From Aquabacterium sp. (GTDB lineage: Bacteria; Pseudomonadota; Gammaproteobacteria; Burkholderiales; Burkholderiaceae_C), in the NCBI RefSeq assembly GCF_014378415.1, contig NZ_JACMNS010000003.1, forward strand, positions 1 to 44,620: a stretch of 44,620 nt of DNA, given 5' to 3'. Positions 1 through 44,620 of this stretch are shown here, one piece after another. How positions within the stretch are numbered: position 1 is the first letter of the stretch; every line of letters starts with the position of its first letter. The notes under the pieces were generated by a model that saw only the letters and a program-made list of their open reading frames with translations, was not told the origin of the DNA and made no database searches. The position numbers and the translations under genes are program-made.

Positions 1-279
1 CTGGCGGTCAAACAGCAGCCAGTCAATGCGGGCGCGCTTGACGACGTCGGAGCCATCAATCACGCGTTGCTTGCCGGTGCTCTGCGTGCCATCGGGGGTG
101 GCCAAGGACAGGTCGCCTTGCGCGTCCACGTTGTAGCCGCCGACCCAGATTCCGACCCGGTCGATCACCGGCATGCTGTTCTCAACCGCCATCGCAGGTG
201 CGGCGGCGGTGGCCAGTGTGAGCGCAGCCCACGATGAAGCGGTGCGCAGGTGGCGGGCGTTCAGCAAGCGGTGGGGCAT
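1..279 (-). CDS. Exported protein of unknown function, N-terminal part only
   Basis: Only the first 93 residues are inside the window; the gene continues beyond the left edge. It starts at an ATG (277-279 on the plus strand) preceded by a good AGGAG ribosome binding site. The product opens with a basic stretch, an Ala/Leu-rich segment and an A-M-A signal peptidase I-like site near residue 31, so it is probably exported. The mature part begins VENSMPVIDRVGIWVGGY, which resembles the first strand of small outer-membrane barrels, but too little is visible to name a family. It diverges from the MCE transport operon at 450; the 170 bp between them shows no feature I can defend. Confidence 0.6.
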   Translation of the reverse strand, partial: MPHRLLNARHLRTASSWAALTLATAAAPAMAVENSMPVIDRVGIWVGGYNVDAQGDLSLATPDGTQSTGKQRVIDGSDVVKRARIDWLLFDRQ

Positions 280-449
280 GAAGAATCTCCTGAGGGTTGA
301 TCCTTCAAACTTTAGAAGCGGAGGTGTCGCCCAGCCGTAGGCACTGTCTCCTTGCCCTGTAGGACATCTGCGCGACATCACGTCGGCCAAAGCCGACAGG
401 CACTGTTCTTGCCACCGCTGGGCCTCTGCCTCGTGTTAGAACGGCAAGC

Positions 450-1232
450 ATGACGATTCGTTGGCCTCGGACCGCACCGCTGCAAGGCACTTTTCGCGGC
501 ATCACTTTTTTGGGATCGGTGATCCTGGCGATCTCTCGGGGGATGCCCAACCATTGGCGTTTCCGGTCGCAGGACATGGCCCGGGTGCTGGCCGATTGCA
601 GTGCCCGTGCCTTGCTGATCGTGCTGGTGGTCAATGTGCTGGTGGGGGCCATCCTGGCCTTTGTGGGCGCCGTGCAGCTGGTCAAGTTTGGCGCAGGCAT
701 CTTCGTGGCCGATCTGGTGGCCATTGCCGTCTCGCGCGAGATGGCCGCCGTGATCACGGCCGTGGTGATGGCCGGGCGCACCGGGGCGGCCTTCGCAGCC
801 GAGCTGGCCACCATGCAGGCCAATGAAGAGGTTGACGCCCTGGAGGTGTTGGGCCTGAACGCCATGGACCACCTGGTGGTGCCGCGTGTTTTGGCCTTGC
901 TGCTCGTGATGCCCTTGCTGTATGTGTTTGGTTGCCTGGCCGGTTTGCTGGGGGGCTTCACGGTGGGGGCCAGCATGTTGAGCCTGGCGCCGGCCGCTTA
1001 CTTTGACCGCAGCCTGGACGCCCTGAGCTTTCAGCACCTGGGGCTGGGCTTCGCCAAGGCCATCGCTTTTGGCATCCTGGTGGCGATCGCGGGCTGCTAC
1101 CACGGCCTGCATGCCGATCGCAACGCGGCGGGCGTGGGCCAGGCCACCACGCGCGCCGTGGTCGCGGGCATCGTGGGCGTGATCGCGCTGGATGCCGTGT
1201 TCTCGGTCTGCGCCAACGCGCTGGGGATCTGA
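450..1232 (+). CDS. MlaE-family ABC transporter permease
   Basis: This 260-residue inner-membrane permease belongs to the MlaE/YrbE family, which couples an ATPase to an MCE protein to move phospholipids between the inner and outer membranes. Several hydrophobic segments are visible (about residues 48-75, 95-120, 145-175, 190-215, 232-258). The central EMAAVITAVVMAGRTGAAFAAE stretch is characteristic of the family, with an EVDALEVLG segment after it. The length matches the family norm. It is the first gene of a four-gene operon; the ATPase gene begins two bases after its stop. The start is the first ATG of the frame, with no strong ribosome binding site. No STAS domain is fused to the N-terminus. 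Mla-type transport is expected, but the substrate cannot be read from sequence. Confidence 0.9.
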   Translation: MTIRWPRTAPLQGTFRGITFLGSVILAISRGMPNHWRFRSQDMARVLADCSARALLIVLVVNVLVGAILAFVGAVQLVKFGAGIFVADLVAIAVSREMAAVITAVVMAGRTGAAFAAELATMQANEEVDALEVLGLNAMDHLVVPRVLALLLVMPLLYVFGCLAGLLGGFTVGASMLSLAPAAYFDRSLDALSFQHLGLGFAKAIAFGILVAIAGCYHGLHADRNAAGVGQATTRAVVAGIVGVIALDAVFSVCANALGI

Positions 1233-1234
1233 CC

Positions 1235-1978
1235 ATGGCCCTGCTCAGCGTTCAAGACCTGACCATGCGCTTTGGCGACAAACTGATTCAAGAGGACGTG
1301 TCTTTCGAGGTTGAGGCTGGCACCATCTTCGCCATCATGGGGGCCAGTGGTTGCGGCAAAAGCACCTTGCTCAAGCACCTGATCGGCCTGCTGGAGCCGG
1401 CCCACGGGCAGGTGCTGTACGACGGTGTGGACTACTGGAAAAGCAACGATGAAGAGCGCACCAAGCTGCGTTCTGGTTTTGGCGTGCTCTTTCAAAGTGC
1501 CGCCTTGTGGTCGTCCATGACGGTGCTGGAGAACGTGCTGATGCCCCTGGAGCAGCACACCGATCTGCCCGAAGCTGAACGCATCGAACGTGCCCGAGAA
1601 GCCCTGTCGTGGGTCGAGATGGCCGACTTCGCCGACTACAGCCCGGCCGACCTCAGTGGCGGCATGAAAAAACGCGCCGGCCTGGCCCGGGCCATTGCGG
1701 CGCAACCACGCTTGTTGTTCCTGGACGAGCCTTCCGCCGGCCTGGACCCGATCAGCTCCAAGCGCCTGGACGACCTCATCCTGGAGATCCGCGATCGAAC
1801 CGGCGCGGCCGTGCTGATGGTCTCGCACGAGTTGCCCAGCCTGTTCGCCATCGCCGACGACAGCATCTTTCTGGACGCCGACAGCAAGAAGCCCATCGCC
1901 CATGGCAAGCCCAGCGAGCTGCTGAACACTGCCACCCACCCAACCGTGCACGCGTTCCTGCACCGGGAGAAGTTATGA
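1235..1978 (+). CDS. MlaF-type ABC transporter ATP-binding protein
   Basis: This 247-residue cytoplasmic ATPase powers the MCE lipid transporter encoded around it. Walker A is GASGCGKST (residues 36-44), the signature is LSGGMKKR and Walker B is LLFLDEPSAGLDP, followed by an SHE switch region. The signature form with MKKR is typical of the MlaF/Ttg2A branch rather than of nutrient importers. It lies two bases after the permease gene, and its TGA overlaps the ATG of the MCE gene (ATGA at 1975-1978), so translation is likely coupled. All nucleotide-binding motifs are intact. Confidence 0.92.
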   Translation: MALLSVQDLTMRFGDKLIQEDVSFEVEAGTIFAIMGASGCGKSTLLKHLIGLLEPAHGQVLYDGVDYWKSNDEERTKLRSGFGVLFQSAALWSSMTVLENVLMPLEQHTDLPEAERIERAREALSWVEMADFADYSPADLSGGMKKRAGLARAIAAQPRLLFLDEPSAGLDPISSKRLDDLILEIRDRTGAAVLMVSHELPSLFAIADDSIFLDADSKKPIAHGKPSELLNTATHPTVHAFLHREKL

Positions 1979-2946
1979 AACGCAATGCCTTGCTCGTCGG
2001 CGGCTTCGTCGTCGCGGCCCTGATCCTGATCGTGGCGGGGCTTGTGACCCTGGGCGGTGCCGATCTGTTTGCCAAGCGGCAGAAGGCGATCGTTTATTTT
2101 CAAGGCAGTGTGCGGGGGCTGTACGTCGGGGCGCCGGTGAGCTTTCGGGGCGTGAAGATCGGCGAGGTGTTGAGCATCGGCATCGAGGTCGACCCCAAGT
2201 CCCTGGTCACGCGCATTCCCGTCGGGCTGACCCTGGGCAGCGACACCTTGAAAATGGGCGACGAAAAAAGTGGCAGCTTTCGCAACCTGCCTGAGCTGGT
2301 GCAGCGCGGCTTGCGCGCCAAGCTCATCATCCAGAGCGTGGTGACCGGCCAGACCAGCATCGACCTGGACTTCAAGCCCAACACCCCCTTGGTGTTGCTG
2401 GGCGGTGGCTCCAGCGCCCTGCCCGAGATCCCGGCCATGCGCGATAAGCTGGATGCGCTGCTGGACCAGGTGGCCGAGTTGCCCTTGGCCGACCTGGTCC
2501 AAGACGTGCGCAAGACCATCAACCAGCTGGACCAGACCTTGAAGGTCACCCAACAAGCGGTGGCCTTGTCGGGCAAGGAGATCGGTGCTGCGGCGGCGCA
2601 AGCCAAGCAGACCCTGGTGGTGGGGGCCAAGGCCTTGCAGGATGTGCAAGCCCAGGCGCAAGCCACATTGGCATCGGTGGCGCAGTTGTCGGAGTCCTCT
2701 CGCCAGGTGGTGCTGCAAACCCAGCCCGAGATTCAGCAAACTTTGCAGGCCGCCCGCGATGCGGCACAGGCTGCGCAGCAGGCCATGGGCAATTTTGCCG
2801 AACTCAGCGCCGTGGGATCGCCTTTACGGTCGGATGCCGAGCTGGCGGTGCGTGACTTGTCGCTGGCCGCGCGCAGCCTGCGCTCTTTTGCCGACCAGCT
2901 GGAGCGCCAGCCCAACACCATTTTGTTTGGGAAGAAAGCACCATGA
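1975..2946 (+). CDS. MlaD/PqiB-like MCE domain protein
   Basis: This 323-residue protein is the substrate-binding MCE component, anchored in the inner membrane and facing the periplasm. Residues 4-26 form one transmembrane helix. The single MCE domain spans about residues 38-115, with the conserved GSVRGLYVGAPVSFRGVKIGEV block. From about residue 155 to 300 the chain is rich in Ala, Gln and Leu and looks like a long helical coiled coil. It ends with LERQPNTILFGK, a tail common in MCE proteins that pair with PqiC-type lipoproteins. The start overlaps the ATPase stop by four bases, and its own TGA overlaps the next ATG (ATGA at 2943-2946). MlaC and MlaB homologues are absent from the operon. 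Confidence 0.9.
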   Translation: MKRNALLVGGFVVAALILIVAGLVTLGGADLFAKRQKAIVYFQGSVRGLYVGAPVSFRGVKIGEVLSIGIEVDPKSLVTRIPVGLTLGSDTLKMGDEKSGSFRNLPELVQRGLRAKLIIQSVVTGQTSIDLDFKPNTPLVLLGGGSSALPEIPAMRDKLDALLDQVAELPLADLVQDVRKTINQLDQTLKVTQQAVALSGKEIGAAAAQAKQTLVVGAKALQDVQAQAQATLASVAQLSESSRQVVLQTQPEIQQTLQAARDAAQAAQQAMGNFAELSAVGSPLRSDAELAVRDLSLAARSLRSFADQLERQPNTILFGKKAP

Positions 2947-3566
2947 TCACTTTGCGCCGCCTTGTCGTCTCCCGCGGTGTGGCCCTGTTGGCGCTGGGCC
3001 TGCTGAGTGCTTGCAGCACGGCCCCCGTGCCGACCTTGTTGTCGCTGCCCTTGCCACCCCCGGCTCAGCCAGCCGTGCCCGCTGTGGCAGCACCGGCCGT
3101 TTTGGCGGCCTCCGCCCTCAGGTTCATCACCCTGCGCCGCGTCAACATCCCCGAATACCTGCTAACCAATGCCGTGCGCTACCGCAATGCCGACAGCACA
3201 CTGGCCGAATGGCCGAACACCGCCTGGGCCGAGCGCCTGGAGGTGGGGCTGACCAACCAACTGGCCCTGCTTTTGCGGCAAGCTTTGCCGAGTTGGACCG
3301 TGTGTGACTCGCATTGCCCGTCCATGCCCACTGGGCAGGTGTTGATCGTCAACATGGCCCCGTTGGACTATGTGCGCAGCGCTGGGCAATTGCGCGCGGA
3401 TGTGAGTTGGCGCATCACCGGCCCGGGCAGCACGCCTACCCCGGTTTTCTCTGGCAGCAGCGCCTCCAGCACGGGGGTCTCGCCAGACACCCCGGTGGGC
3501 CAAGCCGCGGCCATCAGTACCTTGTTGAACCAGGTGGCGCAAGACGTCGCCCGCGCGGTGCGCTGA
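2943..3566 (+). CDS. PqiC-like ABC-type transport auxiliary lipoprotein
   Basis: This 207-residue protein carries a lipoprotein signal: hydrophobic residues 8-21 and an LSAC lipobox with Cys24. The mature part starts with a Pro/Ala-rich linker and continues into a domain with features of the ABC-type transport auxiliary lipoprotein family (LRFITLRRVNIPEYL near residues 60-74, then AEWPNTAWAERLEVGLTN). Proteins of this family anchor MCE tunnels at the outer membrane, as PqiC does for PqiB. It is the fourth and last gene of the operon and overlaps the MCE gene by four bases. The family call rests on context, lipobox and overall pattern. Confidence 0.82.
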   Translation: MITLRRLVVSRGVALLALGLLSACSTAPVPTLLSLPLPPPAQPAVPAVAAPAVLAASALRFITLRRVNIPEYLLTNAVRYRNADSTLAEWPNTAWAERLEVGLTNQLALLLRQALPSWTVCDSHCPSMPTGQVLIVNMAPLDYVRSAGQLRADVSWRITGPGSTPTPVFSGSSASSTGVSPDTPVGQAAAISTLLNQVAQDVARAVR

Positions 3567-3644
3567 CATTTATTTCACGGCACGGCCCCGGCGGGCACCC
3601 TGTTTGCTAATAACACAACGTTACCCACTAAAAGGAGAAGTGCC

Positions 3645-3872
3645 ATGAACCACATTCGACAGACATCCGTCCGCTTGGCGTTGACCGCTACCACCGCGTT
3701 GGCCTTGGCCGGTCTGGGCGCGTGCAGTGACATGTCCGCCCGTGACCGCAACACCGCCGTTGGCGCGGGTGTGGGCGCAGCCGCAGGTGCCGTGCTGACC
3801 GGCGGCAGCGCTGGTGGAACCATCGGTGGCGCAGCCGTCGGTGGCATCATCGGCAATCAAATCAAGAAATAA
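3645..3872 (+). CDS. Glycine-zipper 2TM lipoprotein, OsmB-like
   Basis: This 75-residue protein has a signal peptide ending in a lipobox (LGAC, Cys27), so it is probably a lipoprotein. The mature part is a short polar stretch followed by a glycine-zipper region from residue 40 with repeated G-x3-G spacing (GAGVGAAAGAVLTGG, then GGTIGGAAVGGIIG), as in OsmB and SlyB-type proteins of the envelope stress response. A strong ribosome binding site, AAGGAG, lies seven bases before the ATG. It opens a group of small genes with DUF3309 and the hemerythrin-like remnant, 79 bp after the MCE operon, and probably has its own promoter. Confidence 0.85.
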   Translation: MNHIRQTSVRLALTATTALALAGLGACSDMSARDRNTAVGAGVGAAAGAVLTGGSAGGTIGGAAVGGIIGNQIKK

Positions 3873-3883
3873 GGAGAGCCATC

Positions 3884-4042
3884 ATGGGCTTGGGAACCAT
3901 CCTTCTGATCGTTGTTGTGTTGATGCTCATTGGCGCTGTGCCCACCTGGGGTCACAGTCGAAGCTGGGGTTACGGCCCCAGTGGCGGCCTGGGTTTGATC
4001 CTGGTCGTGCTGATCGTGTTGATGTTGATGGGCCGACTTTGA
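3884..4042 (+). CDS. DUF3309 family small membrane protein
   Basis: A 52-residue membrane peptide with two hydrophobic segments (about residues 4-18 and 34-50) joined by the conserved PTWGHSRSWGYGPSGG loop, which is diagnostic of DUF3309. Family members are about 50 residues long, so this one is complete. Its function is unknown; such genes often sit with stress-induced envelope genes, as here. A ribosome binding site (AAGGAG at 3871-3876) precedes the ATG by seven bases and shares an A with the stop codon of the previous gene, so the two are very likely cotranscribed. Confidence 0.88.
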   Translation: MGLGTILLIVVVLMLIGAVPTWGHSRSWGYGPSGGLGLILVVLIVLMLMGRL

Positions 4043-4085
4043 CCTTCGCTGCCTGACTTTTTTCCATCAACCCGAGGAAACAAAC

Positions 4086-4343
4086 ATGCCAACCACCGCC
4101 AAACAACCCGCTGTCAAAACCAAGGCCAAAACCACCCCCGATGCCGTGCAACTGCTCACTGCCGACCACAAGGAAGTCAGGAAGCTGTTCAAGGGCTACG
4201 AGAAGTTTGTCAAGGCTGAAGACGTGCTGAAAGAAGCGGTGGTGGAGCATGCCAGCGCCAAGGACCTGCACCAATTGGGCGATGTCACGGCCAGCCGCAA
4301 GGAAGAATTGATGTCGGAACTTGGTGCCGAAGCGGCCGCGTGA
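4086..4343 (+). CDS. Hemerythrin-like HHE protein with two internal deletions
   Basis: An 85-residue product that reads like a bacterial hemerythrin HHE-domain protein with the middle missing twice. Residues 19-46 match the first helix (DAVQLLTADHKEVRKLFKGYEK). Residues 47-62 match the third-helix region (VEHASAKDL). Residues 67-80 match the C-terminal tail (ASRKEELMSELG). Full-length relatives have about 80-100 more residues, including the HxxxE and HHxxxE iron-ligand motifs, which are absent here; only His28 and His55 remain. The reading frame is preserved across both joins. It is therefore either a decaying gene or a reduced protein that no longer binds a diiron site. A GAGGAAA ribosome binding site precedes the ATG. 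Confidence 0.65.
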   Translation: MPTTAKQPAVKTKAKTTPDAVQLLTADHKEVRKLFKGYEKFVKAEDVLKEAVVEHASAKDLHQLGDVTASRKEELMSELGAEAAA

Positions 4344-4354
4344 TCCAATCGCGC

Positions 4355-5440
4355 ATGCCTACCCCACACCGCCCCTTTCGTTCCACCCTGTTGGCCCTGG
4401 GCGTGGGGCTCGCTGCCCCCGCTTTCGCCCAGGCGCCCCTTGACCTGAAGGAGTGCCTGGGCTTGCCAGAAGCCAGTGCGCGCTTGGCCTGCTACGACAG
4501 GCTGGCCGGGCGCGAGGCCATGGTGACGCTGCCTGCCTCGCCCGTCGTGGTGCCGGGAACTGCAGCCGCTGTGCCTGTCAGCCAGGCGGCGACGCCGGCC
4601 ACCCTACAACAGTCCGAGAGCAGCTTCATGTCTCGCTACTGGGAGTTGGACCAGGCCGACAAGCGCGGCACCTTCAACTACACCAGCTACCGCCCCAATT
4701 TTTTCATGCCTTTGCATGAGATGAAATCGGTTAACCGCCGACCCAGCACCCCGACCCGGGGCACCGCCAGCACCTTGCCCCGCTACCAGAATGGCGAGGC
4801 CAAGATCCAGGTGTCGATGCGCAGCAAGGTGTGGGAAAACGCCGTGTTGCCCGGCGCCGATCTGTGGGTGGCCTACACCCAGCAGTCGATGTGGCAACTG
4901 TGGAACCACGAGCAGTCTGCGCCGTTTCGCAGCACCGATTACCAGCCGGAGGTCATCTACGTGGTGCCCACTCCCGCGTCCTGGCAGAAGCTGCCGCTGG
5001 GCTGGTCCTGGCGCATGTCGCAGGCTGGCATCGTGCACCAGTCCAATGGCCAACCCGACCCCTTGTCGCGCAGCTGGAACCGCGTCTATGCACAGGTGGG
5101 CCTGGAGCGTCGTGACGTCATGTTCAACCTGCGGCTGGAGCAGCGCCTGAAGACCGACAGCGTCGTGGGCGACGACAACCCGGACGTCCAGGACTACCTG
5201 GGCCGAGCCGAGGCGCAGCTGATGTGGACTCCGGGGCGTTCGACCGCAGTGCTGGCCTGGCGGCCATCCTTGTCGGGCAAGGGTTCGGTGCAGCTGGACT
5301 GGTCCTATCCCGTGTTCAACGACCGGCCTGATGGCCTGCGTTGGTACGCGCAAGTTTTCCAGGGCTATGGCGAAACTTTGCTGGATTACAACTTCAAACA
5401 GACCAGCTTGAGTCTGGGGTTGACGATCTTCAAATTCTGA
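4355..5440 (+). CDS. pldA: Outer membrane phospholipase A (OMPLA)
   Basis: A 361-residue outer-membrane beta-barrel phospholipase A1/A2. It hydrolyses phospholipids that appear in the outer leaflet. The catalytic set is His228, Ser230 and Asn242 in IVHQSNGQPDPLSRSWNRVY, with the same spacing as His142, Ser144 and Asn156 of the E. coli enzyme. An N-terminal signal peptide (PTPHRPFRSTLLALGVG...AFAQ) precedes an LKECL...ARLACYDRLAG segment often seen in betaproteobacterial members, and the chain ends with an aromatic residue (IFKF) as barrels do. I chose the ATG at 4355, which gives a clean signal peptide; a GTG at 4340 overlapping the previous stop would add five residues. Neither start has a clear ribosome binding site. 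Confidence 0.92.
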   Translation: MPTPHRPFRSTLLALGVGLAAPAFAQAPLDLKECLGLPEASARLACYDRLAGREAMVTLPASPVVVPGTAAAVPVSQAATPATLQQSESSFMSRYWELDQADKRGTFNYTSYRPNFFMPLHEMKSVNRRPSTPTRGTASTLPRYQNGEAKIQVSMRSKVWENAVLPGADLWVAYTQQSMWQLWNHEQSAPFRSTDYQPEVIYVVPTPASWQKLPLGWSWRMSQAGIVHQSNGQPDPLSRSWNRVYAQVGLERRDVMFNLRLEQRLKTDSVVGDDNPDVQDYLGRAEAQLMWTPGRSTAVLAWRPSLSGKGSVQLDWSYPVFNDRPDGLRWYAQVFQGYGETLLDYNFKQTSLSLGLTIFKF

Positions 5441-5487
5441 GCAGACGTGTTAGCGTTGGGCCTTAACCTCTTCAAGGGATCGATTGG

Positions 5488-5955
5488 ATGAGCACTCCCC
5501 ACAGCCTGAAGAAAAACTCCGGTCAAGGCGCGGCCCCCAAAACAGGGGATGCCGCCTCCTTGCACCTGGTGGCCCCCATCCACATGCGCACCTCCACAGC
5601 CAGTTGCTGGAAGTGCCATGCCCTGACCCAGGTGCACGCCGTGGTCGCGGCCGACGTGGTCGACCTGGGTGAATCAGGCGAGAGCCGCACTTATGTGTAC
5701 GGCATCGCCAACCCACCCACCGAGCTGACCGATGCGCTCTTGCTGCTGGCGCCCAACCTGCGCGTGGATTTGCCCGGTGATGATGGGGTCAGCCGTTTGA
5801 CCAACCATTGTCCGCATTGCGGCGCGCTGCAGTCGGATGTGTATTTGTTCTCCGAGCCGGGCGGGCCTTTCTTTGGCCGCCCGCCCGAGGGGCATCTGGG
5901 TGCGGTCATCCTGGAGCATGACGTTCAGGTCGATGACGCGTCTTATTCGACCTGA
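5488..5955 (+). CDS. Hypothetical protein with split zinc-ribbon cysteines
   Basis: I do not recognise this 155-residue protein. It has two Cys-x2-Cys pairs, Cys40/Cys43 (SCWKC) and Cys108/Cys111 (HCPHC), spaced as in a zinc ribbon with a long insert, so zinc binding is likely. The insert holds a strand-rich stretch (RTYVYGIANPP...LLLLAPNLRVD). The C-terminus is acidic. There is no signal peptide and no membrane segment, so it should be cytoplasmic. It follows pldA by 47 bp on the same strand and may be cotranscribed. Composition matches the neighbours. Confidence 0.75.
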   Translation: MSTPHSLKKNSGQGAAPKTGDAASLHLVAPIHMRTSTASCWKCHALTQVHAVVAADVVDLGESGESRTYVYGIANPPTELTDALLLLAPNLRVDLPGDDGVSRLTNHCPHCGALQSDVYLFSEPGGPFFGRPPEGHLGAVILEHDVQVDDASYST

Positions 5956-5966
5956 TGCGGTAATCA

Positions 5967-6076
5967 GGCCGGAAAATTAACCGGCCAATGGTTTGGTTTC
6001 TGAGAGTCATTGAGGTGGTCTATGTCATTGTTTTTGTTGCATTTAAATGCAACAATGATCCGGAAAAATAACCGGC
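5967..6076. promoter_or_regulatory. Paired CCGG-N8-CCGG boxes around a 22-bp palindrome upstream of fic
   Basis: Two near-identical boxes of form CCGG-(A/T)8-CCGG lie at 5969-5984 (inner bases AAAATTAA) and 6060-6075 (inner bases AAAAATAA), 91 bp apart. Between them is a perfect 22-bp palindrome at 6034-6055 whose half-site is TTGTTGCATTT. The first box extends to a GGCC-flanked inverted repeat (5967-5986). The second box ends seven bases before the fic ATG, where a ribosome binding site would normally be. The pattern looks like an operator array for a dimeric repressor, possibly the winged-helix part of the Fic protein itself, but that assignment is inference. Confidence 0.55.
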
Positions 6077-6082
6077 AAAACA

Positions 6083-7291
6083 ATGTCAGCAGGATCCAGC
6101 ATACTCACCGAGTACAGCCAACCCCACCAGTTTGAGCCGCTCATGCCTGGTCGGGGCCTGGATCGGCTCGCGGTTCTGGCGCGCCCGGTGATTGAGGCCG
6201 CGCACCGGCTTCAGGGTTCTGCCAACGAGTCCACGCGGCGCCAGTTGTGCGAGCTGGTGCGTACCATGAACTCGTACTACTCGAATCGCATCGAGGGGCA
6301 AAGCACCCACCCCATCCACATCGACAAGGCACTTCGCGCGAACTTCTCAGGCAACGCGGATGTGGCCAAGCGCCAGCGCATCGCGTTGGCGCACATTGAG
6401 GCCGAGCGCGCGATGGAGGGCGTGGGCGCCACCGAGGCCCAGCTGTTGGGCAGCCAGTACCTGGTGCTGGCCCACGCGAACCTGTACGGCCGACTCAGCG
6501 AAGACGACCGCCGCACCGACGAGGGCCGCTTGGTCGAGCCGGGCCGCTTGCGCACAGAAGATGTGGCTGTGGGCCGCCATCAGCCGCCAGCCTGGGTCTC
6601 GGTGCCGAGCTTTCTGGCGCGCGTCGACGAGGTTTATGCCACCCACTGGGGCTTGGACAAGCTGCTGGTGGCCATGGCTTGCCAGCACCACCGAATGGCT
6701 TGGGTGCACCCCTTTTTGGATGGCAATGGCCGCGCTGGGCGAGTGCAGTTGCATGCTGCAATGCGCAGCCTCACAGGCGGGCTGTGGTCCGTCAACCGGG
6801 GGCTCGCTCGGCGACGAGATGAATACTATTGGCGGCTTTCCGAGGCCGGTGCAGTCAGGCAAGGCGACCTGGATGGCCGGGGCAATCTCAGCGAAAGAAC
6901 GCTGTTGAACTGGTGCGAGTTCTTCATCGACATCTGCAGCGATCAGGTTGCGTTCATGACCAGGATGTTGGACCTTGGGCGGCTGCAAGACAGGATCACG
7001 GCACTGATCACCATTCGAAGCCATGAAGGTGCTTCCGACTACAGGCCGCAGGCCATCCTTCCCCTGCTCCATGTTTTGGCGGCGGGGCCGGTGGCCCGAG
7101 GCGGGTTCATCCAGATGACCGGGCTGGCCGAGCGCACGGGGCGCAAAGTGCTTTCGCAATTGATTGCCGATGGCCTGTTGATCAGTGATGGACACCGGGC
7201 AGAAGTGCGGATCGGCTTTCCGCTGAATGCTTTGGATGTGCTGTTTCCCAACCTTTATCCCGAGGCGGCCACCGCGGTGACGGATGAGTGA
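6083..7291 (+). CDS. Fic family protein with N-terminal inhibitory helix and C-terminal winged helix
   Basis: A 402-residue Fic protein, expected to transfer AMP (or another nucleotide moiety) from a nucleotide to a protein hydroxyl group. The catalytic motif HPFLDGNGRAGR is at residues 209-220 and is intact. The inhibitory motif SNRIEG (S/T-x3-E-G/N) is at residues 67-72, ahead of the core, which makes it a self-inhibited class II Fic protein. The substrate-clamping flap is probably PPAWVSVP (168-175). Residues from about 320 look like a winged helix (GFIQMTGLAERTGRKVLSQLIADGLL), so DNA binding is likely. It is monocistronic, has no nearby antitoxin gene, and has no ribosome binding site before the ATG. 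Symmetric sites lie immediately upstream. Confidence 0.9.
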   Translation: MSAGSSILTEYSQPHQFEPLMPGRGLDRLAVLARPVIEAAHRLQGSANESTRRQLCELVRTMNSYYSNRIEGQSTHPIHIDKALRANFSGNADVAKRQRIALAHIEAERAMEGVGATEAQLLGSQYLVLAHANLYGRLSEDDRRTDEGRLVEPGRLRTEDVAVGRHQPPAWVSVPSFLARVDEVYATHWGLDKLLVAMACQHHRMAWVHPFLDGNGRAGRVQLHAAMRSLTGGLWSVNRGLARRRDEYYWRLSEAGAVRQGDLDGRGNLSERTLLNWCEFFIDICSDQVAFMTRMLDLGRLQDRITALITIRSHEGASDYRPQAILPLLHVLAAGPVARGGFIQMTGLAERTGRKVLSQLIADGLLISDGHRAEVRIGFPLNALDVLFPNLYPEAATAVTDE

Positions 7292-7300
7292 TGCGGCTGC

Positions 7301-10147
7301 CTAAAACCCCCTCAGGTCATCCACCGGCGTCTTCAGCGCACCACCGCTGATGCGCTGCACCGCCCGGCTGACCACGTCCACATCGTTGTCAAACGTGCCA
7401 TGGGCCGCTTTGGCTTGGCGATCTGGCTTGGCCACGGTGATCTTGTCCTGCTCCACCACCACCAGGCGCTCGCCCGGCACCAGGCCCGCATTGGCCGCTG
7501 CCTGCCGCCAACTGCGCAAGGATTCGCCCGTGCTCGATGAGCCATCCCACCCCCGGTAGTCGGCGTTGAACACGTTGTCCATGCCAAGGATGGGTGTGCG
7601 CAGATCGGTTTCCAGCGCGCTGGAGACAAGGTACAGCAGCGACTTGCGGTAGATGGCCACCACGTTGTCATCACGCTCATTGCGGTCGGACAGCACCTGC
7701 AGGTGAAGCTTCTTCATCAGGTCCGCATGCGGTGCGTAGTGCTGGTTGGCGAACTGCACGCTGCAGGCCGGTGCCCACAGCTGGATCGACGAAATCTGAT
7801 CGACCAGGCCGCGCTTGGCCACCAGGTCCAGCATGTGGCCCAGGATGATCGAGCCGGCCGAGTGGCCCACCAAGTGGATCTCCAGGTCGTCGCCCCAGGT
7901 GCTCACCAGCTTTTGCAAGGCGGTGATCAGCAGGTCGCCACCGCGCGTGGCGTTGAAAGCCAACTCGGCGTTCTCTTTCATCTCGCTCCACACCGGCTTG
8001 ACCAGGGGGCGGCCGATGGATTTTTCGATCAACAGGTCGGTGCGGTCGGTGATCCACTCGCCCACACCAGCGGCCGCGGGCGGTTGCTTGCGCCAGGCCT
8101 CCTGGATGATGTTGCCGATGCTTTCCATCAGGCCGGTCTTCCAGGCCAGGAACAGCGGATAGCAGCCATTGCCGGTGAAGAAGCGGCCCATGGCGCGCGC
8201 GCGCTTGATGGCGTCGGCCTCGCTGTTGAGGCCGCCATGCGCGTAGATCACCAGGCGCTTGACCTTGCCGGGCTGGCTGCGGAACCATGTGTCGGGCAGC
8301 ACCGAGGCCTGGTGCAGCAAGGTGCGACTGACTTCGTCTTCGGTCAGGTAGCGGCGCACGCGGCCATCGTTGCCCATCACGATGCTGTGCTGGTAGGCGC
8401 GGCGCTCGTCCCACCAGTTGGCGGGGTCGGCACCGGCGGTGCGGGTCTGGCTGGCGGCGGCCGTGGTCATGCCGCCCACCATCACGCCCGACACGCCCAA
8501 GGCCACCACCCAGGCGTCCATGCCGTTGGCCAACCAGTCGGCATACGTGAGCACGGCAAAGCCGCCGGCGCCCCAGCCAGGTCCCCAGGAGTTCTGCAGC
8601 ACAAAGCCCTGCTCGTTGAAGCCGACCAGTGCATAGGCGTGGCCATCGACTTCAGACGGGTGGCCGTCATACGGGATCACGGGCAGGCCGACATGGCCGG
8701 TGGGGGCTTGCGCCTTGTTGGCGATCTGGTTCCAGCCCTCGTGCGTGGTGCTGGAGACGTAGATAGCGCCCACCTCGCGGATGGCGGCCTGCAGGTCGGT
8801 GATGGACTTGACCTCAATGCGGTAGTAAACACCCAGGGTGTTTTGCGCGGCGCGTTGGGCGTAGCCGTACTTGGGCTGGGCGGGATCGTGGTCGCGGTGG
8901 GGCCAGTCGGTGTCCAGGCAGACGCCGTTGTGGAACCAGCCTTTGATGGCGCCCCGGCAGCTGGAGCCTTCGTAGTTCTCGCCGTCGTACTCGTCGTAAC
9001 GGCGCGCGAAGCTGTAGAGCATGGCGGCGCTGACGGACTCCAGCGCCTTGGGCATCTGCTGTTTGCGCCAGCGCAGGTAGTTGACCGTGCAGGCCAGGCC
9101 GAAGCCGGTGCAGGCGCCTTCCTGGCCTTGGTCGAGGATCAGGCCGGCCTTGGTGTAGGTGGACAGGAAGCGCTTGATGTCGGCGGAATCGGGGAACTCG
9201 CCGGGCAGGCTCACGGGGGGCGGCATGTAGAAGCGGTCGCGCAGGTCGGCCGGGTCTTTGGTGACGGTGAGTGGGCGCTTCTTGCTGACGTGGGGTGCGC
9301 TGCGCTTGCGGGCTGTGGCGCTGACGCCGACCTTGGGCTCAGGAATGGGCCACACCTGCTTGGTCAGGTCGAACACGTTCTTGAAGCGGTCCAGGCCGTG
9401 GGAGCCGCCGTTGACCATCTTGCGGGCAGCCAGGTATTGGCCTTCGGCCAGGGCGGCGCGCATGGGGTCGGCGCGGTGGGCCAGGAAGGTGGCCAGCAGC
9501 ATGGCGGCCACTTCGGGGGCATTGGCCAGGTCGGCGTTGCTGGTCAGGTCAATGCCGAGCTCGGTGCCGTATTGGGTGTAGTTGGCGCGGCCGGTGAGCT
9601 GGATGAAGCCGCGTCCCTTGAACTTGGCGCCGTCGCCGGGCTGGGTGTTGCCCAGGGCCTTGCGCCCGTCGTAGGCGCTGAAGGGGGCCATGCCGGGCTT
9701 GGTGTTGAACTGCGAGGGGAACTCGGAGATGGGCAAGAAGCCTTCGCTTTCAGCGCGGATGGTGCCCAGGGCCGCGCAGATCATGCTGCGGTCGTTCAGG
9801 CCCATGGCCTGCAGGGCGGCGGCCACGTAGGGAAGGTAGCGCGCGATGTTGGAGGGCTTGGTGGCGGGGAACAGGCGCCGCACGGCCTCGTTGTCCAGGA
9901 TGATGGCCAAGGGCGGCAGCGTGACCAGGCCCAGTATGGATTGGCAGCGCGGGCCGACCACGCCATCGGCAATCAGGCCAGTGCCGGATTGCCAGCGGCG
10001 CACGGCGGCTTCCAGGTCGGCGTCGAAGTCTTGGCCGGAGGCCAGCTTGCTGTAGTCGGCGCCGTCGGGGCCGAGCTCTTTGGCCAACTGTTGGCGCAGG
10101 CGCTTGACGTCTGCACCCTGGCTGCCCCTGATCAATAAACTGCCCAT
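7301..10147 (-). CDS. Four-domain protein: PG-binding, GH19-like, C1 peptidase, alpha/beta hydrolase
   Basis: A 948-residue protein joining four apparent domains. Residues 5-73 form a peptidoglycan-binding repeat (SQGADVKRLRQQL...ADGVVGPRCQSIL). Residues 85-265 resemble GH19 chitinase/endolysin domains, with a likely catalytic Glu in TIRAESEGF (133 or 135) and GRGFIQLTGRANY (178-190). Residues 300-550 are papain-like C1, with Cys346 in DQGQEGACTGFG, His503 in DGHAYALVGF and Asn519 in NSWGPGWG. Residues 628-850 look like an alpha/beta hydrolase, with AHGGLN and the nucleophile motif GHSAG (Ser763). No signal peptide or membrane segment is visible. The ATG has an AAGGGCGG ribosome binding site. 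It stands alone, convergent with fic. It may be an effector or lytic enzyme exported by a dedicated system; that is inference. Confidence 0.82.
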   Translation of the reverse strand: MGSLLIRGSQGADVKRLRQQLAKELGPDGADYSKLASGQDFDADLEAAVRRWQSGTGLIADGVVGPRCQSILGLVTLPPLAIILDNEAVRRLFPATKPSNIARYLPYVAAALQAMGLNDRSMICAALGTIRAESEGFLPISEFPSQFNTKPGMAPFSAYDGRKALGNTQPGDGAKFKGRGFIQLTGRANYTQYGTELGIDLTSNADLANAPEVAAMLLATFLAHRADPMRAALAEGQYLAARKMVNGGSHGLDRFKNVFDLTKQVWPIPEPKVGVSATARKRSAPHVSKKRPLTVTKDPADLRDRFYMPPPVSLPGEFPDSADIKRFLSTYTKAGLILDQGQEGACTGFGLACTVNYLRWRKQQMPKALESVSAAMLYSFARRYDEYDGENYEGSSCRGAIKGWFHNGVCLDTDWPHRDHDPAQPKYGYAQRAAQNTLGVYYRIEVKSITDLQAAIREVGAIYVSSTTHEGWNQIANKAQAPTGHVGLPVIPYDGHPSEVDGHAYALVGFNEQGFVLQNSWGPGWGAGGFAVLTYADWLANGMDAWVVALGVSGVMVGGMTTAAASQTRTAGADPANWWDERRAYQHSIVMGNDGRVRRYLTEDEVSRTLLHQASVLPDTWFRSQPGKVKRLVIYAHGGLNSEADAIKRARAMGRFFTGNGCYPLFLAWKTGLMESIGNIIQEAWRKQPPAAAGVGEWITDRTDLLIEKSIGRPLVKPVWSEMKENAELAFNATRGGDLLITALQKLVSTWGDDLEIHLVGHSAGSIILGHMLDLVAKRGLVDQISSIQLWAPACSVQFANQHYAPHADLMKKLHLQVLSDRNERDDNVVAIYRKSLLYLVSSALETDLRTPILGMDNVFNADYRGWDGSSSTGESLRSWRQAAANAGLVPGERLVVVEQDKITVAKPDRQAKAAHGTFDNDVDVVSRAVQRISGGALKTPVDDLRGF

Positions 10148-10271
10148 GATCCCGCCCTTGTGAAATGGAGTGCGCCATTTTTAGCAGGGAAGGTGTGGGT
10201 TGGCATCCCTAGGGCGGGGTTCAAACTAGGGGGGGCGTGGGTGCGCTTTGTTGGGTGCTTGTGGTAGGAGT

Positions 10272-10522
10272 GCGGGGCGAAAAAGGGCTGGGGCGGTCTC
10301 CGGCAGGGCGCCTGCTTGGTGCTGAGAAGCGCAGTGCCGAGGTGGGCACGCGCAGCGTGCTTCGTCATCTGACTGGCCGTGGTTGTTTGAACGAAGCGGA
10401 TGAAATCCGCGCAGTGAGTTCCACGGCCCCACCTCGGCATGAGCATCGCAAGGCAGTCCCACTTGAAAAGTGGGACCACCAAGCTGAAGCCCTGCCGGAG
10501 ACCGCCCCAGCCCGCGCCCCGC
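10272..10522. repeat. Multi-branched hairpin element (candidate structured RNA or mobile repeat)
   Basis: This gene-free stretch folds almost entirely on itself. Perfect complementary arms: 10285-10309 with 10489-10513 (25 bp), extended outward by 10272-10279 with 10515-10522 (8 bp). Inside are 10314-10320 with 10478-10484 (7 bp), 10335-10346 with 10428-10439 (12 bp) and 10375-10382 with 10421-10428 (8 bp). Three local hairpins have perfect stems and three-base loops: 10346-10360 (loop GCA), 10396-10410 (loop GAA) and 10456-10476 (loop GAA, 9-bp stem). I do not recognise a named RNA family. The design fits either a structured transcript or a DNA-folding repeat. Confidence 0.6.
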
Positions 10523-10563
10523 GCTGCCCGATAAAGCGTTCAACCCTCAGCGCACCAAGGCAC

Positions 10564-10779
10564 TCAAAAGGAGTCGTCGAGGATGAGCATGGCCTCATCG
10601 CGCCAATAAGCGGCTGCAGCAAAGAAGCCCTCCCACACGCAGCCATTGCAGCCACGCCCACAGCAACTGGTGGGCTCAGGCGGAGGCTGCCGAAGCGCAA
10701 CACCGCGCGCCTGCGCCTGCGCTTGCAGGGCCGCGAACATGCGCTGGGCCGAAGCCAGGTCGGTGAGCGGAAAGTCCAT
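10564..10779 (-). CDS. Oxidoreductase-like domain small protein
   Basis: A 71-residue protein containing the PPPEPTSCCGRGCNGCVWE block (residues 32-50) that defines the oxidoreductase-like domain family. Four cysteines (39, 40, 44, 47) are packed together and could bind metal or a cluster; the biochemical role of the family is not established. I chose the ATG at 10779, which starts 17 bases after the stop of the methyltransferase gene; a TTG at 10812 would extend it by 11 residues and overlap that gene. Neither start has a clear ribosome binding site. It is probably cotranscribed with, and translated after, the methyltransferase. Confidence 0.8.
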   Translation of the reverse strand: MDFPLTDLASAQRMFAALQAQAQARGVALRQPPPEPTSCCGRGCNGCVWEGFFAAAAYWRDEAMLILDDSF

Positions 10780-10795
10780 GAACGTCAACGTCAAC

Positions 10796-11956
10796 TCAGG
10801 CGCGAACCCCAAGGCGCCACAGCGAAGTCAGCTCGGCCTGGCGGGCCACGTGCAAAGGGTCGTTGTCATCGGTGACCTTGGGGTGGCGGGGCTTCACATC
10901 CAGGCGGGCAATGACGGTCAGCCCAGCGCCATCAATGGCTGCCTGCAATTCGGCCCGCGAGCGCAGGCCCAGGTGCTCGGCCAAGTCCGACATGATCAGC
11001 CAACCTTCGCCGCCGGGTTCCAGGTGCTCGGCCAAGCCATTCAGGAAGCCCTTCAGCATGCGGCTGTCGGGGTCGTACACCGCGTGCTCAATGGGCGAGC
11101 TGGGGCGGGCTGGCACCCAGGGCGGGTTGCAGACGATCAAGGGCGCGCGGCCTTCGGGGAACAAATCGGCCTGCACGATGTCCACCTTGGCAGCCAAGCC
11201 CAGCTGGTCGATGTTTTCGCGTGCGCAGGCCAGGGCCCGTGGGTCTTGGTCGGTGCCGACCACGCGGCCCACGCCACGGCGGGCCAGCACGGCGGCGATC
11301 ACGCCGGTGCCCGTGCCGATGTCGAAGGCCAGTGCTTTGCTGGCGGGCAGCGGGGCCTTGGCCAGCAGGTCGATGTACTCGCCCCGCACTGGCGAAAACA
11401 CGCCGTAGTGCGGGTGGATGCGGGCCTTGAGGAAGGGGATCTCGACCCCCTTCTTGCGCCACTCGTGCGCACCGATCAGGCCCAGCAACTCGCGCAGAGA
11501 GACCACGCTGGCTTCGCTCCCAGGGCCATAGGCCTCCACGCAAGCTTGCTGTGCATCAGGCGCGCGCCGCAGCGGGATCGCGTGGTCGGCGTCCAGCGGG
11601 ATCAGCACCATGCCCAGAACACGCGCACGCTGGGCCTGGGCTTGGCGGTGCAGGTTGAAGGCCTCGGCCGGTGTTGTTGAATTTTTGCGGGTTTTGCGAT
11701 CGTTGCGCCGCACCAGGGCCTGCACCAGGTGCCGGGCGTTTTGGTAGTCGCCACGCCACAACAGGCCGGTGCCTTCGCAGGCCAGTCGGTAAGCGGTGTC
11801 GGCGCTCATGCGGTCATCGGCCAGCACCACGCGCTTGGGCGGGGGGGCGGCGCTTTCAGAGCGCCAGCGGGCGGATTGATCTTGTTCGGCCTCGGTCCAG
11901 TGGACCAAGGGGAAGGGCGCTTCAAGCGCTGATGGGGGAGGTGTGTTGGGGCTCAT
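10796..11956 (-). CDS. Class I SAM-dependent methyltransferase, NPPW type
   Basis: A 386-residue cytoplasmic methyltransferase. The SAM-binding motif is FDIGTGTGVIAA (211-222), the acidic motif II residue follows in VVGTDQDPRA (232-241), and the catalytic-type motif CNPPW is at 276-280. The N/D-P-P-Y/F/W motif marks enzymes that methylate amide or exocyclic amino nitrogens, such as those acting on release factors, ribosomal proteins or rRNA. The roughly 200-residue N-terminal part (DRMSADTAYRLACEGTGLLWRGDYQNARHLVQAL) is probably a target-recognition domain. I cannot name the substrate. The start codon lies inside a perfect 9-bp hairpin (11952-11974). It is followed closely by the Cys-rich small gene. 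Confidence 0.85.
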   Translation of the reverse strand: MSPNTPPPSALEAPFPLVHWTEAEQDQSARWRSESAAPPPKRVVLADDRMSADTAYRLACEGTGLLWRGDYQNARHLVQALVRRNDRKTRKNSTTPAEAFNLHRQAQAQRARVLGMVLIPLDADHAIPLRRAPDAQQACVEAYGPGSEASVVSLRELLGLIGAHEWRKKGVEIPFLKARIHPHYGVFSPVRGEYIDLLAKAPLPASKALAFDIGTGTGVIAAVLARRGVGRVVGTDQDPRALACARENIDQLGLAAKVDIVQADLFPEGRAPLIVCNPPWVPARPSSPIEHAVYDPDSRMLKGFLNGLAEHLEPGGEGWLIMSDLAEHLGLRSRAELQAAIDGAGLTVIARLDVKPRHPKVTDDNDPLHVARQAELTSLWRLGVRA

Positions 11957-11974
11957 TGGGGCTTTCCCAATGAG
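11952..11974 (-). promoter_or_regulatory. Hairpin that encloses the methyltransferase start codon
   Basis: In the mRNA sense (minus strand) the bases CTCATTGGG pair perfectly with CCCAATGAG across a five-base AAAGC loop, giving a 9-bp stem. The ATG start codon (11956-11954) is inside the 3' arm. No ribosome binding site stands in front of the ATG. There is no T-run after the stem, so it is not a standard terminator of the upstream flagellar-like gene. Control of translation is a reasonable inference. Confidence 0.45.
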
Positions 11975-11999
11975 TGTAAGCCAGCGGGCTAAGGTGCCG

Positions 12000-12299
12000 T
12001 CAGGCCTGCAGGTTGATCAGCGTGCCCATCATGTCCTGCTGGGTGCGCATGGTGTGCAGGTTGGCCTGAAAGGAGTAGGTGGACGAGATCTGCTTCACGA
12101 TGTCGGCGGCCAGGTCGTGCCCGATGGTCTGGGTTTGCTCGATGGTGGTGGTCACGCCGCCGTTGGGCAACTCGCGTTGGTTGACGACCTCGCGTTTGAA
12201 ATTCGACGTTTGCCCGTTGGCAATGTTGTGGGCCGAGCTCTCCAGTTGCTGGAGGGCTGCGGTCATGCCGGATCGGCCGATCGATGAGACTGCGTTCAT
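12000..12299 (-). CDS. Short flagellar basal-body rod-like protein
   Basis: A 99-residue protein resembling the N- and C-terminal helices of flagellar rod proteins FlgB/FlgC. It begins NAVSSIGRSGMTAALQQLESSAHNIANGQT, the usual first helix with the SAHNIAN motif, and ends with a helix like the C-terminal rod motif (TYSFQANLHTMRTQQDMMGTLINL). The middle domain of FlgC (normally about 135-140 residues in total) is nearly absent, so it is a compact stand-alone variant also found outside flagellar clusters in Burkholderiales. I chose the ATG at 12299, which has GAGG seven bases upstream; an earlier in-frame start would add eight residues. No flagellar gene is nearby. Confidence 0.75.
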   Translation of the reverse strand: MNAVSSIGRSGMTAALQQLESSAHNIANGQTSNFKREVVNQRELPNGGVTTTIEQTQTIGHDLAADIVKQISSTYSFQANLHTMRTQQDMMGTLINLQA

Positions 12300-12393
12300 G
12301 GAGAACCTCAAGATCAATGACACAAGCTGTCAATGAAATGTAGGTCTTATCCGCAGACCGCGCTGACCGATAAGTGGCCAGGGCGGGAATTGT

Positions 12394-12723
12394 TCATGGC
12401 GGGGGCGCTTTGCACACCACGGCCATCTGCGCCTTGCTGTTGGTGGGTGTGTTCAGGTTGCCGGTGATGCGGTCCCACAGGCGCACGGGGTAGAGCTGGT
12501 CGTTGGCCAAGCGCTGGTAGTTGTGCGATTGCCGCTTGATGTCATGGCCATGGGGGCACAGGCGCTGGGCCTCGGTTTCCAACTGCTCGATGCTGGTGCC
12601 TTCCAGCTCGTAGGCCGTCTCTGGTCCGCCCGTGGCCACGCGGGTCACCTGCACGGTGGCACAGCCCAGCAGGGCGGCCAGGGGCAGGGCGATGGTCAGG
12701 GCTTTCAGGCGCAGGTGGTTCAT
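12394..12723 (-). CDS. Hypothetical lipoprotein of the cyanophycin operon
   Basis: A 109-residue predicted lipoprotein: a basic start, hydrophobic residues 9-20 and an LLGC lipobox with Cys21. The mature part has two further cysteines (near residues 56 and 104) that could form a disulfide in the periplasm. I do not recognise the family. Its ATG comes one base after the TGA of the full-length cyanophycin synthetase gene, so the two are almost certainly cotranscribed and translationally coupled. Whether it takes part in cyanophycin metabolism is unknown. Confidence 0.75.
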   Translation of the reverse strand: MNHLRLKALTIALPLAALLGCATVQVTRVATGGPETAYELEGTSIEQLETEAQRLCPHGHDIKRQSHNYQRLANDQLYPVRLWDRITGNLNTPTNSKAQMAVVCKAPPP

Positions 12724-12724
12724 C

Positions 12725-15313
12725 TCAAGAGGGCGTAGATTCAGCGACGCGTTTGGCCAAGTGTGCCAGCGCGTCTTCCACTTGATCCACCAATATCAGG
12801 CACAGATCCCCCGGAGACAAACGGTGCAAAGCGGTGTCGATGGCCACGAATTCGCCGCGGATCTCGTCGATGTTGCGGGTGCGTTTGGCGTCTTTCAGGC
12901 CGTCGCGCAGCAGGGCCAGCACTTCGCCATCGACGCGGCCACGCTGGCAGGCGTCCTGGAACAGCAGCACGTCGTCAAAGGCGTCGCCCAGGATGGCGGT
13001 CTGTTCGCGGATGTCGTCGTCGCGGCGGTCGCCCGCACCACTGATGACCACCGAGCGGCGCTTGGCCGGGATGCCTTCCACGGCGGCCACCAGGGCGCGC
13101 ATGGCGTCCGGGTTGTGGCCGTAGTCGGCGATCACGGTGGCGCCTTTGTAGTCCATCACGTTGAAGCGGCCGGGGGCGTTGTCGGCGTCGTTCACGAAGC
13201 TGGCCAGGCCGCTGCGCACAGCGTCCCAGTCCAGGCCCACGCCCCAGGCGGCGGCCACGGCGGCCAGCACGTTCTCAACTTGGAAGCCGATGGTGCCGTT
13301 GCGGGTGATGGGGATGTCGCGCAGCGGGATGCGCTCGCGCCAGGCACCTTGAGCAGCCACGACGGCTTTGTTGTCGCCTTCGCCATCTACGAACACGGTG
13401 CGCTTGTTCTGCGCGCGGTGCGTGGTCATCACAGGGTGGTGGTGGCTTTGCGCGAAAAAAATGATTTCGCCCAGGCACTTGCTGGCCATGGCCGACACAT
13501 TGGGATCGACCGCGTTCAGCACGGCATAGCCTTTGGGCGACACGTTCTGCACGATCACACGCTTGAGCACGGCCAGGTCTTCCACCGTGGTGATGTAGTT
13601 CAAGCCCAGGTGGTCGCCCGAGCCGATGTTGGTGACCACGGCCACTTGGCAGCGGTCAAAGCCCAAGCCCTCGCGCAGCACGCCACCACGGGCGGTCTCG
13701 AACACAGCGGCATCCACATCCGGGTGCAGCAGCACGTTGCGGGCGCTCTTGGGGCCGCTGCAGTCGCCGCTGTCGATTTGGCGGCCTTCAACGTAGACGC
13801 CATCGGTGTTGGTCATGCCCACGCGCAGGCCGGTGGCGGCCAGCAGGTGCGCGATCAGGCGCGCAGTGGTGGTCTTGCCATTGGTGCCGGTGACGGCCAC
13901 CACGGGGATGCGGCCATCGTCGCCGGGGCCGAAGATCTTGGCCACCATGGCCTCGCCCACTTGCCGGCCTTTGCCGAAGGAGGGCGTCAGGTGCATGCGC
14001 AGGCCGGGCGCGGCGTTGACCTCGACGATGCCGCCATGTTGCTCTTCCAGCGGCTTGAGCACGGTCTCGCAGACCACGTCAACACCGCAAATGTGCAGCC
14101 CTACCATTTGTGCGGCGGCCACGGCGCGCGCGGCCACTTCGGGGTGCACGTCATCGGTCACGTCGGTGGCGGTGCCGCCAGTGCTCAGGTTGGCGTTGTT
14201 GCGCAGGATGACGCGGCGGCCCTTGTCGGGCACCGAATCGGGTTTGAGGCCTTGCACATTCAGGCGCGCCACAGCGATGTCATCAAAACGGATCTTGGTG
14301 AGCGAGGTGGCGTGGCCTTCGCCGCGCTTGGGGTCCAGGTTGACGATGTCGACCAGTTGGCGCACGGTGTGCACGCCATCGCCAATCACTTGCGGCGGGT
14401 CGCGGCGGGCGGCGGCCACCAGGCGGTCACCCACGACCAGCAGGCGGAAATCGTCGCCAGGCAGGTATTTCTCGACCATGACCTCGCCGTACTCAAAGGC
14501 GGCCTTGTAGGCGATGTCCAGGTGCTCGCGGCTGACGAGGTTGACCGTCACGCCCTTACCCTGGTTGCCGTCTTGGGGCTTGACGACGACGGGCAGGCCG
14601 ATCTCCAGCGCCACGGCCCAGGCTTCGTCCAACGATTGCACCGGGCGGCCCATGGGCACGGGCACGCCAGCGGCGTGCAGCAGTTTCTTGCTCAGGTCTT
14701 TGTCCTGCGCGATGGCCTCGGCCACGGCGCTGGTCGAGTCGACCTCGGCGGCCTGGATGCGGCGCTGGCGTGAGCCCCAGCCGAACTGCACCAGGCTGCC
14801 TTGTGTCAGGCGGCGCCAGGGGATGCCACGCGCGATGGCGGCGTCCACGATGGCGGCGGTGCTGGGGCCCATCCGCTCGCTCTCGTCCAACTCGCGCAGT
14901 TGCGTGATGGCGGCGTCCACGTCGAAATCGCTGCTGTTCAGGGCGGCGTTGACCAGGGCCTGCGCCAGCTCGAAGGCCAGTCGGCCCACGGCTTCTTCTG
15001 AATACTCGACCACGGCCTGGTACACGCCCGGCTCCACCGTCACGGCGGTGCAGCTGAAGGTGACCGGGCAGCCGGCCTGAGCCTGCAGCGCCAGCGCGGC
15101 GATCTCCAGCACATGCGCCAGTGAGACCTTGGTGTTGGCCCCCCGGTGCTGCAAAGCGCCAATCGTCGGGAACAGCGCACGCACGCGGGCCTCGAAGCCC
15201 GGCAGGTTGACGATCGAGCGTTCGGCCTCGGTGCAGGCCACGATGGCCTCCACGGCGGTGTGTCGGCTCCAGAGGTTGGGGCCCCTCAGTGCCCGGATGC
15301 GGGAAACGTCCAT
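12725..15313 (-). CDS. cphA: Cyanophycin synthetase, full-length
   Basis: An 862-residue enzyme that builds cyanophycin (poly-aspartate with arginine side chains) from Asp, Arg and ATP. The N-terminal domain (1-160) is followed by an ATP-grasp domain (about 200-465, with VVVKPQDGNQGKGV and IVEVNAAPGLRMHL) that adds Asp. A Mur-ligase-like domain (from about 468) has an intact P-loop VTGTNGKTT with Lys480, and adds Arg. Length and domain order match CphA1 enzymes. I chose the ATG at 15313, which starts the conserved MDVSRIRALRGPNLW; a longer frame would overlap the upstream gene. It lies 31 bp after the short paralogue and one base before the lipoprotein gene. Confidence 0.95.
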   Translation of the reverse strand: MDVSRIRALRGPNLWSRHTAVEAIVACTEAERSIVNLPGFEARVRALFPTIGALQHRGANTKVSLAHVLEIAALALQAQAGCPVTFSCTAVTVEPGVYQAVVEYSEEAVGRLAFELAQALVNAALNSSDFDVDAAITQLRELDESERMGPSTAAIVDAAIARGIPWRRLTQGSLVQFGWGSRQRRIQAAEVDSTSAVAEAIAQDKDLSKKLLHAAGVPVPMGRPVQSLDEAWAVALEIGLPVVVKPQDGNQGKGVTVNLVSREHLDIAYKAAFEYGEVMVEKYLPGDDFRLLVVGDRLVAAARRDPPQVIGDGVHTVRQLVDIVNLDPKRGEGHATSLTKIRFDDIAVARLNVQGLKPDSVPDKGRRVILRNNANLSTGGTATDVTDDVHPEVAARAVAAAQMVGLHICGVDVVCETVLKPLEEQHGGIVEVNAAPGLRMHLTPSFGKGRQVGEAMVAKIFGPGDDGRIPVVAVTGTNGKTTTARLIAHLLAATGLRVGMTNTDGVYVEGRQIDSGDCSGPKSARNVLLHPDVDAAVFETARGGVLREGLGFDRCQVAVVTNIGSGDHLGLNYITTVEDLAVLKRVIVQNVSPKGYAVLNAVDPNVSAMASKCLGEIIFFAQSHHHPVMTTHRAQNKRTVFVDGEGDNKAVVAAQGAWRERIPLRDIPITRNGTIGFQVENVLAAVAAAWGVGLDWDAVRSGLASFVNDADNAPGRFNVMDYKGATVIADYGHNPDAMRALVAAVEGIPAKRRSVVISGAGDRRDDDIREQTAILGDAFDDVLLFQDACQRGRVDGEVLALLRDGLKDAKRTRNIDEIRGEFVAIDTALHRLSPGDLCLILVDQVEDALAHLAKRVAESTPS

Positions 15314-15344
15314 CAGCGTGTCTCTCTTCTTGTACTTTGCGTCT

Positions 15345-17552
15345 TCAGCGGGCGTAGGCAAAACCCAGCGTGGGCCGGGCCGGCGACAGGTCGGCGTCGA
15401 AGGTCTCGATGCCCGCGGTGATCAGATCAGGCTTGATGTCCAGCGCCCAGGCGGCGGCCACGGCGGCCAGCAAGGTGTCGGCCGACACTGGCGTGCCGCG
15501 ACCTTGCCGCAAGGTCAGGCTGCTCAGTTCGCTCAGGGTGTTTTCAAAAGCGCCGTTGGCCAGCACGACGATGCCCTGGCGCATGAAAACGGCGCGGCCA
15601 CCTTGGGCGCGGTGCGCCACGATGGTGGCCAGTTGCGGGTTCTCGGCATAGAGCAGGGCCTGGCCGTCGCACAGCGAGGCCATGGCCGCGATGCGCTCGT
15701 CGTTCGCGTTGAGCACGGCCGCGCCTTCGGGCAGGACCACGTCTACCTGCGTGCGCATCACCTTGACCAGTTGGTCAGACTCGCTGATGTCGAATTCGGC
15801 CAGATCGGCCGCGCCTTCCAGGTCGGTGACCACGCCCACCTGGCAGCGGTCGTAGGGCAGGCCGTCGCGCAGGATGGCGCGGGCGCCGGACTCGAACACG
15901 GCGGCTTCCACCGCGCGGTTCATCAGCAGGCGGTGGCCGGCTTCCCAGTGGGCGGCATCCTGGCGATCGACGAGGCGGCGGTCCAGGTACAGGCCGTCTC
16001 GGCAGGCCAGGCCCACGTATTTGCCGCTCAGGTGGATCAGCCAGGTGACCAGGCGCGCCAAGGTGCTGGTGCCCTGCGAGCCGGTGATCCCCACGATGGC
16101 GATGCGGCCGTCGTCGTCTTCCGGGAAGAGGTGATCGACGATGGCGCGGCCGACTGGGCGGGGCGAGCCTTCGGCCGGCTTCAGGTGCATCAGCAGGCCG
16201 GGGCCGGCGTTCACTTCAACGATGGCGCCGCCTTGCGCTTTCAAGGGGCGGGAAATGTCTTGTGCGACCACATCAACACCCGCAATGTCCAGGCCCACGA
16301 CGCGCGCCGCCAGCGTGACCGCGTGCGCCACGTCGGGGTGCACTTCATCGGTGCAATCCAGGGCGACGTTGCCATTGCGCTGGATCAGCACCTGGCGGCC
16401 CGGATCGGGGATGGCGTCGATGCTCAGGCTTTGGCGCCGCAGGTCGAGCAGCACGGCCGCGTCTTCCAGAGGCTTGATGATGTTGAGCGGGAAATCCTCG
16501 TTCAGGCCCCGGCGCGGGTCGGTGTTCAACTGCGCATCGATCAACTGCATGATGGTGGAGCGGCCATCGCCGGTCACCCAGGCGGCTTCGCCCCGGGCGG
16601 CGGCGACCACTTTGCCGCCCACCACCAGCAGGCGGTGTTCGTGGCCACGGATGAATTTCTCGACCAGGACCTCGCTGCCGTGCCGGTCGGCCACCTTGAA
16701 GGCGGCTTCGACTTCGGCCTGGGTTCTCAGGTCCAGGGCCACGCCCCGGCCGTGGTTGCCGTCGCTGGGCTTGACCACCACGGGCAGGCCGATGTCTTGC
16801 GCGGCTTCCCAGGCGGCGGCGGGGCTGTCGACCACTTCGCCCTCGGGCACGGGCACGCCGCAGGCCTTGAGCAGGCCCTTGGTCAGGTCCTTGTCGCTGG
16901 CAATGCCTTCGGCGATGGCGCTGGTGAGGTCGGTCTCGGCCGTCCAGATGCGGCGCTGGCGGGCGCCATGGCCCAGCTGCACCAGGTTGCCGTCATTCAG
17001 GCGGATGTGCGGAATGCACCGGTCGGTGGCGGCGGACACGATGCAGGCCGTGCTCGGGCCGAGGTAGCGCTCGTCCACCTGGTCGCGCACCTTGGCCACG
17101 GCGGCAGGCACGTCAAAAGGCTGTTCATTGATGGCCGCCATCAGCAGGCGGGGGCCTTCGGCCAGGGCAGCTCTGGCCACGTGTTCGTCGCGGGCGCGGA
17201 ACACCATGCGGTAGACGCCGGTGGTCGAGGTGCTGCGGGTTTGCCCAAAGCCGGTCGGCATGCCGGCCAGGTTGAGCAGCTCGATCACGACGTGTTCCAG
17301 CACGTGCCCGGCCCAGGTGCCTTCTTTCAGGCGCTCCAGGAAACCGCCGCGCTCGCCCACGCCGCAATGGTGTTCGATCAGGGCTGGCAACTGCGCCACC
17401 AGCCTGTCGTTGAACCCGGGCAGCAGGTTGGAGGGGTAATCTTCCAGCAGACCCAAATCCAGCCAGACCTCCAGCACGGGGCGGTAGGTCCAGACATTGG
17501 GGCCGCGCAAATAATTGATGCGCAGCAGTTTGATGTCGTCCATTCTTGTCAT
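15345..17552 (-). CDS. Cyanophycin synthetase paralogue with degenerate Mur-ligase P-loop
   Basis: A 735-residue paralogue of the neighbouring synthetase (shared RINYLRGPNVW start, ATP-grasp domain about 215-475 with VVVKPSDGNHGRGVALD and IVEVNAGPGLLMHL). It is about 130 residues shorter. The second nucleotide site is changed: where CphA has TGTNGKTT, this protein has TGSQGTST (490-497), so the P-loop Lys is Thr495. The Mur-ligase half is therefore probably unable to bind ATP normally. Known CphA2-type enzymes also lack a working second site and join ready-made beta-Asp-Arg dipeptides with one ATP per step; the same role is plausible here. It is first in the operon. A second ATG at 17543 is an alternative start. 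Confidence 0.88.
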   Translation of the reverse strand: MTRMDDIKLLRINYLRGPNVWTYRPVLEVWLDLGLLEDYPSNLLPGFNDRLVAQLPALIEHHCGVGERGGFLERLKEGTWAGHVLEHVVIELLNLAGMPTGFGQTRSTSTTGVYRMVFRARDEHVARAALAEGPRLLMAAINEQPFDVPAAVAKVRDQVDERYLGPSTACIVSAATDRCIPHIRLNDGNLVQLGHGARQRRIWTAETDLTSAIAEGIASDKDLTKGLLKACGVPVPEGEVVDSPAAAWEAAQDIGLPVVVKPSDGNHGRGVALDLRTQAEVEAAFKVADRHGSEVLVEKFIRGHEHRLLVVGGKVVAAARGEAAWVTGDGRSTIMQLIDAQLNTDPRRGLNEDFPLNIIKPLEDAAVLLDLRRQSLSIDAIPDPGRQVLIQRNGNVALDCTDEVHPDVAHAVTLAARVVGLDIAGVDVVAQDISRPLKAQGGAIVEVNAGPGLLMHLKPAEGSPRPVGRAIVDHLFPEDDDGRIAIVGITGSQGTSTLARLVTWLIHLSGKYVGLACRDGLYLDRRLVDRQDAAHWEAGHRLLMNRAVEAAVFESGARAILRDGLPYDRCQVGVVTDLEGAADLAEFDISESDQLVKVMRTQVDVVLPEGAAVLNANDERIAAMASLCDGQALLYAENPQLATIVAHRAQGGRAVFMRQGIVVLANGAFENTLSELSSLTLRQGRGTPVSADTLLAAVAAAWALDIKPDLITAGIETFDADLSPARPTLGFAYAR

Positions 17553-17690
17553 GTTCTTGTGCGTTCTGGCGACCGTTCAGGCGGTGCGCGACTCAGGATT
17601 GTGCTTGAGGACACAGGGGCTGCTCACAGTCACCCTTGCCGCAAGTGGTGCCGATTCGGCGAGAATCCGCGATTGCGCTACGAAATCAAA

Positions 17691-19967
17691 ATGCAACATC
17701 ATCATCCTGTTGACGCTCGCGGGGCCCTGACCGAACACGCTCAGGCAGGCCTGCAGGCCCAGCTCACAAAAGAAGAGAACGTTTTAGCCACGCTGATGGT
17801 TGACCTGGACCCGCGCTTGCGGTTTTCCCAGGGTGTTTTGGTGCTGACCGACCGCCGCTTGCTTTCCCGCGACGCCCCGGAGGGCGCCTGGCAGTCCTGG
17901 CCCCTGGCCGAGGGGCTGGCTTTGCGTCAAGTTGACCACGCCGGGGTGGGCACCCTCGAGTTGCACAATGTGCAAAAACGGCTGGCCCACTGGCACTTCA
18001 CCATGGCCCTGGGGCCAGCCGCCCAAGGTTTTCAGAGATTTTTTGACCGCCAGCAGGCGCTGCTGAAAGCCGGGGCCCCGCCCGCCCAGGACGACGATGG
18101 CCTGCCGCTGTGCCCCAGTTGCCACGCCCCGCTGCCGCCCGACAGCGAGGATTGTCCTGCCTGCGCCCGCAGCCTGGATGAGCCGCCCTCGACCTGGGTG
18201 CTGCTGCGCCTGTGGCGCTTCGCCAAGCCTTATCAGGGCAAGCTGGCGCTCGGTTTCGGCCTGACCCTGGCCTCGACCGCCGCCACGCTGGTGCCGCCCT
18301 ACCTCAGCATCCCGCTGATGGACAAGGTGCTGATCCCCTTCCAGAGCGGCCAGACCATCGACACCTGGTATGTGGCGGCCTTGCTGGGCGGTTTGCTGAT
18401 TTCGGCCCTGCTGGCCTGGAGCCTGGGCTGGGCACGCACCTATGTGCTGGCGCTGGTGTCCGAGCGCATCAGCGCCGACCTGCGCACCAGCACCTTTGAG
18501 CACCTGCTGAACCTGTCGCTGGAGTACTTTGGCACCAAGCGCACCGGCGATCTGATGTCGCGCATTGGCAGTGAAACCGACCGCATCAGTGTCTTCCTGT
18601 CGCTGCACGCGCTCGATTTCGCCACCGATGTGCTGATGATCACCATGACGGCGATCATCCTGTTCTCGATCAACCCCTGGCTGGCCTTGGTCACCCTGCT
18701 GCCGCTGCCCTTCATCGCCTGGCTGATCCACCTGGTGCGCGACCGACTGCGCACCGGTTTCGAGAAGATCGACCGCGTCTGGGGCGAGGTCACCAATGTG
18801 CTGGCCGACACCATCCCCGGCATCCGCGTGGTCAAGGCCTTTGCGCAAGAGCAGCGCGAGGCCAAGCGCTTCAAGGACGCCAACTGGCACAACCTGGCCA
18901 TCAACGACAAGCTCAACAAGACTTGGTCGCTGTTCTCGCCCACCGTCTCGCTGATGACCGAGATCGGGCTGCTGGTGGTGTGGGCGTTTGGCATCTGGCT
19001 GGTGGCGCACCAGCAAATCACGGTGGGCGTGCTCACCGCCTTCATCGCCTACATCGGGCGCTTTTATGGCCGGCTGGATTCAATGAGCCGCATCGTCTCG
19101 GTCACACAAAAGGCCGCGTCTGGCGCCAAGCGCATTTTTGACATCCTGGACCATGTGTCGAACGTGCCCGAGCCCACGCAACCGGTGGCCTTGCCCACCG
19201 TGAAGGGCCGCTTGCAGATGGAAGGCATTGGCTTTCGCTACGGCAGCCGCGCCGTGATCCGCGACCTGAGCCTGGACATCCAGCCGGGCGAGATGATCGG
19301 CCTGGTGGGCCACAGCGGCTCGGGCAAGAGCACCTTGGTCAACTTGATTTGCCGCTTCTACGACGTGAGCGAAGGCGCCATCCGCATCGATGGCATCGAC
19401 ATCCGCCGCGTGGGTGTGGCCGATTTCCGGCGCCACATCGGGCTGGTGCTGCAAGAGCCCTTTTTGTTCTTTGGCACCATCGCCGAGAACATCGCCTACG
19501 GCAAGCCCGAGGCCACGCGCGCCGAGATCGTGGCGGCTGCCCGCGCGGCGCATGCGCACGAATTCATCCTGCGCTTGCCGCAAGGCTATGACTCGCTGGT
19601 GGGCGAGCGCGGCCAGGGCCTGTCGGGCGGCGAGCGCCAGCGCATCTCGATCGCGCGGGCCTTGTTGATCGATCCGCGCATCCTGATCCTGGACGAGGCC
19701 ACCTCGTCGGTGGACACCGAGACCGAGAAAGAGATCCAGAAAGCGCTGGACAACCTGGTGCAAGGCCGCACCACCATTGCCATTGCCCACCGCTTGTCCA
19801 CGCTGCGCAAGGCCGACCGCCTGGTGGTGATGGACCGAGGCCGCGTGGTCGAGGTCGGCCCGCACGACGAGCTGATGGCCAAGCAGGGCGCCTACTGGCG
19901 TTTGTACGATGCCCAGGCGCGCAAGGAACAACAGGCCCAGGTTGGCAACACGGAGTTTCTGGCATGA
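17691..19967 (+). CDS. Cyanophycin-associated ABC transporter with N-terminal zinc ribbon
   Basis: A 758-residue half-type ABC transporter (membrane domain fused to ATPase). Residues 30-125 form an N-terminal domain with a PH-like GVLVLTDRRLL strand pair. A zinc ribbon follows with Cys141, Cys144, Cys155 and Cys158. The six-helix exporter-type membrane domain runs from about 180 to 480. The ATPase domain has Walker A GHSGSGKST, signature LSGGERQR and Walker B ILILDEATSSVD. It diverges from the synthetase genes and overlaps the DUF1854 gene by four bases (ATGA). A transporter of this build next to cphA genes is a recurrent arrangement; its substrate is not known. I chose the ATG at 17691 because conserved sequence begins there. 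Confidence 0.88.
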   Translation: MQHHHPVDARGALTEHAQAGLQAQLTKEENVLATLMVDLDPRLRFSQGVLVLTDRRLLSRDAPEGAWQSWPLAEGLALRQVDHAGVGTLELHNVQKRLAHWHFTMALGPAAQGFQRFFDRQQALLKAGAPPAQDDDGLPLCPSCHAPLPPDSEDCPACARSLDEPPSTWVLLRLWRFAKPYQGKLALGFGLTLASTAATLVPPYLSIPLMDKVLIPFQSGQTIDTWYVAALLGGLLISALLAWSLGWARTYVLALVSERISADLRTSTFEHLLNLSLEYFGTKRTGDLMSRIGSETDRISVFLSLHALDFATDVLMITMTAIILFSINPWLALVTLLPLPFIAWLIHLVRDRLRTGFEKIDRVWGEVTNVLADTIPGIRVVKAFAQEQREAKRFKDANWHNLAINDKLNKTWSLFSPTVSLMTEIGLLVVWAFGIWLVAHQQITVGVLTAFIAYIGRFYGRLDSMSRIVSVTQKAASGAKRIFDILDHVSNVPEPTQPVALPTVKGRLQMEGIGFRYGSRAVIRDLSLDIQPGEMIGLVGHSGSGKSTLVNLICRFYDVSEGAIRIDGIDIRRVGVADFRRHIGLVLQEPFLFFGTIAENIAYGKPEATRAEIVAAARAAHAHEFILRLPQGYDSLVGERGQGLSGGERQRISIARALLIDPRILILDEATSSVDTETEKEIQKALDNLVQGRTTIAIAHRLSTLRKADRLVVMDRGRVVEVGPHDELMAKQGAYWRLYDAQARKEQQAQVGNTEFLA

Positions 19968-20446
19968 GCAGCAGCGATGCAATGATGACGTTCACGCTGG
20001 CCCGCGATGCTTTCGGCCGGCTGGTCCTGACGGATGCGCAGGGCGTGCACCATGAGGGCGTGACGCCGGTGCGGGCCTTCCCGATTGCCGCGCCCGACGA
20101 TGGCGTCTCGCTGGTCGACACGCACGGCCGTGAGCTGGCCTGGATCACGCGCTTGAGTGCGCTGCCCGAGGCGCCGCGCCAACTGCTGCAAGACGAGCTG
20201 GCCCTTCGCGAATTCACGCCGGTGATCGAGCGCCTGGAAGCCGTGTCCACCTTCGGCACGCCCAGCACCTGGGCGGTGTCCACCGACCGTGGCCCCGCCT
20301 TTTTTGTGCTCAAGACTGAGGACGACATCCGCCGACTGGCGGGCGGCGCCTTGTTGATCACCAGCAGCCACGGCGTGCAGTTCGCGGTGCGCGACCGGCT
20401 GGCGCTGGACGTGGCATCAAGGCGCCTGCTGGAGCGGTTTCTGTGA
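19964..20446 (+). CDS. DUF1854 family protein, cyanophycin-associated
   Basis: A 160-residue soluble protein of the DUF1854 family, recognised from FPIAAPDDGVSLVDTHGRELAWI, the ELALREFTPVIERL helix, FGTPSTWAVSTDRG and the C-terminal FAVRDRLALDVASRRLLERFL. Its function is unknown. Its ATG overlaps the TGA of the ABC transporter, which indicates translational coupling and probably a physical or functional link to that transporter. No signal peptide or membrane helix is visible, so it should be cytoplasmic. A weak GAGC/GCTC pairing after the stop is too short to call a terminator. Confidence 0.88.
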   Translation: MSSSDAMMTFTLARDAFGRLVLTDAQGVHHEGVTPVRAFPIAAPDDGVSLVDTHGRELAWITRLSALPEAPRQLLQDELALREFTPVIERLEAVSTFGTPSTWAVSTDRGPAFFVLKTEDDIRRLAGGALLITSSHGVQFAVRDRLALDVASRRLLERFL

Positions 20447-20541
20447 GCTGAACGGCTCTCTTTACATTCCAGGTCAGGGAGCGTTAAGCTGCGCGAAATG
20501 CTGCGCCGCAGCAATGTCGGTTCAAAACCAGGGAGCGTTCC

Positions 20542-21723
20542 ATGACGGATCACCTTGCGCTATGGCGTCCATGGCGGGCCTTGCCCCGCTGGCTGGCCAT
20601 CCTTCTCATCAGTCTGATGCTGCCTGCTGTTCAGGCCCAAGTCTTGTCCCGTCTGCCCGCCCTGGGTTTGCAGCCCGATGCCGTCACGGTATCGGGTCTG
20701 TCCTCGGGCGCCTACATGGCCGGGCAGTTCGAGGTCGCTTACTCGGCCTCTTTGAGTGGTGCGGCTGTGCTGGCCGGTGGCCCTTACGGGTGCTCGCGGG
20801 GCAGCGTGTCCACCGCCATGTTCAACTGTTCGTGCCCGGCCGACCAGAACTTCGCGCTGGACGTGGCGCACGCCTTCGGTGGCGGTTGCCAGGTCTTCAA
20901 CCCCGACGTGTACCTGGTGTTCAGTCAGAACGCCGTGGCCGGCAATGCCAAGGCCCATGCCATCGATGACACCTTTCACCTGAAGAGCCACCGTGTCTGG
21001 TTGTTTTCAGGTGGCCAGGACCACGTCGTCGACCCCCAACTGGTCAGTGCCGTGCAGAAATTCTACGAACGCCTGGGCGTGCCCCTGGCGCAGATCCACC
21101 GCGAGGCAAACAGCCAGGCCGGGCATGGCTTTCCCAGCCCGCAGGCCAGCCAGGCGTGCAGCCTGACACACACCCCTTTCCTGACGCAGTGCAACCTGGA
21201 CGCGGCCGGTGAGCTGTTGAAGTGGCTTTACCCAGGCACGCCGGATTGGCAGGCGGGCACGGCTGATGAGGGTTCCTTGAAGCAGTTCAAGCAGACCCCG
21301 TATGACGACAAGAAAGTGTTCAGCAGCCTGGACAGCACGGGCTGGGTCTATGTGCCCAAGGCCTGTGAACAGGCTGGTGCGAACTGTCGTTTGCACGTGG
21401 CCTTTCATGGGTGCGAGCAGGGGCAGAGCTTCAAGACCGGGCGCCAGAAGTTTGGTTTGCAGTTCGTGAAGGAGGCGGGCTACAACCGCTGGGCCGAGGC
21501 CGGGCGCATGGTGATTCTTTATCCGCAGGTCAAACCCAGTGATCCCAAGGGCCGTGCTTTGACCGACCCGTACCGCTTCAATCCCAAAGGGTGCTGGGAC
21601 TTCTGGGGTTACACCGAGAAATTCGCGGCTTTGAACCCGGCGGCGCCGAACTTTGCCAAGCAGTCTGCGCCGCAGCTGAAGGCGGTGAAGGCGATGATTG
21701 ATGATTTGCTCAAGGGGCCGTGA
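20542..21723 (+). CDS. Secreted short-chain PHA depolymerase, catalytic domain type 2
   Basis: A 393-residue exported alpha/beta hydrolase of the polyhydroxybutyrate-degrading type. A signal peptide (hydrophobic 17-30, cleavage after VQA near 32) is followed by the nucleophile motif GLSSG (52-56, Ser54) very near the mature N-terminus, an arrangement typical of type 2 catalytic domains. The later LHVAFHGCEQG block fits the conserved oxyanion region, and several cysteines suggest disulfides. No separate substrate-binding domain is present. A good ribosome binding site (AGGGAG) lies before the ATG; an 11-base copy of that region (CAGGGAGCGTT) also occurs 54 bp upstream. Its 3' end overlaps the convergent desaturase gene by 14 bases. 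Confidence 0.88.
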   Translation: MTDHLALWRPWRALPRWLAILLISLMLPAVQAQVLSRLPALGLQPDAVTVSGLSSGAYMAGQFEVAYSASLSGAAVLAGGPYGCSRGSVSTAMFNCSCPADQNFALDVAHAFGGGCQVFNPDVYLVFSQNAVAGNAKAHAIDDTFHLKSHRVWLFSGGQDHVVDPQLVSAVQKFYERLGVPLAQIHREANSQAGHGFPSPQASQACSLTHTPFLTQCNLDAAGELLKWLYPGTPDWQAGTADEGSLKQFKQTPYDDKKVFSSLDSTGWVYVPKACEQAGANCRLHVAFHGCEQGQSFKTGRQKFGLQFVKEAGYNRWAEAGRMVILYPQVKPSDPKGRALTDPYRFNPKGCWDFWGYTEKFAALNPAAPNFAKQSAPQLKAVKAMIDDLLKGP

Positions 21724-22789
21724 CGGCTTTTTCGAAAGCCAATCGATTCGCACGCTGGAAGGTGCCCAGATCGTTGAAGCGCACGCCATGGCTGCGCAGG
21801 ATCTCGTGCGCTTGCGAGGCAATCATCTGGCGCAGGTAGAAGGGCTGCCCGACCACAAAATGATGGATGGCATGGGTTGAGCCAAAGTTGAAGCAGAAAA
21901 GCTGCATGGGCCAGAACAGCGGGTGGTTCAGAACTTGTGTTTGCTGCATGACGTTGCCGACCTCGACATCGCCGTAGTAGTGCATGTTCGAGCTGATGAA
22001 CTGCAGGCAGAAGTTGCGCAAGATGTTGGGTGCAATCAAACAGACCGTCACGGCGTCCAGCACCGACATCGCCCAGAGCATGCCTGCCGACCAGGCGATG
22101 GGTTGCCCCAGACCGGTGGCGATCAGGTCCGCCAGGTGAAAGACCACGAACGCATGCCAGCCTGCCCAGAAGGCATGGCCCAGTGGGAAGTAGGAAAGGG
22201 CCTTGCGGCCGAGGGCCGCCGTCCATTCGGCGCGGGTGCGGGGATTCTCCACATCCTTGATGTACTGGCGCAGGATGTGGTGCATCGTGACCGGTCGAAG
22301 CACGATGGCCAGCATGTTGTCCATGGTCATGAGCAAGCGCTTGAGCCCCCATCGCTCGCCGTTGGTGATGGCCCGCTCTTCAAAATCGGACGCGTCACCG
22401 GCCTTCTTGTGATGGTGAAAATGCATGTGCCGACGCATCCAAGGGTTGACCGTCGAGGGGCGTGACAACCAGCCCGCCAGCAACAGCGCATGCTGCACCC
22501 AGGGGTGTTGCTTGAAGTACAGCAGGTGGATCAGGTCATGCTCGATCTCGTGGGTCAAGGAAGCCAGCATGCCGATCAGGGGAATGGCGCCCCACCAGGG
22601 CAGCCAACCGGCCAGGTAGAGCGAGCTGCACAAGCCCATGCCGGCGATGGCGATCACCTGGATGGTCATTCCGATGGCGTTCTGGTGCGCCAGCCAAGGG
22701 TGGCGGGATCGTGCCGCATTGCCAAGCGCGGAGACCTGTTGGCGGATGAGCTGAGTGCGCTGCAGGTCGGTGGTCGGATGGGTTGTCAT
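21710..22789 (-). CDS. Membrane fatty acid desaturase
   Basis: A 359-residue integral membrane diiron desaturase. The three histidine clusters are visible: HEIEHD, then RRHMHFHHH, and the later HAIHHF, separated by hydrophobic segments. Such enzymes insert a double bond into acyl chains and help adjust membrane fluidity; the regiochemistry cannot be inferred. I chose the ATG at 22789; an in-frame ATG at 22831 would add 14 residues, and neither has a strong ribosome binding site. An AraC-type regulator gene diverges from it and is the obvious candidate controller. The last 14 bases overlap the PHA depolymerase gene on the other strand. Confidence 0.88.
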   Translation of the reverse strand: MTTHPTTDLQRTQLIRQQVSALGNAARSRHPWLAHQNAIGMTIQVIAIAGMGLCSSLYLAGWLPWWGAIPLIGMLASLTHEIEHDLIHLLYFKQHPWVQHALLLAGWLSRPSTVNPWMRRHMHFHHHKKAGDASDFEERAITNGERWGLKRLLMTMDNMLAIVLRPVTMHHILRQYIKDVENPRTRAEWTAALGRKALSYFPLGHAFWAGWHAFVVFHLADLIATGLGQPIAWSAGMLWAMSVLDAVTVCLIAPNILRNFCLQFISSNMHYYGDVEVGNVMQQTQVLNHPLFWPMQLFCFNFGSTHAIHHFVVGQPFYLRQMIASQAHEILRSHGVRFNDLGTFQRANRLAFEKAVTAP

Positions 22790-22947
22790 GGAGGGCAGGT
22801 CAATGGCTTGTGACGGATGGCGTCGATGCATAATCTTTTTCCCGCACGGCCCCTGGCGTCTTGCCTGTGCACGACACTGACTTGTTCGAACATGCCGCGC
22901 CCAGCACTTGCCTTGTCGTTTGAGGCCTACTTCAGTTCCGGCACACC

Positions 22948-23991
22948 TTGTCTAATTTTCCCGCCAGCCGCTTTACCTCTTTGTCGAGTTGGGTGTCCGC
23001 GCTCAAACGTGCGGTCGATGGGAAAGGTGTGGATGCGGAGGCCTTGATGGGCCAGGCTGGCCTGGATGTGACCTTGTTGGCCGACCCTCTGGCACGTTAC
23101 CCGTCACGGCAGGTCATTGAATTCTGGAAGCTCGCGCTCCAGGCCACGGGTGATCCCTTGTTGGGGGTGTCGGTGGCGCGGCAGATCGCTGTGTCCACAT
23201 TCCATGCACTGGGGTTCGCACTTTTGGCCTCCAGTGACCTGGCCAGCATGTTCGAGCGCATGACGCGCTACTTCCGACTGGTCACCAATGCAGGCGAAAT
23301 CCAGTTCGTGCAAGAGGATGGGGTGGGCCGACTGACCATCAAGGTCGATGCGGATTTGCTGACCCCCGATGATGCCGAGGTGGTGTGGTGTGCGCTGGAC
23401 GCTTTGGTGCTGGTCATCGTCCATGCCTGCTACATGCTTGACGGGCCCGACTTCAAGCCGCTGGAACTGCGCTTGCAACGACCCCGTCCCGCGCAGAACG
23501 AGGCCCTTGAAAAGGCTTTCCGGTTGGTGCCGATCTATGCCTGTGCGGACAATGCCTTGTTGATCGACGAGGCCACCCTGGGCCGGCGCCTGATGCATGC
23601 CAATGCCGAATTGGTCCGGGTGAACGAGGAGGCCGCCGGGCGCTACTTGTCGCACATGGGTGAGCAAGATGGCCCCTCCCAACTCTTGGTGCGGCTGAAG
23701 CGGTTGTTGCAGGAACGTTTGCCCGCTGGCGATCCGCCTCAAGCCGAGGTGGCCGAAGCGCTCGGCCTGAACCCTCGCACCTTGCAACGCAAACTGGCCG
23801 ATGCAGGCACCACCTACCGCGACCTCATCAATGACACCCGGCACGCCCTGGCGCTGGAATACCTGGATCGCACGGCTTATTCGGTCAGCGAGATCGCTTA
23901 TTTGCTCGGTTTTGCCGAGGTGAGCGGGTTCACGCGGGCGTTCCGCCGCTGGACGGGCACGTCGCCCTCAGCATGGCGTTTGGCCGGATAA
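22948..23991 (+). CDS. AraC family transcriptional regulator
   Basis: A 347-residue regulator. Residues about 20-210 form the arabinose-binding-like N-terminal domain seen in OruR/ArgR-type AraC proteins. The C-terminal DNA-binding domain (about 250-340) has two helix-turn-helix units: VAEALGLNPRTLQRKLADAG and ISEIAYLLGFAEVSGFTRAFRRWTG, the second being the AraC signature. The only in-frame start before the conserved sequence is a TTG at 22948, because a stop lies at 22921-22923. It diverges from the desaturase gene. The shared spacer contains a 10-bp palindrome TGTTCGAACA at 22883-22892, a possible operator, though AraC proteins usually bind direct repeats. Confidence 0.87.
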   Translation: MSNFPASRFTSLSSWVSALKRAVDGKGVDAEALMGQAGLDVTLLADPLARYPSRQVIEFWKLALQATGDPLLGVSVARQIAVSTFHALGFALLASSDLASMFERMTRYFRLVTNAGEIQFVQEDGVGRLTIKVDADLLTPDDAEVVWCALDALVLVIVHACYMLDGPDFKPLELRLQRPRPAQNEALEKAFRLVPIYACADNALLIDEATLGRRLMHANAELVRVNEEAAGRYLSHMGEQDGPSQLLVRLKRLLQERLPAGDPPQAEVAEALGLNPRTLQRKLADAGTTYRDLINDTRHALALEYLDRTAYSVSEIAYLLGFAEVSGFTRAFRRWTGTSPSAWRLAG

Positions 23992-24120
23992 AGCCCCACA
24001 ACCTTTCAGATTGTTGCTGTACAGAACACTGCGTGAGACTGGTGACGTGGTTACCCCTTGTTGGTTGTCCTTGCCCTGCCATGAACCCTGTTTCCCACCG
24101 CGACCGATTTCCGTGATTCA

Positions 24121-24432
24121 GGCAGCACCAACGTGCTTGGCGTGGTCATCGGTGCTGTGGGCTTCTGCAGCATGCGCTCGGTGTTCAGTTACATCAAGCC
24201 CTTGCTGGCCGAGGTAACGGGCCTGTCGATCGACGCCGCGCCCCTGGTGTTGGGCCTGTTCTGCCCGGGCATGGTAGTGGGCACCATCGTGGCCATCGCG
24301 CTGAACCACTCGGCCTTCAACATGGCCAATGCGCTGGGCGCCTGGTTGGGAGGCATGGCCGTGTTTGGCCTCGCCTTCTGGCAGCGGCGCATCGCAGCCT
24401 ATGCCTCCAAGATGACCTTGAACCTGCCGTAG
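24121..24432 (+). pseudogene. Remnant of an MFS transporter
   Basis: The frame encodes pieces of a major facilitator transporter of the AraJ/YdhP type: VLGVVIGAVGFCSMRSVFSYIKPLL, then TGLSIDAAPLVLGLFCPGMVVG, and then directly ALNHSAFNMANALGAWLGG, which in intact proteins lies well over 100 residues later. The N-terminal half, the stretch between the last two blocks and the true C-terminus are missing. The final residues read through antisense DUF1428 sequence. No usable start or ribosome binding site is apparent. The 130 bp before it show nothing recognisable. Confidence 0.7.
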
Positions 24433-24546
24433 ATCATGCGCTTGCCGTCGAAGGGCATGGGCTCGCCGTGGTTGCTGATCCGTGGGTCTTCCATGGCTTT
24501 TTTTTCATGCGAACACCACGGTGTCGTCGTCCTGGCGCTTGACTGC
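24399..24546 (-). pseudogene. Remnant of a DUF1428 (YbaA-like) gene
   Basis: Two minus-strand fragments recall the C-terminal half of DUF1428 proteins. From 24546 to 24505 the frame reads AVKRQDDDTVVFA and stops, matching the central strand of the family. In another frame, 24508-24399, it reads EKKAMEDPRISNHGEPMPFDGKRMIYGRFKVILEA, containing the family hallmark MPFDGKRMIYGGF-like block. The intervening WIEYP-type segment is lost at the frame change, beside an A8 run, and the N-terminal half is absent. The remnant begins directly after the thiolase stop codon. Confidence 0.65.
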
Positions 24547-24550
24547 CCTC

Positions 24551-25765
24551 CTAGCCTTGCCCTGCTGCCAACTCAAGCGCCACCGCCGTGGCCTCGCCAC
24601 CGCCGATGCACAGGGCCGCCACCCCGCGCCGCCCGCCGCTTTGCCGCAGGGCGTGCAGCAGCGTGACGATGATGCGCGCGCCGGTGGCCCCGATGGGGTG
24701 CCCCATGGCGCAGGCACCGCCGCGTGTGTTCACCCGCGCGTCGTTCAAGCCCAGCTCGCGGATGGCGATCATGGGCACGAGCGCGAAGGCCTCGTTGATC
24801 TCGAACAGGTCCACCTGGTCCAGGGTCCAGTCGGCGCGCGACATCAGCTTGGTGATGGCACCCACCGGTGCGCTGGCGAAATCGCCGGGTTCGGCCGCGC
24901 GGGTGCTGTGGGCCACGAGCCGCGCCAGGGGCGTCCAACCGTGTGCGCGGGCGGTGCTTTCGCGGCACAGCACCAGCGCCGCCGCGCCGTCCGAGATCGA
25001 CGCCGAGCTGGCTGGCGTCACCGTGCCGCCATCGTCCACGCTGCGGAAGGCGGGCTTGAGCCGCGCGATCTTGTCGGGCAGGCACTGGCCGGGCGTCTCG
25101 TCCGTGTCCACCGTGCGGTTGGGCGCGCCCTTGGCTCCGGGCACTTGAACGGCGATGATCTCGGCGGCAAACAGGCCGCTGGCCACGGCGGCCTGCGCGC
25201 GTTGCACTGATCTGAGCGCATAGGCATCCTGGCTGGCCCGGTCAAAGCCAAGTCGCTGCGCCATGCGGTCGGCGTGCAGGCCCATCAGTTGGCCATCGTA
25301 GGCATCTTGCAGGCCATCGAAGAACAGGTGGTCGATCATCTGACCATGGCCCAGGCGCTGGCCTGCGCGGGCCGAGGGCAGCAGGTAGGGCGCATTGCTC
25401 ATCGATTCCATGCCGCCAGCGATGAGCACGTCGGCCATGCCGGCGCGCAACTGGTCGTGCGCCAGCATCACGGTTTTCATGCCCGAGCCGCACATCTTGC
25501 TCAGCGTGGTGGCTGGCACGCTGACGGGCAGGCCCGCCGCGAGCAAAGCCTGTCGTGCTGGCGCCTGGCCCACACCGGCCATCAGGCAGCAGCCCATCAA
25601 TACCTCGTCGACCTGCTCGCCGGGTACCCCGGCTTCGGCCAGGGCACCCGCGATGGCCAAACCACCCAAGGCTGGGCTGCTCAATGATGACAAGGCACCT
25701 TGAAAACCGCCAATCGGCGTGCGCTGAGCGGCCAGGATCACAATGGGATCGAGCATGTCCGTCAT
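24551..25765 (-). CDS. Acetyl-CoA C-acetyltransferase (thiolase)
   Basis: A 404-residue thiolase. Cys92 in LSKMCGSGMK is the acyl-accepting nucleophile; the other conserved blocks are FEINEAFALVPM, GGACAMGHPIGATGARI and the C-terminal CIGGGEA with the second catalytic Cys. Size and motifs fit biosynthetic/degradative acetoacetyl-CoA thiolases of the AtoB/PhaA type. As last gene of the leucine operon it probably cleaves acetoacetyl-CoA formed from the HMG-CoA lyase product, although no acetoacetate-activating enzyme is encoded in the window. It begins nine bases after the isovaleryl-CoA dehydrogenase stop. Confidence 0.93.
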   Translation of the reverse strand: MTDMLDPIVILAAQRTPIGGFQGALSSLSSPALGGLAIAGALAEAGVPGEQVDEVLMGCCLMAGVGQAPARQALLAAGLPVSVPATTLSKMCGSGMKTVMLAHDQLRAGMADVLIAGGMESMSNAPYLLPSARAGQRLGHGQMIDHLFFDGLQDAYDGQLMGLHADRMAQRLGFDRASQDAYALRSVQRAQAAVASGLFAAEIIAVQVPGAKGAPNRTVDTDETPGQCLPDKIARLKPAFRSVDDGGTVTPASSASISDGAAALVLCRESTARAHGWTPLARLVAHSTRAAEPGDFASAPVGAITKLMSRADWTLDQVDLFEINEAFALVPMIAIRELGLNDARVNTRGGACAMGHPIGATGARIIVTLLHALRQSGGRRGVAALCIGGGEATAVALELAAGQG

Positions 25766-25774
25766 CTCATCTCC

Positions 25775-26956
25775 TCAGGCGGTCTCGTTGAAGAGCTCGC
25801 GCCCGATCAGCATGCGCCGGATCTCAGACGTGCCCGCACCGATCTCGTACAGCTTGGCATCGCGCCACAGCCGCCCCAGCGGGTAGTCGTTGATGTAGCC
25901 ATTGCCACCAAAAATCTGGATGCCTTCACCCGCCATCCAGGTGGCCTTCTCGGCACACCACAGGATCAGCGAGGCGCAGTCCTTGCGCACTTGGCGGGCA
26001 TGGTCCGGGCCCAGGGCATCCAGATTCTTGGCCACGGTGTAGGCAAATGAGCGGCCCGCTTGCAAGGTGGTGTACAGGTCGGCCACCTTGCCCTGGATCA
26101 ACTGGAACTCACCAATGGCCTGGCCGAACTGCTGGCGCTCGTGGATGTAGGGCACCACGTTGTCCATCACCGCCTGCATGATGCCCAAGGGGCCGCCCGA
26201 CAGCACGGCGCGTTCGTAGTCCAGCCCGCTCATCAGCATCTTCACGCCGCCATTGACCTGGCCCAGCACGTTCTCGACGGGCACGCGCACGTTGTTGAAG
26301 ACCAGCTCGCCCGTGCTCGAGCCGCGCATGCCCAGCTTGTCCAGCTTCTGCGCGATGCTGAAGCCAGTCATGCTCTTCTCGATGATGAAGGCGGTGATGC
26401 CTTGCGCCTTGCGCTCGGGCTCGGTCTTGGCATACACGACCAGGGTGTCGGCATCCGGCCCGTTGGTGGTCCACATCTTGGTGCCGTTGAGCACGTAGTG
26501 ATCGCCTTTGAGTTCGGCGCGCAGTTTCATGCTGACCACGTCAGAGCCCGCGCCCGGTTCGCTCATGGCCAGTGCACCAATGTGCTCGCCCGTGATCAGC
26601 TTGGGCAGGTACTTGCGCTTTTGCAGATCGGTGCCGGTGCGGTGGATCTGGTTGACGCACAGGTTGGAGTGCGCGCCGTAGCTCAGGGCCACCGAGGCCG
26701 AGGCGCGGCTGATCTCTTCCATGGCCACCATGTGGGCCAGGTAGCTCATGTTGGCGCCGCCGTATTCTTCGGCCGCGGTGATGCCCAGCACGCCCAGATC
26801 GCCGAGCTTGCGCCACAGGTCCATGGGGAACTGGTCTTCGCGGTCGATGCTGGCGGCGCGGGGGGCGATCTCGGTTTGCGCGAAGTGGCGCACCGCATCG
26901 CGCAGCGCGTTGATGTCGTCGCCAAGCTGGTGATCAAGTCCGGGCAGGTCGTGCAT
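25775..26956 (-). CDS. liuA: Isovaleryl-CoA dehydrogenase
   Basis: A 393-residue FAD acyl-CoA dehydrogenase that oxidises isovaleryl-CoA to 3-methylcrotonyl-CoA in leucine breakdown. The substrate-specific catalytic base is Glu248 in [13 protein letters not shown], at the position used by isovaleryl-CoA dehydrogenases rather than the C-terminal Glu of medium-chain enzymes. Other family blocks are [36 protein letters not shown] and [14 protein letters not shown]. The operon context (carboxylase, hydratase, HMG-CoA lyase) confirms the assignment. Electrons would pass to electron-transfer flavoprotein. It starts 34 bases after the HMG-CoA lyase stop. Confidence 0.95.
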
Positions 26957-26990
26957 GAGGTGTCTCCTCGGTGGGGATGGTGGTGCTTGC

Positions 26991-27923
26991 TCAGGCCGCG
27001 GTCTGTGCCGCTTGGGTTGGCGCTGATCTTTTGGCCAGCAAGGCGTTGCTCACGCGCGAAACCGGCTTGCGGCCCAGCACGTTGGAGATGAAGGCGCCAG
27101 CATCGACCAGCAAGTCAAGGTCCAGGCCGGTGTGGATGCCCAGGCCGTGCAGCAGGTAGACCACGTCCTCGGTGGCCACGTTGCCGGTGGCCCCCTTGGC
27201 ATAAGGGCAGCCGCCCAGGCCGGCGATGCTGCTGTCAAAGGTGTGGATGCCCAACTGCAGGCAGGCGTGGATGTTGGTCAGGGCCTGGCCATAGGTGTCG
27301 TGAAAATGGCCGCTCAACGCGGCGATGGGCACGCGCTTGAGGGCCAACTCCATCACGGTCTGCACACGGCCCGCCGTGCCCACGCCGATGGTGTCGGCGA
27401 TGCCGATGTGGTCGGCGCCAATGTCCAGCAAGCGTTGCACCACCTCATCAACCTGGTCGAGGCTGACCTCGCCCTGGTAGGGGCAGCCCAGTGCACAGGA
27501 CACGGCCGAGCGCACCTTCAGTCCATGCGCGTGCGCGGCCTGGACCACGGGCCTGAAGCGCTCGATGGATTCCGCGATGGAGCAGTTGATGTTGCGCTGG
27601 CTGAAGGCCTCGCTGGCGGCCGCGAAGATCACGACCTCGTCCGCCTTGGCCGCCAACGCGCCTTCAAAGCCCTTCATGTTGGGCGTGAGTACCGAGTAGC
27701 GCACACTGGCCTGGCGCTGGATGCCGGCCATGACCTGGGCGTTGTCGCCCATCTGCGGCACCCACTTGGGGCTGACGAAGCTGGTGACTTCGATCTGTTG
27801 CAGGCCTGCTTGCTGCAGGCGGTGCACGAGCTCGACCTTGTCGGCAGTGCTGACGGTTTGTGCTTCGTTCTGCAGGCCATCGCGCGGGCCGACTTCAACG
27901 AGGGTGACGTGTTGAGGGAGCAT
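26991..27923 (-). CDS. liuE: Hydroxymethylglutaryl-CoA lyase
   Basis: A 310-residue TIM-barrel lyase that splits HMG-CoA into acetyl-CoA and acetoacetate, the last step specific to leucine breakdown. The N-terminal [12 protein letters not shown] block supplies metal and substrate residues, [12 protein letters not shown] is conserved, and the signature [14 protein letters not shown] contains the active-site Cys. I chose the ATG at 27923, which starts at the usual place before [16 protein letters not shown] at 27941, overlapping the upstream stop, would add six residues. Confidence 0.94.
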
Positions 27924-27937
27924 GGCTTGGGGTCTTC

Positions 27938-29944
27938 TCAAGGTTCGTTGGTCAGGCGCAGCAGCTCAGCCCCTTCGGGCACCTGGTCGCCGGGCGCGCA
28001 CAGCAGTTCAGCGACCACACCGTCGCGCGGCGCGGTCATGGTGTGTTCCATTTTCATGGCTTCGGTCACGGCCAGCGCATCGCCCAACTTGACGGTGTCG
28101 CCCACTTTCACCAACAAGGCCACGACACGGCCGGGCATCAGGGCCGTCAACCGTCCGCCCGCATGCGCGGTGCTGGCCTGAGCCAGTGGATCGATGAGGC
28201 TGAGCGTGGCGTGGCCAACCGGGGCGAAAACCTCGAAGTGGTCTCGGTGGCGGTAGACCGCCATGGTCAGGCGTTGTCCGGCCAGGGTGATGTCGAATCG
28301 GTCGGGGCCCAGCGCTTTGGCTTCAAACGCGGCGGTCTGCTCGCCGCATTGAAGCCGGTGCGGCCGGCCAGGCTGGCAGGTCAAGGAGGCGTTGATGACC
28401 GCGCCATCCAGCGTCAAGGCGAGTGGCCGGCGTGTGCCGCCATGCAATCGCCAGCCATCGCGTTGCGACCAGGGATCGGCGGTGACCGCCTTGCTCTCGT
28501 CGTGCAACAAGCGGGCCGCGACACCGGCCATGGCCAGCAGCGGGTCCAGCGGTGCGGGCGAGAACAGCGCATCGCTCTCCCGCTCGATCAGGGCGGTGTC
28601 CAGGTCGGCCTGCCGGAAGGAGGCCGTGCGGATGATGCGCCGCACGAAGGCCACGTTGGTGTGCAGGCCGGTGATGTGCAGATCGCCCAGTGCGGCATCC
28701 AGCCTGTCCAAGGCCTGCTCGCGCGTCGGGCCCCACACGATGAGCTTGGCGATCATCGAGTCGTAGTGCGGCGAGATCTCATCGCCTTCGCGCACGCCGC
28801 TGTCCACGCGCACCGGGCTGACGCTGAAGCTGGACGAGGCGGGCAGGCGGTAGGTCTTCAAGGTGCCGGTGGCAGGCAGGAACTGCTGCAAGGGGTTCTC
28901 GGCGCAGATGCGGGCTTCGATGGCGTGGCCCTGGATGGCCAACTGGTCTTGGGTGAGCGGCAGCGCTTCACCGCACGCCACGCGCAATTGCCATTCCACC
29001 AAATCCAGGCCGGTGATGGCCTCGGTCACCGGGTGTTCGACCTGCAGGCGCGTGTTCATTTCCATGAAATAGAAATGGCTGACCCCGGCGGGATCGGGCC
29101 CATCTTGCTCAACGATGAACTCCACCGTGCCGGCGCCCACATAGCCCACGCTGCGTGCCGCGGCGATGGCGGCCGCGCCCATCTCGGCGCGGCGCTCGGC
29201 GCTCATGCCGGGCGCGGGGGCTTCTTCCAGCACCTTCTGGTGGCGGCGTTGCACCGAGCAATCGCGCTCGAACAGGTGCACGTAGTGGCCTTGGCTGTCG
29301 CCAAACACTTGGATTTCGATGTGGCGGGGCCGCGTGACATAGCGCTCGACCAGCACGCGGTCGTCGCCAAAGCTGGCGGCAGCTTCGCGTTGGCAAGTGG
29401 CGAGGGCGGCCGCGAAATCTTCGCTGCGCTGCACGGCACGCATGCCTTTGCCGCCACCGCCCGCACTGGCCTTGATCAGCACTGGGTAGCCGATGCGGTC
29501 GGCCTCAAGCTGCAAGAAGGCGGGCTCTTGCCGATCGCCGTGGTAGCCGGGCACCAGCGGGACGCCGGCTTTTTCCATCAAAGCTTTGGCCGCCGACTTG
29601 CTGCCCATGGCGGCGATGCTGGACGCGGGTGGGCCGATGAACACCAGGCCGGCGTCAAAGCAGGCTTGCGCGAAGCCCGCGTTTTCACTCAGGAAACCAT
29701 AGCCGGGGTGGATGGCCTGCGCGCCAGTGGCTTGGGCGGCAGCGAGGATGCGCTCTCCCAGCAGGTAGCTTTCTCGGGGCGCGGCCGGGCCGATGCGCAC
29801 GGCCTCGTCGCAGGCGTGCACGTGTGCCGCGTCGGCATCCGCATCGGCGTAAACAGCCACGGTGCGCACGCCCAGGCGCCGCGCGGTGGCAGCGATGCGG
29901 CAGGCGATCTCGCCCCGGTTGGCGATGAGTATTTTCTGGAACAT
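27938..29944 (-). CDS. liuD: Methylcrotonyl-CoA carboxylase, biotin-containing subunit
   Basis: A 668-residue alpha subunit of 3-methylcrotonyl-CoA carboxylase. It carries a biotin carboxylase domain (about 1-447, starting FQKILIANRGEIACRI, with the KASAGGGGKGM ATP loop) and a C-terminal biotinyl domain whose attachment Lys is residue 631 in TEAMKMEHT. It carboxylates its biotin with bicarbonate and ATP and passes CO2 to the beta subunit encoded two genes upstream. Related propionyl-CoA carboxylases share these domains; the operon decides the assignment. Its ATG shares one base with the stop codon of the hydratase gene. Confidence 0.94.
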   Translation of the reverse strand: MFQKILIANRGEIACRIAATARRLGVRTVAVYADADADAAHVHACDEAVRIGPAAPRESYLLGERILAAAQATGAQAIHPGYGFLSENAGFAQACFDAGLVFIGPPASSIAAMGSKSAAKALMEKAGVPLVPGYHGDRQEPAFLQLEADRIGYPVLIKASAGGGGKGMRAVQRSEDFAAALATCQREAAASFGDDRVLVERYVTRPRHIEIQVFGDSQGHYVHLFERDCSVQRRHQKVLEEAPAPGMSAERRAEMGAAAIAAARSVGYVGAGTVEFIVEQDGPDPAGVSHFYFMEMNTRLQVEHPVTEAITGLDLVEWQLRVACGEALPLTQDQLAIQGHAIEARICAENPLQQFLPATGTLKTYRLPASSSFSVSPVRVDSGVREGDEISPHYDSMIAKLIVWGPTREQALDRLDAALGDLHITGLHTNVAFVRRIIRTASFRQADLDTALIERESDALFSPAPLDPLLAMAGVAARLLHDESKAVTADPWSQRDGWRLHGGTRRPLALTLDGAVINASLTCQPGRPHRLQCGEQTAAFEAKALGPDRFDITLAGQRLTMAVYRHRDHFEVFAPVGHATLSLIDPLAQASTAHAGGRLTALMPGRVVALLVKVGDTVKLGDALAVTEAMKMEHTMTAPRDGVVAELLCAPGDQVPEGAELLRLTNEP

Positions 29945-30738
29945 CAGTGGGCCTTGCCTTGCCAGGGTGGGGTAGTCTTGTGCAGGAAGGCGTTCACCCC
30001 GGCCTTGCCTTCGTCACTGGCCCGGATGTCCGCGATGGTGCGCGCAGTCTGGTCGCGCAAACCGGCCGTGAGCGCCACCCCGGCGGTGTCCCGGATCAGC
30101 CGCTTGCTGGCCCGCACCGCGTGCGGACCGTTGGCCACGATGGCGTGCAAAAGTTCATCAACCTTCGCGTCCAGCGCATCGACCGCGCAGACCTCCTGCA
30201 CCAGGCCCAAGGCGAGGGCGCGTTGTGCGTTCATGCGCTCAGCGGTCACGAAGTAACGGCGTGCAGCGCGCTCACCAATGGATCGGATCACGTAGGGTGC
30301 GATGGTGGCCGGGATCAAACCCAGTTTGACCTCGGACAGGCAAAAGCCCGCGCTGTCGACCGCCACGGCCATGTCGCAGGCCGCCACCAGGCCCACGCCG
30401 CCGCCGTAGCAATCACCCTGCACGCGGGCGATCACCGGCACCGGGCAATTGGCGATGGCCCAGAGCATGCCAGCCAGGTGCGAGGCATCGGCGTGGTTCT
30501 CGGCCCAGGAATAATCGGCCATGGCGCGCATCCAGTTCAGGTCGCCACCGGCGCTGAAGGCCTTGCCGTGGGCCCCCAGGACGATGGCACGCACGTGCTG
30601 ATCCTGGCCGATCGATTGAAAGGCGTGCGTCAACTCTTGAATGGTGGCGTCGTTGAAGGCGTTGCGGATGTCGGGCCGGTTCAGCCAGACCTGGGCCACG
30701 TGGCCGTGCTGTTGGATGTCAAGGGTGGGCAGGTTCAT
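29944..30738 (-). CDS. liuC: Methylglutaconyl-CoA hydratase (enoyl-CoA hydratase family)
   Basis: A 264-residue crotonase-fold enzyme. Family features are the oxyanion-hole segments HGKAFSAGGDLNWM and VQGDCYGGGVGLVAACD, followed by AGFCLSEVKLGLIPATIAPYV. In this operon it should hydrate 3-methylglutaconyl-CoA to HMG-CoA, between the carboxylase and lyase steps. I chose the ATG at 30738 because an AAGGAG ribosome binding site lies eight bases upstream; an earlier in-frame start would overlap the carboxylase beta-subunit gene. Its stop shares one base with the start of liuD. Confidence 0.92.
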   Translation of the reverse strand: MNLPTLDIQQHGHVAQVWLNRPDIRNAFNDATIQELTHAFQSIGQDQHVRAIVLGAHGKAFSAGGDLNWMRAMADYSWAENHADASHLAGMLWAIANCPVPVIARVQGDCYGGGVGLVAACDMAVAVDSAGFCLSEVKLGLIPATIAPYVIRSIGERAARRYFVTAERMNAQRALALGLVQEVCAVDALDAKVDELLHAIVANGPHAVRASKRLIRDTAGVALTAGLRDQTARTIADIRASDEGKAGVNAFLHKTTPPWQGKAH

Positions 30739-30754
30739 GGGGTGCTCCTTGGGC

Positions 30755-32359
30755 TCACATGCGGAACACGCCAAAGCGCGTTTCGCCAATCGGCGCGTTC
30801 AAGCTGGCACTCAGGCCCAGGGACAGCACGCGCCGTGTGTCCGCCGGGCGGATCACGCCATCGTCCCACAGGCGGGCCGAGGCGTAATAGGGATGACCTT
30901 GTTGCTCGTATTGCTCGCGGATGGGGGTTTTGAACGCGGCTTCTTCGTCGGCGCTCCACTGGCCGCCCTTGCCCTCGATGCCGTCGCGCTTGACCGTGGC
31001 CAGCACGCTGGCGGCCTGTTCGCCGCCCATCACGCTGATGCGCGCGTTGGGCCACATCCACAAGAAGCGTGGGTTGAAGGCGCGCCCGCACATGCCGTAG
31101 TTGCCGGCACCGAACGAGCCACCAATGATCACGGTGAACTTGGGCACGGCGGCGCAGGCCACGGCCGTCACCATCTTGGCGCCGGCGCGGGCAATGCCCT
31201 CGTTCTCGTACTTGCGCCCCACCATGAAGCCGGTGATGTTTTGCAGGAACACCAAGGGGATCTTGCGCTGGCAGCACAGCTCGATGAAGTGCGCCCCCTT
31301 GTTGGCGCTTTCGGAAAACAAGATGCCGTTGTTGGCCACGATGCCCACGGGCATGCCGTCGATGTGGGCAAAGCCGGTGACCAGGGTGCTGCCATAGCGC
31401 GGTTTGAATTCATCGAACTCGGAATCGTCCACGATGCGGGCGATGACTTCGCGCACATCGAAAGGCTTGCGGGTATCCCTGGGGATGATGCCGTTGAGTT
31501 CGTCTGGCGCGCAACGCGGCGGCCGCGATGTGGCGCAAGCCATCGCTGTTGGCTTGCGCCAGTTGATCTGTGCCACGCTGCGCCGTGCCAGGGCCAGCGC
31601 GTGGGCATCGTCATTGGCCAGTTGGTCGGCCACGCCCGACAGGCGCGTGTGGACATCGCCACCGCCCAGGTCTTCAACGCTCACCACCTCGCCGGTAGCG
31701 GCCTTCACCAAGGGCGGGCCGCCCAAGAAGATTGTGCCTTGGTTCTTGACGATGATGGCCTCGTCGCTCATGGCGGGCACGTAGGCGCCGCCTGCGGTGC
31801 ACGAGCCCATCACCACGGCGATCTGCGGGATGCCTTGGGCGCTCATGTTCGCCTGGTTAAAGAAGATGCGGCCGAAGTGGTCTCGGTCGGGGAAGACTTC
31901 GTCCTGATTGGGCAAGTTGGCACCGCCGCTGTCGACCAGGTAGATGCAGGGCAGGCGGTTCTGCTGCGCGATCTCTTGCGCGCGCAGGTGCTTCTTGACC
32001 GAGATGGGGTAGTAGGTGCCGCCTTTCACGGTGGCGTCGTTGCACACGATCACGCACTCCACGCCTGAGACACGGCCAATGCCGGCGATCACGCCGGCGC
32101 AAGGCGCGTCGTTGTCGTGCATGTTCAGGCCGGCCAGTGGCGCGATCTCCAGGAAGGGCGTGCCCGGGTCCAGCAACAGATCAACGCGATCACGCGGCAG
32201 CAGTTTGCCGCGTGCCACGTGCTTGGCCCGGGGGCCTTCGCCGCCGCCCAGCGCGATGCGCGCCAGCTGTCCGTCCAGGTCGTCGATCAGGGCTTGCATG
32301 GCCTGCGCATTGGCCTTGAATTCGTCTGATCTGGGGCTGATGAGAGATTCAAAAGGCAT
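30755..32359 (-). CDS. liuB: Methylcrotonyl-CoA carboxylase, carboxyltransferase subunit
   Basis: A 534-residue beta subunit of 3-methylcrotonyl-CoA carboxylase, which moves the carboxyl group from biotin to 3-methylcrotonyl-CoA. Typical blocks are [57 protein letters not shown] and the C-terminal [33 protein letters not shown], all well conserved in mitochondrial and bacterial MccB. It starts three bases after the regulator gene stop and is the first enzyme gene of the operon. Confidence 0.95.
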
Positions 32360-32362
32360 GGT

Positions 32363-33079
32363 TCATTTCCTCGCGCGCTTCTTGGGGGCGCGTTGGCTGT
32401 CCAGTTGTTTCAAGGCCGCAACCACTTCATCGCGAAAGCGCGCCATGGCATCCAGCGAAGCATCGCGGGGCATCAGCGCACTCCAGATCAAACTCGTCAG
32501 TTGCTCGGCCGTGTCGTCAATCGGCGGGCGCTTGTGCGAGGTGATCGAATCCCACAGAACGTGCTCCATCGAACCGTAGACCAGGTCGCGCATCAGGCGC
32601 AAGGGCATGTCTTGCCGCACCTCGCCATCGGCCATGGCCTGGGCCAGGCAGTCCATCAGGGGCGCGGTGTAGCGGCGTTTGCAATCGGTGATCACCTCGG
32701 CCAGCTCGGGCGCGCTGGTGCGGCCTTCGCCCAGCACCAGGGCGCACATGCCCGAGCCATCGGCCAGCAGGGTGAGCAGGTGTTGCCTGACCACGTGGCT
32801 GAGCTTGGCGTGCACGCCTTGCAGGCGCGGCACCTCACGTTCCAATTTGAGGCTGATTTCGTCGTACCAATCTTTGATGACCTGGATGCACAGCTCGCGC
32901 TTGCCCGGAAAGTAGGTGAAGACGGTGGCCTCGGACACGCCTGCCGCCTCGGCGATCTGGGCCGTGGTGGCGCGGTGAAAACCTTGGTCAGAGAAAACTT
33001 GGCGCGCAGCCGCCAGCAACTCCGTCACCCGGAGCTGGGACTTCACACGACGGGGGGCCACGCGTTGCAATGCTGACAT
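32363..33079 (-). CDS. liuQ: TetR family regulator of the leucine operon, LiuQ-like
   Basis: A 238-residue TetR-type repressor. The N-terminal helix-turn-helix is clear (TTAQIAEAAGVSEATVFTYFPGKRELC, about residues 39-64); the rest is the helical ligand-binding domain. It is the first gene of the liu operon and sits directly behind a perfect 17-bp palindrome. Betaproteobacteria are known to use a TetR-type regulator, LiuQ, for branched-chain amino-acid genes in place of the MerR-type LiuR; position and family fit LiuQ. The ligand is probably a pathway CoA ester, by analogy. The C-terminus is very basic (RAPKKRARK). Confidence 0.8.
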   Translation of the reverse strand: MSALQRVAPRRVKSQLRVTELLAAARQVFSDQGFHRATTAQIAEAAGVSEATVFTYFPGKRELCIQVIKDWYDEISLKLEREVPRLQGVHAKLSHVVRQHLLTLLADGSGMCALVLGEGRTSAPELAEVITDCKRRYTAPLMDCLAQAMADGEVRQDMPLRLMRDLVYGSMEHVLWDSITSHKRPPIDDTAEQLTSLIWSALMPRDASLDAMARFRDEVVAALKQLDSQRAPKKRARK

Positions 33080-33088
33080 GGTTGAATG

Positions 33089-33105
33089 ATTGAGTCAGAC
33101 TCAAT
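33089..33105. promoter_or_regulatory. Perfect 17-bp palindrome, probable TetR/LiuQ operator
   Basis: The bases ATTGAGTC-A-GACTCAAT form a perfect inverted repeat around a single A, nine bases upstream of the regulator ATG. Length and symmetry suit a TetR dimer, and the position would block transcription or early translation of the liu operon (autoregulation). It also lies in the spacer shared with the divergent oxidoreductase gene, 267 bp from that start. No second copy is seen in the spacer. Confidence 0.7.
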
Positions 33106-33372
33106 TATTGATCTATACGAAGTTGGTGTGGGCGGTATTTAAAGACAAAAAGTTCGTTCTGACCGTGAGTCAAAGCCAACTGTGGCGCAATGCGCCAAGC
33201 TGCGAAATGTTCCGGGTAATCCCGGGTGGTGAGCATGCAGTTGCATCCCCACATTGGTTTGAAGGCCAAAGATTGAGGCCTGCGTTGCGGACTATTCGGC
33301 ACATCAAGAGATGACGGCCCGCGCCAAGATCCCTACACTGGTTCTGCAGCATGTGCCTGCTTGGAGTTCGTC
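33106..33372. other. Divergent spacer between the liu operon and the oxidoreductase gene
   Basis: No gene is apparent here. On the plus strand two compact hairpins occur in what would be the leader of the oxidoreductase mRNA: TGGCGC-AAT-GCGCCA at 33183-33197 and CCGGG-TAAT-CCCGG at 33212-33225. Neither is followed by a T-run. Base composition is less GC-rich near 33100-33160, where the divergent promoters probably lie, but I could not fix convincing -35 and -10 boxes. Confidence 0.35.
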
Positions 33373-36300
33373 ATGAACGCTCCGCTACCCGATTCGGTCC
33401 TCAAGGCCCTGGCGTCTCTCACGCTGGACGACAAGTACGCCATCGAACACGGAACCGCCTTCATGAGCGGCGTGCAAGCCCTGGTGCGCTTGCCCATGCT
33501 GCAGCGCACCAGAGATGTGGCGGCAGGCCTCAACACAGCGGGCTTCATCAGCGGCTACCGTGGCTCGCCACTGGGCGGTTACGACCAGGCCTTGTGGAGC
33601 GCCAAAGAGCACCTCAAAGCTCACCACGTGGTTTTCCAGCCCGGTGTCAACGAAGAGCTCGGTGCCACCGCCGTCTGGGGCACGCAGCAGCTTGACCTGT
33701 ACCCGGAACACCGAAAATTCGATGGCGTATTCGGCCTTTGGTATGGCAAGGGTCCGGGGGTGGACCGCTGCTCCGATGTGTTCAAGCACGCCAACATGGC
33801 AGGCACCGCCAAGCACGGTGGCGTCATTGCCGTGGCGGGTGATGACCACGTGGCCAAAAGCTCGTCGGTGGCCCATCAAAGCGACCACATCTTCAAGGCC
33901 TGCGGCCTGCCCGTGTTTTTTCCGAGCAGCGCTCAAGAAATTCTGGACCTCGGTCTGCATGCCTACGCGATGAGCCGATTTTCTGGCCTGTGGGCCGGCA
34001 TGAAGGTCATCCAGGAAGTGGTCGAATCGTCCAGCAGCGTGTCGGTCGAACCCGACCGCGTGCAGATCATCCTGCCTGAAGATTTCACCATGCCGCCCGG
34101 CGGCCTGCACATCCGCTGGCCCGACTCGCCACTAGAGCAAGAGGCCCGGCTGATGGACTACAAGTGGTACGCCGCGCTGGCCTACGTGCGCGCCAACCGC
34201 TTGAACCGCACCGTGATCGACTCGAAGCACGCGCGCCTGGGTCTGATCGCCAGCGGCAAGGCCTACAACGACATGCGGCAGGCCCTGCATGACCTGGGCT
34301 TGGACGAGGTGACCTGCGCTCAGATCGGCATCCGCGTTCACAAGGTGGCCGTCGTCTGGCCACTGGAGGCCAGCGCCACGCGCGAATTCGCCACCGGCCT
34401 GCAAGAGATCCTGGTGATCGAAGAAAAGCGCCAGGTCATCGAGTACCAACTCAAGGAAGAGCTCTACAACTGGCGCGAAGATGTGCGCCCCCATGTGCTG
34501 GGCAAGTTCAACGAAACCCACGGCGACCACAGCGGTGGCGAGTGGTCCATGTCCAACCCGGCCTCCAACTGGCTGTTGCGCGCCAAGGCCGACCTGAACC
34601 CGTCGCTGATCGCCAAGGCCATTGCCCAACGCCTTGAGAAGCTTGGCATGTTGGATGCCATGGGCCGCGACCTGCGCCAGCGCATCACGCAAAGGCTGGC
34701 GCTGATCGAGGCCAAGGAGCAAGCCCCTGTCGTCGTGCCCCAGGCCAACGCCGAGCGCGCGCCCTGGTTCTGCAGCGGCTGCCCGCACAACACCTCCACC
34801 AAGGTGCCTGAAGGTTCACGCGCCATGGCCGGCATCGGTTGCCACTACATGGTGGTGTGGATGGACCGCAGCACCACCACCTTCACGCAGATGGGCGGCG
34901 AGGGCGTGACCTGGGTGGGCCAGGCACCCTTCACCGACGAGAAGCACGTGTTCGCCAACTTGGGCGATGGCACCTACTTTCACTCGGGCCTGTTGGCCGT
35001 GCGCCAGAGCATCGCCGCCAAGGTCAACATCACCTACAAGATTCTGTTCAACGATGCCGTGGCCATGACTGGCGGCCAGCCCGTGGACGGCACCCTGCGC
35101 GTGCCCGAGATGAGCCGCGAGCTGGAAGCCGAAGGCGTGTCGCGCATCGCCATCGTCACCGACGAGCCCGAGAAGTACATGGGCGTGTCCAACCTGGCCC
35201 CCGACACCACCGTGCACCACCGCGATGACCTGGACGCGGTGCAGCGCCAGATGCGCGAGGTGCCCGGCTGCAGCGTCATCATCTACGACCAGACCTGCGC
35301 CACCGAGAAACGCCGCCGCCGCAAGCGCGGCACCATGCCGGCGGTGACCGAGCGCGTCGTCATCAACGAACTGGTGTGCGAAGGCTGCGGTGATTGCTCC
35401 ACCCAATCCAACTGCCTGAGCGTGGAGCCGGTGGACACCGAGTTCGGCCGCAAGCGCCACATCAACCAGAGCACCTGCAACCACGACATGTCCTGCGTCA
35501 AGGGCTTTTGCCCCAGCTTCGTGACGGTGAGCGGTGGCCAGCTCAAGTCACCTCGCAAAAGCACGCAACGCGTCGATCCTTTCACCTTGCCCGCTCTGCC
35601 TGAACCAGCGATCCCCTTGGCGCACGAGGCCTACGGCATCATCGTCGCGGGCATTGGTGGCACCGGCGTCATCACCATCGGCCAACTGTTGGGCATGGCC
35701 GCGCACCTCGAAGGCAAGGGCATCGTCACGCAGGATTCGGCGGGCCTGGCGCAAAAGGGCGGCGCCACCTGGAGCCACATCCAGATCGCCGGACGCATGG
35801 ACGCCATCCACACCACGCGCGTGCCCACGGCGGCCGCCGACCTGGTGATTGGCTGCGACCCCCTCGTTACTGCCAACGCCAGCACGCTGTGCACCATGAG
35901 TGCCGATCGAACACACGTTGCACTCAACACCCATGGCACGCCCACGGCGGCCTTTGTGCGTGACACCAACTGGCAGTTCCCGGCCGGCCATTGCGACGAG
36001 GTCATTGACCGGGCCGCCTTGCCGGGCCAGGTGTCCAGGCTGGACGCCAACCAGTTGGCGACCCAACTCTTGGGCGACACCATCTACGCCAACCCCTTGA
36101 TGCTGGGCTACGCCTGGCAAAAGGGTTGGGTGCCCTTGAGCCGTGCCGCGCTGCTGCGTGCCATCGAGCTGAACGCGGTGCAGGTGGACAACAATCAGGC
36201 TGCTTTTGAATGGGGTTGCCGTGCCGCGCACGACCTGGCCGCCGTGCAGTCGCTGGCCCAGCCAGCCCAGCCTGTCCGCATCATCCGCAAGACCGCCACC

Positions 36301-36909
36301 AACCTCGAGACGCTGATTCAGTCGCGCGTTGATTTCCTGACGGACTATCAGGACAAGGCCTACGCCGCCGACTACCTGGCCTTCGTCAACCAGGTGCGTG
36401 CCGCCGAGCAAAAGCTGGGCTCAACCACGCTGACCGATGTCGTGGCGCGGCAGTTGTTCAAGCTCATGGCCTACAAAGACGAGTACGAAGTCGCACGTTT
36501 GCTGATCGATCGTCGCTTTCACGACAAAGTGGCCCAGGAGTTCGAAGGAGACTACAAGCTCTCCTACCACCTGGCGCCGCCGTTCATGGGCAGAACAGAT
36601 TCCCAGGGCCTGGCCACCAAGCAGCGCTTCGGCCCCTGGATGGGGCTGGCCTTCAAGGCTTTGGCGCCATTCAAGGTCTTGCGTGGCACGGTCTTCGATC
36701 CATTTGGCCGCACCCGCGAACGCCTGGAAGAACGCGGTTGGATTGCACGGTATCGCCAGGGCATCGGGGCCCTGCTGACTGACCTGAATGCCGACAATGT
36801 CGGGTCAGCGCTGGCCCTGGCCCGCGTTCCCGAAGACATCCGAGGCTACGGCCACATCAAGCAGGCCAGCATGGACAAGGCCCATGCCCGATGGAGAGAC
36901 CTGATTTGA
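33373..36909 (+). CDS. Indolepyruvate ferredoxin oxidoreductase family protein (fused)
   Basis: A 1178-residue fusion of the large and small subunits of a 2-oxoacid:acceptor oxidoreductase of the indolepyruvate type. The N-terminal pyrimidine-binding half contains ISGYRGSPLGGYD. The thiamine diphosphate site is GDGTYFHSG...NDAVAMTGGQPVDG near residue 533. An iron-sulfur region near 669-710 has CEGCGDCSTQSNC and CNHDMSCVKGFC, unlike a plain ferredoxin motif. The gamma-type domain starts near 755 (GIIVAGIGGTGVITIGQLLGMAAHLEG). It decarboxylates aryl or branched 2-oxoacids to acyl-CoA. Next to leucine genes it may feed isovaleryl-CoA from the leucine oxoacid; this is inference. The ATG at 33373 has GGAG six bases upstream. 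Confidence 0.9.
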   Translation: MNAPLPDSVLKALASLTLDDKYAIEHGTAFMSGVQALVRLPMLQRTRDVAAGLNTAGFISGYRGSPLGGYDQALWSAKEHLKAHHVVFQPGVNEELGATAVWGTQQLDLYPEHRKFDGVFGLWYGKGPGVDRCSDVFKHANMAGTAKHGGVIAVAGDDHVAKSSSVAHQSDHIFKACGLPVFFPSSAQEILDLGLHAYAMSRFSGLWAGMKVIQEVVESSSSVSVEPDRVQIILPEDFTMPPGGLHIRWPDSPLEQEARLMDYKWYAALAYVRANRLNRTVIDSKHARLGLIASGKAYNDMRQALHDLGLDEVTCAQIGIRVHKVAVVWPLEASATREFATGLQEILVIEEKRQVIEYQLKEELYNWREDVRPHVLGKFNETHGDHSGGEWSMSNPASNWLLRAKADLNPSLIAKAIAQRLEKLGMLDAMGRDLRQRITQRLALIEAKEQAPVVVPQANAERAPWFCSGCPHNTSTKVPEGSRAMAGIGCHYMVVWMDRSTTTFTQMGGEGVTWVGQAPFTDEKHVFANLGDGTYFHSGLLAVRQSIAAKVNITYKILFNDAVAMTGGQPVDGTLRVPEMSRELEAEGVSRIAIVTDEPEKYMGVSNLAPDTTVHHRDDLDAVQRQMREVPGCSVIIYDQTCATEKRRRRKRGTMPAVTERVVINELVCEGCGDCSTQSNCLSVEPVDTEFGRKRHINQSTCNHDMSCVKGFCPSFVTVSGGQLKSPRKSTQRVDPFTLPALPEPAIPLAHEAYGIIVAGIGGTGVITIGQLLGMAAHLEGKGIVTQDSAGLAQKGGATWSHIQIAGRMDAIHTTRVPTAAADLVIGCDPLVTANASTLCTMSADRTHVALNTHGTPTAAFVRDTNWQFPAGHCDEVIDRAALPGQVSRLDANQLATQLLGDTIYANPLMLGYAWQKGWVPLSRAALLRAIELNAVQVDNNQAAFEWGCRAAHDLAAVQSLAQPAQPVRIIRKTATNLETLIQSRVDFLTDYQDKAYAADYLAFVNQVRAAEQKLGSTTLTDVVARQLFKLMAYKDEYEVARLLIDRRFHDKVAQEFEGDYKLSYHLAPPFMGRTDSQGLATKQRFGPWMGLAFKALAPFKVLRGTVFDPFGRTRERLEERGWIARYRQGIGALLTDLNADNVGSALALARVPEDIRGYGHIKQASMDKAHARWRDLI

Positions 36910-38045
36910 TCCAACGACTCCTGGCGGTGCTGCTGAGCACCGATCCCAAACAACGCGTGCGCATCGCCCGTTCCCTGATGGCCGCCAATGTCTATGTGCT
37001 GTGCATGGGCATCATGGGCTTCGCCTCGCAGCAAGGCCTGATGCGCGCCAACGAGGCTGGTCTGCTGTCCGGCCTGATCATGTTGAACGTGGTGGTCTGG
37101 TACGGCCTCTTGCGCAGCGGATTGAACCAGCGCTTTCGCGAGCCCTCGTTGACGCTGCCGCAAATCCTGGCCGCCCTGACCTGGATCGTGGCCGCTTATG
37201 CCGTCACCGGGGTCTTCCACGGCGCCACGATGATGCTGCTCACGCTGGTGCTGGTCTTTGGCATCTTCAACCTCAACGCCCGCGATGCCAAGATCGCAGG
37301 TGCCTATGCCGTGGTCCTGACCGGCATCGTCATGGGCTACAAAACGATCACCGACGCGGTGGGTTACCCGGTGGCGCTGGAGTCGGTGCACTTTGCCCTG
37401 CTGGTGTCCTCCGTGCCCACCATCTCGGTGTTGACCGCGCAACTCAGCAACCTGCGCACCCGGCTGCGCACCAAGCAGGAGGAGTTGACGCTGGCCCTGG
37501 ACCGCATCCAGGTGCTGGCCACCCGTGACGAGCTGACTGGCCTGTACAACCGCCGCCACATGATGTCGGTGCTGGACGAGCACCAGCGGCGTCTTTCGCG
37601 CTCGTCGGGCCACGACTTCTGCCTGGCGATCCTGGACCTCGATTTCTTCAAGCAAATCAACGACACGCATGGCCACAACGTGGGCGACGAGGTGCTGCGA
37701 AACTTCGCCAGCCACGCGGCTGGCATGACCCGCGAAACCGATGTGCTGGCCCGTTGGGGTGGTGAGGAGTTCATGTTGGTACTGGTGGGCACCACCGTCC
37801 TGGATGCAGAGCGTGGCATCCAGCGGCTGCGCGAATCCTTGAAGAACGCCACCATGGCCAAGGACCACCTGGCCCTGCATCCCTCCTTCTCTGCCGGCTT
37901 GAGCACCTACCAACCCGGCGAGAACCTCGCGGCCTGCATCGATCGTGCCGACAAAGCGCTCTACAGTGCCAAACAGGGCGGCCGCAACCGCACTGTGATC
38001 TGGCCGGATGTGGTGCCCGCCATGTCGTCCACAATGGATGGATGA
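36891..38045 (+). CDS. Membrane-bound GGDEF diguanylate cyclase
   Basis: A 384-residue inner-membrane protein with about six transmembrane helices (residues 25-185), a short coiled coil (195-215) and a C-terminal GGDEF domain. The active-site motif is GGEEF (about 290-294), and RETD five residues earlier fits the RxxD product-inhibition site, so it should make cyclic di-GMP and be feedback-controlled. The domain also has the usual TRDELTGLYNRRHM start and LDLDFFKQINDTHGH metal site. The gene overlaps the oxidoreductase gene by 19 bases and the next gene by four (ATGA), so all three are likely cotranscribed. Confidence 0.93.
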   Translation: MERPDLIQRLLAVLLSTDPKQRVRIARSLMAANVYVLCMGIMGFASQQGLMRANEAGLLSGLIMLNVVVWYGLLRSGLNQRFREPSLTLPQILAALTWIVAAYAVTGVFHGATMMLLTLVLVFGIFNLNARDAKIAGAYAVVLTGIVMGYKTITDAVGYPVALESVHFALLVSSVPTISVLTAQLSNLRTRLRTKQEELTLALDRIQVLATRDELTGLYNRRHMMSVLDEHQRRLSRSSGHDFCLAILDLDFFKQINDTHGHNVGDEVLRNFASHAAGMTRETDVLARWGGEEFMLVLVGTTVLDAERGIQRLRESLKNATMAKDHLALHPSFSAGLSTYQPGENLAACIDRADKALYSAKQGGRNRTVIWPDVVPAMSSTMDG

Positions 38046-39550
38046 CTCAAAAAATTCTACTTTTGGGGCTTGGCGTGCTTTGCCTGTTGGGCATTGGGGA
38101 GGCCCAGGCTCAATCCAGGCCATCGGATGGCGCGCGTGCCTTGCCCGTGTCCACTCGCCTGGGTTTCGAGACCATCACTTTGCCGGGTGACGAGGCCATG
38201 GGCCTGCTGGGCGGCAGCTACCTGATGGCGTTCGCCCCCGGTTGGTTGGGCGGGCCGGCGGTGTACGGTGCGGTCACGGGGCACCGAGGCGGCTTCTTCG
38301 TCGGTGGCGCCGAGTTGGCCTACCGCCTGCCCTTGGCCAGTCGGGTGCGGCTTGAGCTGGGCCTGTTCGCCGGCGGCGGAGGTGGCGGTGGTGCGCCGGT
38401 TGGCGGTGGCTTGATGCTGCGCCCGCACCTCGACCTGTTGTGGCGCTTGAGCGGTGCCGCCAACGAGCCTGGGGTTTGGGCGGGCCTGTCGGCGTCCAGC
38501 GTGCGTTTTCCCAATGGCAACATCCGATCCAACCAGGCCGGCCTGGTTTTGGCGGTGGATGGCGACTTCGTTTACACCTTGCCCTCGGCCGTGGGCAAAA
38601 GCTCCTCGATCTGGGCCCGTGGGGGCATGGGGTTTGACCGCATCAGCATCGTGGGCGCGGTCGATGAGCCAAGTGGCCGTGGTCAACCGCAGCGCATTGG
38701 CCTGGCAGGCTTTCGGCTGGATCATTGGCTGCATCCCAATGTTTACTGGGGTTTGGAGGCGGCCGGGGCCGCCGGTGGGGGCGCAGGGGGCTATGCCGAG
38801 GTGTTGGCCAACCTGGGGTTTGAGCAGCCCATCAAAGGCACGCCCTTGGCCGTGGGGGCCCGGGCGGCGCTGGGCTTGGGCGGCGGTGGCGCTGTGCCCA
38901 CCGATGGTGGCCTGCTGGCCAAGGCCGGCATTTCCGTCAGTTGGCACCTCAGCCGCGACTTTTTCGTGTCCCTGGAAGGCGGGGCGGTGACCGCGCCGCA
39001 GGGCCCGTTCCGCGCGCGCTATGCCCAGGCCTCGATCGGCTGGGACCTGGACCACCCTTCCAACGCGCCCGCCGCCCTGGGCCGCCTGTCGCCACGCTCC
39101 CTTATTGAGGGCATGGAATGGAATTTAGCCCTGGAACACGTGGATGGCGCGGCGCGCAAAAACGGCCCCGCCCAATCCATGCAGGCAGTGGGGTTGGTGT
39201 TGCGCCGCTCCCTGACCGAACTTCTTTACTTAACCGGGCAGGCCCACAGTGCTTTCAACGGCGACGCGGGCGCTTATTCTGTGGGCTTGGTGGGCGCGGG
39301 CGTGCAATCACCGGTTTTTGCCGACAAGTGGTCGGTGGGGGCTGAATTGCTCGTCGGCGCTGCGGGTGGCGGTGGCGTGGACACCGATGGCGGGGCCGTC
39401 GTGCAGCCCATGCTCCGCTTGAATTTGGATGTGGGCCCCCAAAGTAGGGCCCACTTGGGCGTCGGTCGCATTCGCGCTTTGAAAGGCGAACTCGACAGCC
39501 CTGTGGTTGAATTGGCATGGGGCCTCGCATTTGGTGTGCCGGCCCGTTGA
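38042..39550 (+). CDS. Exported glycine-rich protein of three related modules
   Basis: I do not recognise a named family for this 502-residue protein. Residues 1-24 are a signal peptide (cleavage after AQA). The mature protein is strand-rich and resembles an outer-membrane barrel. A glycine cluster followed by an amphipathic strand recurs at about residues 105-137 (GLFAGGGGGGGAPVGGG), 277-306 (ALGLGGGGAVPTDGG) and 448-478 (LLVGAAGGGGVDTDGG), roughly 172 residues apart. About 25-30 residues after each is another strand block. The protein thus appears to be three diverged copies of one module. It does not end in the aromatic residue usual for barrels. The start overlaps the diguanylate cyclase stop (ATGA). 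Confidence 0.75.
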   Translation: MTQKILLLGLGVLCLLGIGEAQAQSRPSDGARALPVSTRLGFETITLPGDEAMGLLGGSYLMAFAPGWLGGPAVYGAVTGHRGGFFVGGAELAYRLPLASRVRLELGLFAGGGGGGGAPVGGGLMLRPHLDLLWRLSGAANEPGVWAGLSASSVRFPNGNIRSNQAGLVLAVDGDFVYTLPSAVGKSSSIWARGGMGFDRISIVGAVDEPSGRGQPQRIGLAGFRLDHWLHPNVYWGLEAAGAAGGGAGGYAEVLANLGFEQPIKGTPLAVGARAALGLGGGGAVPTDGGLLAKAGISVSWHLSRDFFVSLEGGAVTAPQGPFRARYAQASIGWDLDHPSNAPAALGRLSPRSLIEGMEWNLALEHVDGAARKNGPAQSMQAVGLVLRRSLTELLYLTGQAHSAFNGDAGAYSVGLVGAGVQSPVFADKWSVGAELLVGAAGGGGVDTDGGAVVQPMLRLNLDVGPQSRAHLGVGRIRALKGELDSPVVELAWGLAFGVPAR

Positions 39551-39567
39551 ATTTTTGGAGAGTTGAA

Positions 39568-40494
39568 TTGAAAAAGATCCTGATGAGCGTGTTCATGGCT
39601 GTGCTCAGCCTGACTTTTGTGGCGCAGCACGTCGAGGCCAAGCGCCTGGGCGGTGGCAGTTCGTCTGGCATGAAACGCCAGATGCCCGCACAAAACTCAC
39701 CTGCGCAGCAAGCTGCCAAGCCCACGGCGGCACCGGGCGCTCAAGGCGTGCCCCCCACCGTGGCGCCCAAGCGCAACTGGATGGGCCCGATCGCTGGCTT
39801 GGCCGCTGGTTTGGGCATCGCCGCCTTGATGGGCCACCTGGGCATGGGCGCCGCCTTCGGCAACATGATCATGATGGCGCTGCTTGCTGCGGTGGCCTTC
39901 TTCGGCATTCGCTGGGCCATGAAGCGTTTCTCCAACTCATCGCCCGTGCCCGCGACCAGTGGTGGTCCTCGCCTGTCGCCCAATGACTTTGCCCGCGCGC
40001 CCACACCACCCACGCAGCCCATGAGCCGCGACATGTCCGTGGCACCTCAAGGTGTGAGCAGCGATGGCATGCTCAGCGGCCCCAGCTTTGCCTCGGTGGC
40101 CGCAGGCTCGACCTCTAGCCTGCCCCCTGGCTTTGACGCCCCCGCGTTTGAACGCATCGCCAAGCTGATCTTCATCCGCATGCAGGCCGCCAATGACTCG
40201 TCCAACCTGGACGACTTGCGCCAGTTCTCCACGCCCGAGATGTTCGCCGTCTTCAAGCTGGAGCTGCAAGACCGTGGCAACGCGCCGCAGGTGACCGACG
40301 TGGTCCAGTTGAACGCCGAAGTCCTGGACTTCGTCGACGAGGCTGATCGCCAGATCGTCAGCGTGCGCTTCCATGGCCTGATCCGCGAAGAAAAAGACGC
40401 ACCGACCACGACGTTTGATGAGATCTGGCACTTGGCCAAGCCCAAGGCTGGCAGTGGTGAGTGGGCCATCGCAGGGATCGCGCAAACCGCCTGA
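39568..40494 (+). CDS. Tim44-like domain protein
   Basis: A 308-residue membrane-associated protein. A signal-like hydrophobic segment (KKILMSVFMAVLSLTFVAQ) is followed by a Gly/Ser/Pro-rich linker, two hydrophobic segments (about 75-113: GPIAGLAAGLGIAALMGHLG and NMIMMALLAAVAFFGIRW), another Pro-rich linker and a C-terminal Tim44-like domain (about 195-308, FERIAKLIFIRMQAANDSSNLDDLRQF through FDEIWHL). Such proteins are common in proteobacteria; their role is unclear. I chose the TTG at 39568 because GGAG lies seven bases before it and it gives a complete signal; the next ATG, at 39583, is too far from that site. It follows the three-module gene by 17 bp. Confidence 0.85.
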   Translation: MKKILMSVFMAVLSLTFVAQHVEAKRLGGGSSSGMKRQMPAQNSPAQQAAKPTAAPGAQGVPPTVAPKRNWMGPIAGLAAGLGIAALMGHLGMGAAFGNMIMMALLAAVAFFGIRWAMKRFSNSSPVPATSGGPRLSPNDFARAPTPPTQPMSRDMSVAPQGVSSDGMLSGPSFASVAAGSTSSLPPGFDAPAFERIAKLIFIRMQAANDSSNLDDLRQFSTPEMFAVFKLELQDRGNAPQVTDVVQLNAEVLDFVDEADRQIVSVRFHGLIREEKDAPTTTFDEIWHLAKPKAGSGEWAIAGIAQTA

Positions 40495-40497
40495 TCC

Positions 40498-40899
40498 ATG
40501 CACGTGACCATCCCGGACGAAGAGATCGAGCTTCGGGCCATCCGTGCGCAAGGCGCGGGTGGCCAAAACGTGAACAAGGTGTCCAGCGCGATCCATTTGC
40601 GCTTTGACATCCGGGCATCGTCAGCCCTGAACGACGAGCACAAAGAGCGCCTGCTGTCGCTGAGCGATCGCCGCATCAGCGCGGATGGCGTGCTGGTGAT
40701 CAAGGCTCAGGAATACCGCAGCCAGGAGCAAAACCGCACCGAAGCCTTGCGGCGCCTGGCCGAGCTGGTGGACAGCACCGCCCGGCCACCTCGGTTTCGC
40801 AAAGCCACCAAGCCCACCTACGGCGCCAAGCAGCGCCGCCTGGAGGGCAAGAGCCAGCGCTCGCAGATCAAGTCATCCCGAGGCCGGGTGAGCGACTAA
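40498..40899 (+). CDS. arfB: Alternative ribosome-rescue factor B (peptidyl-tRNA hydrolase)
   Basis: A 133-residue release-factor-like protein that frees ribosomes stalled on mRNAs lacking a stop codon. The catalytic GGQ is at residues 21-23 in RAQGAGGQNVNKVSSA. The C-terminal tail is basic (KQRRLEGKSQRSQIKSSRGRVSD), as needed to enter the empty mRNA channel. It has no stop-codon-reading domains, which separates it from RF1/RF2. Its ATG lies three bases after the Tim44-like gene stop. Its stop codon overlaps that of the convergent DUF1415 gene. Confidence 0.94.
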   Translation: MHVTIPDEEIELRAIRAQGAGGQNVNKVSSAIHLRFDIRASSALNDEHKERLLSLSDRRISADGVLVIKAQEYRSQEQNRTEALRRLAELVDSTARPPRFRKATKPTYGAKQRRLEGKSQRSQIKSSRGRVSD

Positions 40900-41441
40900 A
40901 CCCAAAGCTTCTTCCAACCTTCGTGGCCCAGTGCGCGCAAAGTCTCGATGTTGTGCTCGTAGATGTTGGCCGCATCGGGAAACGCCTCCACCGCCTTCTC
41001 GATGCTGCTTTCGCGCAGCAAGTGCAAGGTGGGGTAGGGCGAGCGGTTGCTGAAGTTGTCGATGTCGTCCGCGTCGCTGTCCGCGAACTGGTAGTCCGGG
41101 TGAAAGCTCGCCACTTGCAATTCGCCCTCCAGGTCGAGCTCGCCCACGGCGGCGTCTGCCACTTCCAGAAAATCGTTGTAGTCCAGAAAATTCGTCAGCA
41201 CGCCAGGGTGGATCAGCAAGGTGGTTTCCACCTCTTCGGCGTCGGCCTTCTGTAGAAACTGCAACTCGTGCAGCAGGTCGGCCAGCAGGGCTTCTTCGCT
41301 GGTGGCTTCACTCACCACGTAGCGGATCTGCTGCTTGATCTGCACAGCCTTCGCAAAAGGGCACAGGTTCAGGCCGATCACGGCCTTGTCCAGCCAAAGG
41401 CGCGTGGCGGCGATCACCTCATCAGGTGTGAATTTGTTCAT
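40896..41441 (-). CDS. DUF1415 family protein
   Basis: A 181-residue soluble protein of the DUF1415 family. Recognisable blocks are WLDKAVIGLNLCPFAKAV near the N-terminus, LLIHPGVLTNFLDYNDFLEVAD, the aspartate-rich FHPDYQFADSDADDIDNFSNRSPYPTLHLLRE and a C-terminal NIETLRALGHEGWKKL. The conserved Cys in NLCPFA and the acidic cluster suggest a catalytic or metal-binding role, but no function is established. The ATG overlaps the stop of the upstream lipoprotein gene (ATGA), so the two form a small operon. Confidence 0.92.
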   Translation of the reverse strand: MNKFTPDEVIAATRLWLDKAVIGLNLCPFAKAVQIKQQIRYVVSEATSEEALLADLLHELQFLQKADAEEVETTLLIHPGVLTNFLDYNDFLEVADAAVGELDLEGELQVASFHPDYQFADSDADDIDNFSNRSPYPTLHLLRESSIEKAVEAFPDAANIYEHNIETLRALGHEGWKKLWV

Positions 41442-41650
41442 GGTTGCTCGCTTGAAGTGGCCACATCAACGGTTTTCTCGATCACCTTGCCGGCCACCGA
41501 CACGGTGGTGACCACCACGGTGCTGGCCACGGACACCGCCGCGCCAGCGACGGAGGCGGCTGCGCCCACCACGGCACAGCCCGGCAGGATGGCCAGGCCC
41601 AACAGGGGAAGAAGGGGGCGACACCAGGTGCGCGCAAGGGCTTGGTTCAT
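41438..41650 (-). CDS. Small lipoprotein
   Basis: A 70-residue predicted lipoprotein. After a short basic start comes a hydrophobic stretch (PLLPLLGLAIL) and a LPGC lipobox; the mature part is an Ala/Val/Gly-rich repetitive segment (VVGAAASVAGAAVSVASTVVVTTVSVAG) with a short polar tail. It resembles the small glycine/alanine-rich lipoproteins common in proteobacteria. I chose the ATG at 41650, which starts a clean signal; longer frames upstream have no support. The stop overlaps the DUF1415 start. Confidence 0.75.
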   Translation of the reverse strand: MNQALARTWCRPLLPLLGLAILPGCAVVGAAASVAGAAVSVASTVVVTTVSVAGKVIEKTVDVATSSEQP

Positions 41651-41778
41651 GAGAATTCCGGGGTGAAGGCTGCGCATTTTCCCAGGTTTGGGGCGAGTGC
41701 ATTCAAGTTTGATGACCACAGGCCGAAACCTCATCAACGCTGCCGAACTAACAAGCATCCGATCAGGATCTGCCCTCC

Positions 41779-41865
41779 ATGAGCCTCATTCTCACCAGTC
41801 GCGATACCGCCGGGCAAGCCCCCGAGTTTTGGCGGCGGATGCCTTCTTGCGGGGTTTCGCGATGA
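41779..41865 (+). CDS. Possible 28-residue leader ORF before the GGDEF-EAL gene
   Basis: A short reading frame starts at an ATG with AGGA about nine bases upstream and ends at a TGA that overlaps the ATG of the next gene (ATGA at 41862-41865). It encodes MSLILTSRDTAGQAPEFWRR and eight further residues, with no known motif. The overlap would couple translation of the downstream gene, which has no good ribosome binding site of its own. Translation of so short a frame is unproven. The rest of the spacer (41651-41778) shows nothing I recognise. Confidence 0.3.
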   Translation: MSLILTSRDTAGQAPEFWRRMPSCGVSR

Positions 41866-44620
41866 CCTTGGCGATCAGCCTGGAGCCCACGTTCTCGGAC
41901 CATCAGGCGCTGTTCAAGCAATTGGTGGACAGCTCGCCGGACGCGATCATGCGCCACGACGCCACCCTGCGCTGCATCTACGCCAACGCCACGTTGGTCT
42001 TCGTGTCCGGGCAGCCCCTCGACACCATCGTGGGCGCCTTGCCCCAGGAGCTGCCCTTCGTGTTCGATGCCAAAGCCTACGCTGAGCGTTTGCACAAGGT
42101 GCTGCAGTTGGGCGCGGCGTCCGGTTTTGAGATGGAGTGGGGCCTGCCCGATGGCACCGTGCGCTGGTGCCAGGTCAGGCTGGTCCCCGAGCGCGATGCG
42201 GCGGGCCGTGTGGTCGGTGTGATGTCGGTGTGCCATGACATCACCGCGCACAAAGAACTGCAATCCAAGTTGGAGAAGGCCGAGGCGCTGGCCAAGATCG
42301 GTTTCTGGGAGTTGGACCTGGCCAGCAACAAGGCCCGCCTGTCCGACCATGCCTGCCGCCTGATGGGCCGCCTGCCAGGGTGGGCGCCTTCGAGCGAAGA
42401 GCTGCTGGCCATCCACTCCGTGGAGGAGGGCGGGCGCATCAAGCAGTTGTACGAGGCCGCCTTCCTCCAGCGAGACAACACGGTTCAGTACGACTACACC
42501 GTGGTGGCCGATGGCAAGGTGCGCCACCTGCACCTGCATGCCGAGATCGCCTACACCGCCAGGGGTAAACCGAAAACCGTCTTCGCGGTTTCGCAAGATT
42601 TTACCGAGCGGGCCTTGGCCGATGAAAGGCTGCGGGCCCGTGAACAGGAGTACCGCGTCCTCGTCGAGAACACCCCTGACAACATCGCGCGCTACGACCG
42701 CGACTGCCGCCTTGTGTACGTGAACGAGGCCTTGGTCAAGTGGTTGGGGCAGCCTCGGGAGGCCCTGATCGGGGGGCGTCCCAGCGACCGCATCGACGCG
42801 CCCCAGGAGCGTGAATACGAGCTGACCTTGGCCCTGGCCATCAGCACGGGCGAGCTGCAAGAATTCACCTACCGCCTGAAGGACCAGGACCAGCGCGACT
42901 GCACTGTTCACCTGCGCATCGTGCCCGAGCGCGACCACACCGGCCAAGTGGTCAGCGTGCTGTCGATTGGCCGCGACATCTCAGCCCTGGAGGCCACCGA
43001 ACGCCGCCTTGAGGATGCCCAGCGCATTGCGCGCATCTGCCATTGGGAGTGGGATTACGTCACGCGGCGTTCGTCGATCAGCCGCGTGGGCCTGGACGTG
43101 CTGGGCTTGTCGAGCAACGGCGACCTGTCCATGGATGACTTCCAGGCCATCATGCTGCCGGACGAGCGCGCATCGACCTTCCAGCTGTACCAGGACGCGT
43201 TCGCCAAACGCCAGAGCGAGTTGAGCTACGAGCACAGCCTGATCTTGCCGGACGGCAGCCGCCGCGAGACCCACAGCTGGGTGCGCCTGGAGTACGGCCA
43301 GGATGGCCGGGCCGTGCGAGCCTTGGGCGTGACCCAGGATGTCACCGACCTGAAAGCCCTGCAGCGCCAGACCCATCAGCTGGAGTTCTACGACCCGCTG
43401 ACCAGCCTGCCCAATCGCGCCCTGCTGCATGACCGCCTTAAGCTGGCCATGGCCGATGCCAGCCGGCAGGGCGGCAGCGTGGGCGTGGTACTGCTGGACA
43501 TCGACCACTTCCAGAAGATCAACGATTCGTTGGGCGCCGGTGCTGGCGATGTGTTGCTCAAAACGGTGGCAGAGCGCCTGTCCCAGGCCCTGCGCGAGTA
43601 CGACACCGTGGCGCGCCTGGGCGGCGATGAGTTCGCCATCATCGTGCCGCAGATTCGCCAGCCCTCCGACCTGGACGTGGTGGCCAGCCGCATCAAGCAC
43701 GTCTTCGAGGCCTCGGTGGCCTTGAACGACACCGAGATCTTCGTGACCGCCAGCGCGGGCATTGCCCTGTTCCCTGCCGATGGCGCGGATGTGAATGAGC
43801 TGATGGCCCACGCCGACGCGGCCATGTACCACGCCAAGAACTGTGGTCGCGACAACTTCCAGTTCTATGCCCGCGAGTTGACGGCCACGGCGCTGGAGCG
43901 CCTGAAGATCGAAGGCGATCTGCGCAAAGCCATTGAACGCAATGAACTGGAGTTGTTCTACCAGCCCAAGGTGGAGCTGTCATCTGGCCGCGTGGTGGGT
44001 GCCGAAGCCCTGATGCGCTGGCGCCATCCCGAGCGCGGTTTGGTCCCGCCCGACCGCTTCATCGGCATCGCCGAAGACACTGGCCTGATCATCGACATGG
44101 GCGAATGGGCCTTGCGCACAGCCTGCACCGTGGCCCGCCAATGGCATGACCAGCATGGCGTGCCCTTGAAGATCGCGGTGAACCTGTCGCCACGCCAGTT
44201 CTATTCAGGCGACCTGCTGGCCACCGTGCGCAAGGCTTTGGAAGACACGGGTTGCCTGTCCGCTTGGATCGAGCTGGAGATCACCGAAAGCTTGTTGCTC
44301 AATGACCGGGTGGACATCCGCTCGATGCTGCAAACCTTGCACGACATGGGCTTCACCATCGCCATCGACGACTTTGGCACGGGCTACTCGGCCTTGTCCT
44401 ACCTGACCCGCTTCCCGGTGGACACCTTGAAGATTGACCGCTCCTTCATCCGCGAGCTGACCACCGACCGTGACAGCGCTGTGCTGGCCAAGGCCATCGT
44501 GACCCTGGCCCGCAGCTTGCGCATGGAAGTGGTGGCCGAGGGAGTGGAAACCGCTTTGCAGCGCGACCACCTCGGTGCGTGGGGCTGTCACCTGGCGCAG
44601 GGTTTTCATTACAGCAAGCC
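41862..44620 (+). CDS. PAS-GGDEF-EAL cyclic di-GMP signalling protein, C-terminus cut by the window
   Basis: The first 919 residues of a cytoplasmic sensor protein. Four PAS-like domains (about 12-130, 135-255, 260-378, 385-500) are each closed by a D-I/V/F-T/S type end (for example VCHDITAHK, VSQDFTERA, IGRDISALE, VTQDVTDLK). Next is a GGDEF domain with intact GGDEF (about 587-591) and a RxxD inhibition site (REYD). An EAL domain follows with EALMRW (about 714), VNLSPRQF, LEITES, DDFGTGYSAL, DTLKIDRSF and VVAEGVET, so all main catalytic residues for cyclic di-GMP hydrolysis are present. No membrane segment is seen. The gene continues past the right edge. Confidence 0.92.
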   Translation, partial: MTLAISLEPTFSDHQALFKQLVDSSPDAIMRHDATLRCIYANATLVFVSGQPLDTIVGALPQELPFVFDAKAYAERLHKVLQLGAASGFEMEWGLPDGTVRWCQVRLVPERDAAGRVVGVMSVCHDITAHKELQSKLEKAEALAKIGFWELDLASNKARLSDHACRLMGRLPGWAPSSEELLAIHSVEEGGRIKQLYEAAFLQRDNTVQYDYTVVADGKVRHLHLHAEIAYTARGKPKTVFAVSQDFTERALADERLRAREQEYRVLVENTPDNIARYDRDCRLVYVNEALVKWLGQPREALIGGRPSDRIDAPQEREYELTLALAISTGELQEFTYRLKDQDQRDCTVHLRIVPERDHTGQVVSVLSIGRDISALEATERRLEDAQRIARICHWEWDYVTRRSSISRVGLDVLGLSSNGDLSMDDFQAIMLPDERASTFQLYQDAFAKRQSELSYEHSLILPDGSRRETHSWVRLEYGQDGRAVRALGVTQDVTDLKALQRQTHQLEFYDPLTSLPNRALLHDRLKLAMADASRQGGSVGVVLLDIDHFQKINDSLGAGAGDVLLKTVAERLSQALREYDTVARLGGDEFAIIVPQIRQPSDLDVVASRIKHVFEASVALNDTEIFVTASAGIALFPADGADVNELMAHADAAMYHAKNCGRDNFQFYARELTATALERLKIEGDLRKAIERNELELFYQPKVELSSGRVVGAEALMRWRHPERGLVPPDRFIGIAEDTGLIIDMGEWALRTACTVARQWHDQHGVPLKIAVNLSPRQFYSGDLLATVRKALEDTGCLSAWIELEITESLLLNDRVDIRSMLQTLHDMGFTIAIDDFGTGYSALSYLTRFPVDTLKIDRSFIRELTTDRDSAVLAKAIVTLARSLRMEVVAEGVETALQRDHLGAWGCHLAQGFHYSK

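Follow-up and report, generated by a model that had tools for sequence, protein, structure and literature searches.

Inverted doublets of large, strand-specifically folding units in Burkholderiales: a candidate REPIN-like repeat family with giant units

The window analysed here is a stretch of 44,620 nucleotides of the Aquabacterium sp. genome (assembly GCF_014378415.1, contig NZ_JACMNS010000003.1, forward strand, positions 1 to 44,620). The sequence studied, unit E (10272-10522), sits between a gene whose end looks, by eye, oxidoreductase-like and the start of a gene encoding 948 amino acids (7301-10147). The 948-aa gene matches PG_binding_1 and Peptidase_C1 and has a sub-threshold Glyco_hydro_19 match, so that its domains read as peptidoglycan-binding, papain-like protease and a weak chitinase-19 match. 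The gap upstream of this gene holds E in the genome of the window (G000, 3.83 Mb in 211 contigs) and in the relative G015, and lacks it in the relative G031. The preliminary description had attached the element to the promoter side of a four-domain protein gene; no special tie between the two emerged, as G031 has the orthologous gene without an adjoining E. Nothing is annotated under E in two annotated records.

The minimum-energy fold of E matches the drawing made earlier. It is closed by a helix of 8 bp (10272-10279/10515-10522). Inside this helix lie the main stem of 25 bp (5′ arm 10285-10309 on the plus strand, pairing with 10489-10513), a stem of 8 bp (5′ arm 10314-10321, plus strand, with 10477-10484), a stem of 12 bp (5′ arm 10334-10345, plus strand, with 10429-10440) and another helix of 8 bp (10375-10382/10421-10428); helices of 2-3 bp occur besides these. 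Arms of 25, 12, 8, 8 and 7 bp had been claimed, of which the first four were reproduced and the last came out as 8 bp. The three local hairpins of the window copy were also recovered, all on the plus strand: a 6-bp stem with the loop GCA (10346-10360), a 6-bp stem with the loop GAA at the end of the apical arm (10396-10410) and a 9-bp stem with the loop GAA (10456-10476). The apical arm (10375-10428, plus strand) contains, in the fold and in the alignment, a conserved internal loop, TGTTTGA / GAGTT; TGTYTGA and GAGTT are present in distant members too. Folding was far stronger than expected from composition, with z values of -12.9 (RNA, plus strand), -13.3 (single-stranded DNA, plus strand) and -13.8 (RNA, minus strand), and none of 200 shuffled sequences equalled the fold energy (RNA on both strands, DNA on the plus strand).

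E is a complete unit of what we call subtype A, in which the plus strand is the folded strand, the inner end is at 10272 and the outer end at 10522. The outer end is prolonged by a conserved extension (10523-10540, plus strand), which reads GCTGCCCCGACAAAGCG in many relatives when the outer ends of the best copy of each of 88 loci are compared by eye. In many of the distant members (flanks of loci L156 to L178) the outer stem was seen by eye to be followed by a second hairpin with a pyrimidine-rich tract like CCTTTCTTTGGTGACTTTCTTTGGCGAAGCAAAGAAAGT.

The genome of the window contains eight near full-length copies, the window copy included, and fragments. A DNA search, which scored five candidates per genome and thus gives lower bounds, found matches in at least 29 of 149 genomes (own genome included), with at least 25 of 42 in the genus and at least four in other genera. 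A pattern scan gave, among the matches listed, Acidovorax, Delftia, Comamonas, Variovorax, Simplicispira, Giesbergeria, Ramlibacter, Ottowia, Xenophilus, Rubrivivax, Piscinibacter, Rhodoferax and others. A covariance model built on the 169-nt core (R1) matched 65 of 399 genomes from the order (the genome of the window among them), which belong to 38 of 159 genera. Among 369 genomes drawn from the class, 22 matched, three of which also belonged to the order set; the class-set matches near E = 1e-4 may include chance matches. A deep R1 search of nine assemblies returned 29 matches in G015, 19 in G305, 18 in G034, 14 in G352, 13 in G038, 12 in G464, 10 in G182 and none in G031 and G013. The search of the genome and its relatives that the preliminary description had proposed thus identified E as a multi-copy sequence of many Burkholderiales genomes. 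From 88 loci we collected 131 non-overlapping copies, 110 of them full-length and 109 distinct. A second subtype, 'B', differs in its inner part (six representatives).

Conservation of the fold was assessed in an alignment of 42 of 49 representatives, mutually less than 87% identical (A1). The seven left out were the six of subtype 'B' and L006, whose match begins at base 31. The letters were aligned by MAFFT without structure, and the structure was the energy fold of the window copy. Of 3833 cells 94.7% were paired, and 68 of the 93 pairs showed two-sided change. None of 500 shuffles scored as high on any measure, and slid controls had 35.5-46.3% of cells paired. In the 25-bp main stem (helix 3) 94.9% of cells were paired and 16 of 25 pairs showed two-sided change; the paired fraction was 89.3% in helix 4 (the stem at 10314-10321), 96.8% in helix 6 (the 12-bp stem), 99.6% in helix 7 (the GCA hairpin) and 97.4% in helix 12 (the 9-bp hairpin). 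GNA triloops, emphasised in the preliminary description, were present at hairpins 1, 2 and 3 in only 28, 15 and 12 of the 42 copies; in five further copies hairpin 1 has an apparently longer loop, which might close on GCA. On these counts we rejected the GNA triloop as a signature of the family.

The fold is strand-specific, and the plus strand is the selected one. The inner-to-outer (plus) strand formed the more stable RNA in 105 of the 109 distinct copies, and the more stable DNA in 107. Mispairs pointed in the same direction: in the 93 pairs of the 42 aligned copies, read on the plus strand, there were 133 G.T/T.G against 58 A.C/C.A cells, and 98 G.A/A.G against 6 C.T/T.C cells. In the 109 distinct copies the corresponding counts were 368 G.T against 142 A.C, and 331 G.A against 27 C.T. 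These counts are unfiltered and cover all 93 pairs, and as the copies are related the cells are not independent. Some pair columns oppose plus-strand folding, the extreme one with 26 C.A cells of 42. Such an asymmetry is not what one would expect of a cruciform that needs both strands. The suggestion that E acts as a folded single strand is thus backed by compensatory changes, which had been named as a check, and by the strand asymmetry. The outcomes that had been held to speak against a functional fold, namely a single copy, unconserved pairing or variation without compensation, were looked for, and what was found is a repeated, conserved and compensated fold.

Strand specificity combined with tolerance of G.U pairs would also be expected of a structured non-coding RNA, transcribed from the spacer between two units outward or by read-through from the opposite convergent gene. 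On the same account the conserved loops would bind a protein or a small molecule, and unpaired letters that do not vary, for example in TGTTTGA/GAGTT, speak for it. We regard such an RNA, which G.U tolerance and invariant loops fit equally well, as the serious main rival to the interpretation given below, and as possible but rather doubtful. It has no relative in Rfam: a search of the window with Rfam 15 gave no match at gathering score, in agreement with the earlier impression that E belongs to no recognised named family. Searched at E ≤ 1, the 16 loci covered in all gave matches below gathering score only, none of them convincing (one ctRNA and one cspA outside the units, as well as Tymovirus tRNA-like, Sso133 and miRNA hairpin models, two of the last in the spacer of L200). 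Nor did a scan of positions 9900-10900 around the window copy detect a promoter-like site.

The copies are arranged in pairs. Neighbours less than 1 kb apart had their inner ends facing each other in 37 of 37 cases in a first set of copies and in 34 of 35 in a second, which covered 67 of 117 stretches; the sole exception was a Comamonas locus with three units. The whole repeat is therefore a structure of about 500-700 bases, in which two large folded units face each other. The spacers of the 28 doublets listed range from 33 to 473 bp, and a few pairs of units are further apart (0.45-4.6 kb). Spacers as short as 33 bp leave little room for the divergent promoters that a transcribed RNA would call for. 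At the inner edges GCCACCA occurs in 43 of 107 cases and a GCATGC, GCACGC or GCGTGC core in 63 of 107. The spacers of L074, L086, L109 and L111 have in common a degenerate ORF-like repeat around PGVLLGARGFLLGGPSSELGECTSMGR, possibly another repeat family. Identity between the partners of a doublet is 51-83%, so that the whole doublet is unlikely to form one long hairpin.

The window copy is half of such a larger inverted doublet, whose left partner has been lost. At the orthologous site G015 (L122) carries a full doublet, G031 carries none, and the genome of the window has the right unit and a short remnant. About 25 bases on the minus strand (10241-10265), recognised by eye, are probably what is left of the partner's outer end. 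Having lost its partner, the window copy is probably immobile on its own.

The six doublets of G352 illustrate the spread of the repeat. Each measures 519 bp between landmarks, and they are 88-97% identical. Of 15 comparisons of their flanks, taken 150-1300 bp away, two gave a match, 26 and 31 bp long; in the alignment three of the six doublets have a common further repeat directly outside. Comparison of same-side arms from different loci gives 91-94% identity, that of the two arms of one doublet 62%, which identifies the doublet as the spreading unit. The doublets at L317, L318 and L319 of the same genome adjoin or lie within a different palindromic repeat, which reads GGCCCTTTGCTGAAGTTCG and its inverse.

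G031, which has no R1 match, lacks E at three sites (window, L005 and L008) where relatives have it. At the L008 site E is present in G034, G015 and G004. At the L005 site G004 has a left unit and a right unit without its core, and the spacings are 8.2 kb in G034, 1.3 kb in G015 and 2.8 kb in G039; R1 found no match at this site in G034 or G015. In the G004 locus (L328) the core of the right unit is gone between the main-stem repeats, a loss that resembles slippage across the hairpin. The finding of near-identical doublets whose flanks are largely unrelated, together with the absence of E from the three G031 sites, supports the idea of a mobile, MITE-like repeat. No target-site duplication was recognised by eye at the empty sites of G031 and G019, where the flanks have diverged. 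No travelling gene was found among ORFs of at least 100 aa within about 2.5 kb of the units, the ORFs being compared unannotated; matches between ORFs near E in the same genome amounted to a single duplicated stretch, in G084, and to three pairs of distant paralogues. The lack of a common neighbour gene in this comparison also counts against a structured RNA.

Orthologous sites were compared in 18 pairs, 11 with both flanks in common and seven with one; the L074/L084 pair was left out, since spacer similarity was its sole support. In the 1444 cells of the 18 pairs there were 81 double compensatory, 55 wobble and 51 breaking changes, and in the 886 cells of the both-flank pairs 63, 33 and 37, respectively. 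The direction of the strand bias was the same (63 G.T, 21 A.C). Compensatory change at orthologous sites is what a structured RNA predicts, and its excess over breaking change could reflect selection at each site and hence a function for the host; the alternative is exchange between copies. The nearest copy was the orthologous one in 17 of 36 comparisons, and in seven of 22 with both flanks in common. That the orthologous copy is often not the nearest is what movement of copies or conversion between them would produce. Copies thus appear to be replaced or converted by one another, and selection in place is not the only way to read the compensations. For this reason we rejected orthologous-site compensation as proof of a host function. 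At L060, L063, L076 and L077 the flanks of doublets are swapped between G002 and G005, which suggests a chromosome rearrangement by recombination between doublets.

The position of the copies relative to genes was determined with gene calls from a codon-usage script instead of a standard gene finder. The outer end pointed toward the 3′ end of a gene in 85 of 105 copies of a first set, at a median distance of 48 bp, and in 55 of 86 copies of a second; it faced a gene start in the remaining 20 and 31 copies. The first set consists of the 110 full-length copies minus those that scored below 30 bits or had no gene called beyond the outer end, the second of the 108 matches at titled loci minus those without a gene within 800 bp. 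Doublets with both flanks called, 23 of 35 neighbour pairs, lay between convergent genes in 11 cases, compared with 17 of 99 control gaps without E. This placement raises the question whether the doublets are bidirectional 3′-end structures of convergent genes, either terminators or RNA stabilisers, and a run of T seen by eye after the main stem on the gene-sense strand of several copies would suit such a role. We consider it distinctly unlikely: selection acts on the strand that is antisense to the adjoining gene, the copies that face gene starts are left over, and neither a length of 250 bases nor conserved internal loops should be necessary for a terminator. A generic terminator in particular was rejected, since a terminator scan of 9900-10900 found none around the window copy and the wrong strand is selected.

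Several units are interrupted by an IS110-family element (PF02371 and PF01548). It splits E at one fixed spot in a conserved GAG-NAGC stretch; in the window this stretch reads TGAGAAGCGCA (10323-10333, plus strand), and the corresponding spot is next to the GAG at 10324-10326. The spot is defined by junctions in L339, L340 and L341 of G305 and in L108 and L274. G305 had been searched by transposase, not by E, and L108 and L274 were fetched as E-containing loci. G305 has six near-identical IS copies of about 1.46 kb, three of which lie within E units. In all six copies the left junction reads GAG and the right one NAGCRCA, and the GAG may belong either to the target or to the IS element. An exact search for the end of the IS110-family element found none in 299 genomes of the family. 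We rejected PF02371 as the mobiliser of E, as the element inserts into E and PF02371 was present in seven of 15 genomes tested.

Genes lie between the two units in five loci: a PEP-CTERM gene in L045, one gene without Pfam match in L086, a DUF1963 gene in L087, a Phd/YefM-YoeB toxin-antitoxin pair and a DUF642/PEP-CTERM gene in L088, and a DUF4145 gene with two genes without Pfam match in L111. Both flanks of the L088 site are orthologous to those of L064 and L109, where genes of this kind are absent. The stretch between the L088 units (2424-4551) also contains GCCTAAC/GTTAGGC, which by eye resembles an integron attC site. The same-spot insertions, the cargo, including its presence in L088 at the site shared with L064 and L109, and the exchange of flanks between G002 and G005 could together mean that E is chiefly a landing or recombination site for IS110-family elements and cargo, its copies being kept alike by concerted evolution. 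We hold this to be very unlikely as the main explanation. The 28 doublets listed, with spacers of at most 473 bp, have no room for such cargo, and the strand-specific covariation would be left unexplained.

A fold on one strand, an inverted doublet and the spread of that doublet as a unit are best accommodated by a REPIN-like element, and we tentatively favour the view, without giving it even odds, that E is a REPIN-like non-autonomous mobile doublet whose giant units act as folded single strands. Two units of about 250 bases, separated by a short spacer, stand head to head. Each folds alone into a branched hairpin, only on the strand read from the spacer outward. As the units are inverted, any strand made single, whether by replication, transcription or DNA uptake, always has one of the two units oriented so that it can fold. 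On this view the folded strand would be DNA; a host or element protein acting in trans would recognise it and copy or move the whole doublet, and doublet copies would then exchange sequence via recombination.

The interest of the family lies in its scale. The known extragenic palindromic repeats are short, and E units keep a 12-helix fold over 250 nt. A compensated fold on one strand in a doublet that travels would imply a protein able to read a large folded single strand. The family occurs in genera with many sequenced genomes, among them Acidovorax, Delftia, Comamonas and Variovorax, and E is the precise target of an IS110-family element. With some reserve we propose that E may belong to a very large class, so far without a name, of inverted doublets that fold strand-specifically as DNA or RNA across Burkholderiales, perhaps also in further Gammaproteobacteria, with a single-strand-reading machinery of its own and a role as an IS110 docking site.

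Among known systems, the integron attC site is a strand-specific folded site at gene 3′ ends, whose folded strand is antisense to the gene, and its end boxes are GTTRRRY. E resembles attC in its strand-specific fold, its position at gene 3′ ends and the use of the antisense strand, with cargo in few loci; it differs in its 250-nt length and in its inverted instead of direct arrangement, and no GTTRRRY end boxes were seen in E by eye. IS110/IS1111-family elements target palindromes, and the IS110 family is a group of interest for RNA-guided recombination. The fixed-spot insertion makes E similar to these target palindromes, but a target role leaves its spread and its fold unexplained. A phage or plasmid origin was rejected: the window copy had no match, and one exact pattern found none in viral contigs. 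The phage/plasmid search with an Acidovorax copy returned only two large replicons, of Comamonas and Variovorax. The intrastrand-triplex motif is different, being, in the portion of the source available, a motif of 37 nt (PMC4666352).

Four letter strings of the apical motif were absent from the papers searched, and in the literature covered, mostly outside subscription papers and in part as excerpts, we found no description of the element. The nearest is BRE, which the excerpted account describes as dispersed and usually intergenic in Betaproteobacteria including Delftia and Acidovorax, 75-91 bp long in Bordetella and tandem at some loci (PMC3110155). E, with its 250-nt units in inverted doublets, differs from BRE as so described in length and arrangement, and part of the E family may possibly be known already as BRE.

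The closest likeness is with REPIN and BIME. In the available part of its description, a REPIN is an intergenic inverted doublet of palindromic units, which replicates as a doublet and whose single strands fold (PMC3116915); REPs are described, again in an excerpt, with a 5′ GT[AG]G foot (PMC6006769). E shares with REPIN and BIME the inverted palindromic doublet, the intergenic position and the doublet as the spreading unit. REPIN units measure 20-40 bp, whereas E units have about 250 nt and are multi-branched, with 12 helices, and the whole REPIN doublet forms one long hairpin, which is unlikely for E. REPIN and BIME are mobilised by RAYT/TnpA-REP, whereas E has no obligate RAYT: in 41 genomes of the genus searched, the RAYT-type Y1 transposase PF01797 was no commoner in E-positive (12 of 24) than in E-negative genomes (10 of 17), E status being a lower bound, and RAYT was rejected as an obligate partner. 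E is, tentatively, best read as a variant of the extragenic palindromic repeats with giant units.
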